DNA of 64,000 nt from Idiomarinaceae bacterium HL-53 (GTDB lineage Bacteria > Pseudomonadota > Gammaproteobacteria > Enterobacterales > Alteromonadaceae). Position 1 is the first letter of the stretch, and each line of letters opens with the position of its first letter. Below are positions 1-64,000 of the stretch, one piece after another. A model generated the notes under the pieces. That model searched no databases. It was not told where the DNA came from and worked only from the letters and a program-made list of their open reading frames with translations. A program made the translations under genes and the position numbers. The stretch spans positions 2,206,659-2,270,658 of the forward strand of contig LN899469.1 of assembly GCA_001458075.1 (NCBI GenBank), read 5' to 3'.

Positions 1-891
<891 letters not shown>

Positions 892-895
<4 letters not shown>

Positions 896-1197
896 TCTTG
901 AGGCTCTTGTTGAATCGGTGGAAGTTGTGCCGGGATCATTCGAAAAAAAGTTTCGTTCGCTTTCACTAAGCCAAGTTCGTTGCGAGCACGTTCTTCTATG
1001 GCTTCATGAGCATGCCTCAAATCTTCAATATCAGCGAACATCAGCTGGTTACGCTGCCTTACCGTTGCATTCGCCTCTTTTTGTCGCTCGACTTCTCGCG
1101 AAAGTTGACGAATGTCACGCGCCCCATATTCTCCAAACCAAACTCGGTATTGGAGCAGCAAGAGTAGAGTGAGCATTATCAAGGTCAATATTCGCAT
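892..1197 (-). CDS. ftsB: cell division protein FtsB
   Basis: FtsB is a small bitopic divisome protein that pairs with FtsL and FtsQ at the septum. The 101-residue product starts with one membrane segment (about residues 3-18, rich in Leu) and continues as a coiled coil (about 30-70, with heptads such as REVERQKEANATVRQRNQ). The C-terminus carries the ARNELGLVKANETFF stretch typical of FtsB. It lies directly upstream of ispD with a 4-base overlap, the conserved gammaproteobacterial position. It starts at ATG. Confidence 0.95.
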
Positions 1198-1246
1198 GCA
1201 TAAACCGCCTTGCTTTTATTATTGACCTATTATGACCCCTTTCGAA

Positions 1247-1894
1247 CTAATTAAAAAGCCCAGCAACAGAATCTTTTAATTGTCGTACTTGAGAGAAATT
1301 AGGCCAATCTAGCAATGTTGATAATAATAATTCTCTGAGCGACAGCGCTTGCGGGGCGAGTTTTCCGCTATCACTCCAAACATGCCCAGCGCAAGCCGCT
1401 CCCATGCTGCGCGCCGTCGGTTTTAGTAACATAGCACCGTCCTCGTAAGCATCAACTGTCTGCCCTTCAAAGCCAAACCATCCAAAACGATTCAAATGTA
1501 ATTTCTGTTGGGCGTAATCAATCCGATCAACGGCATCTAAATGAACAGAGGTACGGGTTTCATGAGTTAGTAAAACCGGTAGAGGTAAACCGGGCGCTGC
1601 GTGTTTGTCTATCCACTTTATGAAACTTGTTGCCGCCGTGGGTTTGGGTGGACGCCCGAATTGTTTAGTTTGCCAACTCGCATTTTGCGTGTCTAATGCC
1701 AAAGGGCTGTTGCTTAAAATAAGGCCCCAAGCCGCTTTTTGAATATAATATGGTAAGCTTCGAAGTCGATTCTTAAGTCTTGCAGGTTCTAAGTTGCCAT
1801 AACTCAATTGGGCAATTTCACGCTCATACAAGGCACAACATAGCTCCGCAAATGCAGTGCTATGTTGTGTTTGCGTGAAAATATCCGCTTGCAT
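1247..1894 (-). CDS. unrecognised protein in the eno-ftsB interval
   Basis: I do not recognise this 215-residue protein. It starts at an ATG 12 bases after the enolase stop and ends about 50 bases before ftsB, so it is probably co-transcribed with eno. It has no signal peptide, no obvious membrane segment and no nucleotide-binding motif. It is rich in aromatic residues and looks like a soluble cytoplasmic alpha/beta protein. Distinctive stretches are SLPYYIQKAAWGLILSNSP (about 46-64) and HLNRFGWFGFEGQTVDAYED (about 133-152). Codon use looks like that of its neighbours. Its position among conserved genes argues that it is real and probably lineage-specific. Confidence 0.8.
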   Translation of the reverse strand: MQADIFTQTQHSTAFAELCCALYEREIAQLSYGNLEPARLKNRLRSLPYYIQKAAWGLILSNSPLALDTQNASWQTKQFGRPPKPTAATSFIKWIDKHAAPGLPLPVLLTHETRTSVHLDAVDRIDYAQQKLHLNRFGWFGFEGQTVDAYEDGAMLLKPTARSMGAACAGHVWSDSGKLAPQALSLRELLLSTLLDWPNFSQVRQLKDSVAGLFN

Positions 1895-1906
1895 CGTAAA
1901 TAAGCG

Positions 1907-3211
<1,305 letters not shown>

Positions 3212-3220
3212 CTATCCATT

Positions 3221-4876
<1,656 letters not shown>

Positions 4877-4956
4877 TCAGGGTGAATGTTAAAACGGAAA
4901 AGTAATTTAAGACGGGAAAACAGTATACCCGAGCATCGCGCACTCAACAATGTTTC

Positions 4957-5850
4957 TTAATCGGATTTTGTCGCTTCTTTCGCCTCACGCCAGAATTTTT
5001 CTAGTTGCTCGAGGCTATAGTTGGCAAAGCTTCCCTGTTGTCGCTTTACAACCTCTTCAACATATTCAAAGCGGCGCATAAACTTCGCATTTGCCTTTTG
5101 CAACGCCGTTTCAGGGTTCACTTTCGCGTGCCGAGCAAGGTTCACCACGGCAAATAACAAATCGCCAATTTCCTCTTCTACATGAGCTTGCTGCTTGTGT
5201 TCAGGTTGCGAGTTCTTTTGACAGCACTCGAACTCGGCAAGCGCCTCACGAACTTCGACTGTTTCTTCTTCAACCTTTGCTAGAACGTCGGCGGATGAGT
5301 GCCAGTCAAAACCGACATTAGCGCAGCGTTTCTGTATTTTCAGTGCTCTTAGCACAGCAGGAAGATTCCCTGGTACGTCTGCAAATACACTAGCACGCGC
5401 TTGTTTTGCCTCGCGCTCCTGCTGCTTGATACGCTCCCAGTTATCTTTCACTTCGGCCACTGAGTTGACCTTTTGATCGGCAAATACGTGGGGATGTCGG
5501 CGAATTAACTTTTCTGCGGTAGTGCTCGCTATCTCATCGAAACTAAAATCTCCCTGCTCTTGTGCAAGTTGCGCGTAAAATATGACCTGAAATAGGAGAT
5601 CTCCTAATTCACTCTGAATTGCCTCTGCGTCGGCTTCTGCAATTGCAGCTGCTACCTCATAGGCTTTTTCAATTGTATAAGGCGTCAAACTCGCTGGCGT
5701 CTGTTGCAAGTCCCACGGACAACCTTGCAGTGGATGACGAAGACAACGCATAACCGCTAACAAACGCTCTAAACCCGTCTGTTTGGGGTTCACTGCGACA
5801 TTCTTTTGCGTCTCAAAATCAGTGTGTGTTGCGTTGTACATTGACGACAT
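4957..5850 (-). CDS. mazG: nucleoside triphosphate pyrophosphohydrolase MazG
   Basis: MazG hydrolyses NTPs and dNTPs to monophosphates, and in E. coli it modulates ppGpp-linked stress responses. The 297-residue product has two MazG domains. The C-terminal one keeps the EEETVE and EEIGDLLFAVVN acidic metal-binding motifs. The N-terminal one has EKAYE where EExxE is expected, so a Glu is replaced by Lys, consistent with the N-terminal half being the less active one in the family. The protein carries about 25 extra residues before the conserved ERLLAVMRCLRHP region. The start overlaps the end of relA by 32 bases, and a GTG at the AVNPK position is a possible later start. Confidence 0.94.
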   Translation of the reverse strand: MSSMYNATHTDFETQKNVAVNPKQTGLERLLAVMRCLRHPLQGCPWDLQQTPASLTPYTIEKAYEVAAAIAEADAEAIQSELGDLLFQVIFYAQLAQEQGDFSFDEIASTTAEKLIRRHPHVFADQKVNSVAEVKDNWERIKQQEREAKQARASVFADVPGNLPAVLRALKIQKRCANVGFDWHSSADVLAKVEEETVEVREALAEFECCQKNSQPEHKQQAHVEEEIGDLLFAVVNLARHAKVNPETALQKANAKFMRRFEYVEEVVKRQQGSFANYSLEQLEKFWREAKEATKSD

Positions 5851-8002
5851 GAGATACCTGCTGAATCTTACCTATTAATCTCTGTACGTCTTCTTGATGA
5901 CGCACGCTGACAGACAAAGACACAAATACTTGACCGTTGTTGTCATGTGTCGTACTGACTTGCTCCACGTTTAACTTCTCATGGCTCAGTAAGCTCGTAA
6001 TATCGTGCAAAAGCCCGGAGCGATCGAGTGCGGTAATTCTCAAAGAGACCGAAAAGCTTTGCTGCGTTTCGCCAACCCATTCCACGTCGATGCCTCGACC
6101 TGGATGCTTATCGAGTAATTGATGCAGCTGTTCACAGTCTCGACGATGCACTGACACGCCCCGCCCTTGGGTTACAAACCCCTCAATATCGTCTCCCGGG
6201 AGCGGCTGACAACACTTTGCGAAATTCATCATAAGGTTACCAATGCCTGCAACCTGAACACCTTCTTTCGACTTGCGCTTCGTCGGTGTTTTTTTCCGTT
6301 GCGCAAGTTTACTGAGTGCTTCTTCTTCATCTTCTGGTGCAATGGTCAAGAAATTCACCACCTGATAGAGGCGCACGTCACCCGCACCAATTGCAACCAA
6401 CAAATCATCAAGCGAGGTCATATTGAACTTTGTAATCGCTTCTTGGGCGTCAGGTAGGGCTTTTCCATGTTTCGCCAGCGCATGCTCAAGCTGCTCTTTG
6501 CCCTGAGCTAAATACTGCTCACGATCATGTTTCTTGAAATACGTGTGAACTTTGCTTCGAGCTCGACTGGAATGCAGATAGCCCAGTGCCGGGTTCATCC
6601 AGTCGCGTTTTGGTTGAGGCTCTTTTTGCGTTAATATCTCGACGCGTTCCGCATTTTGTAAACGGTAAGTAAATGGCACAATGCGCCCATCTACTTTTGC
6701 GCCAATGCACCGATGCCCTACTTGGCTGTGTATGTAGTAAGCAAAATCAAGTGGCGTTGAGCCGGCCGGTAAATCGATCACGTCACCCTTGGGCGTAAAC
6801 ACATAAACGCGATCTTCGAACACCTGACTACGAATTTCTTGCACAAGCTCTTCATTCTCAGCCATGTCCTCATGCCAAGCGAGTAACTTACGCAACCACG
6901 CGATTTTTTCCTCATACCCTTGAGCTTTGCCGGTCGTTTGACCCTCCTTGTAAAGCCAATGCGCAGCAACACCCAATTCAGCATCGTCATGCATATCCGC
7001 GCTACGAATTTGTATCTCAATGACTTTTTGTTCAGGCCCGACAACCACAGTGTGAATCGACTGGTAACCGTTTGCTTTCGGGGTTGCAATGTAATCGTCA
7101 AACTCGCTCGCCAAATGCCGCCATTTCGTGTGTACAACACCAAGTGCGGCATAACAATCCTTTAGATTATGCGTGATAACACGAACCGCACGGATATCAA
7201 ACAGTTCGTCAAATTGCAGATTCTTCTTCTGCATTTTTTTGTAGATACTGAAGATATGCTTCGGACGACCATACACTTCTGCTTTCACGTCGTTTGCTAA
7301 AAGTGCTTGCTGTAAGTCAGTCACAAACTGGTAAATGTATTTCTCTCGCTGCGTTCGTTTTTCATCAAGCTGCTTTGCGATCTGTTGATAAACATCTGGA
7401 TGTAAGTAGCGAAACGCGAGGTCTTCCAGTTCCCACTTCAACTGTCCAATCCCTAAACGGTTCGCTAGGGGTGCATAGATTTCACTGCATTCTTTAGCGG
7501 TGAGTACGCGCTCTTCTTCATCGCCACTCTTCACCACGCGTAACTGACAAATACGCTCCGCCAGTTTGATTAAAACAGCTCGCACGTCTTCTACCATTGC
7601 TAACAACATGCGACGCACGACATCGATTTGTGTCTCGCTTGGCTTGCCTCTGCGGAAATGCTGCAGTTCAGAGATGCTCTGCATTTGATGAACTGTCAGC
7701 ACAAGCTTTACGATTTCAGGCTTACACAGTTTGCCGAGTGTCTCTTCGTTTACAATCCCTGCGTCAAAGTACGGCACACAGAGCGCCGCCAGCAACCCAT
7801 CAGTTTCGAGTTTCAAATCACTGAGAATTAGCACCATTTCACGAGCTTTAAAACAGGTTTCATGTGCTTTGGGTGAAAGTTCAGTAAGCTTTTGATCGAG
7901 CACAGTCAACGCTTCTCGCGTCTCCGGTACGTCAATCATGGCTTGCCAGTCAACTGCGGTGTCTGACACCTTGTCGACATGCAAATCTCTCACCTGCACC
8001 AT
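5819..8002 (-). CDS. relA: GTP pyrophosphokinase RelA ((p)ppGpp synthetase I)
   Basis: RelA makes (p)ppGpp from ATP and GTP or GDP on stalled ribosomes. The 727-residue protein has the full layout: a degenerate N-terminal HD domain without the HD pair, the synthetase domain (about 220-370, with YGRPKHIFSIYKKMQKKN and TPKANGYQSIHTVV), a TGS domain (about 395-460, VYVFTPKGDVIDLPAGSTPLDFAY), the zinc-finger/helical region with CCQPLPGD, and a C-terminal ACT domain. The missing HD residues identify RelA rather than SpoT. It has a GAGGTG ribosome binding site and is followed by the overlapping mazG, the same pairing as in E. coli. Confidence 0.97.
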   Translation of the reverse strand: MVQVRDLHVDKVSDTAVDWQAMIDVPETREALTVLDQKLTELSPKAHETCFKAREMVLILSDLKLETDGLLAALCVPYFDAGIVNEETLGKLCKPEIVKLVLTVHQMQSISELQHFRRGKPSETQIDVVRRMLLAMVEDVRAVLIKLAERICQLRVVKSGDEEERVLTAKECSEIYAPLANRLGIGQLKWELEDLAFRYLHPDVYQQIAKQLDEKRTQREKYIYQFVTDLQQALLANDVKAEVYGRPKHIFSIYKKMQKKNLQFDELFDIRAVRVITHNLKDCYAALGVVHTKWRHLASEFDDYIATPKANGYQSIHTVVVGPEQKVIEIQIRSADMHDDAELGVAAHWLYKEGQTTGKAQGYEEKIAWLRKLLAWHEDMAENEELVQEIRSQVFEDRVYVFTPKGDVIDLPAGSTPLDFAYYIHSQVGHRCIGAKVDGRIVPFTYRLQNAERVEILTQKEPQPKRDWMNPALGYLHSSRARSKVHTYFKKHDREQYLAQGKEQLEHALAKHGKALPDAQEAITKFNMTSLDDLLVAIGAGDVRLYQVVNFLTIAPEDEEEALSKLAQRKKTPTKRKSKEGVQVAGIGNLMMNFAKCCQPLPGDDIEGFVTQGRGVSVHRRDCEQLHQLLDKHPGRGIDVEWVGETQQSFSVSLRITALDRSGLLHDITSLLSHEKLNVEQVSTTHDNNGQVFVSLSVSVRHQEDVQRLIGKIQQVSHVVNVQRNTH

Positions 8003-8029
8003 TGTTTCACCTCACTTTCTTCAACGTTG

Positions 8030-8407
8030 CTACGACTCCGCAACCACAAAGGCGACTGCATAGTCTGCTTCATCACTAATCGATACGTGCATTGCTCGCA
8101 CGCCGATATCCTCGGCACGTTGTGCTGCTTGCCCCGATAATTTAATTAATGGCTGACCATGAGGCGAATGCGTCACCGTCATGTCTTGCCACGTGATTCC
8201 TTTTGCTAACCCAGTGCCCAACGCTTTCAAACATGCTTCTTTTGCTGCGAAACGCTTCGCAAGAAAGCGCTCAGGCTCTCGAATTTCACCCATCTCGCTG
8301 AGTTCAGTGGCCGTAAGAATCCGTTTCGCAAAGGCCGGCTGCCTTGCATATGCTGCTTTAATCCGTGTCACCGAAACAATATCGGTGCCGATACCGACCG
8401 TACTCAC
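8030..8407 (-). CDS. acpS: holo-[acyl-carrier-protein] synthase
   Basis: AcpS transfers 4-phosphopantetheine from CoA to acyl carrier protein. The 125-residue protein shows [13 protein letters not shown] at the N-terminus (metal-binding Asp) and [20 protein letters not shown] with the second metal ligand Glu. The start is a GTG embedded in the pdxJ stop (GTGA overlap), so it depends on pdxJ translation. The pdxJ-acpS pair closes the rnc-era-recO-pdxJ-acpS block as in enterobacteria. Confidence 0.96.
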
Positions 8408-9141
8408 GCGCTTCGCGCCTGCATCATTAGCTGTTTCATTTCCCTTACGGCCTCTGCAAGCCCACAGAAAACAGAGCGTGCAATAATTGCGTGGCCTATA
8501 TTCAACTCATATAATTCCGGGATTCGGGCAATCGCCTGTGTATTATGATAATGCAGACCATGTCCCGCATTCACCACGAGCCCAAGCTGATGTGCATCGC
8601 GCGCTGCTGTTTCAATAATGCGTAATGCGGACCTCTGCGCTTCACCTGCACATTCTGCATAATGGCCTGTATGCAGCTCAATGTAGGGCGCACCCACTTC
8701 TTTTGAGGCTTCAATCTGTGCTTTATCCGCGTCGATAAATAATGAAACGAGAATGCCAGCGTCACTCAGTTTCGCCACGACATCTCTTGCTCTGTCAAGT
8801 TGTCCGACAATATCTAACCCACCTTCAGTGGTGAGTTCTTCACGCTTTTCCGGCACTAAACAAACGAATGCCGGTTTTATCTTGCAGGCAAAATTCACCA
8901 TTTCTTCAGTCATGGCCATTTCAAGATTCATACGCGTCTGTATCGTTTCTGCGAGCATTTCTACATCACGATCTTTAATATGGCGGCGATCCTCACGCAA
9001 ATGAATAGTGATTCCGTCGGCTCCGGCTTGCTCTGCAATGGCCGCTGCGTAGACCGGATCAGGATATGCAACACCTCTGGCATTACGAAGTGTTGCAACA
9101 TGATCAATATTGACACCCAGTTTAATTAAATCATTCGCCAT
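8404..9141 (-). CDS. pdxJ: pyridoxine 5-phosphate synthase
   Basis: PdxJ condenses 3-amino-2-oxopropyl phosphate with deoxyxylulose 5-phosphate to form pyridoxine 5-phosphate. The 245-residue TIM-barrel protein has [16 protein letters not shown] at residues 8-23, HLREDRRHI, the catalytic region [17 protein letters not shown], and IELHTGHYA. All are PdxJ signatures. It starts at an ATG with a GAGAG stretch upstream, 16 bases after recO, and overlaps acpS by four bases. Confidence 0.97.
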
Positions 9142-9157
9142 TCGTTTGTACTCTCAT

Positions 9158-9850
9158 TTACCTTGAATTTGTGACTTTGAATAAATTTCTACTTTGCAAG
9201 GGTTTGTTGCCGAGATACGGTTGCAATGCCATACGCATAAGCTGCTTATAACGCCTGAGCGCTCGTTCATCCGCAAACTCAAAGCGCGCTAATTTGGCAA
9301 TTTCATGCCCCATAAAATCAGTTTCTAATACCCTATCATGAACTGCAACAAAGCCTTGCTCTGGAATGAATCGATAGTAATCATTCGGTTGCAGTTCAGC
9401 TTGCGAAATTGCATCGTGAGTAAACGAGAAATCGAGCTCTAAACCTTTCAACAGCTGCCACTCAAATCGACGCAACACAGGTTCAAGCAATACTTGCTCA
9501 GAGAGCAATTGAAGAGTTGTTAAATAATCATGGAACAGCGCTGGGGCCGCGAAATTTTCGGGCAACAAGCGCTGCAAGAGCTCATTCAGATAAAAACCAC
9601 TGTATAGATAGTTACCTCTCAGTAAAAAACTCTGTTCAACCTCTGCATGCGTCAAAGTTTGCAAATCATGCCTACCTATATGCTCTATCTGCAGCAATTG
9701 AAAAGGCTCTAAAACTCCCCGCCACTTCGATTTTGGCGCTTTCGCTCCTTTTGCAATAGCGCGTATACGGCCTGCTGATTCCGAGAAGAACTCAACAATG
9801 TAACTACTTTCTTGATATGGCCACCGGTGCAGAACCACGGCGCGAGCCAT
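9158..9850 (-). CDS. recO: DNA repair protein RecO
   Basis: RecO loads RecA onto SSB-coated single-stranded DNA with RecR. The 230-residue protein begins with the OB-fold domain (VLHRWPYQESSYIVEFFSE, about 6-24, then GRIRAIAKGAK) and continues into the helical domain with YSGFYLNELLQRLLPE. It lacks the zinc-binding cysteines found in some RecO proteins, as is usual in gammaproteobacteria. The ATG overlaps the last base of the era stop (TAATG), indicating coupling. Confidence 0.94.
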   Translation of the reverse strand: MARAVVLHRWPYQESSYIVEFFSESAGRIRAIAKGAKAPKSKWRGVLEPFQLLQIEHIGRHDLQTLTHAEVEQSFLLRGNYLYSGFYLNELLQRLLPENFAAPALFHDYLTTLQLLSEQVLLEPVLRRFEWQLLKGLELDFSFTHDAISQAELQPNDYYRFIPEQGFVAVHDRVLETDFMGHEIAKLARFEFADERALRRYKQLMRMALQPYLGNKPLQSRNLFKVTNSR

Positions 9851-10755
9851 TATTCCTCTCCATACCCCAAACTGCGGAGCGCTCGCTCGTCGTCAGCCCA
9901 ACCTGATTTCACTTTAACCCAGAGCTGCAAGTTCACTTGATGCTGCAACAGTTTCTCGATATCTCTGCGTGCATCCTGCCCCACCATTTTCAGCTTGCTC
10001 CCTTTATTTCCGATCACCATGCGTTTCTGACCTTCGCGCTCCACGAGAATGAGCGCGTGAATTAATGTAATACCCGACGGTTGTTCGCTAAATTTTTCAA
10101 TTTCTACGGTGGTAGAATAAGGGAGTTCATCGCCTGTGTAGCGCATGAGTTTTTCCCTTACAATCTCAGCGATCATAAAACGAACCGAACGATCCGTTAC
10201 ATAATCTTCCGGGAAGAAGTGAATGCCTTCCGTAAGATATTTACGCACAATGCTCTTCAGTTGCGGAATGTGTTCAGGAGACTTTGCACTCATAGGGAGG
10301 ATATCTTCAAATGCAAAACGCTCACTCAATTGCGCAATATGAGGCAAAAGCTGTCCCTTATCAGTAACTTGGTCAACTTTGTTTATAATGAGAACCACAG
10401 GACGCTGTGCCTGCTGAAGCTTCTCAAGGACCATATCATCATCAGCCGTCCATTTTGTTCCTTCCACCACGAAAAGCACGAGTTCTACGTCACCAATCGA
10501 GCTACTTGCAGCACGATTCATTAAGCGATTGATCGCTCGCTTCTCGTCTTGATGCAAACCTGGCGTGTCAACATAAATGGTTTGATACGAGCCTTCCGTA
10601 TCAATACCCAGAATTCGATGGCGTGTGGTTTGCGCCTTTTTCGAGGTAATACTCACCTTCTGGCCGAGCAATTGATTCAAAAGTGTGGATTTCCCCACGT
10701 TTGGTCGACCAACGATTGCAATGAAGCCGTTGTACGTGGTGTCGTTTGTAGTCAC
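9850..10755 (-). CDS. era: GTPase Era
   Basis: Era is a 16S rRNA-binding GTPase needed for 30S assembly and for coupling growth to division. The 301-residue protein has G1 [12 protein letters not shown] (about 16-27), G3 DTPGLH, G4 NKVD and a C-terminal KH domain with [16 protein letters not shown]. It starts at a GTG that forms a GTGA overlap with the rnc stop and runs into recO by one base. The rnc-era-recO order is widely conserved. Confidence 0.97.
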
Positions 10756-11459
10756 TTAATTTCCCCACTCTCGAGCATTTGCTCGATTATTTGATACATC
10801 TTGTCGGCCGCATCTTGCTCCGCTTTTCGCCGACTCGTTCCAGAGCCGAGTACATTTTTATTTACCGGCTCCACCTGACAACTTACTTTAAAACGCTGAT
10901 TGTGCGCCTTCCCGGTCGTTTCCACCACTTCATACTCTGGTAAAGGGTGCTGGCGCGATTGCAACCACTCCTGCAATCGAGTTTTCGGGTCTTTATGCGA
11001 TTGCCCAGGTTTAATCGCCTGCAACCGGCTCTCATACCATTGCAAGACGGTCTTTTTGCAGGTATCTATATCGCTGTCTAAGTAAATAGCACCAATCAGC
11101 GCTTCTAACACGTCCGATAAGGTTGATTCTCTGCGGAAACCTCCACTTTTCAATTCCCCTGGGCCTAGCCTGATGTATTCACTTAAATTAAATTCTTTGG
11201 CTATCTTCGCCAACATCGGCGCACAGACAAGCGACGCTCGCATGCGACTCAAATCACCTTCTGCCTCTTTTGGAAACTTAGCAAACAATGCTTCGGCAAT
11301 GAAAAAGCCCAACAGAGAGTCGCCAAGAAACTCCAAGCGTTCGTAGTGTGTAGCCGCTGCGCTGCGATGAGTCAGAGCCTCTGCAAGAAGCTCGTCACTT
11401 TGAATATGGTAGCCTAACGCATTCCCTAATAATCTTCGTTGTTGCTCGGATAACTTCAA
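10752..11459 (-). CDS. rnc: ribonuclease III
   Basis: RNase III cleaves double-stranded RNA, including rRNA precursors. The 235-residue protein has the signature [14 protein letters not shown] (about 40-53), the second acidic site [13 protein letters not shown], and a C-terminal double-stranded RNA-binding domain with [11 protein letters not shown] and [14 protein letters not shown]. The start is a TTG overlapping the lepB stop as TTGA. No 5-prime leader is visible because the gene is nested in the lepA-lepB-rnc-era operon. Confidence 0.96.
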
Positions 11460-12376
11460 TTAATTTTCCCCAACCTCTCGAATCGAACTCCAGTCGGAAT
11501 CCAGCGCGGTAAACGTGAGTCTGGGGCATGGTCGAACTCAAGACTTAACCACACAAACACTGCACGCCCGACAAGATGTTCCTCAGATACAAAGCCCCAG
11601 AAACGGCTATCCCGTGAGTTATCTCGGTTATCACCGATGGCAAAATAATGTCCTTCCGGTACAACCCACTCACCGCGTCTAGTACCCGGTTGATTGTAAA
11701 AATTTCCAAGTTGCGAGCCCGCCGCCGGATTTACTAACACTTGATAAGAGCGCTCTCCATGGTTTTCAGCAAAAGTTCGCAACGGAATTCGACCGTGGAA
11801 GAAATCACCTTCATTCACAAACTCATGCGGAATTTCGACCTGATTGTCACCCATACAGTTTGGGGCACAAGCTTTTTCAATAAAGAATTGTTTGTCGCGA
11901 TAAACGACCTTGTCGCCAGGTAAACCAATAATTCTCTTAATATAGTCGATATCCGGCTCCAGCGGATACTTGAATACCGCTACATCGCCGTGCTCAGGAC
12001 GTCCCGTGCGCACAAATTCGTGGCGGAACAAAGGATCACGGAGCCCGTAGCGAAACTTCTCAACAAGAATAAAATCACCCACTAACAGGGTGGGCATCAT
12101 CGAGCCCGAAGGAATTCGAAACGGTTCGTAAATAAATGAGCGCAATATCAGAATAAAGGCAATAATTGGAAACGCTGAGCGTGAAAACTCGACGATTCCG
12201 GGCTCAGGCGCGACAGCAAGTGCGTCTTCTTCAGATAGTTTCTGGCCACTTTTCTCCTCAACCGAAGCGACCGCTTGCTTTCTTTTCGGCTTCAAAAAAT
12301 AATGGTCAAACAACCAAACAAGGCCTGTAAAAAGAGTTGCAATAACCAGCAACAATGAAAAATAAAAAGTGGTCAT
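11456..12376 (-). CDS. lepB: signal peptidase I
   Basis: LepB cleaves signal peptides of exported proteins at the outer face of the inner membrane. The 306-residue protein has an N-terminal membrane segment, a cytoplasmic charged stretch and a second membrane segment (about 68-85). The catalytic Ser is in PSGSMMPTL and the general-base Lys in [13 protein letters not shown], followed by the box E motif [11 protein letters not shown]. The ATG has a GGGAG ribosome binding site. It sits 17 bases after lepA. Confidence 0.97.
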
Positions 12377-12393
12377 TAACGAGGCTCCCTTGC

Positions 12394-14211
12394 CTACTTA
12401 CCGGTTTTTAGGACAGCGAGAAATGCCTCTTGCGGAACTTCAACATTCCCTAGCTGCTTCATACGCTTCTTACCTTCTTTCTGTTTCTGTAAGAGCTTCT
12501 TCTTACGGCTCACGTCACCACCATAACATTTTGCTGTTACGTTTTTACGCAGTTGTTTCACCGTGCTACGGGCAATAATATGATTGCCAATTGCAGCCTG
12601 AATCGCAATATCAAACATTTGACGCGGAATGAGTTCGCGCATTTTTTCTACCACATCACGCCCTCTTCCTTGCGCAATACTGCGGTGGCAGATCATGGCT
12701 AATGCATCCACACGCTCTGCGTTAATCAAAATATCGACCCGCACCATGTCGGAAGGTTCAAAACGTTTAAAATGATAGTCTAACGACGCGTAACCTCGGC
12801 TCGTAGACTTCAGACGGTCAAAGAAATCCATCACAACTTCAGCCATGGGCAAATCATATGTGAGGGCGACTTGTTTGCCGTGGTAATTCATGTCCTTTTG
12901 AACACCGCGTTTCTCAACGCAAAGTGTAATCACGTTACCCACATGTTCTTGTGGAACCAAAATATTGGCTTCTACAATCGGCTCAGCAATTTCTTCAATG
13001 TCATTGACTGCAGGTAAATACGCAGGGTTATCTACTTTTAGTTCCCGGCCATCTGTGGTTGTCACTTTATAAACTACGGTCGGTGCGGTCGTAATGAGGT
13101 CAATATCGTACTCTCGCTCAAGCCGCTCCTGGATAATTTCCATGTGTAACATACCCAAGAACCCACAACGGAAGCCAAATCCGAGGGCGCTCGAGTTTTC
13201 TGGTTCAAAGAATAATGACGCATCGTTCAAACTCAGTTTGTCGAGCGCGTCGCGAAAGTTCTCATATTCATCAGAGCTAATCGGGAACATTCCCGCGTAT
13301 ACTTGTGGCTTTACGCGTTTAAAACCGGGCAATGGTTTCTCTGCAGCATTCTTTGCATGCGTCAGCGTATCTCCAACAGGAGCGCCATGAATATCCTTAA
13401 TGCCCGAGATCACATAACCTACTTCGCCAGCACGAAGAACGCCCGTTTCAGTTTGTTTAGGTGTGAAAATACCGACTTTGTCCACTAAATGGCTCTGGCC
13501 GGTTGACATGACTTTCATCTTTTCGCCTGCGCGCAGCACGCCTTTCTTGATTCGCACCAAACTGACAACACCTTGGTAGTTGTCAAACCAAGAATCAATA
13601 ATCAGTGCCTGCAGAGGTGCTTCATCATCTGCTTCTGTTTTCGGCGAAGGAATTTGCTTTACAATCCGTTCAAGAACGTCTTTGATACCAATGCCTGTTT
13701 TCGCTGAGCATTGCACTGCATCGACCGCTTCAATACCCACGATGTCTTCAATTTCCTGCGCGACACGCATAGGATCAGCTTGCGGTAAATCGATTTTATT
13801 CAGTACGGGCACCACCTCTAAATCCATATCGATGGCTGTATAACAGTTCGCAAGCGTCTGTGCTTCCACACCTTGTGCCGCGTCGACAACAAGCAACGCC
13901 CCCTCGCAACCTGCTAAGCTGCGTGAAACTTCATAAGAAAAATCAACGTGACCAGGTGTATCAATAAAGTTTAATTGATACCGTTCGCCGTCATCTGCAT
14001 CATAAAAAAGCGTCACACTCTGCGCTTTAATCGTAATTCCTCGCTCCCGCTCAATGTCCATCGAATCTAGAACCTGCTCGGCCATTTCTCGATCTGTCAA
14101 ACCTCCACAAAAGTGAATGAGACGGTCTGAAAGTGTCGATTTGCCGTGATCAATGTGCGCGATAATGGAAAAATTACGTATATTCGCCTTCGCGACGCCT
14201 TGTTGGCTCAT
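12394..14211 (-). CDS. lepA: elongation factor 4 (LepA)
   Basis: LepA is a ribosome-dependent GTPase proposed to back-translocate or remodel ribosomes. It has an EF-G-like GTPase domain ([42 protein letters not shown]), two beta domains and the LepA-specific C-terminal domain. I chose the ATG at 14211 (605 residues) because a GAGG sits five bases upstream; a longer reading begins five codons earlier without a site. A terminator lies between rseC and this gene, so it probably has its own promoter in the 14257-14303 gap. Confidence 0.97.
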
Positions 14212-14230
14212 GCATACCTCAATCATGCTG

Positions 14231-14256
14231 AAAAAATGCGGTTCATTTAAGCCGCA
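14231..14256 (-). terminator. rho-independent terminator after rseC
   Basis: Read on the minus strand, a TGCGG/CCGCA stem with a 10-base loop (14237-14256) is followed by six U (14231-14236). It falls in the 92-base gap between the rseC stop and the lepA start, where it would end the rpoE-rseABC transcript. The stem is short, so termination may be partial. Confidence 0.6.
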
Positions 14257-14303
14257 ATAAATACTTAGGCGGGAATTTTACTGACTTTTGGGGTCGACCA
14301 CAA

Positions 14304-14747
14304 TCAAAGCCGACAGTTATCGGTAGGTTTCACAGCAAGAGATTTTTGAATCACAACATCTTGACGCTTTAACAGTTGTTTTAATATCCCAAAACTGATG
14401 CCACAACTTGCTACGCTCAGCAAAATGGCCAGCCCTTCTGAAGTTGGGTTGAGTTGCTGCCCAAGCAGTGCGCCGGCAGACAAAGCAACTAAAGGAACAC
14501 CATAGAGCAAAAACGAGTATTTCATCATGGTTTGCTCCGCCAATAGCAATTCGACGGGTTCACCAATGTGAAATGTTTCGTTAGCAGGAATGCGCACTAA
14601 ACCATTGCGATGCGGTAGTGCCTTGCTCAGCAAGCCCGTTCCGCAATGGTTCTGATGTGCACAACCACTGCAGCCTGATTTAACTTGTGTTCGAATCAAC
14701 ACCTCATGGTCGAAAACCTGCTCTACAACCCCTACTTCTCTAATCAT
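14304..14747 (-). CDS. rseC: SoxR-reducing system / sigma-E regulatory protein RseC
   Basis: RseC is an inner-membrane protein encoded with rpoE; homologues contribute to SoxR reduction and to RNF-type electron transfer. The 147-residue protein has a cysteine cluster CSGCAHQNHC near residues 25-34 and two membrane segments (about 76-94 and 101-120). The start overlaps the end of rseB by eight bases. It is the last gene of rpoE-rseA-rseB-rseC, and a hairpin terminator follows. Confidence 0.92.
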   Translation of the reverse strand: MIREVGVVEQVFDHEVLIRTQVKSGCSGCAHQNHCGTGLLSKALPHRNGLVRIPANETFHIGEPVELLLAEQTMMKYSFLLYGVPLVALSAGALLGQQLNPTSEGLAILLSVASCGISFGILKQLLKRQDVVIQKSLAVKPTDNCRL

Positions 14748-15723
14748 TATCGCTCACTCTCACTACCGATTGCGCGACCGACTCCGCGAGGGTTGCCGGA
14801 ATCTTACCAACGACTGTGACTGAATAATTACTCTGCTCCAGCGATACAACTGAATATAAACTCTGAAACCGCATAGGAAGTGGGCGTTGAACGTCATCAT
14901 TCACGTAAACAGAAAACTGCGTCATTCCATCTGAAAAAAGCATATGGTCGGCGCCCGTGTTCATTGGGCGTAAGTTCACCCGTTGCTCTCGAATTAAACG
15001 AAAGCCACGAGGTAACTCACTGACACGCCATTGAGATGTTTGCTCAATGTCACCATTTGGCGAGGCGTAAGCTGGGAAATCCACGTCCTCAACCGAACGT
15101 TCAAGTTCCTCGATAGGTTGGTCTTGATGCTCAAAATGACTCAGGATAACTTGGCTTAACAGGCTGCCATCAGGCGCATAGGTTTTCACACCAAACAGCA
15201 TTCCAGACGCCCGCTCAACATAAACAGAGTAGCTAAAACGATCCGTTTGGTGAGGAATCAAGCGTAAATGGATGGTAGGAGAGTCCAGCATTCGAACCCC
15301 ACCCGCTAAAAGAATTTCGTAAGACTCTCTTAATCTTTCGATCGACTCATGAATACCTTCAGGCCATGGCCCCACAATGCGTGAACCCGGGGTAGAATAT
15401 GAGGGGCCTGCTGCCGAGAAATAAGAAAGCCGATTGTTCACACGAATAATCGGTTGAGGGGCGCCTTCGAGCTGTTCTAACACTTCAATACTGAGGCTAT
15501 CTCCATGCACTGACTGCAACCAGCGATACATTTGCATGCCAAAAGGATCGGCAGAGACAAAAGTGGCATTGAAATTCATTGTTTGCAGAGAGTTTTGCAT
15601 ACGCTCAAACCAACGTTCTGCTGCCAACTCTTCAGTGCTTGCCGAGCCCTGTGCACGGCTCTCAACCGCTGCTAGTGCGACTGAGAAAAAAACGGCGAGA
15701 ACAATACCTCGAGCGAACTTCAA
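14740..15723 (-). CDS. rseB: sigma-E factor regulatory protein RseB
   Basis: RseB is the periplasmic protein that binds RseA and protects it from DegS; off-pathway LPS or lipoproteins release it. The 327-residue protein has a signal peptide (about 1-24, ending AAVESRA), the MucB/RseB N-terminal domain with MNFNATFVSADPFGMQMYRW, and the C-terminal domain with LPRGFRLIREQ and MLFSDGMTQFSVYV. The start is TTG with GAGGG upstream, 12 bases after rseA. A 15-codon N-terminus with lysine and arginine fits an exported protein. Confidence 0.95.
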   Translation of the reverse strand: MKFARGIVLAVFFSVALAAVESRAQGSASTEELAAERWFERMQNSLQTMNFNATFVSADPFGMQMYRWLQSVHGDSLSIEVLEQLEGAPQPIIRVNNRLSYFSAAGPSYSTPGSRIVGPWPEGIHESIERLRESYEILLAGGVRMLDSPTIHLRLIPHQTDRFSYSVYVERASGMLFGVKTYAPDGSLLSQVILSHFEHQDQPIEELERSVEDVDFPAYASPNGDIEQTSQWRVSELPRGFRLIREQRVNLRPMNTGADHMLFSDGMTQFSVYVNDDVQRPLPMRFQSLYSVVSLEQSNYSVTVVGKIPATLAESVAQSVVRVSDND

Positions 15724-15735
15724 CTTTAAACCCTC

Positions 15736-16353
15736 TTAATTAGGCCTTTCCGCCTCTAAAGTTTCTTCTTCAACGTCTGCTTGTGTTGGATCTCCAACTG
15801 ACTGCCACTGCGTTTGCATTTGATGATGACTCATATAGGTTTGAATTTGTAACCGCATCCGCATGCGCTCAATATCACTCTCGCTATAACCGACTTGCTG
15901 CGGTAATACGGCGTCGTAGCTCACCGGGTTCACACTGCCACCAAACGGACGCGTTTGCAGAACCGGCATGGTGGCTTCTGGCTGTGCCGAGTTTACTTGG
16001 CTCCCATCGTCGACACGTTGGTAATGTTGCACACCAAACACCGTGACCAAGGCGACACTGGCGGCAACGGCAACATTCGCAGCTGGGCGTAACCAAGACT
16101 TCAGCCTTAATGCACGCATTCTTGCGTGACTCGGCGCAATAATCACGGGTTCCTGCGCAACGGCCGCAGCGACCGCTGCAGAAATATCAACAGGACCTGT
16201 ATGCAGGTCACCTTTTAAAAGTGCGCGCGTTGTGTGGAGTCGAGCCCATTTTGTGCGATGTTCTTCGCTTTCCACCAGTGCATCGATACTCTCGGCGCTT
16301 ACTTCAAAATCGTCAGCTAATTCCGAAAGAAACTCGTGTCGATGTTTGGTCAT
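15736..16353 (-). CDS. rseA: anti-sigma-E factor RseA
   Basis: RseA is a single-pass inner-membrane protein whose cytoplasmic domain holds RpoE and whose periplasmic domain binds RseB; regulated proteolysis releases the sigma factor. The N-terminal part (EFLSELADDFEV, then WARLHTTRALLKGD) fits the RseA sigma-binding domain. One membrane segment lies near residues 93-113 (NVAVAASVALVTVFGVQ). I prefer the ATG at 16353, which gives 205 residues, because a GAGG lies nine bases upstream; a TTG five codons earlier overlaps that site. Confidence 0.94.
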   Translation of the reverse strand: MTKHRHEFLSELADDFEVSAESIDALVESEEHRTKWARLHTTRALLKGDLHTGPVDISAAVAAAVAQEPVIIAPSHARMRALRLKSWLRPAANVAVAASVALVTVFGVQHYQRVDDGSQVNSAQPEATMPVLQTRPFGGSVNPVSYDAVLPQQVGYSESDIERMRMRLQIQTYMSHHQMQTQWQSVGDPTQADVEEETLEAERPN

Positions 16354-16370
16354 AATTTCGATCCTCAACT

Positions 16371-16952
16371 CTACTCTTGCGCTAGCAATGGCCGGATACG
16401 CTCGTCAATTGCTTCGCGTGCCCGGAAAATTCTAGAACGAACTGTCCCAATCGGGCAATCCATCGTTTGTGCGATCTCTTCGTACCCCAGCCCATCTAGC
16501 TCTCGCAGAGTAATCGCTTGTTTTAAATCGTCTGGCAAATCGTCAATTGCCTTCATTACAACTTGTTTTAGTTGTTCAGACATCAGGAGATTCTCAGGTG
16601 TCGAAATGTCTCTTAATATCTGGCCTTGCTCCATAAACTCTACATCTTCGATATCTACGTCTGAGCCCATGGGCTTGCGACTTCTAGACACCAAATAATT
16701 CTTCGCTGTATTCACAGCGATTCGATACAACCAGGTATAAAACGCACTTTCGCCCCTAAAGTTCGGTAATGCGCGATACGCTTTAATAAACGTTTCCTGC
16801 GCTACGTCCGGAACATCACCCGGATGTTTAACATACCGAGAAATAAGACTCATAATTTTGTGCTGGTACTTCTTTACCAGCACATCAAAAGCACGTTGAT
16901 CACCTCGCTGTACTCGCTCAACCAGCTGTTGATCAATATCTTGTTCGCTCAT
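16371..16952 (-). CDS. rpoE: RNA polymerase sigma-E factor
   Basis: RpoE directs transcription of envelope-stress genes. From the ATG at 16952 the protein is 193 residues, as expected. Region 2 contains [18 protein letters not shown] and [21 protein letters not shown]; region 4 contains [20 protein letters not shown] and [14 protein letters not shown]. The frame is open for 44 more codons upstream but the family N-terminus is [19 protein letters not shown] sigma-E-type promoter 70-100 bases upstream implies autoregulation. rseA follows 17 bases downstream. Confidence 0.97.
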
Positions 16953-17025
16953 TAGAGCCCACTTTCTCCTCGGTTTTTGTTCTTTTCCATTCGTTGTCAG
17001 CAGGCTCTTGCCGTTTTCTTTACAG

Positions 17026-17053
17026 TCTAGACAGGCCTTTTTTGGAAAAGTTC
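17026..17053 (-). promoter_or_regulatory. sigma-E-type promoter of rpoE
   Basis: On the minus strand GAACTT (17048-17053) is followed after 16 bases by TCTAGA (17026-17031). This fits the known RpoE consensus (GGAACTT, 16-17 base spacer, TCTRA) except for the first G. It sits upstream of rpoE with a predicted leader of about 65 bases, the position of the autoregulated rpoE promoter in other gammaproteobacteria. The promoter call is from motif and position only. Confidence 0.75.
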
Positions 17054-17130
17054 GCAATTTTTTCTTAATGAGGGGTAAAATCACCTCTCGAATTTGTTTT
17101 CTACATTATCTTATCAAGGTGCGAAGCGCT

Positions 17131-18729
17131 ATGCTCTCTTGCGACGTTTTGATTATCGGCAGCGGTGCTGCTGGACTCTCCCTGGCTTTACAAAAAGCAA
17201 AAACGGCGGATGTTATTGTGCTATCGAAAGGTCCGTTGCAAGAGGGTTCAACTTACTACGCGCAAGGCGGCATTGCTGCGGTCTTCGACGAGAATGATAG
17301 CATTGAATCTCATGTGGAAGACACGCTTATTGCGGGAGCTGGCATTTGTGACCGACAAGTTGTTGAGTTCACAGCCTCCCAAGCAAAGGCGAGCTTGCAA
17401 TGGCTTATTGAACTCGGTGTCGCTTTTGATCAAGAGGCCTCACCCGATGGAAGTGCAAAATACCACTTAAACCGTGAAGGCGGTCATAGTCATCGCCGTA
17501 TTCTCCACGCCGCCGACGCCACGGGCAAAGCAGTGCAAACTACGCTCGTACAGCAGGCGCTTGCCCACCCGCGCATCAAAGTGCTAGAGAACTTCAATGC
17601 TGTTGACCTCATACTCACCAGTGATGCCGCAAGCAAGCGCTGCGTTGGCGCCTATGTCTGGGATCGAATCAACGAGCATGTATTAACGATCGCCGCTAAG
17701 TTCACTGCACTGTGCACAGGTGGTGCGAGCAAGGTGTATCAATACACGTCAAACCCTGATGTAGCGAGTGGTGATGGTATTGCTATGGCTTGGCGCGCGG
17801 GCTGCAGAGTTGCAAACATGGAGTTCAATCAATTTCACCCTACTTGTTTGTACCACGCACAAGCTCACAACTTCCTACTTACAGAAGCACTACGTGGCGA
17901 GGGCGCACTATTAAAACGTCCTGACGGAACACGTTTCATGCCTGAATTTCATGAGGCAGCGGAGCTTGCGCCACGCGACGTAGTGGCCCGCGCTATCGAC
18001 TACGAAATGAAGCGCTTGGGCGCAGATTGTATGTACCTTGATATTTCCCACAAAGAACCAGAGTTCATTAAGCAGCATTTTCCGAACATCTATGAAAAGT
18101 GCTTAAGTTTAGATATCGATATCACGCAACAAGCGATGCCGATCGTACCAGCCGCTCATTACACATGTGGCGGAGTGGTGACTGACCTAAATGCCAAAAC
18201 AGATATTGACGGCTTATATGCAATTGGCGAAGTTGCTTATACGGGCCTGCATGGTGCGAATCGGATGGCAAGTAATTCACTACTGGAATGCGTTGTGTTT
18301 GCGCGCGCAGCCGCTGCTCACATGCAAACACTCATGGATCAAATAGTTACACCTGCTCGCTTGCCTGAATGGGACGAGAGTAAAGTAACCGACTCTGACG
18401 AAGAGGTGATCATTCAGCATAACTGGCATGAACTGCGACTCTTTATGTGGGATTACGTTGGCATTGTAAGAACAGATAAGCGACTCGAGCGCGCCGCACG
18501 ACGTGTGGAATTGTTGCAGCATGAAATTCACGATTACTACTCAAGCTTTCGAGTGAGCAATAACTTGCTCGAGCTTCGTAACCTTGCTCAAGTTGCTGAA
18601 CTCATCATTAAGAGCGCACAACAGCGTAAAGAGAGCCGCGGACTTCATTACACACTTAATCACCCAGATTTATTGGCAAACTCAGGACCTACTTTGCTGA
18701 GCCCTGGAGAAGGTAACTTGCCGCGTTAA
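17131..18729 (+). CDS. nadB: L-aspartate oxidase
   Basis: NadB oxidises L-aspartate to iminoaspartate with FAD, the first step of NAD synthesis. From the ATG at 17131 it is 532 residues. The FAD-binding loop is [16 protein letters not shown] at the N-terminus, followed by [54 protein letters not shown] and [14 protein letters not shown]. The frame is open for 41 codons upstream but these have no conserved sequence, and AAGGTG precedes this ATG. It is divergent from rpoE, the usual arrangement. Confidence 0.97.
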
Positions 18730-18733
18730 AAAA

Positions 18734-19141
18734 CTAATGATTTAAATCGTTGGTAATACGACGAAGCCGACACCAAGCGACCACATCAAACTGGTCTCTC
18801 CAGAGAGTAAGCCAAACACGGCGATGGTTTGATTGCCTCACGTTCACCCACACAACAAATGGCGTGCAAAGCGCAGGGCGGCACCATTGCATTGCAACCT
18901 GTGAGTCGACATAAAGTCCAGCGCCATTAGCCGCTATGAGAAACGAGGGAGCACTCGCAACCGCTTTCAAATAATGGTTTGCAAATAGCCAAATTACGAG
19001 TGATAGCCAAGCAAAAACAGACAGCGAATACATGAGCCAACCAAAACTCATGAGCGCAACAAATAAACATATATCAGCGCAACGTATTGCTAATACTGAG
19101 GGTTTACTCTCTAGATGCCAACGTTTTACCGGCGGCTTAAT
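18734..19141 (-). CDS. YgfX-like membrane protein, start codon uncertain
   Basis: This is probably the YgfX (CptA) partner of SdhE: it follows sdhE directly, has two N-terminal membrane segments, and then a soluble tail with RVWLTLWRDQFDVVAWCRLRRI. The only ATG that fits gives 105 residues from 19051. The frame stays open upstream to the sdhE stop and encodes plausible sequence ending in a hydrophobic run. An ATT or CTG start at 19141-19144 would give about 135 residues, the size I recall for YgfX. No ATG, GTG or TTG lies in that extension, so the start is either non-canonical or at 19051. Confidence 0.65.
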   Translation of the reverse strand: MKPPVKRWHLESKPSVLAIRCADICLFVALMSFGWLMYSLSVFAWLSLVIWLFANHYLKAVASAPSFLIAANGAGLYVDSQVAMQWCRPALCTPFVVWVNVRQSNHRRVWLTLWRDQFDVVAWCRLRRITNDLNH

Positions 19142-19413
19142 CAGACCTTTACTCGCTTCAGCATAAACGCCACCATTTCTGCAAGTTCAGGATCTTCGCA
19201 TTTCTGGTGCCCCATAAACCAAGCAAATAAATCCGGATCGTCACAAGTAACTAAACGCCTAAAAATTGCTTGTTGCCGGTCATCGAGTTCGTCATAAGCT
19301 TCTTTCACAAATGGCTCAAACAATACATCGAGCTCAAGCATACCGCGGCGACATGCCCACAGTAGTCGCTTCTTGTCTTTCAATTTTTCTTCAGATTGAC
19401 GAATCAGATCCAT
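19141..19413 (-). CDS. sdhE: FAD assembly factor SdhE
   Basis: SdhE assists covalent attachment of FAD to succinate dehydrogenase (SdhA) and fumarate reductase. The 90-residue protein has the core motif RRGMLELDVLFEPF at residues 23-36, with the RGxxE element needed for flavinylation, and the DDPDLFAWFMGH region near 58-69. The ATG at 19413 has GAGG six bases upstream; the frame is open for 13 more codons before it. It heads the sdhE-ygfX pair and is divergent from ygfZ. Confidence 0.94.
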   Translation of the reverse strand: MDLIRQSEEKLKDKKRLLWACRRGMLELDVLFEPFVKEAYDELDDRQQAIFRRLVTCDDPDLFAWFMGHQKCEDPELAEMVAFMLKRVKV

Positions 19414-19592
19414 GTGTAACCTCGCACTCAAGTTGAAATTAAAGTGTACCAAAAACCACAGCCCCCTGCTCTTTTAATCAACACGGAAAATGCTGAATTC
19501 GTATGGTTAACATTACGCTTCCCTCGCTCATTTATGTTCACCTTCGTTTCAGTTAAACTGTATACACATTTTGTCTTTAAAGGAGCTCAGAG

Positions 19593-20447
19593 GTGGAAGT
19601 AGTTGTTCCTGAACAAACAGTTGTATTTAAGGTGCCGCAGTTAGGGATACTAACCATTAGTGGCCCAGACAGCGAAACCTTTCTTCACGGCCAGCTCACT
19701 TGCGAAGTTCGAAACCTGCAGTCTTCGGGATGGTTTTCTGGTGGTTACTGCAACCCGCAAGGAAAACTCATCAGTAATTTCCACGCGAAAAAGCAGCAAG
19801 ACACCTTCTTCTTGGTATTAGAAAGTGCACTCCTAGAGAGCACCCTCACTCAGTTGAAGAAATATGCCGTATTTAGCAAAGTAGAAATTCATGATCGAAG
19901 TTCAAGCTATGAACTTATCGCGCATTGGGGCCAGCAACTTAATGAAACAGAGTCAGAAAATTTGTTGCATCCGACACTTGCGCTAACACTTCAAGACGCG
20001 ACTGATACGGAGATTACGTTGGTCAATAGCCCAAACCTCTGGCAACAAGCGACCTTCGCCATTGGGTGGTTTAGCGTTCCGCTTGAACTCAGCCAAGAAC
20101 ATCTACCGCAGGTTTTTAATCTAGACCTGCAGGCTGGAATTAGCTTCAAAAAGGGTTGCTACATTGGCCAAGAGCCAATCGCACGTATGCATTACAGAGG
20201 ACAAACAAAGCGACGTGCCGCTCGCTTTATCGGCCAAGCACACGATTTACCTTCCGTAAACAACACACTTTTATTAAAAGTTGGCGAAAACTGGCGCCGT
20301 GCGGGTGCGATTCTGAGTGCAGTGCGTTATGATGGCGAAGTCGTTGCGTTAGTCGCGCTCGCTTCTGTCGACATCGAAGAAGCAGCAGAGTTTCGCATAG
20401 AGGGGCAGGACGACAGCCAATTCACCCACTGCCCACTTAAAACTTGA
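19593..20447 (+). CDS. ygfZ: folate-binding Fe-S cluster repair protein YgfZ
   Basis: YgfZ is a GcvT-like folate-binding protein that supports assembly or repair of Fe-S clusters such as that of MiaB. The 284-residue protein has TISGPDSETFLHGQLTCEV at about residues 21-39 and the diagnostic FKKGCYIGQEPIARMHYRG with its conserved Cys. The start is GTG preceded by AAAGGAG at good spacing. It is divergent from sdhE and overlaps by four bases a longer reading of the following isomerase gene. Confidence 0.94.
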   Translation: MEVVVPEQTVVFKVPQLGILTISGPDSETFLHGQLTCEVRNLQSSGWFSGGYCNPQGKLISNFHAKKQQDTFFLVLESALLESTLTQLKKYAVFSKVEIHDRSSSYELIAHWGQQLNETESENLLHPTLALTLQDATDTEITLVNSPNLWQQATFAIGWFSVPLELSQEHLPQVFNLDLQAGISFKKGCYIGQEPIARMHYRGQTKRRAARFIGQAHDLPSVNNTLLLKVGENWRRAGAILSAVRYDGEVVALVALASVDIEEAAEFRIEGQDDSQFTHCPLKT

Positions 20448-20461
20448 ATGGAAAAGAATTC

Positions 20462-20947
20462 ATGAGTGACAAAATCAGCCAAGACAAAGCCGTGACCATT
20501 CACTATGCCGTGAAGAGCCCAAGTGGAGATGTTTTAGACCAGTCTTCAGATGAGCGTCCGCTTGCATTCATTTTCGGTCGTGGCATGCTAATTCCAGGTT
20601 TGGAAAAGGCGTTAGACGGCAAAGCCGCAGGTGATGAGTTAAGTACCGTAGTTCCTGCCGCAGAAGCATACGGCGAGCGTCACGACGGTTTGATTCAAAC
20701 CGTACCGAAAAACTTATTTGGTGAGCAAGAAATAACACCGGGTATGCAGTTCCGCGCAACAACAGATAACGGCGAGCAGTCTGTTGTAGTAGTTGACGTG
20801 AGCGACACTGAAGTGACTGTTGACGGCAACCACCCTCTTGCGGGTATGGATTTGTCGTTTGATGTGAAAGTGATTGATGTTCGTGACGCAACTGCTGAAG
20901 AACTTGATCATGGTCATATTCATGGTCCGGGCGGCGTCGACCACTAA
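20462..20947 (+). CDS. SlyD-type FKBP peptidyl-prolyl isomerase
   Basis: This is a cytoplasmic FKBP isomerase and chaperone. The 161-residue protein has the split FKBP domain (VTIHYAVKSPSGDVLDQS, RPLAFIFGRGMLIPGLEKALDG and later NHPLAGMDLSFDVKVIDV). Between these parts lies the insert-in-flap chaperone domain (about 70-125, FGEQEITPGMQF). The tail HGHIHGPGGVDH is a short His-containing version of the SlyD metal-binding tail. I chose the ATG at 20462; a longer reading adds six codons. A strong terminator follows. It could equally be annotated FkpB-like. Confidence 0.9.
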   Translation: MSDKISQDKAVTIHYAVKSPSGDVLDQSSDERPLAFIFGRGMLIPGLEKALDGKAAGDELSTVVPAAEAYGERHDGLIQTVPKNLFGEQEITPGMQFRATTDNGEQSVVVVDVSDTEVTVDGNHPLAGMDLSFDVKVIDVRDATAEELDHGHIHGPGGVDH

Positions 20948-20970
20948 TCGACGAGCTCAGAGTAAAATAG

Positions 20971-20998
20971 AAATGGCGTGCTAAACACGCCATTTTTT
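20971..20998 (+). terminator. rho-independent terminator after the FKBP gene
   Basis: A 10-base stem AAATGGCGTG / CACGCCATTT (20971-20980 and 20986-20995) with loop CTAAA is followed by a T run. It lies between two convergent genes; on the other strand the tract after the stem is less uniform (CTATTTTA), so it may work weakly for the RND gene as well. Confidence 0.85.
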
Positions 20999-21023
20999 TA
21001 TCTGCATTCCAACGGGCTCAACC

Positions 21024-24000
21024 TTAGGCTGCTGCCTCTTTGGTTGCACGAGTTTTCGCTAAAACCATGTAAATCGCCGGCACTACAAACAAGGTGAAGA
21101 GCGTTCCAATGGTCATTCCCGCCGCAATAATCAAACCCATTGCAAAACGAGATGCGGCACCCGGACCACTCGCAATCAATAACGGCAACATAGCAAGCAC
21201 AGTTGCAGCCGTTGTCATTAAAATTGGGCGCAAACGAATAGCAGCCGCTTCTTCAATTGCTTCGCGCTTCGATTTCCCTTCTTCTTGGAGCTTGTTGGCG
21301 AACTCGACAATCAAGATACCATGTTTGGCGATCAAGCCGATGAGTGTAACTAATCCAACTTGCGTATAGATATTCAGCGTAGTTAATCCTAGACTCACGA
21401 AAATAAGCGCCCCACAAATACTCATAGGTACGGTCACCAATACAATAATTGAGTCTCTGAATGACTCGAACTGAGCCGCTAACACTAAGAAAATAATAAC
21501 CAAAGCAAAGAAGAATGTAACCACCAACTGTTGCCCTTCCGACTTGAACTGTCGTGATTGTCCTGCGTAGTCGATGACGACACCGTCGGGTAATCTTTCA
21601 GCCGCGGAAGTCTCCAAAATGCTTAACGCTTCACCTAAAGTGACACCGGGCCGTGGAATCCCTGAAATCGTTACTGAGTTGAGCTGTTGGAAACGATTCA
21701 ACTGCTGTGGCTGCACCGAACTCTCAAGCGTTACTAAGGTGTCTAGCGGAATCAATTCTCCAGCTTGGTTTCGCGTGTAAAAGTTCTTCAATTGCTCCGC
21801 GGTGAGGCGTTCACTGCGTTGCACTTGCGGAATTACTCGATAAGAACGATTTTCTAGCGCAAAACGCCCCGCATACGCACCCGCCATTAACGAGCCCACG
21901 TCAGCGGATAATTGCGCCATATCAACACCCATCAATGACGCTTTTTCTCGATCAATCAAGATAGTCTCACGCGGTCTATCGATACTTAAATCGGTATCTA
22001 ACATGATAAACCGGCCCTGACTCATGGCATCTTGAATAATTTGCCCCGCAACCTCTTGTAGATTCTCAAGAGGTTGCGTTGAACTCACCACAAACTCAAC
22101 GGGTAGTCCACCACCGGGGCTCGGAAGTGAAGGCGGCACCAATGCAAATATTTGCAAACCGGGAACCTTGTCGATAAAGGGTTGTATAGACTGGTCAAGC
22201 ACTTCTTGCGTAGTCCGCTCTCGCTCATCCCATGCTTTGAAGCCAAGCCCCGTACCTGCGCTATTCGGTCCCATCATGCCATTAATAACGAAAGCCATTT
22301 CAATTTCATCAATGTCGCTTTGCAACTTCGCAAATTGATCCGTGTTTTGCTCAACATAATCTAAGGTGGCAAAGCTATCCGCTTCACTGATCATGAACAC
22401 AAAACCTAAATCTTCTGCAGGCTCAAGCTCTGAACTACTTGTCATAAACAAGAAGTAACATGAGATAAGGATAAGAATACCAAATACAACCGGTACAGAT
22501 TTGGTTTCTAACGTACCGTGCAATCGACGTTGGTAGCGTTCTTTAAGCCCTGCAAACCGCTCATTGAGCCATTTCTCAAACTTTGGTTGCTTCGAGCCGT
22601 CTCTCCGTGACCGCAACATACGCGAACACATCATTGGTGATAACGTAAGTGCCACAACTCCAGAAAGTACGACCGTTGCCGCCAATGTAAAGGCAAATTC
22701 TACGAACAAAGTGCCGGTCAGTCCGCCAATAAAACCAATAGGTACAAATACAGCCACCAACGTGGTCGACATTACGATGACTGGACCCGCTAATTGTCGA
22801 GCACCAATAAGTGCCGCTTCCATTCGTGACTTACCCTCTTCGACAAGCCGTTGAATGTTTTCGAGCATGATGATTGCGTCGTCTACCACAATACCGATCG
22901 CAAGCACCATGGCGAGCAGTGTGAGCAAGTTAATTGAAAAGCCCAACGCGAGCATGAGGAAAAACGTACCAATTAACGACAACGGTACGGCGACTGCAGG
23001 AATAATAACTGAGCGCAGCGAACCTAAAAATGCATAAATCACAACGAGCACGATGATGAGCGCGAGCACGATGGTTTCCACCACCTCGTAAATTGCGTTT
23101 TCAATGTACTCGGTCGAGTCGTACGACACACTTGCACTCAAACCTTCTGGCAATTGCGGGATAATATCTGCATCCCAAACATCTCTCACCTCCGCAATCA
23201 CATCAAGTGCGTTCGCATCAGGCGCAATTTCAATTCCAATAAAGGTCGCTTTTTGGCCGTTATAGCGCGCTGACGCATTGTAGTTCTCTGCGCCCAACTC
23301 AACTTCAGCAATATCGGCTAAACGCACCACAGCGTCTGCATCAGAGCGAACGATCAGTGATTCGAAATCTTCTACTGAACGCAGATCTGTATCTGCTGTT
23401 ACATCAACCGCAACGCGCTGCCCTTTCGTACGACCGACCGCAGAAAGCACATTATTACGAGCGAGCGCAGACATCACTTCTGACCCGGTCACGTTCATTG
23501 CCGCCATACGCCCAGAATCCAGCCAAATGCGCATCGCAAAGGTTTCGCCACCCAGAATTTGCGCACGCTGTACGCCCGAGATGGTCGCCAATTTAGGTTC
23601 GACCACGCGCACTAAGTAATCTGTGATTTGGTTGCCGTCTAAAATATCGCTGTAAAACGACAAATACATGGCCGCTACGTCTTGCCCGATATTCAGGGTC
23701 ACAACAGGCTCTTCGGCATTCTCCGGTAAATCGCTGCGCATTTTATTCACCTGCGCGGCAATTTGGGTGAGTGCGTCGTTCGGGTCGTAATCAAGGCGAA
23801 GAAATGCCTGAATTGTACTCACCCCTGCTGAGGATGAAGAAACGATGTAATCAATCCCCTCAGCAGCAGCAATTTCGCGCTCTAATGGCGTCGTAATAAA
23901 GCCTTGGACCAAATCTGCATCAGCACCAATATAAGCAGTACTCACCGTGACGGCTGCATTCTGAATTTCTGGAAACTGGCGCACGTTCAGGTCGAGCATT

Positions 24001-24083
24001 GCGCGCAAGCCAACCAGGAGCATAAGTAAGCTAATAACCGTAGCAAGGACCGGTTTACGAATAAATATATCGGTAAATTTCAT
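21024..24083 (-). CDS. RND-family (HAE1) multidrug efflux transporter
   Basis: This is the inner-membrane proton-driven pump of a tripartite efflux system. The 1019-residue protein begins FTDIFIRKPVLATVISLLM, the typical first membrane segment. It has two large periplasmic loops and 12 expected membrane segments. Proton-relay acids are in the segment IGIVVDDAIIMLENI. Conserved signatures include SSSSAGVSTIQAFLRLDYD and LIGLIAKHGILIVEFANKLQ near the C-terminus. The adaptor gene lies 15 bases upstream, but no outer-membrane channel gene is adjacent, so it may use a shared TolC. Substrates cannot be told from sequence. Confidence 0.94.
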   Translation of the reverse strand: MKFTDIFIRKPVLATVISLLMLLVGLRAMLDLNVRQFPEIQNAAVTVSTAYIGADADLVQGFITTPLEREIAAAEGIDYIVSSSSAGVSTIQAFLRLDYDPNDALTQIAAQVNKMRSDLPENAEEPVVTLNIGQDVAAMYLSFYSDILDGNQITDYLVRVVEPKLATISGVQRAQILGGETFAMRIWLDSGRMAAMNVTGSEVMSALARNNVLSAVGRTKGQRVAVDVTADTDLRSVEDFESLIVRSDADAVVRLADIAEVELGAENYNASARYNGQKATFIGIEIAPDANALDVIAEVRDVWDADIIPQLPEGLSASVSYDSTEYIENAIYEVVETIVLALIIVLVVIYAFLGSLRSVIIPAVAVPLSLIGTFFLMLALGFSINLLTLLAMVLAIGIVVDDAIIMLENIQRLVEEGKSRMEAALIGARQLAGPVIVMSTTLVAVFVPIGFIGGLTGTLFVEFAFTLAATVVLSGVVALTLSPMMCSRMLRSRRDGSKQPKFEKWLNERFAGLKERYQRRLHGTLETKSVPVVFGILILISCYFLFMTSSSELEPAEDLGFVFMISEADSFATLDYVEQNTDQFAKLQSDIDEIEMAFVINGMMGPNSAGTGLGFKAWDERERTTQEVLDQSIQPFIDKVPGLQIFALVPPSLPSPGGGLPVEFVVSSTQPLENLQEVAGQIIQDAMSQGRFIMLDTDLSIDRPRETILIDREKASLMGVDMAQLSADVGSLMAGAYAGRFALENRSYRVIPQVQRSERLTAEQLKNFYTRNQAGELIPLDTLVTLESSVQPQQLNRFQQLNSVTISGIPRPGVTLGEALSILETSAAERLPDGVVIDYAGQSRQFKSEGQQLVVTFFFALVIIFLVLAAQFESFRDSIIVLVTVPMSICGALIFVSLGLTTLNIYTQVGLVTLIGLIAKHGILIVEFANKLQEEGKSKREAIEEAAAIRLRPILMTTAATVLAMLPLLIASGPGAASRFAMGLIIAAGMTIGTLFTLFVVPAIYMVLAKTRATKEAAA

Positions 24084-24098
24084 AGTAAAGCTAAACCC

Positions 24099-25226
24099 TT
24101 ATTTATTGTCCGGCTGCGGATTAGTCTCTGCGGGTGGTTGTACCGATTCTTCATCATTAATTTCAACTGGCACACCGTTTCTCAGCTTTAATAAACCTGA
24201 GGTTGCGAGACGCTCTCCCTCTGAAAGGCCATCGACTACTTCCACCATGTCTCCTAATTCTTGGCCTGTACGAATGAGTCGTTGCTGTGCAACAAGCCCA
24301 TCTCCGTCCTCATTTTCCGAGATAATATAAACTACATTGCCATAAGGATTGAATTGCACTGCTGTTCTTGGAATGGTTAACACGTCGCGTGGTGCGCCCT
24401 GCGTTAAGGTAACGCGCCCAAACAAACCTGAGCGTAATTTATTCTCAGGGTTTTGCACAGTTGCCTGCAATTCGAAGGTCCGAGTTGCACTGTCGACTCG
24501 GGGTTCGATCGCTGTTATCGAACCTTCAAAGGCTTGATCATTGTATGCATCTGCAATAATTTCAACAATATCGCCCTCCGACACGAGTCCGAGGAAACGC
24601 TCAGAGAGCGTAAAATTTAGATAAATGGGATCGAAAGACTCTAAATAAACCAAAGATTGGCCCGGGTTCACAAATTGACCGAGATTTACACGACGAATAC
24701 CAGCGACGCCAGTAAATGGTGCACGAATCGTTTTACGGTTGATTAGAGTTTGTTGTGCTTGCACGGCAGCTTGCGCCTGCTGGAGTTGGCTCTGCGCTCG
24801 CTGTACTTCTTGCTCTGAAACATTCCCTTGGCCTACCAAAGGCTGTAAACGTGTCACATCTCGTTGTGCGATGTCTTCAGCCGCCAACAAACGCGCAAGC
24901 TCTGCGCGGTCAATTTCCGTATCGAGCTGGAACAGAACATCCCCTGCCTCAACTAAGGCGCCACTCTCAAAGCTCACTTGCTCAATAATCCCGGCATACT
25001 GAGATGACAATTCCGTGCCGTTCACAGGCTGAAACGTACCGACTGCAGTAAGCGTTCTACGCCACTGATCAGGTTTCACCTCTGTTGCTGTAACCGTCAC
25101 TGTTGGAACTGGCATATTATCGAAGAAATCGTTCATAAAATAATTGCCAACGGCTTTATAGCCGAAGATCAACCCAAATACGATACCAGTTAAAATAAGC
25201 ATCACGGTCATGCGTTTTGCTAACAT
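24099..25226 (-). CDS. RND efflux periplasmic adaptor subunit
   Basis: This is the membrane fusion protein partner of the RND pump. The 375-residue product has an N-terminal membrane anchor (about 7-25), a lipoyl-like half with SSQYAGIIEQVSFESGALVEAGDVLF, a helical hairpin rich in Gln and Ala (about 120-160, QSQLQQAQAAVQAQQ), and the second lipoyl half IRAPFTGVAGIRRVNLGQFV. The ATG at 25226 has GGAG six bases upstream; a GTG five codons earlier is less likely. No lipobox is present, so it is anchored by its membrane segment. Confidence 0.93.
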   Translation of the reverse strand: MLAKRMTVMLILTGIVFGLIFGYKAVGNYFMNDFFDNMPVPTVTVTATEVKPDQWRRTLTAVGTFQPVNGTELSSQYAGIIEQVSFESGALVEAGDVLFQLDTEIDRAELARLLAAEDIAQRDVTRLQPLVGQGNVSEQEVQRAQSQLQQAQAAVQAQQTLINRKTIRAPFTGVAGIRRVNLGQFVNPGQSLVYLESFDPIYLNFTLSERFLGLVSEGDIVEIIADAYNDQAFEGSITAIEPRVDSATRTFELQATVQNPENKLRSGLFGRVTLTQGAPRDVLTIPRTAVQFNPYGNVVYIISENEDGDGLVAQQRLIRTGQELGDMVEVVDGLSEGERLATSGLLKLRNGVPVEINDEESVQPPAETNPQPDNK

Positions 25227-25311
25227 GAAAAACTCCAACACAGAAATGAAACGGGGGGCGATTTTACCACGTCTTCTATTACGAGACGGCTGCTAAAAAG
25301 TTTAAATTTGT

Positions 25312-25344
25312 AAAAAAAAAGCCCCGTGACAAAAGGCACAGGGC
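25312..25344 (-). terminator. rho-independent terminator after sppA
   Basis: On the minus strand GCCCTGTG pairs with CACGGGGC (one T-G wobble; 25337-25344 with 25321-25328) around an 8-base loop and is followed by nine U (25312-25320). It lies 25 bases after the sppA stop and separates sppA from the efflux operon. Confidence 0.85.
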
Positions 25345-25368
25345 TAAACTCTCATTGGGCTAACTTAC

Positions 25369-27189
25369 TCACTCACATTCTAAACAACGCAAATAAACAC
25401 CGCGTGGATCATTGAACTGCTTGAATAAGAAATAAGCGCCTTTCATTTCACCTACAACTTCGGGCAATTGCACTTGGCTTCCTCCAATTCCTAAGTCTGC
25501 AAACAGACGGTCCCAGAACGAAGGTTCAAAGGTAGGCCATTTCGCCTTTGGACTCTCTAGCTCTGCGAGTTCAGCAGCTTTTGCAACCGCGTCATGCAAA
25601 TCCCCAAGGGTATCTACAAGCCCAAGCTGTAACGCTCGATCGCCCGACCATACCTGTCCTTGAGCCACTTCATGAACTGCTTCGCGAGTCATTCCGCGTG
25701 CTTCTGCAACTAAATCAAGGAAGTCATCATAAATGGCATCAACCCCCGCTTGCACCACACGACCAAGCTCAGGCGTTACATCAGAGGTCATGGTAAACGT
25801 TGGGTAGTCCGTGGTGCTGACACCATCAAAATTAATCCCGACTTCTGCCAAGGTTTCTTCAATCGTTGGAATCAAACCAAATACACCAATTGAACCGGTA
25901 ATGGTGGTAGGTGCCGCCATAATGACATCGGCCCCTGCAGAGATCCAATAGCCACCAGAAGCCGCAACCGAGCTCATGGAAGCAACAACAGGCTTCCCAG
26001 CAGCACGAAGGTTCAAGATTTCCTGACGAATCACCTCAGAGGCGAAAGCACTACCGCCCGGACTATCAACACGCAAAACAACCGCTTTTACTTTCTCGTC
26101 AAACCGCGCGTCACGCAGTTCGCTTGCAAGTCGGTCGCCACCAATTTCAGCAGGCGAACCCATACCATCGACTATTGCACCACGGGCAAAAATAATCGCG
26201 ACCTGCTCGTCACTATTCGTCACGTTGAAGTTAGGATTCTTCACCTCTTCAGATAGAGTTTCCCAATAGGTGGTATGCGCAATTTGGCGGAAAGAATGGT
26301 GATCTTCATCCTGACCCGCAACTTCAATAATTCGTGCGCGCATTTCTTCGCGATGTAACAGTTCATCAACCATGCCGGTTTGCAGTGCAACTTGCGCCAT
26401 ATCCATGTCTGAAGCTTCAAGTACGGTCATATAGTCTTCAAAGCTACCCGACATCATCGAACCATCAATCGTACGAGTTTGCGTCAGCGTCGCAAGATAC
26501 TGCTGCCAGTTTTCGTTTAACCAGCCACTCAAGTTTTCACGTGCTTCATCTGACATTTCACTCAAGAGGTAAGGTTCAACCGCAGATTTATAGTCACCTA
26601 CACGAAACACATTTACTTTAACTTTTAGCTTCTCAAGAAGCTCTGCATAGTAGGGACGCTCAGAGCGAAAGCCTTCAAGCATGGCCATACCCAGTGGGTT
26701 GAGATAAACGTGGTCTGCTTGGGCTGCGAGCAAATATTGAGACTGCGAGTAGGAATTACCCATCGCATAAACAGGCTTTCCACTCTCCTTAAATGCGCTT
26801 ATTGCATTGGCAAGTTCAGTGGTTTTATTTAAACCGGCTCCAGCGAACTGGCTCAGTTCTAAAACTAGGCCAGCAATATTTTCATCGGTTGCTGCATGCT
26901 CGAGCAAAGTAATGAGTTCGTAGAGTGACTCGCTTGGCATGGCGCCATTCCCGAGTGCTTCCTCGACCGCCTTTTCAAAAGGGTCTTCCTTTTGACGATA
27001 CTCAACAAGCGTACCTTTCAGTGCAAGAACAAGCATTGCGCCTTCTGGAACGTCCACTTCTTCAGACGGTGAAAGGATAGCCGATACGATCAATATAATC
27101 ACAATAACAGTGAGTACATGGGCAACGTAACGACGAATATTAGATAAAATAGTACCAATTTTGCCGAAGATAGCAGCTAAGAACTTCAT
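25369..27189 (-). CDS. sppA: signal peptide peptidase SppA (67 kDa type)
   Basis: SppA degrades cleaved signal peptides in the inner membrane, facing the periplasm. The 606-residue protein has one membrane segment (about 22-40) and two tandem S49 domains. The N-terminal domain supplies the Lys (VGDYKSAVEPYL), and the C-terminal domain the Ser (SMSSVAASGGYWIS). SPGGSAFASEVIR is also present. I chose the ATG at 27189, which has GAGGAG six bases upstream, rather than one eight codons earlier. It ends in the unusual sequence RCLECE. Confidence 0.95.
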   Translation of the reverse strand: MKFLAAIFGKIGTILSNIRRYVAHVLTVIVIILIVSAILSPSEEVDVPEGAMLVLALKGTLVEYRQKEDPFEKAVEEALGNGAMPSESLYELITLLEHAATDENIAGLVLELSQFAGAGLNKTTELANAISAFKESGKPVYAMGNSYSQSQYLLAAQADHVYLNPLGMAMLEGFRSERPYYAELLEKLKVKVNVFRVGDYKSAVEPYLLSEMSDEARENLSGWLNENWQQYLATLTQTRTIDGSMMSGSFEDYMTVLEASDMDMAQVALQTGMVDELLHREEMRARIIEVAGQDEDHHSFRQIAHTTYWETLSEEVKNPNFNVTNSDEQVAIIFARGAIVDGMGSPAEIGGDRLASELRDARFDEKVKAVVLRVDSPGGSAFASEVIRQEILNLRAAGKPVVASMSSVAASGGYWISAGADVIMAAPTTITGSIGVFGLIPTIEETLAEVGINFDGVSTTDYPTFTMTSDVTPELGRVVQAGVDAIYDDFLDLVAEARGMTREAVHEVAQGQVWSGDRALQLGLVDTLGDLHDAVAKAAELAELESPKAKWPTFEPSFWDRLFADLGIGGSQVQLPEVVGEMKGAYFLFKQFNDPRGVYLRCLECE

Positions 27190-27281
27190 TTTAGGCTCCT
27201 CATGAGCGTTCACTTATTATTGTTATTGTATCCAATTCTGGAAATATTTGGCCTACAAGAATGTAACAACACGTTTCAATT

Positions 27282-27737
27282 TCAATGGTCGTCGCACTCA
27301 CCAATATCTTCGTTCCAAATATCAGGGCGCCGTTCGATGAAATCGGCCATTAACTCAATACATCGCTCATCATTGAGTTCAATCACCTCAACTCCAGCAT
27401 CGCGCAACCATTCTAGATGCCCGGAAAAGTTTCTCGACTCTCCTACCACCACGGTTCCAATATTAAATTGTCGAATTAAACCCGAGCAATACCAACAAGG
27501 TGCTAATGTGGTGACCAGTACTTTATCTCGATAAGTTTTCTGACGACCCGCTTTACGAAATGCATCTGTTTCACCATGCACCGAGGGATCGTTGTCCTGG
27601 ACACGACGATTTCTCCCCCTGCCCAAGAGCGTTCCAGAACTATCAAACAAAGCAGCTCCAACAGGAACACCCCCCTCCTCGTAACCTTTTCTCGCTTCCT
27701 TGAGCGCTATTTCCAACATATCTTCATGCGTCATCAT
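27282..27737 (-). CDS. cytosine deaminase-like protein (yeast Fcy1 type)
   Basis: This zinc deaminase has HGETD and PCWYC as its metal and catalytic motifs. It is closer to the fungal cytosine deaminase than to the bacterial CodA amidohydrolase. The match covers GYEEGGVPVGAALF, LGRGRNRR (the Asn that contacts substrate), VVGESRNFSGH and the C-terminal WNEDIGE, whose Trp and Asp line the active site in yeast. The likely reaction is cytosine to uracil. The frame is open to a TTG or ATG at 27776 or 27770; I favour the ATG pair at 27734-27737, after GGATACC. It may be co-transcribed with sppA. Confidence 0.85.
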   Translation of the reverse strand: MMTHEDMLEIALKEARKGYEEGGVPVGAALFDSSGTLLGRGRNRRVQDNDPSVHGETDAFRKAGRQKTYRDKVLVTTLAPCWYCSGLIRQFNIGTVVVGESRNFSGHLEWLRDAGVEVIELNDERCIELMADFIERRPDIWNEDIGECDDH

Positions 27738-27814
27738 GGTATCCAAAGTCAACTTAACATTCGCTGACATTGACAATAGCGTTAAGTTAAAACACTGACA
27801 ATAGAACGAATGCT

Positions 27815-27840
27815 AAAAAAAAAAGCTCACCACAGTGAGC
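27815..27840 (-). terminator. rho-independent terminator after the isocitrate dehydrogenase gene
   Basis: On the minus strand a GCTCAC/GTGAGC stem (27825-27830 and 27835-27840) with loop TGTG is followed by ten U (27815-27824). It lies 22 bases after the stop of the isocitrate dehydrogenase gene. Confidence 0.88.
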
Positions 27841-27861
27841 CCTTTTCAAGATTACTGTCTA

Positions 27862-30102
<2,241 letters not shown>

Positions 30103-30149
30103 TCATTTCACCTTCCAAAAAGGTGTAATAGGCCAGAAACGGGTGGCGT

Positions 30150-30178
30150 ATTATCGCACTCACCCCGGGTATTTTCAA
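30150..30178 (-). promoter_or_regulatory. sigma-70-type promoter of the isocitrate dehydrogenase gene
   Basis: On the minus strand TTGAAA (30173-30178) and GATAAT (30150-30155) are separated by 17 bases, close to the sigma-70 consensus. The predicted start site lies about 55 bases before the ATG at 30087. The spacer contains a G-rich run. Confidence 0.7.
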
Positions 30179-30283
30179 TTCAACGGAGAAAACGGAAGTT
30201 AATCGCAATGCGTATAGAAAGGCATGCTAAGTTCACATTAATTTGCTAAAAATAAGCAATTATTCAACATTCAGGAGTACACC

Positions 30284-32347
30284 ATGAAACACAAGTTACG
30301 CGGCGCGACGCTTGCGGTCGTTTCCGCCCTCGTATTACCCGCATTGGCCCTAAGCTCTGCAGTGAGTGCAGATGACCATGGCAAGAAACCGCTATCCGTT
30401 GAAGTTTTATGGGAATTAAAACGTATTGGCAGCCCCGTGATCAGTCCACAAGGGACACACATCGTGGCACCCGTGACCGAGTACAATGTGGAAAACGATG
30501 AAGGTTCAACACAATTATGGCTGTTTTCGCCCAACGGCGATATGCAAAGACCACTGACTGCGGAAGGTTTTCGCGCAAGCGAGCCCGTATTCTCTCCAGA
30601 TGGCAAACACCTTGCCTTTATTAGCCAACGACAGGAGGACGATGCAGGCCAAATTTATGTACTTCCCATGGATGCACCGGGTGAGGCGACACGCATTACC
30701 AACGTTCCAACAGGCGTTAACGGTCTGAAATGGGTAGGTCAGCATCTCTATTTCGTCAGTAATGTTTGGCCTGAGCTCAGCTGGGACGAAATGAAAGAAC
30801 GCATGGACACAGAGAAAAACGATCATATCTCTGCCCATCAATGGAATGCATTGCCCTACTCTTCATTTGATCGGTATTTAGATGAAAACAGAGAGTCTTA
30901 TGTTTTCAGAGTTGCCCCTACCGGTGGAAATGTTGAACCAGTAACACAATCTATGGGCTGGGAACTCTCACGCTCTGGCGCGGGTGCAGGCAGTTACGAT
31001 GTAGACACGGGAGAACGCTACATTGCATTCGTGAGCGATTCCGAACGCGATGGCGTTACACCGAATTACGATATCTTTCTCGCACCATTGCAAGAAGAAG
31101 GCGAAGTTACTAATTTAACCGAGGGTAATTTAGGCTCCGATAGTAACCCAACCTTTAACAGTTCAGGAAACCTGCTTGCCTACACACAGCAGAGTATTCC
31201 TGGCTTTTATGCCGACACCGCGAAACTCAAAGTGTACGACGTAAATCGAGAATCTACCGAAGCATTAGCAGCCGATTGGGATCGTTCAGTCACCAATATT
31301 ACTTGGACACCCGATAGCCGAGGCATTTACTCTGTGGTTGCTGATGAAGCCACCAATCGGGTTTATCACATTGATGTGCGTCGCGATCGCGTACGAGCTA
31401 TCACCGCTGAAACTGACTTTGGTGGTTTAAGTATTGCCAACAACAATGTATTAGTCGGTACTAATCAAAGTTTCTTACACCCAGCACAATTGGTCTCCAT
31501 CAATACCAGAAATGGTAGCACCACGAGACTCGATACCTTCAACGATGACGTACTTGCGAATGTAGACCTTGGAACCTATGAGAGCGTCACTTATGAGGGG
31601 CACAATGGAAAGCCAATTCAAATGTGGGTTCATTATCCACCAGGCTTTGATTCAAGTAAGAAGTATCCGTTATTCCTATTAATTCATGGTGGTCCACACA
31701 ACGCGATTTCAAATGGTTTCCACTACCGTTGGAATGCACAAACCTTTGCGTCTTGGGGCTACGTGACCGCGTGGCATAACTTCCACGGCTCAAGTAGTTT
31801 TGGTCAAGAATTTGCTGATAGCATTAATCCAGATTGGGTAACGGCTCCCTATGAGGACACCATAAAAGCGGCGAAGTGGTTCCAAGAGAAATCGTGGATC
31901 GACAACGACCGCTTATTTGCGGGGGGCGCTAGCTATGGTGGTTACCTGAGCACGATTCTTCTGGGCAAACCACATCCATTCGACGCCTTGCTGATTCATG
32001 CTCCGGTTTACAACATGTATTCGCAAATGTCAGCAGACTTCGCGGTGCACGCAGACCGTTTTGGGCATTATTGGGAACGTCCAGAAATCTATCAATCAAT
32101 ATCCCCCCATTACTTTGCTGAAAATTTCAATACACCCGCTCTTTTGATTCATGGCTTGCGTGACTTGCGCGTACCCGTTGGGCAAAGTTTTGAGCTATTC
32201 AGAACTTTACAAAGCCGAAATGTGGAGTCTCGGATGATCTACTTCCCCGACGAAAATCACTGGATATTAAAACCCAACAATTCAATTTATTGGTACAACG
32301 AAGTGAAGCGTTGGGTGGAGCAACACACGCCTCCAGGGGCACGCTAA
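30284..32347 (+). CDS. exported S9 family serine peptidase (prolyl oligopeptidase/DPP type)
   Basis: This is a secreted or periplasmic peptidase that probably removes amino acids or dipeptides from short peptides. The 687-residue protein has a signal peptide (about 1-29, ending SAVSA), a WD40/beta-propeller gate (about 50-420) and a C-terminal alpha/beta hydrolase domain. The nucleophile is Ser550 in GGASYGGYLS; Asp627 in GLRDLRVPVG and His659 in DENHWI complete the triad. The oxyanion region LLIHGGPHNAIS is present. An AGGAG site precedes the ATG. The gene stands alone, and the iscR promoter begins right after its stop. Confidence 0.93.
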   Translation: MKHKLRGATLAVVSALVLPALALSSAVSADDHGKKPLSVEVLWELKRIGSPVISPQGTHIVAPVTEYNVENDEGSTQLWLFSPNGDMQRPLTAEGFRASEPVFSPDGKHLAFISQRQEDDAGQIYVLPMDAPGEATRITNVPTGVNGLKWVGQHLYFVSNVWPELSWDEMKERMDTEKNDHISAHQWNALPYSSFDRYLDENRESYVFRVAPTGGNVEPVTQSMGWELSRSGAGAGSYDVDTGERYIAFVSDSERDGVTPNYDIFLAPLQEEGEVTNLTEGNLGSDSNPTFNSSGNLLAYTQQSIPGFYADTAKLKVYDVNRESTEALAADWDRSVTNITWTPDSRGIYSVVADEATNRVYHIDVRRDRVRAITAETDFGGLSIANNNVLVGTNQSFLHPAQLVSINTRNGSTTRLDTFNDDVLANVDLGTYESVTYEGHNGKPIQMWVHYPPGFDSSKKYPLFLLIHGGPHNAISNGFHYRWNAQTFASWGYVTAWHNFHGSSSFGQEFADSINPDWVTAPYEDTIKAAKWFQEKSWIDNDRLFAGGASYGGYLSTILLGKPHPFDALLIHAPVYNMYSQMSADFAVHADRFGHYWERPEIYQSISPHYFAENFNTPALLIHGLRDLRVPVGQSFELFRTLQSRNVESRMIYFPDENHWILKPNNSIYWYNEVKRWVEQHTPPGAR

Positions 32348-32348
32348 T

Positions 32349-32373
32349 ATACTTGACTAAAATAGTCGGGTTA
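32349..32373 (+). promoter_or_regulatory. Type-1-like IscR box upstream of iscR
   Basis: The sequence starting ATACTTGACTAAAATAGTCG matches the E. coli Type 1 IscR site (ATASYYGACTRWWWYAGTCRRSTAT, from memory) at 23 of 25 positions. It starts two bases after the peptidase stop and contains a TTGACT -35-like element. The position suggests that holo-IscR represses its own gene, as in E. coli. A clear -10 with 17-base spacing is not visible; TGCTAT at 32379-32384 is the nearest candidate. Confidence 0.8.
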
Positions 32374-32382
32374 TGGGATGCT

Positions 32383-32412
32383 ATCACCCATGTACAAAAA
32401 TACATGGGTGAT
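32383..32412 (+). promoter_or_regulatory. 12-base-pair hairpin over the iscR ribosome binding site
   Basis: ATCACCCATGTA and TACATGGGTGAT are a perfect inverted repeat around the loop CAAAAA. The right arm contains GGGTG, the only Shine-Dalgarno-like sequence before the iscR ATG at 32415, so the hairpin would hide it in mRNA. There is no T run after the stem, so a terminator is unlikely. It could also be a DNA operator. Confidence 0.6.
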
Positions 32413-32414
32413 TT

Positions 32415-32876
32415 ATGAGACTCACATCAAAAGGACGCTATGCCGTCACGGCAATGCTTGATGTTGCGCTGCACAGTAATGATGCGCCCGTTCCTCTGTC
32501 AGATATTGCAGAGCGACAAGGAATTTCACTATCTTATCTTGAGCAATTATTTGCAAAATTACGCCGTGCCGAGCTCGTGGAAAGTATTCGCGGTCCGGGC
32601 GGTGGTTACAAACTGACCCTTCACCCAGATCAAATATCGATTGGCAAAATTATTCATGCAGTCAACGAGTCTGTAGACGCAACGAAATGCCAAGGCCAAA
32701 GTAATTGCCATGCCGGTGAGCGCTGCATTACACATCATCTATGGTCAGATTTAAGTGATCGAATCGCTGAGTTTCTCGACGATATTTCTTTAGGAAGTTT
32801 AACTGTGCCACCTACGGGTGAGCCGCAACAAGCTCACCATAACTTAAGTGCTCGTATTCCTGTTCAGCCGGCATGA
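32415..32876 (+). CDS. iscR: Fe-S cluster-responsive regulator IscR
   Basis: IscR is an Rrf2-family repressor/activator that senses cellular Fe-S status through a [2Fe-2S] cluster. The 153-residue protein has the winged helix with [28 protein letters not shown] (residues 38-65) and the ligand set Cys92, Cys98, Cys104 and His107, at the same spacing and numbering as E. coli IscR. Glu43, which tunes site specificity in E. coli, is conserved. It is not beside an isc operon but convergent with the suf operon; its last 13 bases overlap the end of sufE. Confidence 0.96.
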
Positions 32877-33274
32877 GTTGCCAGCGTTCTAATATTGTTC
32901 ACAATGGCGCGCAAGCCGTTACCTCGCGTCGGTGAGATGTGACGTTCAAGATCAAGTGCTGAAAAATAGCCGTCAATATCAAACGCGGTAATTTCCGCAG
33001 GTGTTTTCTTCTCATAAGCGGCCATCACAAGAGCGAGAAGCCCACGCACAATAATGGCGTCGCTATCTACTTCAAACGTAAGCTTTTCGCCTTGCTTGTC
33101 AGCAATAAGCCACACGTCACTTTGACAGCCTTTTACTTTATACTCAGGTAATTTTTTCTCTTCAGATAAGGTCGGCAACTGCTTACCCAAATCGATAATG
33201 TATTGATAGCGCGCTTCCCAATCATCGAGGAACTCGAGATCTTCAACAATTTCTTGTGTGGTTGGTAACTTCAC
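32864..33274 (-). CDS. sufE: cysteine desulfuration protein SufE
   Basis: SufE accepts persulfide sulfur from SufS and passes it to the SufBCD scaffold. The 136-residue protein has the acceptor Cys50 in [12 protein letters not shown] and the C-terminal [14 protein letters not shown] helix. The start is a GTG with AAGGGG upstream, nine bases after sufT. It is the last gene of sufBCDSATE and overlaps the 3-prime end of convergent iscR. Confidence 0.95.
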
Positions 33275-33283
33275 TTCTACCCC

Positions 33284-33814
33284 TTAAAAGAACAAACCTG
33301 CCTCGAGCTGTGCTTCTTCACTCATTTTATCCCGCGACCAAGGTGGGTCGAACACTAAGTTCACTTTCACGTCCTTCACATGTGGAACCATGCCCACACG
33401 ATATTCCACGTCGCCCACTAGGACAGGCCCCATACCACAACCAGGCGCCGTCAGTGTCATATCAATATCGACGCGGTTGGCTTCGGCATTCACCGCCACC
33501 TTATAAATGAGCCCAAGAGAGACTAAATTAATTGGAATTTCCGGGTCATATACAGTTTCCAGCGCGTCCCACACCTGCTGCTCATCAATTTCGCCAGAAC
33601 TCGGTTCTGGAAATTCAAGAGTAATCGGTTTACGGCCAATCGCGTCGGCGTCTGTGCCGTCAATTCGCAACATATTCCCACGCCAGGTCACAGTGTAATT
33701 ACCACCGAGATCTTGTGTGATATTCACAAACTCGCCTGCAGGAATCGTTTCTTTTTGCCCTGAAGGAACACGTCGTGCAGGACAATTACGGGTGACACTG
33801 ACAATTTTTTGCAT
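33284..33814 (-). CDS. sufT: SUF system maturation protein SufT (DUF59)
   Basis: SufT is a DUF59/MIP18-like protein that helps mature Fe-S proteins under high demand. From the ATG at 33814 it has 176 residues: the N-terminal MQKIVSVTRNCPARRVPSG and an ITQDLGGNYTVTWRGNMLRI strand region, then the DUF59 domain with VWDALETVYDPEIPINLVSL and the conserved Cys in LTAPGCGMGPVL. The start lies one base after the sufA stop. An upstream in-frame ATG inside sufA is less likely. Confidence 0.92.
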   Translation of the reverse strand: MQKIVSVTRNCPARRVPSGQKETIPAGEFVNITQDLGGNYTVTWRGNMLRIDGTDADAIGRKPITLEFPEPSSGEIDEQQVWDALETVYDPEIPINLVSLGLIYKVAVNAEANRVDIDMTLTAPGCGMGPVLVGDVEYRVGMVPHVKDVKVNLVFDPPWSRDKMSEEAQLEAGLFF

Positions 33815-33815
33815 G

Positions 33816-34175
33816 CTAGGCAACGCTAAAGCTTTCGCCGCATCCGCATGCATCCACTACATTTGGATTGTTAAATTTAAGGAGCCCATTCACCCCTTCA
33901 ATCACATAATCGATTTCTGTGTTTTTGAGCATCTCTACTGCGTTTTCCGCAATAGCGATCGTCACTTTCTCAGACGCTTTTACTATGATATCAGTCGCAG
34001 CCGGGCCATCAGCATAGTCGATCACATAAGCATACCCTGTGCAGCCGCTTGGTTTTGTCGACAATCGAATGACTTTACTTTCGCCCTGCATGGCTAACTT
34101 TGCCTCAAAGTGCTTCACCGCTTTAGGTGTCACCTGCACGACTTCTGTACTTGGAACAAACGTTTCAACTGACAT
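33816..34175 (-). CDS. sufA: A-type Fe-S cluster carrier protein
   Basis: This is an A-type scaffold/carrier (SufA/IscA/ErpA family) that delivers Fe-S clusters to targets. The 119-residue protein holds the three expected cysteines: one in KPSGCTGYAYVIDY and two in the C-terminal CGCGESF. Assignment to SufA is by operon position between sufS and sufT. The ATG is preceded by AGG, 41 bases after the sufS stop. Confidence 0.92.
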   Translation of the reverse strand: MSVETFVPSTEVVQVTPKAVKHFEAKLAMQGESKVIRLSTKPSGCTGYAYVIDYADGPAATDIIVKASEKVTIAIAENAVEMLKNTEIDYVIEGVNGLLKFNNPNVVDACGCGESFSVA

Positions 34176-34216
34176 GATGAACCTAACCTATTCTTCGTAA
34201 TGCAAATACATAGAGA

Positions 34217-35440
34217 TTACATAAGCATTGTTTGTGCTTTTTTCAATGCTTGAAAAAATACATCTACTTCTTGCTTCGTATTATAAATGGTAAACGACGC
34301 GCGCGCAGTACCTGGCACACCTAATCTCGCCATCAATGGCTGAGCACAGTGATCGCCGGTCCGAATCGCAACGCCTTGCCTATCAAGAATGAATCCAATA
34401 TCAGCAGGATGAACTCCGTTAAGAACGAAACTATAAACACCCACTTTACTCGGCGCATTCCCTACTAAACGCAATCCTTGAATCTTCGCTCCCTGTTCAC
34501 ATGCATAAGCCATTAATTCAGCTTCATATGCTTGCACGTCATTCACGTCGAATTGCTGAAACCAACGAATTGCCGCGGCTAAACCAATCGCACCCGCAAT
34601 ATTCGGTGTACCAGCCTCTAAGCGATTCGGTAATGGTCCCCACGTCGCAGACTCATAGCTCACCGTGGCAATCATCTCGCCTCCCGTGAGCCAAACGGGC
34701 CACGTGTCAAGCACGTCATAACGACCCCAGAGCACACCGACACCCGTTGGGCCAAATAGCTTATGACCAGAAAATGCGTAGAAATCACAACCGAGGGCTT
34801 GTACATTCACATTTCCGTGTGCAACACCCTGTGCACCATCGACAAGAATGAGTGCAGCAGGTGCAACTGAACGAATCTGGCGAACCAGTGCAGCTACCGG
34901 ATTCACTGTACCGAGTGCGTTTGATACATGTGGGAAAGCTACGAACTTAGTGCGCTCGGTCAATAATGCCGTGAATGCCTCTTGATTGAGCTCACCGGAA
35001 TCGTGGATTGGCGCCACATGAAGGATTGCTCCACTTTTCAAACAAGCTTGTTGCCAGGTTACCAAATTAGCATGATGCTCTAACTCAGTGACAATCACTT
35101 CATCGCCTGCCTGCAGACGCTCAGCCATCCCTTTGGCAACAATATTAATACTCTCGGTGGTACCACTCGTCCAAATAACTTCTCCGCTTCGCTGCGCGCC
35201 AATAAAATGCTGCACAACACCACGCGCGTTCTCATATAATTTGGTCGCTTCATCCGAGAGGAAGTGAGCGCCCCGATGTACATTACTATTCGTCGTTGAA
35301 TAATATTCTACGAGCGCATCAATCACCGCTTGTGGCTTCTGCGTTGTTGCTGCGTTATCGAGATACACAAGCGGCTTACCATGCACTTCCCGCGTTAAAA
35401 TTGGAAACTGTGCGCGAATCGCGGTTACATCAAGGCTCAT
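34217..35440 (-). CDS. sufS: cysteine desulfurase SufS
   Basis: SufS is a PLP enzyme that removes sulfur from cysteine to an active-site Cys persulfide. The 407-residue protein has the group II desulfurase layout: YLDNAATTQKPQAVI, the PLP-His region ELEHHANLV, the PLP lysine in FSGHKLFGPTGVG and the catalytic Cys in RTGDHCAQPLM. It overlaps sufD by an ATGA junction. The persulfide partner SufE is encoded in the same operon. Confidence 0.97.
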   Translation of the reverse strand: MSLDVTAIRAQFPILTREVHGKPLVYLDNAATTQKPQAVIDALVEYYSTTNSNVHRGAHFLSDEATKLYENARGVVQHFIGAQRSGEVIWTSGTTESINIVAKGMAERLQAGDEVIVTELEHHANLVTWQQACLKSGAILHVAPIHDSGELNQEAFTALLTERTKFVAFPHVSNALGTVNPVAALVRQIRSVAPAALILVDGAQGVAHGNVNVQALGCDFYAFSGHKLFGPTGVGVLWGRYDVLDTWPVWLTGGEMIATVSYESATWGPLPNRLEAGTPNIAGAIGLAAAIRWFQQFDVNDVQAYEAELMAYACEQGAKIQGLRLVGNAPSKVGVYSFVLNGVHPADIGFILDRQGVAIRTGDHCAQPLMARLGVPGTARASFTIYNTKQEVDVFFQALKKAQTMLM

Positions 35441-36696
35441 ATTTGCCCCATTTCCTCAAATCTTGCGCGTAACATAGGTTGTAACCAATTTGAGAGCGCC
35501 TTATTCGGTACATGTGAAATAAGCTCTTGAATAAAGCCAAAGTTCAGCATTACCAACGCTCTCGCTTTTGGAATTCCACGTGAGAGCAGGTAATACAGAG
35601 CTTGCTCAGAAATTTCTGCAACCGTCGCACCATGGGCACACTGTACATCATCGGCGTAAATTTCTAACTCAGGTTTGGTATTAATTTGCCCACCGCGAGA
35701 GAGCAACAAATTCCGGTTATTGAGTTCTGCTAGCGTCTTTTGCGCATCACGGTGAATATGAATACGTCCGTTAAAGGTGGCACGGGCTTTGTCACCTACG
35801 ATACCGCGAGCGTTCTCTTCGGTCGTACCGTTTGGCTTCGCGTGTTCAATCGTCGTGTGTAGATCGAAATGCTCTTTCACACCGAGTAAATAAATTGCAT
35901 TTAACTTCGCTTGCGCATGTTCAGCACTGTGGATCACGTCAATGTCGAGACGGCTTAATTCGCTACCGTAGCCAACCACAGTACTGTTCAATTTAGATGC
36001 TTCACCCAACTTTATATGGCAACCACCCACATGAATCGCCTGCTGCCCATGCATTGCGAAACGATAATGTTCTAACTCTGCGCGATCGCCCACGACATAT
36101 TCTGAGAATACAGTATTGATGCTAGTCGCGGTTCCTTCACCGTGTTCGATTACCGTACACTCTGCACCTTCACCTAGCTCCACCAACACCCGAAAGTGCG
36201 CTTCAACGCCTTCACTCGTGTAATTTACGATCCGAATTGGCGTTTCCAACTTGGTATGTGCTGCAACGCGAATTACCCAACCTTCGTGGCTCATGACGTC
36301 ATTCACTAAGCCGAATAAATGATGTTCGGGTTTTGCCGCGTTCATCAATGCATTAACCGCATCGGCATCACTCTGCACGAGCGTTGAAAGTGAGTCAATT
36401 TCCAAGCCAATAGGGAGGTTAAGGTCTGCAATCTTCGTAACCAAGGCACCATTCACTGCCACAAGATCAATACTATTCAAGCCCTCAACGGTTGGTGCTG
36501 TGTAGTTCACCGGCGCCATGTCTGTGGCTAATTTAGACTCCGCAATTGCATGCAAAGACGTGTAACGCCACGCTTCAGTTCGCCGAGTTGGCCACGACTG
36601 TTCTCTCAGCTTCGCGAGCGAGGCACTGCGAACGGGAGCGAGTTCGCTCAAATGTTCAGCACCGCGTGCCACGACATTGTCTAGCCATTGGCTCAT
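35437..36696 (-). CDS. sufD: Fe-S cluster assembly scaffold subunit SufD
   Basis: SufD pairs with SufB and SufC in the scaffold where clusters form. From the ATG at 36696 (419 residues) it shows the SufBD beta-helix core with LHTTIEHAKPNGTTEENARGI, GRIHIHRDAQKTLAELNNRN and KPELEIYADDVQCAHGATV. The start sits in an ATGA overlap with the sufC stop and has GAGGAGG upstream. A longer frame adds ten codons without merit. Confidence 0.95.
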   Translation of the reverse strand: MSQWLDNVVARGAEHLSELAPVRSASLAKLREQSWPTRRTEAWRYTSLHAIAESKLATDMAPVNYTAPTVEGLNSIDLVAVNGALVTKIADLNLPIGLEIDSLSTLVQSDADAVNALMNAAKPEHHLFGLVNDVMSHEGWVIRVAAHTKLETPIRIVNYTSEGVEAHFRVLVELGEGAECTVIEHGEGTATSINTVFSEYVVGDRAELEHYRFAMHGQQAIHVGGCHIKLGEASKLNSTVVGYGSELSRLDIDVIHSAEHAQAKLNAIYLLGVKEHFDLHTTIEHAKPNGTTEENARGIVGDKARATFNGRIHIHRDAQKTLAELNNRNLLLSRGGQINTKPELEIYADDVQCAHGATVAEISEQALYYLLSRGIPKARALVMLNFGFIQELISHVPNKALSNWLQPMLRARFEEMGQI

Positions 36697-37451
36697 GCGG
36701 TTGCCTCCTCTCCTTTCTCCAACCAAGCATAACCAGAAGCTTCTACCTCTTTTGCAAGCTCAGGGCCACCGCTCTTTACAATCTTACCGTCGGCGAGAAT
36801 ATGAACGAAGTCAGGTTTAATAAAATCAAGTAAGCGTTGGTAATGGGTTACGACAATAAAGCTGCGTTTGCCGTCGCGCTGACTATTCACACCATTGGCA
36901 ACCACTTTGAGTGCGTCGATATCGAGGCCAGAATCCGACTCATCCAAAATCGCGAGCTTCGGGGCGAGCAAAATTAGCTGCATAATTTCGTTCCGCTTCT
37001 TTTCGCCGCCAGAAAATCCCTCGTTGACACCACGTTTTAAGAAATCGAGCGGTAAATTTACTTGTTTGCAAGCTTCCTTCGCGAGTTTCAAAAACTCAGC
37101 AGCGGTGTAGGCATCTTCGCCTTGCGCATTACGCACCGCATTCACCGATTCCTTCATGAATTCCATATTGCTCACACCAGGAATTTCTACCGGGTACTGG
37201 AACGCCAAAAACAAACCGGCTTGTGCACGCTCGTCCACTTCTAAATCGAGTAAATCACGCTCATTAAAAATTACGTTTCCACTGGTCGGCTCGTAACCAT
37301 CGCGACCAGAAAGTACATAACCTAATGTACTCTTTCCAGCGCCATTTGGACCCATGATGGCATGAACTTCACCTGGTTTTACTTCAAGGTTCAGCCCTTT
37401 CAGAATTTCTTTGTCTTCCACACGTGCATGTAAATTCTTAATTGATAACAT
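36693..37451 (-). CDS. sufC: Fe-S cluster assembly ATPase SufC
   Basis: SufC is an ABC-type ATPase that drives conformational change of SufB-SufD. The 252-residue protein has the Walker A loop GPNGAGKSTLG, the SufC-type ABC signature GFSGGEKKRNEIMQ and the Walker B LAILDESDSGLDIDA. It lies two bases after sufB and overlaps sufD by four bases. Confidence 0.97.
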   Translation of the reverse strand: MLSIKNLHARVEDKEILKGLNLEVKPGEVHAIMGPNGAGKSTLGYVLSGRDGYEPTSGNVIFNERDLLDLEVDERAQAGLFLAFQYPVEIPGVSNMEFMKESVNAVRNAQGEDAYTAAEFLKLAKEACKQVNLPLDFLKRGVNEGFSGGEKKRNEIMQLILLAPKLAILDESDSGLDIDALKVVANGVNSQRDGKRSFIVVTHYQRLLDFIKPDFVHILADGKIVKSGGPELAKEVEASGYAWLEKGEEATA

Positions 37452-37453
37452 GA

Positions 37454-38890
37454 TTACCCCACTGAACCTTCAAGACTAATTTCTAATAACTTGCCTGCCT
37501 CTACAGCAAACTCCATGGGTAGCTCTTTAAACACTTCTTTACAAAACCCATTCACAATCATCGACACTGCTTTTTCCGGATCAAGCCCACGCTGTTGGCA
37601 TAAAAACATTTGGTCGTCACTCACCTTCGAAGTAGACGCCTCGTGCTCTACGATGGCGGACGGATTTGAACTTTCGATGTAGGGAAAAGTGTGTGCTGCG
37701 CAACGATCGCCAATGAGCAAGGAATCACATTCCGTTCTATTTCTCGCACCTTCTGCGTTCGGGCCCATTTTCACCAATCCACGGTAGGCATTGCTGCTAT
37801 TTCCAGCTGAAATCCCTTTAGAAACGATGGTTGACTTTGTATTCTTGCCAAGATGTATCATTTTCGTGCCAGTGTCTGCCTGCTGGCGGCCACGAGTTAA
37901 TGCAACAGAGTAAAACTCTCCCACACTGTTATCGCCGCGAAGGACACAACTTGGGTATTTCCAGGTGATTGCAGAGCCCGTTTCAACCTGAGTCCAAGAT
38001 ATTTTCGCATTGCGTTCGCAAACGCCGCGTTTGGTCACGAAGTTATAAATTCCGCCTTTCCCGTTCTCATCGCCGGGGTACCAGTTTTGCACGGTGCTGT
38101 ATTTAATCTGTGCGTCGTCTAAGGCAACCAATTCAACAACAGCTGCATGTAATTGATTTTCATCCCGCTGAGGCGCTGTACAGCCCTCTAAGTAACTCAC
38201 GTAGCTCCCTTCGTCGGCAACAATCAACGTCCGTTCAAATTGTCCGGTATTGAGTTCGTTAATACGGAAATATGTAGACAGTTCCATTGGGCATCGAACT
38301 CCTTTCGGAATATAAACGAATGAACCGTCAGTAAATACCGCACTATTAAGCGCCGCAAAGAAGTTGTCGCCACGGGGTACCACACTACCGATGTATTTCT
38401 TCACAAGTTCCGGATATTTTTGAATGGCTTCAGAAATCGGGCAAAAAATAACACCCGCTTCTTCGAGCTTTTCACGGAAAGTGGTGACCACCGATACCGA
38501 GTCAAATACAGCGTCCACCGCAACCCCTGCCAGCATTTCTTGCTCATGCAGCGGAATGCCAAGCTTTTCATAGGTACGTAATAGCTCTGGATCAACCTCG
38601 TCAAGTGACTTCGGTTTATCCTTCATACTTTTCGGTGCGGAATAGTAAGAAATTGCCTGATAATCGACTGGGTCATAACCTAAGTGTGCCCAATCTGGCT
38701 CTTTCATTTTTTGCCAACTACGAAACGCTTGTAAACGCCACTCTAGCATCCACTCGGGTTCATTTTTGATGGCTGAAATCTTACAAATTACATCTTCGTC
38801 TAGGCCTACTGGAAAGGTATCCGATTCAATCGCAGAGACGAAACCGGCATCATACTTCCTAGCAATCGCTTGGTCGATTTGCTCGCTCAT
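37454..38890 (-). CDS. sufB: Fe-S cluster assembly scaffold subunit SufB
   Basis: SufB is the core scaffold protein that receives sulfur and iron. The 478-residue protein has [60 protein letters not shown] with the conserved Cys and [13 protein letters not shown]. It is the first gene of the operon and is preceded by a promoter overlapped by an IscR-like box. It has its ATG about 37 bases after the predicted -10. Confidence 0.97.
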
Positions 38891-38926
38891 TTTATTTCCT
38901 CATGACGGGTCGGTCAGATGAGGGCC

Positions 38927-38959
38927 ATTATACATTTCCCGACTGTTTTACTCAAGTAT
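38927..38959 (-). promoter_or_regulatory. suf operon promoter with overlapping Type-1-like IscR box
   Basis: On the minus strand TTGAGT (38950-38955) and TATAAT (38927-38932) are separated by exactly 17 bases. The segment 38935-38959 fits the E. coli Type 1 IscR consensus (from memory) at 22 of 25 positions and covers the -35 and most of the spacer, a repressor-type position. The same box type lies before iscR, so one regulator probably controls both units. Confidence 0.8.
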
Positions 38960-40876
38960 TCAAACCGGGTTATCAGGCATAATTACAATCAATTGTGTGC
39001 TCGGACCACAGAATACATGTTCCTGCGTTTCTGGATTCAACCGCACTTGTTGACCATCTGGGTTGACACCAATCAAAACGCCGCCTTCAGCGATGACATA
39101 TTGTTGAAGTTCTGCGACCGCCATTGGACGATGCATCGATTCGGGCACATAACGTATACTCAAATGAGCACCTAAACTCGATAGTAAATGATCATAAACA
39201 GACCGAATCGGTGGGTACAGAGCAACTTGTGCGAGCACATGACTAATCACCACGGCACTCACAATCACGTCGCTATTAGCGTGATTCACATAAACTTCAT
39301 TACTTTGATCATGCAGTTCTATTAAAACGTGGGGGCGTTCGGCCTGCGCTGGTAATTTGTTTAACAAATAATCAAGCACCATTAAACCTACCACAGTGCG
39401 CGCGTCGGCTTCTTCGCCGGTACCGACCCGATCACTACTAAACAACATAATGTTGTCAAATTGCTCAAGACGATATTTCTTTAGCACACTCATATCCGTG
39501 TAATCACCCTGCACAAACTCGAGTGTACCTGGCCAATTGCTTGGAAGTGCACGTTCCAATTTCGCTTTGCGTTCTTCCACAGCAGAGGTACTAATCATTG
39601 TCACTCGATAGTGGCTCTCAGGCTCCATTCCAAGTTCTTTTAAGAGCAGCGGTACACTCTGGTTCCAACCCAGAATAAGAATCTGTTTACGTACTTTTGC
39701 AGCACCTGTTAGCAAACGCTCCGTATGTTTAGAAGGCACATAGCGGCGAGGCTTACTCAGCGGTGTTTTGCTGTCTGACTGTGCTGCGAGAATTAGAATT
39801 TGGTCGCCGGCTTGAATCACTTCGTTGGCAGGGGGTGCAAGCATTGTTTTGTTTCTGTCATGTTCCTTGCGGACAATTCCACAAGGTGTCACTTCCTCAA
39901 AGTAACCAAACACTTCCCGCCATGTCTTGCCTTCAAATTGTGAAAACTGCATCGGAATGATCTGCGATTGGTCACTATCGAGCAAAATGGCATTCACTGT
40001 ACTTGCTAAGCCAGGATATAGCGCACTGCGCGCTAAAATTCTCGCCACCATTAAGTCGCCTGGAACAATCTGCAGCGGGCCATTGTAAGCATGCAGTGCC
40101 ACCGGAATCTTGCCTCCATCACTAAGTTCGGCAACCACTGCTGGTTTTTCATCCAAATGCGCTGTTTGCGCGTCCAGCGATACTAGAATTTTAATCACAT
40201 TCGCGTCATTCGATACCGAACTATCGGCATCGTTCCGACGCGAAGGAATAATGACCGTGCGCGCATTAGCGATCGCGACTCGGTGCAAATGTTCTGGGTT
40301 TAAGATTGAGCCTGAACGCAAAACAACACGCCGATGCGTCCATGTACTCCAACGCTCAGCGAGCAAGTCATTCACTGGGCCTTCTGTAATGTCTTCTGCA
40401 AGAGCAGCAATACGACTTCCCTCGCCGCGCTTAGGGCTAAACGTAAGTAATTCACGAATCACGGGTAACGTACGAGAGTTCCAGCCCAAAATAACATGAT
40501 GTTCCTTGAAGGTGACTGGCGTTTGTCCTTGCTCCAAGTTACGCATATTACGGAACAACCATTGGGTCATAATCGCTACCAGTGTACCCATAAATAATAC
40601 GTAACCAGACAGGGTAAGCATCGTTGAAATAACTCGACGCCAAAGCCCTTGGTCATCACCGAGATAACCGGGATCCGTGAGCCTTAAAAACGACCACCAA
40701 ACTTCGTCGGTCAACCGATATTCACTCGGTACAACCCAATAGGCCAACAAACCACCGCTCACTGCCACTAACAGTACAATCAAGGCGACAAAAAGAAGCT
40801 GGGCCACAGCGCCGCCACTGAGCATGCGCTCTGCGTAATATTTCAGTCGATCGATGAAGCGAAGTTTGAAGATCAT
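38960..40876 (-). CDS. CASTOR/POLLUX-like ion channel with RCK domains
   Basis: The 638-residue protein resembles the bacterial relatives of plant CASTOR/POLLUX nuclear cation channels. It has membrane segments near residues 24-50 and 86-110 around a pore-like loop WWSFLRLTDPGYLG, then two TrkA-N/RCK-like nucleotide-binding parts (HHVILGWNSRTLPVIREL and KQILILGWNQSVPLLLKEL). A short TrkA-C-like end follows. The function is probably regulated potassium or other cation flux; ion selectivity is not evident. It lies just upstream of the suf promoter and downstream of the Sel1 gene, with 16 bases between. Confidence 0.85.
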   Translation of the reverse strand: MIFKLRFIDRLKYYAERMLSGGAVAQLLFVALIVLLVAVSGGLLAYWVVPSEYRLTDEVWWSFLRLTDPGYLGDDQGLWRRVISTMLTLSGYVLFMGTLVAIMTQWLFRNMRNLEQGQTPVTFKEHHVILGWNSRTLPVIRELLTFSPKRGEGSRIAALAEDITEGPVNDLLAERWSTWTHRRVVLRSGSILNPEHLHRVAIANARTVIIPSRRNDADSSVSNDANVIKILVSLDAQTAHLDEKPAVVAELSDGGKIPVALHAYNGPLQIVPGDLMVARILARSALYPGLASTVNAILLDSDQSQIIPMQFSQFEGKTWREVFGYFEEVTPCGIVRKEHDRNKTMLAPPANEVIQAGDQILILAAQSDSKTPLSKPRRYVPSKHTERLLTGAAKVRKQILILGWNQSVPLLLKELGMEPESHYRVTMISTSAVEERKAKLERALPSNWPGTLEFVQGDYTDMSVLKKYRLEQFDNIMLFSSDRVGTGEEADARTVVGLMVLDYLLNKLPAQAERPHVLIELHDQSNEVYVNHANSDVIVSAVVISHVLAQVALYPPIRSVYDHLLSSLGAHLSIRYVPESMHRPMAVAELQQYVIAEGGVLIGVNPDGQQVRLNPETQEHVFCGPSTQLIVIMPDNPV

Positions 40877-40892
40877 GCCTACTTTATGCTCA

Positions 40893-43121
40893 CTACTCTT
40901 GAATTAAACTTTGATTCGACATGGCACCTTCGTGCCCCTGTGCGGCAGCCTCGGCAAACCAAAATGCGGCTTGCTCCATCGATGTCTCGACTCCTAGACC
41001 ATTGTAATAAAGAAGGCCTAACAAGTTTTGTGCGTTTGCGTGACCTGCATTTGCCGCTTGCTCGTAAAGAGATTTAGCCCTCGCATAATCTTGCGTGACT
41101 CCTCGACCCAATTCATACAGTAAGCCGAGATTGGCCTGCGCGCTTAAATTTTCTTGCTCGGCGGCTAGCGTATAATAATGAGCCGCCTGTTCAGCATCTT
41201 CAGGTACACCAAAACCATTGTCGTACATGAAGCCCAAGTTCATCTGAGCAAGCTCATTTCCTTGCTCAGCCGCTTTCTCATACCAAATAACCGCTTCTCG
41301 ATCCGATTGTTCAACACCGATCCCAGCTCGGTAAAGCAAGCCTAGATTTGCTTGTGCTGCTGCATTCCCCTGATCTGCAGACAAGCGATACCATCTCGCA
41401 GCCTCGGTATAAGACTGCGTTACGCCGAGACCCTCTTCGTATAGCAAACCGAGTGCATTTTGCGACCAGCTATCGCCCGCCTCTGCAGCCGGCGTATACC
41501 AACGCGCGGCTTCAACGTAGGATTGCTCAACGCCATCCCCTAGCTCATAAAGTTCGCCCAAGCTACCTTGTGCAGAGACATTGCCGGCCTCCGCCGCTTG
41601 GCGTAACCAATAGAATGCTTCCTCGGCATCACGTTCGGTGCCTAAACCTCGTCGGTATAGCAGACCCACACTATATTGGCCTCCCGTATTACCTTGTTGC
41701 GCAGACGCCAAATAAAGACCAAATGCCCGCTCTAAATCTTGAGTAACACCTAATCCCTGTTCATACATGTGCGCCAAACTTGCTTGTGCATTTGCATTAT
41801 TTTGCTCTGCAGCGAGCTCATACCAGCGCACTGCTTCCTCATTAGATGCTTCTACGCCACGACCGAATTGATACAACACACCTAAATTATTTTGCGCAGG
41901 AGCGAAGCCTGCAGTTGCAGCGCGGCGGTACCAGCGCTCCGCTTGATCATACGATTGCTCAACACCGAGTCCTTGCTCATACAGTGTGCCGAGGAAGTTT
42001 TGCGCGCTCGCGTTGTCACTATCGGCTGCAAATCGAAAATAGTGTGCCGCTTGCTCAAAGTCTTGCAGAACACCACGGCCCGTTTGGTATAAAAACGCAA
42101 GATTTACCTGCGCGTTACTATCACCTTGCTCGGCCGCTCGTTGCAGCCAAACAAACGCTTCGCTGTCAGACTGATCAATACCTGCGCCTTCAAGATACAT
42201 GGCACCTAAATTCGATTGCGCCCGCACTTGACCTTGTGCGGCGGCCTGCTGGAACCAATGCACTGCATCGACTGCCGAAAGCTCCACGCCCTCACCATAG
42301 CGAAACAGCTCACCGAGCCTATTCTGTGCATGCGGATTACCTTGCTCAGCCGACAAGCGATACCATCGAAATGCATCACGTTTCGAAGCATCGACCCCCA
42401 ATCCGTAGTCGTACAAACGGGCTAGATTCATTTGCGCATCAATATGGTCCTGTTCTGCCGCAGCCCGATACCAACGATAAGCTTCCGCATATGAGCGTTC
42501 AACGCCTCGACCTTTTTCCAGCATAAAGCCAAGGTTCGCTTGCGAACTAGCCATTCCTGCTTCGGCACCTACTTGATACCACTTCACTGCCTCATCATCA
42601 GATTGCGGCACACCTCGACCGTAGTCATACATCACCGCTAAATTATGCGCTGCCCAGGCATTGCCTTGTTCCGCTGCCGCCAAATACCATTTTGCAGCTT
42701 CACTGTCTGATTGAGACACGCCTCGACCTGTTCGATACAAATAGCCCAATGTGGCCTGGGAATTTACTTCCCCCTGCTCCGCAGCGAGCTGCAGGTATTG
42801 AGCTGCCTGAGCGTCGTCTTTCGGAACGCCTGCACCATTAAAATGGAGTTGGCCTAAATTAGCTTGCGCGTACACATACCCCTGTTCGGCGGCCAATTTG
42901 TACCATGTAACTGCTTGCGTGTAGTCTTGTGGAACACGCGTACCATTTTGATAGCTCACCGCTAAATAATATTGCGCATGAACATTCCCTGAATCTGCTA
43001 TTTCAGTAATTTCCTCAATGCTAAGGTCATCAAATGCACTTGCACTAAAACATGAAATGAACGCCAGAATGGCTAAACACCGAACGCACCATGTTCGAAA
43101 AGTTGAAAAAGAAAGCCTCAC
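40893..43121 (-). CDS. exported protein of 19 tandem Sel1 repeats
   Basis: The 742-residue protein has a signal peptide (about 1-29, ending SASA) and then nothing but Sel1 repeats of the form AQxxLGxLYxxGxGVxxsxxEAxxWYxxAAEQG. I count 19 full repeats of exactly 36 residues from residue 45 to 728 with no insertion or deletion, plus a truncated twentieth. Sel1 solenoids bind protein partners; the target is unknown. The start is GTG with AAGGAG five bases upstream. The repeat array dictates a periodic 108-base pattern in DNA. Confidence 0.92.
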   Translation of the reverse strand: MRLSFSTFRTWCVRCLAILAFISCFSASAFDDLSIEEITEIADSGNVHAQYYLAVSYQNGTRVPQDYTQAVTWYKLAAEQGYVYAQANLGQLHFNGAGVPKDDAQAAQYLQLAAEQGEVNSQATLGYLYRTGRGVSQSDSEAAKWYLAAAEQGNAWAAHNLAVMYDYGRGVPQSDDEAVKWYQVGAEAGMASSQANLGFMLEKGRGVERSYAEAYRWYRAAAEQDHIDAQMNLARLYDYGLGVDASKRDAFRWYRLSAEQGNPHAQNRLGELFRYGEGVELSAVDAVHWFQQAAAQGQVRAQSNLGAMYLEGAGIDQSDSEAFVWLQRAAEQGDSNAQVNLAFLYQTGRGVLQDFEQAAHYFRFAADSDNASAQNFLGTLYEQGLGVEQSYDQAERWYRRAATAGFAPAQNNLGVLYQFGRGVEASNEEAVRWYELAAEQNNANAQASLAHMYEQGLGVTQDLERAFGLYLASAQQGNTGGQYSVGLLYRRGLGTERDAEEAFYWLRQAAEAGNVSAQGSLGELYELGDGVEQSYVEAARWYTPAAEAGDSWSQNALGLLYEEGLGVTQSYTEAARWYRLSADQGNAAAQANLGLLYRAGIGVEQSDREAVIWYEKAAEQGNELAQMNLGFMYDNGFGVPEDAEQAAHYYTLAAEQENLSAQANLGLLYELGRGVTQDYARAKSLYEQAANAGHANAQNLLGLLYYNGLGVETSMEQAAFWFAEAAAQGHEGAMSNQSLIQE

Positions 43122-43217
43122 ATATGCTCCTTGGCAGACACCCTTTGCTATGCTGTGTTTAAATACGAATGTAAAGAACTGTTAAATATAGCGCGTAGGC
43201 CCATAGAAAAGAAGCCA

Positions 43218-43649
43218 ATGAAGCCAAAGGTTGCCCAGAAAATTATGTTAATTTCTGCTCTGTTAATCGGTATTACTATTTTTGCCGCATGGTGGACTTG
43301 GGTGAGTCCTTATAACTTCACCTACTCGGAAACGACACTCACACTGGAGCCAGAGGCAGAGCATCGCGTATTCGTTTTCGGCACCTTGAAAAACCCGATC
43401 ATTCGGTCATTCATTATGCGTACTTATGCGCCTACAGAGCGAGCTCTGTTGCCCGGCTATCAAAAGACGAAACTAGATTTAAAACCCAACGCCGAAGCGA
43501 ATACTGAAGGTGTCGTATTTTACGCGACCTCCGCCCAACTAAGACGACTTGATCGCTATGAGCGCGTCGGCGTAAAGTATGAGCGTTACTGTTATACACT
43601 CGCAAATGGAGACGAAGCCTGGGTTTATCGGCTAATCAGTCATGAATAA
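43218..43649 (+). CDS. membrane-anchored gamma-glutamylcyclotransferase-like protein
   Basis: From the ATG at 43218 the protein has 143 residues: a membrane segment (about 10-29) and an AIG2/GGCT-like domain starting RVFVFGTLKNPIIRSFI and continuing with LPGYQKTKLD, EGVVFYATSAQLRRLDRYE and YERYCYTL. This family cyclises gamma-glutamyl amines to 5-oxoproline or acts on related isopeptides. The frame is open 29 codons further upstream to a point 10 bases from the Sel1 start. It overlaps the amidoligase gene by eight bases, so the two likely act together. Confidence 0.8.
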   Translation: MKPKVAQKIMLISALLIGITIFAAWWTWVSPYNFTYSETTLTLEPEAEHRVFVFGTLKNPIIRSFIMRTYAPTERALLPGYQKTKLDLKPNAEANTEGVVFYATSAQLRRLDRYERVGVKYERYCYTLANGDEAWVYRLISHE

Positions 43650-44637
43650 ACTACTATCTGTTCCAAAAATGAAGACCGCCCAAGGTAATTTACGTAAAGT
43701 GGGCGTCGAGATTGAGTTTGGTAATCTTACATTAGAAGAAGCCGCTCAATGCCTTCGCGAATTTATAGCGAATTCTTGCGGGCAATCCACCCAAAAAACT
43801 ACAGGCCGATATGAGCTTGAGATTGAGGGTGATAAAGCCGGTGTGTGGAAAATTGAACTCGATTACGGCTACTTAAAAAAGCTTGGAAGAGAAAAGTTAG
43901 TAACGGAATGGGAAGAAGCCTTAGAAAAGGGATTGGCATGGGTCGCTGAGCAAGTGGTTCCTATCGAAATTATATCCCCTCCTCTCAATATTGAGCGCCT
44001 TCCTGATCTGGAGTCTTTGCTTTCAAACCTGCGTGCTCTCGGTGCCGAAGGTTCATCAAAAGAGCCTCACTACGCATTTGGGCTACAATTAAATCCCGAG
44101 CTCCCTGAACTCACGAGTGCATGCATCTTAAAATATCTCCGTGCATTTTTCTGTTTGAGTGAGTGGTTGGTTGCCGACAACGATACCGACTGGTCGAGGA
44201 AGTTAACTTCTTTCGCAGCCCCCTTCCCCAGTGAATATGAGGAAGTGCTCCTCGACCCCGGTTACTCCCCAAGCCTAGACGAGCTTATTCAAGACTATCT
44301 AGCGACGAATCCAACACGTAACCGAGCGCTTGATTTACTTCCGCTATTTAAGGAGTTATCCCCTGAGTTAGTGACCAAAGCAGTGAATGATGAACGCATT
44401 AAAGCGCGTCCTACCTTTCATTATCGTTTACCCAGTTGTGAGATCCATCGCGAAGATTGGGGCTTGTTCTCAGTCTGGAACCCTTGGGCTCATGTAGAGC
44501 GACTTGCAGAAAATGAAGAGCTACTTGCGGCAACGATGACTACCAAAAGGAGATATCGGAGCGAAACCATTTACTTTAATAAGGAGAAGTGGATTGACTA
44601 TGTGCTGTCAGAAGTGCTCGCAAACCTTGAAAATTAG
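43642..44637 (+). CDS. amidoligase family protein
   Basis: The 331-residue protein matches the amidoligase (COOH-NH2 ligase, glutamine synthetase-like) fold: KVGVEIEFGNLTLEEAA at about 19-35, GVWKIELDYGYL with the conserved W and D near 67-78, and VPIEIISPPLNIERLPDLE near 106-124, then a YAFGLQLNPEL strand. These enzymes form amide or isopeptide bonds with ATP. Its pairing with a GGCT-like protein suggests gamma-glutamyl or related amide chemistry on a metabolite or envelope component. The 3-prime end overlaps the convergent cyclase gene by four bases. The substrate is unknown. Confidence 0.8.
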   Translation: MNKLLSVPKMKTAQGNLRKVGVEIEFGNLTLEEAAQCLREFIANSCGQSTQKTTGRYELEIEGDKAGVWKIELDYGYLKKLGREKLVTEWEEALEKGLAWVAEQVVPIEIISPPLNIERLPDLESLLSNLRALGAEGSSKEPHYAFGLQLNPELPELTSACILKYLRAFFCLSEWLVADNDTDWSRKLTSFAAPFPSEYEEVLLDPGYSPSLDELIQDYLATNPTRNRALDLLPLFKELSPELVTKAVNDERIKARPTFHYRLPSCEIHREDWGLFSVWNPWAHVERLAENEELLAATMTTKRRYRSETIYFNKEKWIDYVLSEVLANLEN

Positions 44638-46298
44638 TCTTCATCCCCCGCGTGCACTGTATACAAAACATACCGCCCCTTACCCTCTCGTTTAGCCTGA
44701 TAAAGCGCGGCATCGGCATTTTTCAAGATTTGTTGCGCGTCTTTTCCTTGATACGGCCACCAAGCTGCGCCCACACTCCCACCAACTTTTGCTTCAACTT
44801 TCTCACCCGCATTCACAGGCCGTGACACTTCCTCAATAATTCGTCCGCCCAACCCTTTCATTAATGGTTCGACTTCTCCACCGCCAGCTTTTACTACCAT
44901 GACAAATTCATCACCACCGACACGCGCGACAACATCACCGGCACGCACGACATTCTTTAGCCTAGTTGCCACACGTTTCAACAGCAAATCGCCAGCATGG
45001 TGACCCAACTTATCATTCACCTCTTTGAAACCGTCAAAGTCGATAAACATCACCCCAATCGCTAGGTTGGCTCGCTCCGCCTCTGGAATCGCATGGCTCA
45101 AATACTCATCTAAGAAGGCACGATTCGGAAGCCCCGTAAGTGGGTCTGTGTGAACAATATCCTCGAGATCATCAATCTCTTGTCGTTGCATTTGTAAGCG
45201 CTTTAAGAGTTGATTAAGTGACTGCGACAGATTCGATAGCTCAGGCGAAGCATTCTCGTTCGGGACATCGACCTTACCCGTAAGGGATTTAATTGCATCA
45301 GCCGCCTTGGCTAAACGAATCAAAGGCGCAGAAAAACGCGCCGAGAAAAACCAACCGATACTTCCAAATATCACCACCAAAAGTAGACCGAGGGTAGCAA
45401 TACGTTGTTGCAATGTTGTGACCGGCTCAAACGCCGCGGAAACGGGCACGCGAGCGATGATTGTCCACCCCAACCCTGAATACTCACCGGTTCCCTCCGT
45501 CGGTACAATGCCGGTAAGATATTTGCCATCTTGCCATTGTTGAATGTCCCAGTTTCTTCGGTTGAGGCGGGTAGCAGAAGCAAGTGTGACCAATTCACTC
45601 AAAGGCTTACCAATCGCAGTTTCTGCTCCCAATAATACGGTTTGGTTTTGTGCAATAACGAAGAATTCAATTGGATAATTATCGTTCCGAGCGGCATCGA
45701 ACACTCGTTGCATAATGTTCTCAGCCCACTCCCAACTTAAATGCATCGCGAGTACCGCGTGCAATTCACCGTCGCCCCGAAAAACGGGTGCGGCCACATC
45801 GACAAACTTAATCGGTTCGCCAGAGGGATTCGGTAATAAGGTTGCCAAGAGCTCAGGTTCATGTACATCACCTACCCACAAACCTCGACGACCGAATCGA
45901 TATACCGGCCGATGAGAAATATTGGCGCCTTCCAAAATACCGCCTGTACCCACGCGCACCACGCCCTCTGCATCTAAAAAGCCGATCCAAGAAGCCACAC
46001 TATATTGGTCCTGAATTTGCTCTAATTGAGAGCGAATCACCGCTTCGCTTAATGTTTGATTAGCACTATAAACATTCGTGAGCAGCAACACTTCTTGCAC
46101 ACGTGCAGACATGTTCTGATCAAGCTGTTGAGCCATATGCTCAGCACGTTCAAGGACAGACCGAGCAATGGACGCTCGAATATACTCTGACGACAACTGA
46201 TAAACGAGCGCTCCTAACAGCACCACAGCACCTGCCACCAACGCCACAATGAGCAGGGTAAACCGAGTCTTGAGCGATATTCGCTTATTCACGCTCAT
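44634..46298 (-). CDS. diguanylate cyclase with periplasmic Cache-like sensor
   Basis: The protein makes cyclic di-GMP from GTP. From the ATG at 46298 it has 554 residues: a membrane segment (about 13-35), a periplasmic Cache-type sensor (about 40-270), a second membrane segment (about 277-297), a HAMP-like linker, and a C-terminal GGDEF domain with active-site VGGDEFVMV. The inhibitory site RAGD lies five residues before GGDEF, so product inhibition is expected. Its start overlaps the upstream potassium-channel gene by 14 bases. Confidence 0.93.
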   Translation of the reverse strand: MSVNKRISLKTRFTLLIVALVAGAVVLLGALVYQLSSEYIRASIARSVLERAEHMAQQLDQNMSARVQEVLLLTNVYSANQTLSEAVIRSQLEQIQDQYSVASWIGFLDAEGVVRVGTGGILEGANISHRPVYRFGRRGLWVGDVHEPELLATLLPNPSGEPIKFVDVAAPVFRGDGELHAVLAMHLSWEWAENIMQRVFDAARNDNYPIEFFVIAQNQTVLLGAETAIGKPLSELVTLASATRLNRRNWDIQQWQDGKYLTGIVPTEGTGEYSGLGWTIIARVPVSAAFEPVTTLQQRIATLGLLLVVIFGSIGWFFSARFSAPLIRLAKAADAIKSLTGKVDVPNENASPELSNLSQSLNQLLKRLQMQRQEIDDLEDIVHTDPLTGLPNRAFLDEYLSHAIPEAERANLAIGVMFIDFDGFKEVNDKLGHHAGDLLLKRVATRLKNVVRAGDVVARVGGDEFVMVVKAGGGEVEPLMKGLGGRIIEEVSRPVNAGEKVEAKVGGSVGAAWWPYQGKDAQQILKNADAALYQAKREGKGRYVLYTVHAGDED

Positions 46299-47109
46299 GT
46301 GGGGCACCTTGATGTGCAGAGAGTTTTTTTATGTATAAATCACGCTCGGCGCGCTGTTGTTCAGTTAAGCCCTTGGTCGTTTGATAGGCGTCGCTAAACG
46401 CTGACGCCATAATCCCGGTAGGCATCGCAATCATGCCGATACCCGCAATCGCAGTCAGGCCGGCAAACAGTTTGCCAAAACCCGTAAGGGGCGTGACATC
46501 ACCGTAACCAACCGTGGTAAGCGTTGCGATAGCCCACCACAACGCACGTGGAATACTGCCAAATGCCTCAGGTTGGTAAGGAGCCTCAAAAGCATAAAGA
46601 ACCGCACTAGAAAAAAGTAGAAGCGCGCCGGCGAAAACTAAACTGAGAACAAATTCATAGCGACGGTTGCTAATTGCATCGAAAAACGCCTGCATGGCCA
46701 GGCTGAAGCGCCCTAAACGCGCTAAGCGGAAAATACGAAGTACTCGCAGAATACGCATGAAGAATGCGTTAAAGTCGCCAAACCAAAGCACGTACGGAAC
46801 AATCGCGAGTAGGTCAATAATCGCCCAGAACGTGAACACATAACGAATTCTACCCCAGAATCCCCGATAGCGAGGATCTTCTCCGGCAGCGTATACACGC
46901 AGTACATATTCGACGGCAAAGATGATAAAAAAGACGGTTTCAAACACAAAAAAAACGGAGTGGTACGCCTCAGCGATGGGCCGCTCCGTTTCAATCACTG
47001 CCAGCGCGGAAGCCACAATAATACAAACAGCAATCACCCAATTCACGGGCGACATTCCTCTTTCCACCCAAGCGGTGGGTTCTAACTGTCTGTAGAGTGT
47101 TCCGCGCAT
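46285..47109 (-). CDS. voltage-gated potassium channel (Kv type)
   Basis: This is a six-segment Kv-type channel. The 274-residue protein has an S4-like helix RILRVLRIFRLARLGRFS with arginines every third position and the pore signature TLTTVGYGDVTPLT. Segments S1-S6 can be traced in order, followed by a short cytoplasmic tail with QQRAERDLYIKKL. It would set membrane potential or potassium efflux. The gene order channel then diguanylate cyclase with overlap suggests co-expression. ATG with AAGG upstream. Confidence 0.92.
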   Translation of the reverse strand: MRGTLYRQLEPTAWVERGMSPVNWVIAVCIIVASALAVIETERPIAEAYHSVFFVFETVFFIIFAVEYVLRVYAAGEDPRYRGFWGRIRYVFTFWAIIDLLAIVPYVLWFGDFNAFFMRILRVLRIFRLARLGRFSLAMQAFFDAISNRRYEFVLSLVFAGALLLFSSAVLYAFEAPYQPEAFGSIPRALWWAIATLTTVGYGDVTPLTGFGKLFAGLTAIAGIGMIAMPTGIMASAFSDAYQTTKGLTEQQRAERDLYIKKLSAHQGAPHERE

Positions 47110-47133
47110 AAAGAGGCCTTCTTCCTTTTCCTC

Positions 47134-47676
47134 CTACAATACCTCGTTTAGCTTCGCTTGGAAATCGGGATTGTCCGTTGTAATGTCTGGAGCGAAACGC
47201 GCAACAACCTTACCGTTCTTATTCACAAGAAATTTTTCGAAGTTCCACTTCACGTCTGTAGGCTCTGAACTCGCTAACCCTTTTGCAGACAAAACTGCTT
47301 CTAGTTGGCTATCCTTCACACCAATATGCTTGGGCTGCTCAGCGATTAAATGCTGATAAAGTGGATGGCGTGTCTCTCCGTTCACGTCGACTTTACTGAA
47401 CATTGGAAACTTCACGCCGAAAGTGCCGCGGCAGAATTCTTGGATCTCGGCTTCGGAGCCGGGCTCCTGCCCTGCAAATTGGTTACAAGGAAAACCTAGC
47501 ACCACAAAATCATCATTTTCTTTTGCTTCATAAAGTGCTTCTAACTGCTCGTACTGGGGCGTTAAACCACATTTCGAAGCAACGTTCACTACCAGCATCG
47601 CTTTACCTTTGTAATCGGCGAGTGTCTTTGGCTGACCGTCGATGGTCGTCACTGAAATATCGTAAATACTACTCAT
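47134..47676 (-). CDS. glutathione peroxidase family protein
   Basis: The 180-residue thiol peroxidase has Cys36 in NVASKCGLTPQ, Gln in FPCNQFAGQEPG and Trp in DVKWNFEKFLV, the family's catalytic set with Cys in place of selenocysteine. It reduces hydroperoxides, in bacteria probably with thioredoxin as well as glutathione. No signal peptide is seen. An AAGGA site precedes the ATG. It lies between the K-channel and a SIMPL gene without obvious operon partners. Confidence 0.95.
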   Translation of the reverse strand: MSSIYDISVTTIDGQPKTLADYKGKAMLVVNVASKCGLTPQYEQLEALYEAKENDDFVVLGFPCNQFAGQEPGSEAEIQEFCRGTFGVKFPMFSKVDVNGETRHPLYQHLIAEQPKHIGVKDSQLEAVLSAKGLASSEPTDVKWNFEKFLVNKNGKVVARFAPDITTDNPDFQAKLNEVL

Positions 47677-47752
47677 GAAAAAGGTTCCTTGTTTGTGCTA
47701 GAAGAATCAGAATTAACCTTACGCAATATAACCCGTTTTGGATTCAACACCA

Positions 47753-48454
47753 CTATTCCAAATTGAAAACCACATGCACAACCGCTTTAATTTCCATGTT
47801 TTCTTGTAAGTACTGCCCTACAGAGTCTTGCATACGGCTTCCTGACACCAACACTCGTTCCACGCCACCGTATTGCCCACGTGTACTTCCACTCGATACA
47901 TCAACGCTGTAAACGGAACCGAGTTGAGTGCCAAATTGCTCAGCAATGGCATGCCCTTGTATTTTGGCAGCTTCTATTGCCAAGTTCAGCGCTGCCATCT
48001 CCAATTCTGCATGATCTCGCACTTCCATTTGAATAGACTGAATTTCCTCAATACCGACAGAGAGCGCATAATCCATAAAAGCACTCATACGAGGGAGTTC
48101 ACGAAGAGTTACTGAAATAGAACGGCTTGCTTCATAACCTGCCAATTCTCGCTGACCTTCTCGGCCATACTCAAATCTGGATTGCGTCAGTAGTTGAGCG
48201 GCAATCACATCTCGTTCAGCAATGTTAAACGTTTCTAGTTCGGCTAATAGTGCATTCACACGCTGATCAACAGTTTGCTTAGCGGCAAGTGCCGTGTCTT
48301 TCTCTGCCCTCACTAACAACTGAAAAGTAACTTGATCAGGCTCTGCGTTAATAGACCCTTCCCCGGTTATGCGAATATGTGCGTTTTGCGGCACATTGGC
48401 CTGCAACGAAAAGCTTACGAACGCTAAAGCCAGAAATAATCCTAATTTTTTCAT
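47753..48454 (-). CDS. exported SIMPL-domain (DUF541) protein
   Basis: The 233-residue protein has a signal peptide (about 1-19, ending SLQA) and a SIMPL/DUF541 domain with IRITGEGSINAEPDQVTFQL and the final VVHVVFNLE strand. Members are periplasmic oligomeric proteins of unclear role, linked to oxidative stress tolerance in E. coli YggE. A GGAGG site precedes the ATG. It is divergent from the following small gene. Confidence 0.88.
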   Translation of the reverse strand: MKKLGLFLALAFVSFSLQANVPQNAHIRITGEGSINAEPDQVTFQLLVRAEKDTALAAKQTVDQRVNALLAELETFNIAERDVIAAQLLTQSRFEYGREGQRELAGYEASRSISVTLRELPRMSAFMDYALSVGIEEIQSIQMEVRDHAELEMAALNLAIEAAKIQGHAIAEQFGTQLGSVYSVDVSSGSTRGQYGGVERVLVSGSRMQDSVGQYLQENMEIKAVVHVVFNLE

Positions 48455-48547
48455 AGTGCCTCCAAAGTATTCATCTCTTCAATTGGATAAAAGCAAGCTA
48501 TCATAAGGTGGTGTTAGTATATGTGAAAAGATGTCAGGGAATTGCAA

Positions 48548-48874
48548 ATGCCACAGGCTAAACCAACTTGGACACAAGTTTATCTCGCAGCTTCACCCGT
48601 GGAGGCAAACCTGCTCGTAGGGCTTTTAGAAGCTGAGGGTATCACTGCAGGGATGCGTGGGCATGGGCTCACCGGCGGCCTTGGAGAGCTACCTATGGAC
48701 GCTTTACAAACGCCCATATACGCACCCCCAAACCAACATGAAAAAGCGAAGCAAGTACTCCGTAATTATGAGCAAAATACAGGCACAGAGTGGACATGTA
48801 ACGCCTGTGGAGAGCTAAACGGCAGTGAGTTTGAAATTTGCTGGTCTTGCCAAGCTGAGCCTAAGGAGTGTTAG
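48548..48874 (+). CDS. DUF2007/zinc-ribbon protein
   Basis: The 108-residue protein has an N-terminal DUF2007-type ferredoxin-like fold (QVYLAASPVEANLLVGLLEAEGI) and a C-terminal CxxC...CxxC zinc ribbon (CNACGELNGSEFEICWSCQ). Such proteins are often called signal-transducing, but the function is not known. I use the ATG at 48548; a TTG two codons earlier is possible. Its end is 2 bases before the VIT1-like gene start, so the two are probably one operon. Confidence 0.85.
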   Translation: MPQAKPTWTQVYLAASPVEANLLVGLLEAEGITAGMRGHGLTGGLGELPMDALQTPIYAPPNQHEKAKQVLRNYEQNTGTEWTCNACGELNGSEFEICWSCQAEPKEC

Positions 48875-48876
48875 AA

Positions 48877-49572
48877 ATGGAAGCTCCACATCAAGAAAAA
48901 CATCGTTCGCATCGAGCCGGTTGGTTACGGGCCGCCGTGTTGGGCGCCAACGATGGCCTAGTGTCTACTGCGAGTCTAGTTATTGGTGTTGCGGCTGCAA
49001 GTGCAAGTAAAGAAGCCGTATTATTGGCGGCGGTTGCCGGCTGGGCAGCAGGCGCGATGTCGATGGCTGCAGGTGAATATGTTTCCGTGCAATCACAAGC
49101 TGACACTGAGCTGGCCGACTTAGAAATTGAAAACCGTTCGCTTAAAGAGAACCCTGAAGCAGAACACCGGGAGTTGAGCAACATTTATCAACAGCGTGGT
49201 TTAAGCCAAGAACTCGCCGATAAAGTCGCTCAAGAACTCATGGCGCACGATGCACTTGCTGCACATGCACGTGACGACATCGGGATCACTGAAGTATCTG
49301 TTGCCCGCCCCTTCCAAGCGGCTGTCACGTCGGCCCTACTTTTTAGCCTAGGCGCATGGCTTCCCATAGTGGCATTACTCTTGAGTGAACTTCAGCATGT
49401 GATTACCGCAGTTGCCAGCTCGACCATCATTGGTTTATTTATCTTAGGTGCGACAGCTGGCAGACTCGGAGGCGCTTCCATTATTCGAGGCGGTTTACGT
49501 ATTGCATTTTGGGGCGTGCTCGCCATGGTGGTCACTGCATTTATTGGCAAGCTCGTTGGCGTGGCCGTTTAG
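48877..49572 (+). CDS. VIT1/CCC1-family iron/manganese transporter
   Basis: The 231-residue membrane protein belongs to the VIT1/CCC1 family that moves Fe2+ or Mn2+ across membranes. It has GWLRAAVLGANDGLVSTASLVIGVAAAS at about residues 14-41, GAMSMAAGEYVSVQSQ with conserved metal-site residues, a helical middle part and three further C-terminal membrane segments. The ATG at 48877 has AAGGAG eight bases upstream, inside the end of the DUF2007 gene. Confidence 0.92.
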   Translation: MEAPHQEKHRSHRAGWLRAAVLGANDGLVSTASLVIGVAAASASKEAVLLAAVAGWAAGAMSMAAGEYVSVQSQADTELADLEIENRSLKENPEAEHRELSNIYQQRGLSQELADKVAQELMAHDALAAHARDDIGITEVSVARPFQAAVTSALLFSLGAWLPIVALLLSELQHVITAVASSTIIGLFILGATAGRLGGASIIRGGLRIAFWGVLAMVVTAFIGKLVGVAV

Positions 49573-49588
49573 TAACGATCGTCCTTTT

Positions 49589-50353
49589 TTAGAGTACCGA
49601 TCTTACGAATACGAATACGCCCATAATGACTAAGAACACCGCAAAGCCTCGCTGCAACTGATGTTTTGGTAGTTTTCCACCCACCCAGCTACCGAACCAA
49701 GAACCAAGAAATCCGCCCGCGATCATCAGTCCTATTACCAGCCAATCAAAGGTATAGTCGGCTGCCGTGAGCACTGAGTAATATTTTGCAAAACCCACGA
49801 TCGACTTCAATGCAATAATGGCCAAACTCGTGCCAATCGCAAGAGGCATTGCTAGGCCACCGAGCAGTACCAGCGCGGGCACAATTAAAAAGCCACCACC
49901 AACCCCAACGAAACCTGTAATTGCGCCTACTACCAAACCGTCGAGAGCCACTCGGCCTATCTTTAAGGTTTCAGGAACCGACGTAGCCGGTGCTGCGAGT
50001 GGATCGCTCTTCTTCCACATGAATACAGAAGCGACTAGCATTAATACAACAAAAAATCCGAGTTGCCAGCGCGGATCTACCAATGCGCCTGCCCAGGCAC
50101 CGCCATAGGTACCCATCATTCCAGGCACCCCAAACAGAAGCACATGAGGCCACGAAATAAATCGCTTTCGAATATGTGGAATTGTGCCGAATAAACTGAT
50201 GCCCGCAACCACTAAAAGCGACGAGGCAATCGCGACATTCGGCTCCATATTTACCAAATAAAGCAAAACAGGAACCGTAAGAATCGAGCCGCCTGAGCCA
50301 AATAAGCCCAGGCTGAGCCCTATAAAAAGCGCACCAATCACTGCATTAAGCAC
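49589..50353 (-). CDS. TauE/SafE (TSUP) family permease
   Basis: The 254-residue protein is a TSUP permease with about eight membrane segments, e.g. GLSLGLFGSGGSILTVPVLLYL at the N-terminus and the matching VVGAITGFVGVGGGFLIVPAL in the second half. TSUP proteins export sulfite, sulfoacetate or related organosulfur anions. It lies 12 bases after a persulfide dioxygenase-like gene and near peroxiredoxin and SQR genes, so sulfite or thiosulfate export is likely. The start is GTG with AAGG upstream. Confidence 0.92.
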   Translation of the reverse strand: MLNAVIGALFIGLSLGLFGSGGSILTVPVLLYLVNMEPNVAIASSLLVVAGISLFGTIPHIRKRFISWPHVLLFGVPGMMGTYGGAWAGALVDPRWQLGFFVVLMLVASVFMWKKSDPLAAPATSVPETLKIGRVALDGLVVGAITGFVGVGGGFLIVPALVLLGGLAMPLAIGTSLAIIALKSIVGFAKYYSVLTAADYTFDWLVIGLMIAGGFLGSWFGSWVGGKLPKHQLQRGFAVFLVIMGVFVFVRSVL

Positions 50354-50365
50354 AATAACCTTCCT

Positions 50366-51235
50366 TTATAGCTGGTTAATCGGTACCTTTAAGTACACTT
50401 TCCCTGTTTCATCGGCGGGCGGTAAATGGCCAGCACGAATATTTACCTGAATCGAAGGTAAAATAAGCCGAGGCATCTCGAGTGTGGCGTCACGCGCTTC
50501 CCGCTTTTCGACAAACTGCGCTTCACTCACGTCGCCACCAACGTGAATGTTCTTCTCTGCTTGCTCTTTAACCGTGGTTAGATATTCATGTTCACGACCC
50601 TTGGTTGGATAGTCATGACACACATAAATCTCGGTTTCTGGAGGAAGCGCCAGTAACTTTTGAATTGATTTATAAAGCGTTACCGCACTACCGCCAGGAA
50701 AATCGCAGCGGGCCGTTCCTACGTCGGGTAAAAATAAGGTATCACCTACGAATGCCGCTTGTTCATTCACGATGTACGCTAAGTCTGCAGGCGTATGGCC
50801 TGGAGTATGCAAAACGCGCAGCGTTAAGTTGCCTACCTTCAATACCTCACCGTCATTAAATAAACGATCAAACTGCGCACCATTCGGAAGGAATTCCTTC
50901 TCTAAATTGAATACGTCTTTAAATATCTGCTGCACTTGCTTAATTTCAGCACCGATACCGACTTTCGCACCTAATTTCTCACGAAAGAAAGGTGCCGCCG
51001 ACAAGTGATCTGCATGCGCATGAGTTTCGAGCACCCACTCCACAGCAAGATTTTCACTTTTAACATAGGCAAGAATCTCTTCTGCGCTGGTCGTTTTTGT
51101 GCGGCCTGACTTATAGTCGAAATCAAGCACCGGATCGATAATCACTGCCTGTTGAGTTGCAGGGTCTGAAACCACGTAGCTCCAAGTTTCGCTATCTTGG
51201 TCTAAGAACGCTTTTACTTCATAGTTCTGTTTCAT
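50366..51235 (-). CDS. persulfide dioxygenase-like metallo-beta-lactamase fold protein
   Basis: The 289-residue protein is an MBL-fold hydrolase of the ETHE1/PDO/Blh type. It has the metal motif ETHAHADHLSAAPF, then HTPGHTPADLAYIV and GDTLFLPDVGTARCDFPGG, and HDYPTKGREHEYLTTVKEQ, all found in that group. These enzymes oxidise glutathione persulfide to sulfite. Two adjacent ATGs follow a GGAG; I use the second. A TSUP permease that could export the sulfite follows 12 bases downstream. Confidence 0.88.
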   Translation of the reverse strand: MKQNYEVKAFLDQDSETWSYVVSDPATQQAVIIDPVLDFDYKSGRTKTTSAEEILAYVKSENLAVEWVLETHAHADHLSAAPFFREKLGAKVGIGAEIKQVQQIFKDVFNLEKEFLPNGAQFDRLFNDGEVLKVGNLTLRVLHTPGHTPADLAYIVNEQAAFVGDTLFLPDVGTARCDFPGGSAVTLYKSIQKLLALPPETEIYVCHDYPTKGREHEYLTTVKEQAEKNIHVGGDVSEAQFVEKREARDATLEMPRLILPSIQVNIRAGHLPPADETGKVYLKVPINQL

Positions 51236-51256
51236 CATCTCTCCTCGGTTTTTCTC

Positions 51257-51278
51257 AGCGGCTCATTGATGAGCCGCT
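51257..51278 (-). repeat. perfect inverted repeat between peroxiredoxin and PDO-like genes
   Basis: AGCGGCTCAT and ATGAGCCGCT are a perfect 10-base inverted repeat separated by two bases. It lies 20-30 bases before the PDO-like gene and about 30 bases after the peroxiredoxin stop. Neither strand has a strong T run after it, so it is at best a weak terminator or a processing/attenuation hairpin. Confidence 0.5.
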
Positions 51279-51307
51279 TGTGTCTTCACTTAGTTATTCA
51301 GCATGGC

Positions 51308-51949
51308 TTACAAAGAACGCTTGCTAAAGTACCAATCGGTATACTCATAGCCTTGATTCTTGCGCTCATTCGCTTCGTCCATAGTTGCCGGTGGTGGCAC
51401 TATGACGTCATCACCTGGCTGCCAGTTTTCAGGCGTTGCAACCTTATGCGTGTCGCTTGTTTGCAATGCTTTTAACACACGTAAAAACTCATCAACACTG
51501 CGACCGTTACTCATTGGATAATACACCATAGCACGCATAATCCCTTCCGGATCAATGATAAAGGTTGCCCTTACAGCCGCCGTATCACTGGCGCCTGGCT
51601 GAATCATGCCATAAGCCTTCGCAACTTCCATAGAAAGGTCTGCGATAATAGGAAACCCAATTTTTACGCCAAAATTCTCTTCAATGTTGCGGGCCCATGC
51701 AATGTGAGAGTGAACGCTGTCAATCGACAAACCGAGTAATTCACAACCCAACTCTGCGAATTGATCTTGGCGTTGTGCAAACGCTGAGAATTCAGTGGTG
51801 CAAACCGGCGTGAAGTCTGCAGGATGTGAGAATAGAACAACCCACTTACCGCGATAATCACTCAGTGACTTCACACCATGTGTGGTCTTCGCTGTGAATT
51901 CTGGTGCTGGTTTATTCAATTCTGGGAATTTTACAAATGCTTCGCTCAT
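51308..51949 (-). CDS. 1-Cys peroxiredoxin (Prx6 type)
   Basis: The 213-residue peroxidase has the peroxidatic Cys50 in SHPADFTPVCTTEF and the Prx6-type C-terminal extension starting at VATPENWQPGDDVIVPPP. No resolving Cys is visible in the C-terminal part; Cys69 is the only other Cys. Hydroperoxide reduction is expected, and Prx6 types can also act on persulfides or sulfur species. AAAGGAA precedes the ATG. A candidate AT-rich palindrome lies about 80 bases upstream. Confidence 0.93.
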   Translation of the reverse strand: MSEAFVKFPELNKPAPEFTAKTTHGVKSLSDYRGKWVVLFSHPADFTPVCTTEFSAFAQRQDQFAELGCELLGLSIDSVHSHIAWARNIEENFGVKIGFPIIADLSMEVAKAYGMIQPGASDTAAVRATFIIDPEGIMRAMVYYPMSNGRSVDEFLRVLKALQTSDTHKVATPENWQPGDDVIVPPPATMDEANERKNQGYEYTDWYFSKRSL

Positions 51950-52026
51950 GATTATTTCCTTTCGTTTCCTGTTAAGTAAAACCGTTAGTTGACTTCTTAA
52001 TTAGAGTGTCATTAATTAGGTTATGC

Positions 52027-52040
52027 TTATATTAGTATAA
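52027..52040 (-). promoter_or_regulatory. AT-rich palindrome upstream of the peroxiredoxin gene
   Basis: TTATA and TATAA arms separated by four bases form a perfect inverted repeat in the 190-base gap between SQR and peroxiredoxin genes. Candidate -35 TTGATT and -10 CATTAT (17-base spacer) flank it on the minus strand. It is a possible operator; the regulator is not in the window. Confidence 0.4.
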
Positions 52041-52110
52041 TGATATTCCATTTGGTAATAATCAATTCGCATTGCTCTAATCGGATTATTCGATGAATAA
52101 TGGCCGCGTT

Positions 52111-52134
52111 AAAAGAAAGGGCGGATAACCGCCC
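52111..52134 (-). terminator. rho-independent terminator after the SQR gene
   Basis: On the minus strand a GGGCGG/CCGCCC stem with loop TTAT (52119-52134) is followed by TTTCTTTT. It begins six bases after the SQR stop codon and separates SQR from the peroxiredoxin-PDO-TSUP genes. Confidence 0.8.
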
Positions 52135-52139
52135 TCGCT

Positions 52140-53414
52140 TTAATCCTTGGTACGATGAATACCTACGATACCCAAGACATATTTCTCGTAAATTGGCTCA
52201 CTTGTGCCTTTTTTGACTTTGTACATAAAGTATTTTTCAAAAGCGATTTTTGCCACGTGAACCCATTTGCCCATAGAAGTCCAGTTGGTATTGCGAGGTG
52301 GGTTTTGCGGCAACGCAACGAACGCCGCCCCCTTATCTCCCATATCCGCCAAACAGATGGCATTCAATGTCGGCCGTGTCGACATGGCTTCACCCTGCTC
52401 CAAACTCAGAATATTCTCGACAATTGCCGTTGTCATAGACTCAATCATAAACCCTGTTTTAGGTGCTCCCACCGGCACGGGCGTTGATTCAATGGGAGGA
52501 ATGGCGACACAAACGCCAGCAGCAAAAATATTGTCATAGGCTGGGCTTCGCTGAAACTCATCGGTAATTACAAAGCCTTTTTCGTTACACAAATTAGGTA
52601 CCGCAGCAATCGCTTCAGAGCCTCTGAATGACGGAAGAAACATGGCAAGTTTAAAAGGCAACTCGTGCGTGAAGTCAACCTCTCCCTTCCGATTCAATTC
52701 TTCAAAGTAACCTTTTCCATCCTCGAATTTTGTCGCTTTTGCATTACAAATCCATTTAATACCTCTATCTCTAAATTCGTGCTCCATCAGCGCTTTTGAG
52801 TCACCTACGCCGCCTAAGCCCATATGGCCGATATACGGTTCGCTGGTAACAAACGTGATAGGAACTTGATCACGTATTTTCTTTTTCCGCAATAAATGCT
52901 CGAGGGTCAACACATATTCATAGGCAGGGCCAAAACAACTTGCACCCTGCAGCGCCCCGACCAATACAGGGCCGGGCTGCTTCAGTAATTGCTCGTAAGC
53001 TTCGTGCGCTTTTACTGCGTGATCAACCGTGCAAATGGAATGCGTAAAGCCATCTATAGGCCCCGAGCCTTCAACGGTTTCAAAAGCAAGCCGAGGCCCA
53101 GTGCAGATCACTAAATAGTCATAATCAAACACTTGGCCATCGCCAGTTGATACATTCTTGTTTGCAGCATCAATAGAGGCCACCCCTGTCGTATTAAATG
53201 CAATTTTAAACTTTCGTGCATAAGGCGTAACGTCGAGCACTACTTGCTCTCGAGTTCTTTCGCCAAGTGCGACCCAGGGGTTTGAAGGTACAAATTGAAA
53301 CTCCTTCGATTCACCGATAATCATGACTTCATGATCTTTAGGAAGCTTTTGTCGAAGTTCGTAAACCACAGACATACCACCTAAACCAGCACCTACTACA
53401 ATTGTTCTTTTCAT
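52140..53414 (-). CDS. sqr: sulfide:quinone oxidoreductase
   Basis: SQR oxidises sulfide to polysulfide or persulfide and passes electrons to quinone. The 424-residue flavoprotein has the FAD loop VVGAGLGGMSVVYEL and the three cysteines at positions matching Type I SQR: one in HSICTVDHA (about 128), one in LQGASCFGPAYEY (about 160) and one in NAICLADMGDKG (about 354). The C-terminal WVHVAKIAFEKYFMYKVKKG is amphipathic, as for membrane-associated SQR. A GTG one codon earlier is possible. A 22-base palindrome lies in its promoter. Confidence 0.9.
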   Translation of the reverse strand: MKRTIVVGAGLGGMSVVYELRQKLPKDHEVMIIGESKEFQFVPSNPWVALGERTREQVVLDVTPYARKFKIAFNTTGVASIDAANKNVSTGDGQVFDYDYLVICTGPRLAFETVEGSGPIDGFTHSICTVDHAVKAHEAYEQLLKQPGPVLVGALQGASCFGPAYEYVLTLEHLLRKKKIRDQVPITFVTSEPYIGHMGLGGVGDSKALMEHEFRDRGIKWICNAKATKFEDGKGYFEELNRKGEVDFTHELPFKLAMFLPSFRGSEAIAAVPNLCNEKGFVITDEFQRSPAYDNIFAAGVCVAIPPIESTPVPVGAPKTGFMIESMTTAIVENILSLEQGEAMSTRPTLNAICLADMGDKGAAFVALPQNPPRNTNWTSMGKWVHVAKIAFEKYFMYKVKKGTSEPIYEKYVLGIVGIHRTKD

Positions 53415-53430
53415 CACTCGCTACCTTGTT

Positions 53431-53452
53431 AATAAATAATATATTATTAATT
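53431..53452 (-). promoter_or_regulatory. AT-rich palindrome upstream of the SQR gene
   Basis: A 22-base inverted repeat with one mismatched pair (core AATAATATATTATT, perfect over 14 bases) lies 17 bases before the SQR start, in the 80-base gap after the acyl-CoA synthetase gene. This is a likely operator. AT-rich palindromes are known targets of BigR/SqrR-type sulfide sensors, but no such regulator is in the window. Confidence 0.5.
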
Positions 53453-53500
53453 CTTTATATAATTGAGCATAGCTATTTACGAGGAATTTACAAGGAGTTA

Positions 53501-55348
53501 TCAGAAGCGAATTTGACCTTGCTCAATTTGTTGCAAGATTTCGTGATTGAGAGGCTCGTAACCTCGTTGACGATCGATTAATACGAACAGTGCATCGGCT
53601 TCTGCACTGGGTGTGAAGCCCTGCCGCTTCAAATGAGTTTTTACCACTTTGTGCGTGCCGGTCTTTTCGTGTTGGCCGCACAAGCGCACAAATAATGGCA
53701 CGGCGTAATCGGGAAGCGTTTCCTTAATTTGCTGATAAAACCGCTTAGGATTAAAGTGCGAGGCTGACTCGACAACAATAGAAACCATGCCCGCGCGGCC
53801 TTCTGTATTCGGTACCTTCACACCATATACAACCGCTTCCACAATTCCCTGTACTTTTTGAACGTAAGCCTCCACCTCTGTGGTCGCTACATTCTCAGAT
53901 TTCCAGCGAAAGGTGTCACCCACCCGATCGATAAACGCAATATGCCGAAAGCCCTGTGCACGCACCAGATCGCCCGTATTGAACCAACAATCGTTTTGCC
54001 TAAATGCATTGCGAATCAGCTTAGCTTCATTCGCCGCGGCATTATTCGTATAGCCATCAAACGGTGCCTTTGCATTCACTTCCGCCAGCAACAACCCGAC
54101 TTCGCCCTTCTTTACTTTCTGCAGACGGCCATGCCTATCCACAATCGGCTCTTCATGTTCAGCATCAAAACGCACCACAGCAAATTTAAGAGGAGAAAAG
54201 CCAACGGTGCGTTTCAGGTTAAATACATTTACAAAGCCAATATTTCCTTCACTTGCACCGTATAGCTCGCAAATACGCGAAATCTTAAAGCGTTGCTGAA
54301 ACTCATCCCATACCTCAGTGCGCATACCATTTCCTATCACGGCACGCACAGCGTGGCTCTTTTCTAACGCACTCATCGGCTGATTCAGCAAGTAACGACA
54401 AAGTTCACCAATGTAGGTAAAACAAGTTGCCTGGTGCTGATGAATCTCTTGCCAAAAGTGAGTCGCACTAAACTTACGCCCAATCGCGAGCGTTGCACCT
54501 GTAATGAGCGTTGAACTCAGTGCGATTGACAGCGCTGTATTGTGGTAGAACGGCAAGCAACAGTATTGTATGTCTTTAGCTCGAATGCCGAGCGCCATAC
54601 GGCCAAAAGCAATACCGGCTTTGAACCAGCGCAAATGTGTCATCGCGGCTGCTTTTGGTAGCCCTGTCGTACCCGAAGTCATTACATAAAAGCATGTTTC
54701 ACCAAGCTTTACTTGCTCAGTAATTTCTAAATTTTCGGCGCTATAGGCAACTGATTCGGCAACAATTGACGAGAATTCACTGGGTGCTCTTTTTTGAAGT
54801 TGATTCCAAGCATCTTCCGGCATCCAAAACTTTAAGTAAGTGTCCGGCGTCTCATTCAAAGCATCAGCAGACAAAAAATTGTCTTCGCAAAGCTCACTTA
54901 CAATCACCGCTTTAGGCTGCACCGTTACCAGGCTGTGATGTAACACCTCACCCCGCTGCTTATAATTCATCAACGCAGCAATGGCGCCCAACTTGTTGAT
55001 CGCAAACACACTTGCAAGTTGTTCCGGGCTGTTCTCAAACATCACCGCAACGACCTCGCCCCGGCCAATACCCGCAGATTGCAAACGACGCGCAAGCTGG
55101 TTCACACGCGCATTAAACTCGCCATAGGTATGCACCTGAGATTCGAATCGGAGAAATTGAGCTTGCGGTTGACGCTTGGCGTAGCGTTGCAGCAACAACC
55201 CAGTAGAACCCGTATGGTGCTTTCTTGCACTCAGCAAGCGTATATTGGCGCGCAAAAATCTTGGCAAACGGGGAAGGAAGCGCATAAACGCCAGCAAAAA
55301 CTCTGTCCAACCAAAGGCTTTGGCAATATTATTATTTGAACCGCGCAT
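53501..55348 (-). CDS. long-chain acyl-CoA synthetase (FATP/FadD type)
   Basis: The 615-residue AMP-forming ligase activates fatty or bile-type acids with ATP and CoA. The P-loop is YVMTSGTTGLPKAAAMTH, followed by ELYGASEGN and the core GFRHIAFIDRVGDTFRWKSENVAT motif typical of very-long-chain acyl-CoA synthetase/SLC27-like enzymes. The N-terminus is amphipathic and rich in Arg (FLPRLPRFLRANIRLL), suggesting membrane association. Substrate is not certain. AAGG precedes the ATG. Confidence 0.9.
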   Translation of the reverse strand: MRGSNNNIAKAFGWTEFLLAFMRFLPRLPRFLRANIRLLSARKHHTGSTGLLLQRYAKRQPQAQFLRFESQVHTYGEFNARVNQLARRLQSAGIGRGEVVAVMFENSPEQLASVFAINKLGAIAALMNYKQRGEVLHHSLVTVQPKAVIVSELCEDNFLSADALNETPDTYLKFWMPEDAWNQLQKRAPSEFSSIVAESVAYSAENLEITEQVKLGETCFYVMTSGTTGLPKAAAMTHLRWFKAGIAFGRMALGIRAKDIQYCCLPFYHNTALSIALSSTLITGATLAIGRKFSATHFWQEIHQHQATCFTYIGELCRYLLNQPMSALEKSHAVRAVIGNGMRTEVWDEFQQRFKISRICELYGASEGNIGFVNVFNLKRTVGFSPLKFAVVRFDAEHEEPIVDRHGRLQKVKKGEVGLLLAEVNAKAPFDGYTNNAAANEAKLIRNAFRQNDCWFNTGDLVRAQGFRHIAFIDRVGDTFRWKSENVATTEVEAYVQKVQGIVEAVVYGVKVPNTEGRAGMVSIVVESASHFNPKRFYQQIKETLPDYAVPLFVRLCGQHEKTGTHKVVKTHLKRQGFTPSAEADALFVLIDRQRGYEPLNHEILQQIEQGQIRF

Positions 55349-55399
55349 GCGTTGCCTTGTTTACGTTACCTAATGCTCTTAGTCATGTTTTGCCATATC

Positions 55400-56096
55400 T
55401 TACGCATCTCTGCAATCTTCATCGGCTTGTTCAATTTCAATCGTGGTATGAGCGAGTTCAAAGGGCGCTAGCTTTTTGTGCACATCCTCTTTGAGGTTCG
55501 CGTAGTCGCTTGCGCTCTTGAAAGAAGCAGTCAAGTGCGCCGTAAAAACATGCTTTTCCCCGTCGAGCGACCATAAGTGCAAATGGTGAAAGCCAATCAC
55601 CTCAGGCATCTCGTTGAGTTTTTCTATAATTTGCTGCTGTAATACTTCATCTGGGCTTGCTTGTACAAAAAGCTTCAGTGTTGCCCATACATGCTTGCTC
55701 ACGTTAAAAAGAATAAACAAAGTAAATGCGATAGAAAGAATCGGATCAAGAATCCACCATTCTGTGAAATACATCAAAATTGAAATTACGAACACTGCCA
55801 CCCAACCCAATACATCCTCGAGCAAATGCCAGTTCAACACTTTTTCATTCAGCGTGCTCCCACCATGAAGCTTCCACGCAGCCAAGCCATTGACCGCTAC
55901 GCCAAGCACTGCCGATTGAAAGCGAGTCGCCCAAGTCATGAATTGCTTCGGCCATAATTGCGGTACTCTGCGTTAACACGCCGCCAACAAATTCAATAAC
56001 AGTAAATCCGAGATTCAAGAAGAAAGCCCAGCCAATTCGCCGAGAAGCACTGACTTCTTCAGCCCTATGAGAAGGATGGTGGTGCAAATGTGCCAT
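55400..56096 (-). pseudogene. cation diffusion facilitator (CDF) transporter broken by an internal deletion
   Basis: The gene encodes the two ends of a CDF zinc/cobalt exporter in different frames. The start (ATG at 56096, GAGG upstream) gives a His-rich N-terminus, RRIGWAFFLNLGFTVIEFVGG, and HDLGDSLSIG. The frame then shifts by one near 55910 to AVLGVAVNGLAAWKLHGG, LNWHLLEDVLGWVAVFVISI and the C-terminal domain. The roughly 65-70 residues that normally join these parts (membrane segments 2 to 4) are missing. A loss-of-function deletion is the simplest reading. The 3-prime part could be re-initiated at 55939 but would lack the metal-binding site in segment 2. Confidence 0.85.
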
Positions 56097-56203
56097 GTAA
56101 CCCTCAAAGCATATGAACATGCAGGTTTCTCTACTATACCTAACCTCAATTATTAGGTACATTAGCCCTATAAAAACAATCTAAATATCTGAAAGGAATT
56201 GCC

Positions 56204-57874
56204 GTGAAAGCTATCAGTGCATTCGGTGCAGTAATCGCCTCGTGTTTCTTATTCATCACCTCCTCGGTGGCCGCCCAAGTTGTAAGCTACGACATCGACA
56301 AACTCTCAAGAGCAGCAGTGCAGCTGCTGGTTGAAGATGGAACGGGTTCAGGCACACTGCTCGTGCTGCATAATAGAGCACTCGTTCTGACAAATCGTCA
56401 TGTAGTCGAGAACTTTGACGAAGCAAACATTGGTGTATTGGTAGATGTGACTGAGCCTGCAAAGCCTCTTTTCCGCGCTGAATTACGCGGCTTTTCAATG
56501 GAGTACGATTTTGCATATCTCGAACTCACGCATGAATTAAACCCAGACGATTTAGAGGCAGATGTTGAGACACTGACTGCCTTTGATATTGAAAAACTTC
56601 GTGACGGTGATTACGGATTTGAGCTTCCCTCCGTTATTTTGAACCCCAACACCGAACTCGGGCGCGGAGCCAGTATTGCAATATTTGGCTACCCTGGAAT
56701 TGGTGACAACGAACTCGTATACACCACCGGAGCTATTGCTTCACTCCAGTATGGAGAAATTGGCGATATGCGTTTGCCTATGTGGTATCGCACCAGTGCT
56801 GAAATGTCGTCTGGCAACAGCGGCGGTTTGGCGGTTGATACCAGTGGTAATTTTATTGGCATTCCAACCAGTGTCTCGCAGGAATACGAAACGGGAGGTC
56901 GCCTCGGTAATCTCCTCGCACTTCCGTTTGCCCTCGCGCTTATGAATGACGAAGAAGCCATGGAAACCGATTGGGAAACCTATCGCGAGGAGAATGAGTT
57001 AGCACTCGACTTCACCCGCGAACCTAACTTTGGCGCGATTAGTATGACGGCTGCTGACGCCATTGCTGGACATAACGTCGCTATCACTTCGGGCGGCGAG
57101 GCAAACACGAATTATCTAGGCAACGGTTGTGTCGGCTATGCAGCGCAAGCACCAGACTTCCGCTTCACATTAACGGAAGCGGCAAGCGCGCTCAAAGTTG
57201 CCTTCACCGCGTCTGAGAACAATGCGGACACCGCACTTGTAATCAGTGCCCCTGACGCCTCATGGCATTGCAACGACGATACCAACGGCCTGAATCCGGA
57301 AGTGAGTTTTGAAATCGCCGAGTCTGGCCAATACGACGTTTGGGTTGCCAGTTATGGCGATGACAACTTTCATGAAGGCACACTGAATATTCAGTCCAGC
57401 CAAGAGACAGTGAGTACAGAGCCGACTCCTACCATTGACGAAGAGGCCGAGTTTAATTTAAACGGAGAGCCACACTTTGGCACGGTTGCACTTGAAGCAG
57501 GCTTTCTTCCCGATCCGCACACAGTCACAGTAACAGCCGGTGGTAGTGTCAACGTAAGCGCTCAGGATATAGGAAACTGTATGGGTTACGCTGCCTCCGC
57601 TCCCGACGTGCGTTTGCAATGGAGCGGCAATAACGGCCCTCTCTTTATGTATTTTGTAGCAGCAACTACAGGTGACGACACCACTCTTGTTATTAACGAT
57701 CCAAACGGTAACTGGTACTGTAACGATGATGCGGGCAGTGGCACATTAAATCCAGGGTTCGCTTTTAAAATGGCGCCCAACGGAGTTTATGATATTTGGA
57801 TTGGCACCTACACCAGTGGGCAGTGGGTTGAAGGTACACTTCATCTCTCTGAAACCAGCCAGCAAGTGCCTTAG
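56204..57874 (+). CDS. exported trypsin-like serine protease with duplicated C-terminal domain
   Basis: The 556-residue protein has a signal peptide (about 1-24, ending SVAA) and a trypsin/DegP-type protease domain with His66 (LTNRHVV), Asp102 (EYDFAYLEL) and Ser206 (SSGNSGGL). The C-terminal half has two copies (about 273-397 and 424-550) of a domain marked by GxCxGYAAxAPDxR, a WxCNDD motif and YDxWxxxY, each with a Cys pair. These resemble bacterial pre-peptidase C-terminal or binding modules. The start is GTG after AAAGGA. It is a stand-alone gene. Confidence 0.88.
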   Translation: MKAISAFGAVIASCFLFITSSVAAQVVSYDIDKLSRAAVQLLVEDGTGSGTLLVLHNRALVLTNRHVVENFDEANIGVLVDVTEPAKPLFRAELRGFSMEYDFAYLELTHELNPDDLEADVETLTAFDIEKLRDGDYGFELPSVILNPNTELGRGASIAIFGYPGIGDNELVYTTGAIASLQYGEIGDMRLPMWYRTSAEMSSGNSGGLAVDTSGNFIGIPTSVSQEYETGGRLGNLLALPFALALMNDEEAMETDWETYREENELALDFTREPNFGAISMTAADAIAGHNVAITSGGEANTNYLGNGCVGYAAQAPDFRFTLTEAASALKVAFTASENNADTALVISAPDASWHCNDDTNGLNPEVSFEIAESGQYDVWVASYGDDNFHEGTLNIQSSQETVSTEPTPTIDEEAEFNLNGEPHFGTVALEAGFLPDPHTVTVTAGGSVNVSAQDIGNCMGYAASAPDVRLQWSGNNGPLFMYFVAATTGDDTTLVINDPNGNWYCNDDAGSGTLNPGFAFKMAPNGVYDIWIGTYTSGQWVEGTLHLSETSQQVP

Positions 57875-57885
57875 CTTGTGTGAAC

Positions 57886-57906
57886 GTACCGCATTGCGGT
57901 ACCTAC
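57886..57906 (+). repeat. 21-base repeat, copy 1 (with hairpin)
   Basis: GTACCGCATTGCGGTACCTAC overlaps the end of the HDOD gene; its first 17 bases form a GTACCGC/GCGGTAC hairpin. A 19-of-21 match lies at 58868-58888 on the other side of the gene. It could also act as a terminator for the protease gene, though no T run follows. Confidence 0.6.
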
Positions 57907-58826
57907 GATTTGACTAAAGACACGCCAAGGAAATCTAGCGTGTCTTCCACTTGGTGGGATAGATGTTTTGCGTCTAAGCAAAAATGCTTTAAAGGCACGT
58001 TTTGCAAAGACAAATGCCTTGGAATCACATGGTCGGAGATTTCCTCGAGAAGCACTTTGGGCTCAAGGTCGTAACGCTCCGGCTTGTCATCGAAATAGAA
58101 GCTACAATGATCAGCAATAATAATGGCACGTAATAATTGCTTCTGTGCTGCATCTAGTTTTTCCGACTCGACTACCCCTGGAGAATGGTGGTAATGGATC
58201 GCAAGGCTCACAGAGAGCGGTAAATGTAGTTGCTTTGCCGCTAAATGCCCTACTTCCGTGTGCGTGTGTCCAACCATTTCCTTTTCAACTTCTATCAGTT
58301 CCTTCCCGGTGTGCCACTCAATTTGATTTACTCTATTAAGAGCGTTCGGCGCCACTTTTAACAACATAAAGCGCCCAATGTCGTGGAGTAACGCTGCCGT
58401 GTATACCTCATAAGGGCTAATGTGGCGAACCTTCGCATGCTCAACAAGGTAGCTCGCAAAATGCGCAACCTCCAAAGAATGCTTCCACAACATTCGTTGT
58501 TTATCGTCTTTTACTAGAAAGATTTTTGCTACCGAGCTAGTAAACAGCATTTGATAAAAGCGTTTGGCACCAATACGAGACAACGCTGCTTTTAAATTAG
58601 TTACGTTGTGCGGTTGACCAGAGGCGAACGCCACCGAATTCGCGTAACTCAAGATCATCGAAGAAAGCGGCGGATCTGCGGTCGCGAGCTTGAGTATGAC
58701 ATCGAAAAACTCTTCGCTATCAGGGTCATGACGCATAAGTTCGTAGACAATGCCAGGCAGCATCGGGAGTTGATTAATATATTGATGCAGCGAGCGGAGT
58801 TCCACTGCAGATTCTGACTCACTCAT
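57903..58826 (-). CDS. HDOD domain protein with HD-type motif
   Basis: The 307-residue protein has the HDOD fold (LPMLPGIVYELMRHDP near residue 20, SMILSYANSVAFASG) followed by an HD-like core LLHDIGRFMLLK and VGHTHTEVGHLAAKQL, AIHYHHSP. HDOD proteins are signalling output or adaptor proteins; an intact phosphodiesterase active site cannot be confirmed from sequence. A GAGG site precedes the ATG. A short repeat lies at each side of the gene. Confidence 0.87.
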   Translation of the reverse strand: MSESESAVELRSLHQYINQLPMLPGIVYELMRHDPDSEEFFDVILKLATADPPLSSMILSYANSVAFASGQPHNVTNLKAALSRIGAKRFYQMLFTSSVAKIFLVKDDKQRMLWKHSLEVAHFASYLVEHAKVRHISPYEVYTAALLHDIGRFMLLKVAPNALNRVNQIEWHTGKELIEVEKEMVGHTHTEVGHLAAKQLHLPLSVSLAIHYHHSPGVVESEKLDAAQKQLLRAIIIADHCSFYFDDKPERYDLEPKVLLEEISDHVIPRHLSLQNVPLKHFCLDAKHLSHQVEDTLDFLGVSLVKS

Positions 58827-58867
58827 GATCCCACCTCACTTGCCTGTTCGAACTGATCGCGGTTGGC

Positions 58868-58888
58868 GTGCCGCATTGCGCTACCTAC
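58868..58888 (+). repeat. 21-base repeat, copy 2
   Basis: GTGCCGCATTGCGCTACCTAC matches copy 1 at 57886-57906 at 19 of 21 positions in the same orientation. It lies in the 114-base gap between the HDOD start and the methyltransferase start, with changes in the bases that would form the hairpin arms. Confidence 0.6.
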
Positions 58889-58940
58889 AGCATATGCTAA
58901 ACTCGAGCGCGCAATCAATAAAGAAAGTGATTAATATTCA

Positions 58941-59588
58941 ATGGCAACGCACTCAGAACACTGGGATCAAATATATCATTCAACACCCGACACTAAACTT
59001 GGTTGGCACGAGAATGATTATGATCAAACTCTCAAGTTCGTCTCAACTTTAAACCTTGAGAATAAGCGCGTTTTCATTGCGGGCGCAGGCAACTCAATGC
59101 TCGCAAGCGAACTTCTCGAACGAGGCGCGCAGCTAATACTCAATGATCTGAGCGAAACCGCACTCTCACAACTTTCAGAAAAGCTCACTAAACAAAACAA
59201 AGATTACGCGAGGAAATGCGAATTCTTAGTGCAGTCCATCAGCTCACCCTTACCCACAAGTTTAGCTCCCGTCGATTTGTGGATTGATCGCGCCGTTCTT
59301 CACTTTCTTACCCAAGATTATGAAATAGAACAATATTTCAAGAATGTGAAAGCTTTAGTTAAACGCCGTGGATATGTTCTACTGGCGGAATTTGCCATAC
59401 ACGGCGCCGATAAGTGCGCGGGGCTACCAGTGCATCGATACAGTATAGAGTTACTGCAAGAACGGCTCGGAAGCTCGTTCAATTGCTTGGCTCACGAAAC
59501 ATACACCTATCAAAATCCAGCCGGCCAACCACGACCTTACGTTTACGGCTGGTTTCAACGAAAAAATAGTTTAATTACAGAATATTAA
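58941..59588 (+). CDS. class I SAM-dependent methyltransferase
   Basis: The 215-residue protein starts TKLGWHENDYDQTLKFV and has the SAM-binding region RVFIAGAGNSMLASELL, ILNDLSETAL and IDRAVLHFLTQDYE, with the conserved later stretch GYVLLAEFA. It is a small methyltransferase; the substrate is unknown. A similar pattern is seen in methyltransferases related to TPMT/UbiE families. The ATG has only a weak ribosome binding site. Confidence 0.85.
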   Translation: MATHSEHWDQIYHSTPDTKLGWHENDYDQTLKFVSTLNLENKRVFIAGAGNSMLASELLERGAQLILNDLSETALSQLSEKLTKQNKDYARKCEFLVQSISSPLPTSLAPVDLWIDRAVLHFLTQDYEIEQYFKNVKALVKRRGYVLLAEFAIHGADKCAGLPVHRYSIELLQERLGSSFNCLAHETYTYQNPAGQPRPYVYGWFQRKNSLITEY

Positions 59589-59682
59589 CAACTCAATTTG
59601 TTAGCTATACCAGATTTCAGATAGCAGTTTGGCGCTCAATAATTTTAGAATTACTAAATTAAGTTTTTTGCGCGGAATCCAT

Positions 59683-60855
59683 ATGCTGTCTTTCTCTCGC
59701 AAAGTACAAGTCCGTCAACTTGTGCTAGCAAACTCTACCACGGGCTTTCTGGCTGCTCTTCTCTATCTTCTTGCAGAACTGAACTGGTTTGAACTTGGAG
59801 CATGGGCTATACCCATTGCATTGATTCTCTTCACCTTACAAATACTAATTTTTAGCATTTCCCGTTCCAACATTTTGAGTGGACTTAGAGAGCTAAGCCT
59901 ATTAGCAAAAGCGGTTGCACAGGGCAATTTAGACGCAAAGTTAAAAATTCAAAGTGAAGATGAATTCGCGGAAATTGGCAAACAGTTTAATAAAGCAGCC
60001 ACTCGCCTCGATCGTATTCTTGAAGACGTTTCAAAGTCAGGTGAAAAGTTAGTGAGCCTGAGCGCTCACGTAGACCAACTTTCTGCAGAAACACAGCAAT
60101 CAGCAGATATATTAGATGAACGCTCGAATCGAATAGCGAGCACTATCGAGGAACTGTCCACTACTATGCAGCATGTGGGCGACAAGTTTCTGCGCGTGCA
60201 AGAAAATGCTGAAAAGGCCAACCGAAACTCAGATACTGCACAAAACTTTGTGACTGAAATAGGAGAGGAGCTTCGTCGAGTTCAAGGCGCTGTAAAACAA
60301 TTTGATAGGAATTTTGAGAGCGTTGAAGCAAGTGCTCAAAACATCGATGGCTTCGCTAAGATCATTGACGACATAGCCGATCAAACCAACTTACTCGCGC
60401 TGAATGCAGCTATCGAAGCAGCGCGTGCTGGTGATCATGGTCGTGGCTTCGCGGTGGTTGCAGATGAAGTTCGATCGCTGGCACAAAAAACGCGCGAGTC
60501 TACCAATGAAATTACAGAGATGACCTCAACTCTTCGGAACCTTATTAAAGCCGCAGGCGCTGACGGCGAACGCGCTCTCACTTCCGTTGCTCATGCGGTC
60601 GAATTATCCAACGATTCAACAGCCTCTGTTCAGAGCACCCTCGAAGAAATTCGCTCAATATCAGAGGAACTCTCAGATATGAGCGTGCAGGTTACACAAC
60701 AAATCGCAGCCATTGGCGAGTTGTCAGAAAGCTCAGAGTCCCTCAGTCATTTATGCGGGGATACTTCGGAACGTGCAAATCAATTACTAGATAGAGCCAG
60801 CGAACTCAAAGCGCTCGCTGGCGTTCTAAACGCAGCTCTGGATCGAATTGACTAA
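59683..60855 (+). CDS. methyl-accepting chemotaxis-type transducer without a large periplasmic domain
   Basis: From the ATG at 59683 the protein has 390 residues: two closely spaced membrane segments (about 12-35 and 42-62), a HAMP domain (about 63-115), and the signalling domain with the hairpin tip [38 protein letters not shown]. The loop between the membrane segments is only a few residues, so it has no periplasmic ligand domain; it may sense membrane state or receive a signal from a partner. A TTG 18 codons earlier is possible. Confidence 0.9.
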
Positions 60856-60862
60856 ATTCAAG

Positions 60863-62623
60863 CTACTGAAAGCTGTATCGAACGAGTTGACCATTACTAT
60901 TAATGGAGAGTTTTGCGTTGCCTTCTTCCGTGACATACGCAGCGTGTTCGAAGGTACCGAAAAATGTGCGATCGTCTCCGTGTCGAACCACTGGGGACGG
61001 AGTTTCACTCTCTAGGTGATACAACTGAGTGACACCTCGGCCTCGACTCAACACTAACATATCACCTTGGCGTTCATAACGGTCGATACGCGCTGTTGAG
61101 TCGACGGTCATCACCGCGCCATTTGCTCTATTTAAGGTAAGAACCGCGCGCTCACCTACTGCATATAGTTTATTACCACGCATTTCGATACCGTAAAGGC
61201 TTCCCAACCCATGCTCGCTATGGCTTTGCTGGAAAATAAGCTCACCATCATCAAGCCGATGCGCGTATATATTCTCAGTGTCTCCGAAGTACAGAACACC
61301 ATTCGAATGCATAGCGGGAGGAACATCATAACCCCCACCGAGCAAGCCGCTCGAATTGAGTTCAGGCGTAGACCAAAGCTCACGGCCAGAATCGGCATCA
61401 AGCACTTTAACGCCGTTGCCGTCACCTGCAAACATACGGCCGCTGCCGGTCAGCACAATACGATTATCAACTTTACTCAGCGCAGTGTAACCGCCCCGTT
61501 CAATACGGTTAAGCCACATGGTTTCACCGCTTCTCGCGTGGAATTTCCAAACTCGGCTTTCCTCTACGCGACCAATAAATCCTTTTAAGTCTGATGCCAT
61601 GAAAATATAGTTGCCGTCTACCAACACGTGATGGAAATGCTGGTTATTGAGGGTTACCTCATTCTCCCAGAGCTTTTCTCCGGTTTGTAGATCAAATGCC
61701 TCGGTCGGACCGCCATTCACTATTGCAGTTCCGTTCACCACTATGAGGCCCTGGGTATTTTACCCCGAATGGCTTTGCTTCCAACGTACGTTGCCTAGAG
61801 GAGAAATACGAGCGAGGTGATATTCGAACCCGGCTCCCATGCTCATAACAATGCTTTGAGCACCACTCAATACGAGCAAATCACCGTTTTCTAATTCTTG
61901 AATATCCGCGAGGCCAGCACCTTGAAAATCTGGGATATGCACTTCAACTTCGCCCGTTCGCGGATGAATAAAATACAAACCTTCAAAGGTTTTAAAAGCC
62001 AGTAAATCTGAGCCGGGAACGGGCATAAAAACCTTTTCAAGGAAGCGAACTTGACGAAATCTGCGCTCCCCCTCATCTTCGCTTTCATGTGAGCCACCCA
62101 AAAGGCTCGCTAAGCGCCCACCAATAGCATCGGCAGCGCGGCTCACGCCGACAGTATATTTAGCGAGGCTGAATTCATACTCATCAGAACGCCACAGAAG
62201 CTCACCGGTTTGTGAGTCAAGAGCCATGACGATTTCTTTGTCGGCTTGGTGATCGAAAAGAAAGACCAGATTATGTTCCGGTACTGGCACCATGTCATAG
62301 GTGGTCGCCATGAAATCGCCTGCAGAGAACCCAAGGCCGCCAATACGACCACTCGCTTGCCGCGGGACTGCCGAAGTCCAGCTTTCTTCGAGGGAGTTAA
62401 TAACCGTTCCAGTGCGGCCATCCACTACAAATACATTACGATCAGAGCCTAAAAAGACACACTCCCCATCATGCAGAACATGAACTGCACTGTACTCTTG
62501 CGCACTCATAGGAGACACCCAATCTGGGCTAATGTCCGATTCCTCGGTGGAGGCACAACCTAATTGAAATGTGAGTACAACAGATGCGGCGAGCGCTGCC
62601 GCGACGCGTGATTGGAGTTTCAT
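60863..62623 (-). pseudogene. PQQ-type beta-propeller lipoprotein gene split by an in-frame stop
   Basis: The frame starts at an ATG at 62623 with a lipoprotein signal peptide ending LGC (lipobox) and encodes PQQ-like/beta-propeller repeats (TGTVINSLE, TGELLWRS, TGEVEVHIP). It stops at TAA (61760-61762) after KQSHSG, yet the same frame continues after the stop as NTQGLIVVNGTAIVNGGPTEAFDLQTGEKLWE and further propeller blades to 60863. One nonsense change thus splits a protein of about 586 residues. It could be a recent inactivation, a sequencing error, or readthrough. Confidence 0.8.
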
Positions 62624-62776
62624 CCCTGTCACCTTTTTTGTTGAAATGAAAAGGCGACTGCATCCTGTCCTCATTTATGAATTACCATGCAAACTAGCAG
62701 GGCGGATGTTAACTCAATGTTAGTTAATTTGCAAAATAAGTTCGGTTACTCAAACAACCATAAGTACTTCCTTTCA

Positions 62777-63994
62777 CTAAAACGTACTGAGCCCCGTAAA
62801 TTCCATCGTACGGTAGAGAAACTGGTGCCACGCACTGCTATTTGCATACACTTCATAATCGACACTGAATTGCCGGCCGTCAACATTATGCCACTGACTA
62901 AAGAACCACAAATTCGCATCAAGCATGGGTTGGGATGATGCCCTTCCCCTGAGTACAACACTCGTTTCTAAGTTTAAATTATGCATATTTCTGCGTGTAA
63001 AATTAGTAGAACCGAGCACTAAGATTGCTTCGTCCGACGGTGTTTTATGCATGAGCCATTTCGCGTGGCATTGCTCGCCTTGTGTATTGCACCAACGCAC
63101 ATTCACACCGGCATTCACTAACTCGTGGGCGACAGGGCGGTTAGGCACGCCGTTCTTCACTCTCCCGAATGCATCTTTATTCGGGTCAAGTAATACACGC
63201 ACTTGAGCCCCACGCTGCGCCGCATTCTTCAGTGCAGTGATTATCTCCCAATCTGAGAGATAAAAAACTGCGACATCTAGATAATCTTCGCTCTCTACAT
63301 TATTGATAATCGAGAGCAAGGTTCGCTCCACAGCACGCTCCGTGACTACCTGCACGCTCACATCGCCTTGTGGTATTTCACGCGCGCTCGGTTGGGGAAT
63401 GCTCATCACTTCTGGCCCTTGCGAGAGCTTTAAAACCGCCAGCTCTGTGTTAAGCAGATCGTGCGCAGCCGGGCCACTGAATTGCAGTGCGACATTCCCG
63501 TGGGCACTGCTGCCGTCGTGAGGGTTCGCAGAGGTGACCAATGCGCTGAGTTCACCCTGTTGGTCTGCGAGCAGTACTTTCCGGTGGTTCGCCTTGAAAT
63601 TAAGCAGTGCGAGGTAGCTTCTCAGCGACACTCGACCCTCGCCAAAAGGATTGGGTAATGTATCTGCTTCCGAGTTGCCAAATGGCTGCATAAAGGGCCG
63701 CCAAAGCGCGGAGTAAAGCGGGTTACTGTCACGTAGTCGAGTTAAATCTGTCAGCGTTACTTCGATCCCTGCATTCCTCAAACTTTCGAAGTGAATAGAG
63801 CTTTGGCCGCCATAAATGGTATTAATCGGATCAGAGATAACATGGATTTGAATGTCAGGAAAAGCGGCTTTCTGAGCGATTAACGCCAACGTAATTTCGT
63901 ACGACAACGGTCGATGCTCTTCCGCAACCGCGCCCTGAAACGCATTAAATAAAAACATATCAATCAGGATAAATTCTTCGGCGTTCGCAATCAT
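62777..63994 (-). CDS. phospholipase D-like protein, N-terminus beyond the window
   Basis: At least 405 residues are visible; the frame stays open to the window end, so the N-terminus is missing. The first HKD motif is NHRKVLLAD (HxKx4D). The second is CHAKWLMHK followed by LGSTNFTRRN; it lacks the usual Asp after HxK. PLD-superfamily proteins act on phospholipids or nucleic acid backbones. Context gives no substrate. The end lies about 150 bases from the PQQ lipoprotein start. Confidence 0.85.
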   Translation of the reverse strand: MIANAEEFILIDMFLFNAFQGAVAEEHRPLSYEITLALIAQKAAFPDIQIHVISDPINTIYGGQSSIHFESLRNAGIEVTLTDLTRLRDSNPLYSALWRPFMQPFGNSEADTLPNPFGEGRVSLRSYLALLNFKANHRKVLLADQQGELSALVTSANPHDGSSAHGNVALQFSGPAAHDLLNTELAVLKLSQGPEVMSIPQPSAREIPQGDVSVQVVTERAVERTLLSIINNVESEDYLDVAVFYLSDWEIITALKNAAQRGAQVRVLLDPNKDAFGRVKNGVPNRPVAHELVNAGVNVRWCNTQGEQCHAKWLMHKTPSDEAILVLGSTNFTRRNMHNLNLETSVVLRGRASSQPMLDANLWFFSQWHNVDGRQFSVDYEVYANSSAWHQFLYRTMEFTGLSTF

Positions 63995-64000
63995 CGAAAA

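Follow-up and report, generated by a model that had tools for sequence, protein, structure and literature searches.

The window analyzed here is the whole 64,000-nucleotide stretch from Idiomarinaceae bacterium HL-53. Within it, an Aig2-type cyclotransferase gene adjoins an amidoligase gene on the same strand, and the two overlap by eight bases. We refer to the product of the first gene as TM-GGACT. The features of the locus are the following:

40893-43121, minus strand: Sel1 protein, upstream flank, on the strand opposite to the pair
43218..43649, plus strand: TM-GGACT, 143 aa, an N-terminal single-pass anchor followed by a GGACT/AIG2-like gamma-glutamyl cyclotransferase domain (PF06094, E 2.5e-9); start ATG at 43218, stop TAA at 43647-43649
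43242..43298, plus strand: membrane helix, residues 9-27 of TM-GGACT (mean Kyte-Doolittle hydropathy 2.08)
43377..43388, plus strand: FGTL loop, residues 54-57 of TM-GGACT (YGTL in mouse GGACT)
43560..43562, plus strand: predicted catalytic Glu115, within LDRYERVGVKYER, the equivalent of Glu82 of mouse/human GGACT and invariant in 19/19 sequences
43642..43649, plus strand: eight-base overlap of the two genes, ATGAATAA
43642..44637, plus strand: Amidoligase_2 protein, 331 aa (PF12224, E 9.6e-55); start ATG at 43642, stop TAG at 44635-44637
44634-46307, minus strand: GGDEF protein, downstream flank, on the strand opposite to the pair

Since both flanking genes are transcribed from the opposite strand, the pair can form its own two-gene unit. 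A preliminary description of this DNA had placed the pair, with its eight-base overlap, between a Sel1 protein and a signaling gene, and this is the arrangement that we found, the signaling gene being the one that encodes the GGDEF protein. The same description had noted neither an ATP-grasp nor a glutaminase partner. In agreement with this, a Pfam scan of the pair and its two flanking genes, together with a reading of the list of open reading frames, revealed no ATP-grasp gene beside the pair. The Peptidase_C26/GATase gene that characterizes the proteobacterial amidoligase-GATase operon is absent from beside the window's amidoligase, and the profile of this amidotransferase-like partner had no match anywhere in the genome at E ≤ 1e-5. 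Neither protein was matched by NCBIfam or PADLOC. A role in a defense system was set aside on the PADLOC result and a phage origin on that of PHROG, which gave no match better than E 0.17. The Sel1-repeat protein contains 19 matched stretches and a signal-like start, and its gene starts 96 bases ahead of the pair. An ion-channel-type gene is found within 3 kb on each side of the pair, both of them on the minus strand: a Castor/Pollux-RCK type protein (PF06241, PF22614) at 38960-40876 and an Ion_trans channel (PF00520) at 46285-47109.

Both family assignments made in the preliminary description were borne out by profile searches, TM-GGACT scoring 38.2 bits against PF06094 (curated cut-off 22.8) and the amidoligase 186.5 bits against PF12224 (curated cut-off 22). 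The amidoligase carries no strong hydrophobic stretch: its maximum 19-residue hydropathy is 1.32, and only 2 of 55 homologs reach 1.6. Across these 55 sequences, which were chosen by a motif demanding R18, G21, E23 and E25 (six loci without the motif were dropped), 44 positions are invariant; the same four residues are likewise invariant in 20 amidoligases that were not picked in this way. No solved structure matches the amidoligase by sequence at a meaningful E-value, and the glutamine-synthetase-like fold that it is expected to adopt is taken from the published description of the family.

For TM-GGACT, a profile built from 19 homologs matches solved AIG2/GGACT structures, the best being 2jqv (E 2.3e-9). 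The catalytic site of mouse GGACT comprises Tyr7, Gly8, Thr9, Leu10, Ile50, Glu82, Tyr88, Tyr115 and Tyr143 (PMC2954230). In the 19 aligned TM-GGACTs, the window's included, the GTL of the loop and residues E115, Y121 and Y137 are all invariant. The equivalents of Glu82 and Tyr88 were placed by a weak alignment to 1vkb (whole-chain E 0.0019), and Y137 was paired with Tyr115 from its position within the motif and not through a displayed alignment. The likeness to mammalian GGACT (A2LD1; PMC2954230, PMC7022552) consists of the GTL loop, the catalytic glutamate and two active-site tyrosines, whereas the window's protein differs in its N-terminal membrane anchor, in having Phe in place of Tyr7, and in lacking a clear counterpart of Tyr143; it stops at residue 143. 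The Phe is not peculiar to the window, as the first residue of the loop is F in 10 of the 19 rows, the window's among them, and Y in the other 9.

The Phe at this position and the short C-terminus could also mean that TM-GGACT is an inactive enzyme or serves in sensing or as a scaffold, with the ligase making a product other than a gamma-glutamyl amide. We regard this as quite improbable, because the catalytic glutamate, the GTL loop and the two tyrosines have been retained in every aligned row, and codon changes in GGACT between close species are mostly synonymous (for example, 68 synonymous versus 6 amino-acid-changing of 140).

The membrane segment is conserved as well. A hydrophobic anchor is visible in all 19 aligned rows, in 9/9 fetched loci from the taxonomic family of the window's genome (L234-L242) and, as a hydrophobic segment ahead of the GTL motif, in 30/30 loci fetched out of 80 TM-GGACT matches in one further family, f194. 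The GGACT of genome G196 has too few residues ahead of the GTL motif to hold an anchor. The helix of the window's protein is flanked by a charge of +4 on its N-side (amino end counted) and -4 on its C-side, which, by the positive-inside rule, predicts an N-in/C-out orientation. Of the 20 proteins scored, 17 had +1 to +6 on the N-side (amino end counted) and 0 to -5 on the C-side, the amino end being the sole N-side charge (+1) in 5 of these 17. Scored regardless of start, the other three (L049, L054 and L058) gave N-side charges of +3, +4 and +4 and C-side charges of -5, -2 and -5, and the 30 proteins from f194 ranged from 0 to +5 and from 0 to -4, respectively. Judged from these charges, which mostly point outward, the enzyme domain of TM-GGACT would face the periplasm. 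The earlier suggestion that the protein acts near the envelope is thereby strengthened, within what flank charges can predict.

Known GGACT enzymes are soluble, and a cytoplasmic GGACT domain would turn the pair into an ordinary gamma-glutamyl cycle with one membrane-bound enzyme, in which coupling to the cytoplasmic ligase needs no export. The five proteins whose only N-side charge is the amino end would fit this arrangement too. However, the N-side charge exceeds the C-side charge in 17/17 of the set to which these five belong and in 30/30 of the f194 proteins, and we therefore consider a cytoplasmic domain unlikely.

We found an amidoligase gene in 20 of the 58 genomes searched, the window's own included. 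Within the genus of the window's genome, the amidoligase is present in 15/17 genomes and TM-GGACT in 10/17, all 10 being among the 15; two members, G013 and G014, lack amidoligase, TM-GGACT and GATase altogether. TM-GGACT lies directly upstream of the amidoligase in the window's genome and in eight congeners. In five other congeners, the amidoligase sits between a putative lipoprotein gene, which has no Pfam match, and a Peptidase_C26/GATase gene. One more congener, G003, shows the putative lipoprotein-amidoligase order without a GATase and carries its TM-GGACT on another contig; the putative lipoprotein gene thus precedes the amidoligase in six loci of the genus (L011-L015, L019). The neighborhood analysis shows that the pairing is more than chance, as it recurs in 9 of the 15 amidoligase-bearing genomes of the genus, the window's included. 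The two partners exclude each other here: GATase profile matches at E < 1e-100 occur in 5/5 amidoligase genomes without TM-GGACT and in 0/10 genomes with it, where the best match reaches 4.6e-12. This mutual exclusion suggests that GATase and GGACT have overlapping roles in the genus. Likewise, since GATase is missing from every TM-GGACT genome of the genus, GGACT may have taken over the removal step there. Beside the TM-GGACT of G003 (L111, G003:C11) lies a gene judged by eye to be similar to the M49-like neighbor described below.

We then compared neighborhoods in the best 80 named loci out of 572 confirmed amidoligase loci. Clustering of six-frame open reading frames gave many spurious antisense clusters, and only family-matched or clear full-length reading frames were used. 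A GATase gene lies within 600 bases of the amidoligase in 62 of the 80 loci and a GGACT gene in 18, two of which (L030 and L073) have it on the opposite strand. The two partners occur together in 4 loci, against 14 expected if they were independent, and neither in 4, one of which (L089) ends just past the amidoligase. The p value of 5e-9 for this avoidance is only a guide, given the kinship among the loci: of the 14 with GGACT alone, 8 are Aliidiomarina-type. GGACT without GATase was seen in Aliidiomarina, Geobacteraceae/Desulfuromonadales, Pseudohongiella-like genomes and Thiomicrospira. An apparent GATase-amidoligase fusion in L092 was rejected as artefactual, since GC-rich DNA yields long open frames and this one lay in another frame.

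Other genes recur in these 80 loci. In 18, a gamma-glutamyltransferase gene (PF01019 checked in one locus) is encoded on the same strand, at a distance of up to 110 bases in 13 and of about 1.3-1.5 kb in 5. A BCCT-family transporter (PF02028 checked in one locus) is encoded no more than 5 kb away in 23 loci, 7 of them Aliidiomarina-type and 12 Halopseudomonas/Pseudomonas-type. A Peptidase_M49-like gene (PF03571 checked in L026 only) is close to TM-GGACT, on the other strand, in 6 (L022, L024-L028), and the putative lipoprotein gene is found in 0 of the 80. Neither the M49-like nor the putative lipoprotein gene adjoins the window's pair.

In an even sample of the class, 18 of 369 genomes carry the amidoligase, and GATase adjoins it in 17/18 class-sample loci other than the window's. 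The exception, L151 (G303:C2), is a second copy of the amidoligase, more distant (E 1e-81), beside which neither GATase nor GGACT was found. Within the same family but outside the genus, GATase adjoins the amidoligase in 19/19 loci examined, from a total of 29 amidoligase genomes. Thus, as GATase is the adjacent gene in most relatives examined, the GGACT-amidoligase arrangement of the window is a minority form. The GGACT profile matches three of the 369 class-sample genomes, namely the window's own, G420 and G196 (weak, 6e-9), all of them amidoligase-positive, and at least 15 of the 18 amidoligase genomes in this sample are without TM-GGACT.

Placed on the amidoligase tree, the GGACT-only label requires 3 to 4 changes, at least two of which are forced by well-supported branches; thus, adjacency of GGACT and amidoligase arose more than once. 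In both amidoligase trees, the GGACT-type and GATase-type ligases of the genus form two separate well-supported groups, and a single clade of all is not rejected (p-AU 0.83 and 0.19 for the two trees). The GGACTs of the genus, that of G003 included, form one group (SH-aLRT 88), and the amidoligase of G003 is GATase-type in the tree although GATase is absent from that genome. The trees do not discriminate between a partner swap in place and the acquisition of a new GGACT-amidoligase cassette by the genus.

The association extends to genomes in which the two genes are unlinked. In the 121 genomes of family f194, with TM-GGACT called at E ≤ 1e-15, TM-GGACT is present in 80 and the amidoligase in 83. 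All 80 TM-GGACT genomes hold an amidoligase, 3 genomes have the amidoligase alone and 38 have neither (Fisher 2.7e-28, or 5.6e-6 by genus, both ignoring kinship). The two genes are on different contigs in 61 of the 80 pairs and on one contig in 19; of these 19, only those of G448 and G476 are separated by less than 10 kb, the next shortest distance being 528 kb. GATase stands beside the amidoligase in 30/30 f194 loci fetched of 83, yet 80 of the 83 amidoligase genomes also hold TM-GGACT. Since GATase and GGACT occur together in f194, as in 4 of the 80 named loci, one is not a plain substitute for the other. An OsmC-like gene (PF02566 in L218) is found near the amidoligase-GATase genes in 13 of the 30 fetched f194 loci (L199 to L222). 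A channel-like membrane protein encoded divergently from the f194 amidoligase was not used, because it is a cut fragment without a Pfam match.

Among 256 genomes of the window's own family, TM-GGACT is present in 16, the amidoligase in 39 and both in 13, so that 26 of the 39 amidoligase genomes have no TM-GGACT (Fisher 1.4e-9 by genome and 0.019 by genus, kinship ignored). Six of the 16 TM-GGACT genomes belong to the window's genus, the source of the profile; outside it, 7 genomes have both genes and 3 have GGACT alone. These three, in which TM-GGACT occurs without an amidoligase match, are G636, G608 and G574 (L235, L236, L237) and belong to one genus, g365; their TM-GGACTs carry the anchor, and PF06094 was checked in L235.

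Might the adjacency be a chance neighborhood without any functional link? The unlinked genes of most f194 genomes, the solitary TM-GGACT of g365 and the many class-sample amidoligase genomes without TM-GGACT would be compatible with this, but the two genes co-occur even without linkage and their adjacency arose more than once on the amidoligase tree, which makes chance very improbable. We conclude that the pair is real, conserved and functionally linked.

What, then, could the pair do? Known members of three families, the Peptidase_C26-type GATase, GGACT and gamma-glutamyltransferase, act on gamma-glutamyl bonds. That all three keep company with the ligase is the strongest argument that a gamma-glutamyl amide is made and broken here, and gamma-glutamyl is, from the families involved, the likely type of chemistry. 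The preliminary description had spoken of uncharacterized chemistry; this was too strong with regard to the type of reaction and still applies to the substrate. We hypothesize, with about even confidence, that the pair forms a make-and-break module whose two enzymes work on a gamma-glutamyl compound from opposite sides of the inner membrane. As its family suggests, the cytoplasmic amidoligase would spend ATP on coupling an amine to the side-chain carboxylate of glutamate. The anchored GGACT, facing the periplasm, would then cyclize the gamma-glutamyl end to 5-oxoproline and free the amine, a reaction consistent with its conserved active-site residues. In the window's genus, GGACT would carry out the removal step in place of the Peptidase_C26-type enzyme. 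With the ligase inside and GGACT outside, export of the compound, or its incorporation into the envelope, would have to precede any contact with GGACT, and no gene at this locus explains the export step that the split requires. A division between compartments, with GATase inside and GGACT and gamma-glutamyltransferase outside, would fit both the exclusion in the genus and the coexistence elsewhere.

Bacterial gamma-glutamylation is known from the putrescine pathway, which uses a glutamine-synthetase-like ligase and a PuuD-type hydrolase. Most relatives examined resemble this pathway in combining a ligase with a Peptidase_C26-type enzyme. In contrast, the ligase here is of another family, no oxidizing steps were seen, and the window's genus has the cyclotransferase instead.

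The product might also never be a free metabolite. The ligase could modify a component of the envelope (a peptidoglycan peptide, a lipid or a lipoprotein) with glutamate or with an amine, and TM-GGACT would then edit this modification in the periplasm. The membrane tether and the outward-pointing charges would suit such a role, as would the putative lipoprotein gene ahead of the ligase in six loci of the genus and the M49-like gene near TM-GGACT in 6/80 loci and, on inspection by eye, in G003, whose ligase lies elsewhere. However, neither gene stands beside the window's pair, their counts in the named loci are 0/80 and 6/80, and the gamma-glutamyltransferase and GATase partners suit small gamma-glutamyl compounds equally well, so that we hold editing of the envelope to be possible but doubtful.

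If the make-and-break module exists as proposed, a gamma-glutamyl amide should accumulate without GGACT, and a mutant combined with mass spectrometry could therefore name the product. In addition, 5-oxoproline would then be formed by the tethered GGACT at the outer face of the membrane, in contrast to its ChaC relatives, which are described as cytosolic (PMC7022552).

The pair is a variant of a published association. The operon link between amidoligases and GGCT-like proteins, mentioned in the preliminary description, was in print in 2008: the excerpted text connects the amidoligase family with Aig2-type cyclotransferases in firmicutes or with an amidotransferase-like peptidase in proteobacteria (PMC2588565). 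The likeness to the account of Iyer, Burroughs and Aravind is that the same two families stand side by side; as far as that excerpt goes, the differences are that the window's cyclotransferase is gammaproteobacterial, carries a membrane anchor and occupies the position that the amidotransferase-like gene has in relatives, and that the link is here also shown by the co-occurrence of unlinked genes. Three features add to the published picture: an anchor that is conserved and flanked by charges pointing outward, the tight co-occurrence of the unlinked genes in f194 and the exclusion of GATase in the window's genus. The tethered form and its close link to the ligase look new. The excerpt of PMC2588565 makes no mention of the anchor, the replacement of the partner or unlinked co-occurrence, some of which may be found in a 2009 Mol Biosyst amidoligase paper that lies outside this comparison. 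Adjacent amidoligase and AIG2/GGACT-family genes, as in the window, are also listed in a report on the Tn6164 region of a Clostridium element, where the two are Orf22 and Orf23 (PMC3485107). The LUZ24-like phage UFV-P2 differs in that its AIG2 gene (ORF29) is not next to its amidoligase gene (ORF23) and in its extra ATP-grasp and glutamine amidotransferase genes (PMC3890496). Among the matches listed in our literature search, no title dealt with the product of a bacterial Amidoligase_2 or with a characterized bacterial PF12224 enzyme, and for a membrane or periplasmic cyclotransferase the search gave only a red-algal gene transfer title.

A more specific version of the proposed module is a membrane-divided gamma-glutamyl cycle, dismantled in the periplasm (in other species by gamma-glutamyltransferase too), that would serve salt or osmotic adaptation. 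We presume, from impression and not from a count, that most organisms among the 80 best hits are halophilic, alkaliphilic or marine, and the BCCT-family transporters near 23 of the 80 loci were counted in favor of such a role. Against it, ectoine synthase, a marker of halophiles, is only weakly enriched, with a match over the cut-off in 5/18 amidoligase genomes versus 47/351 others (one-sided p 0.09, not significant), and this salt-related cycle is best treated as speculative and rather unlikely. The distance between an ectoine-synthase-like gene and the amidoligase is 3 kb in G227; the remaining four genomes that carry the two have them on separate contigs or more than 1 Mb apart. At locus L147 of G227 (4858-6274, G227:C33), the genes close to the amidoligase-GATase pair include an ectoine-synthase match and a Glu_cyclase_2 gene (PF05096).
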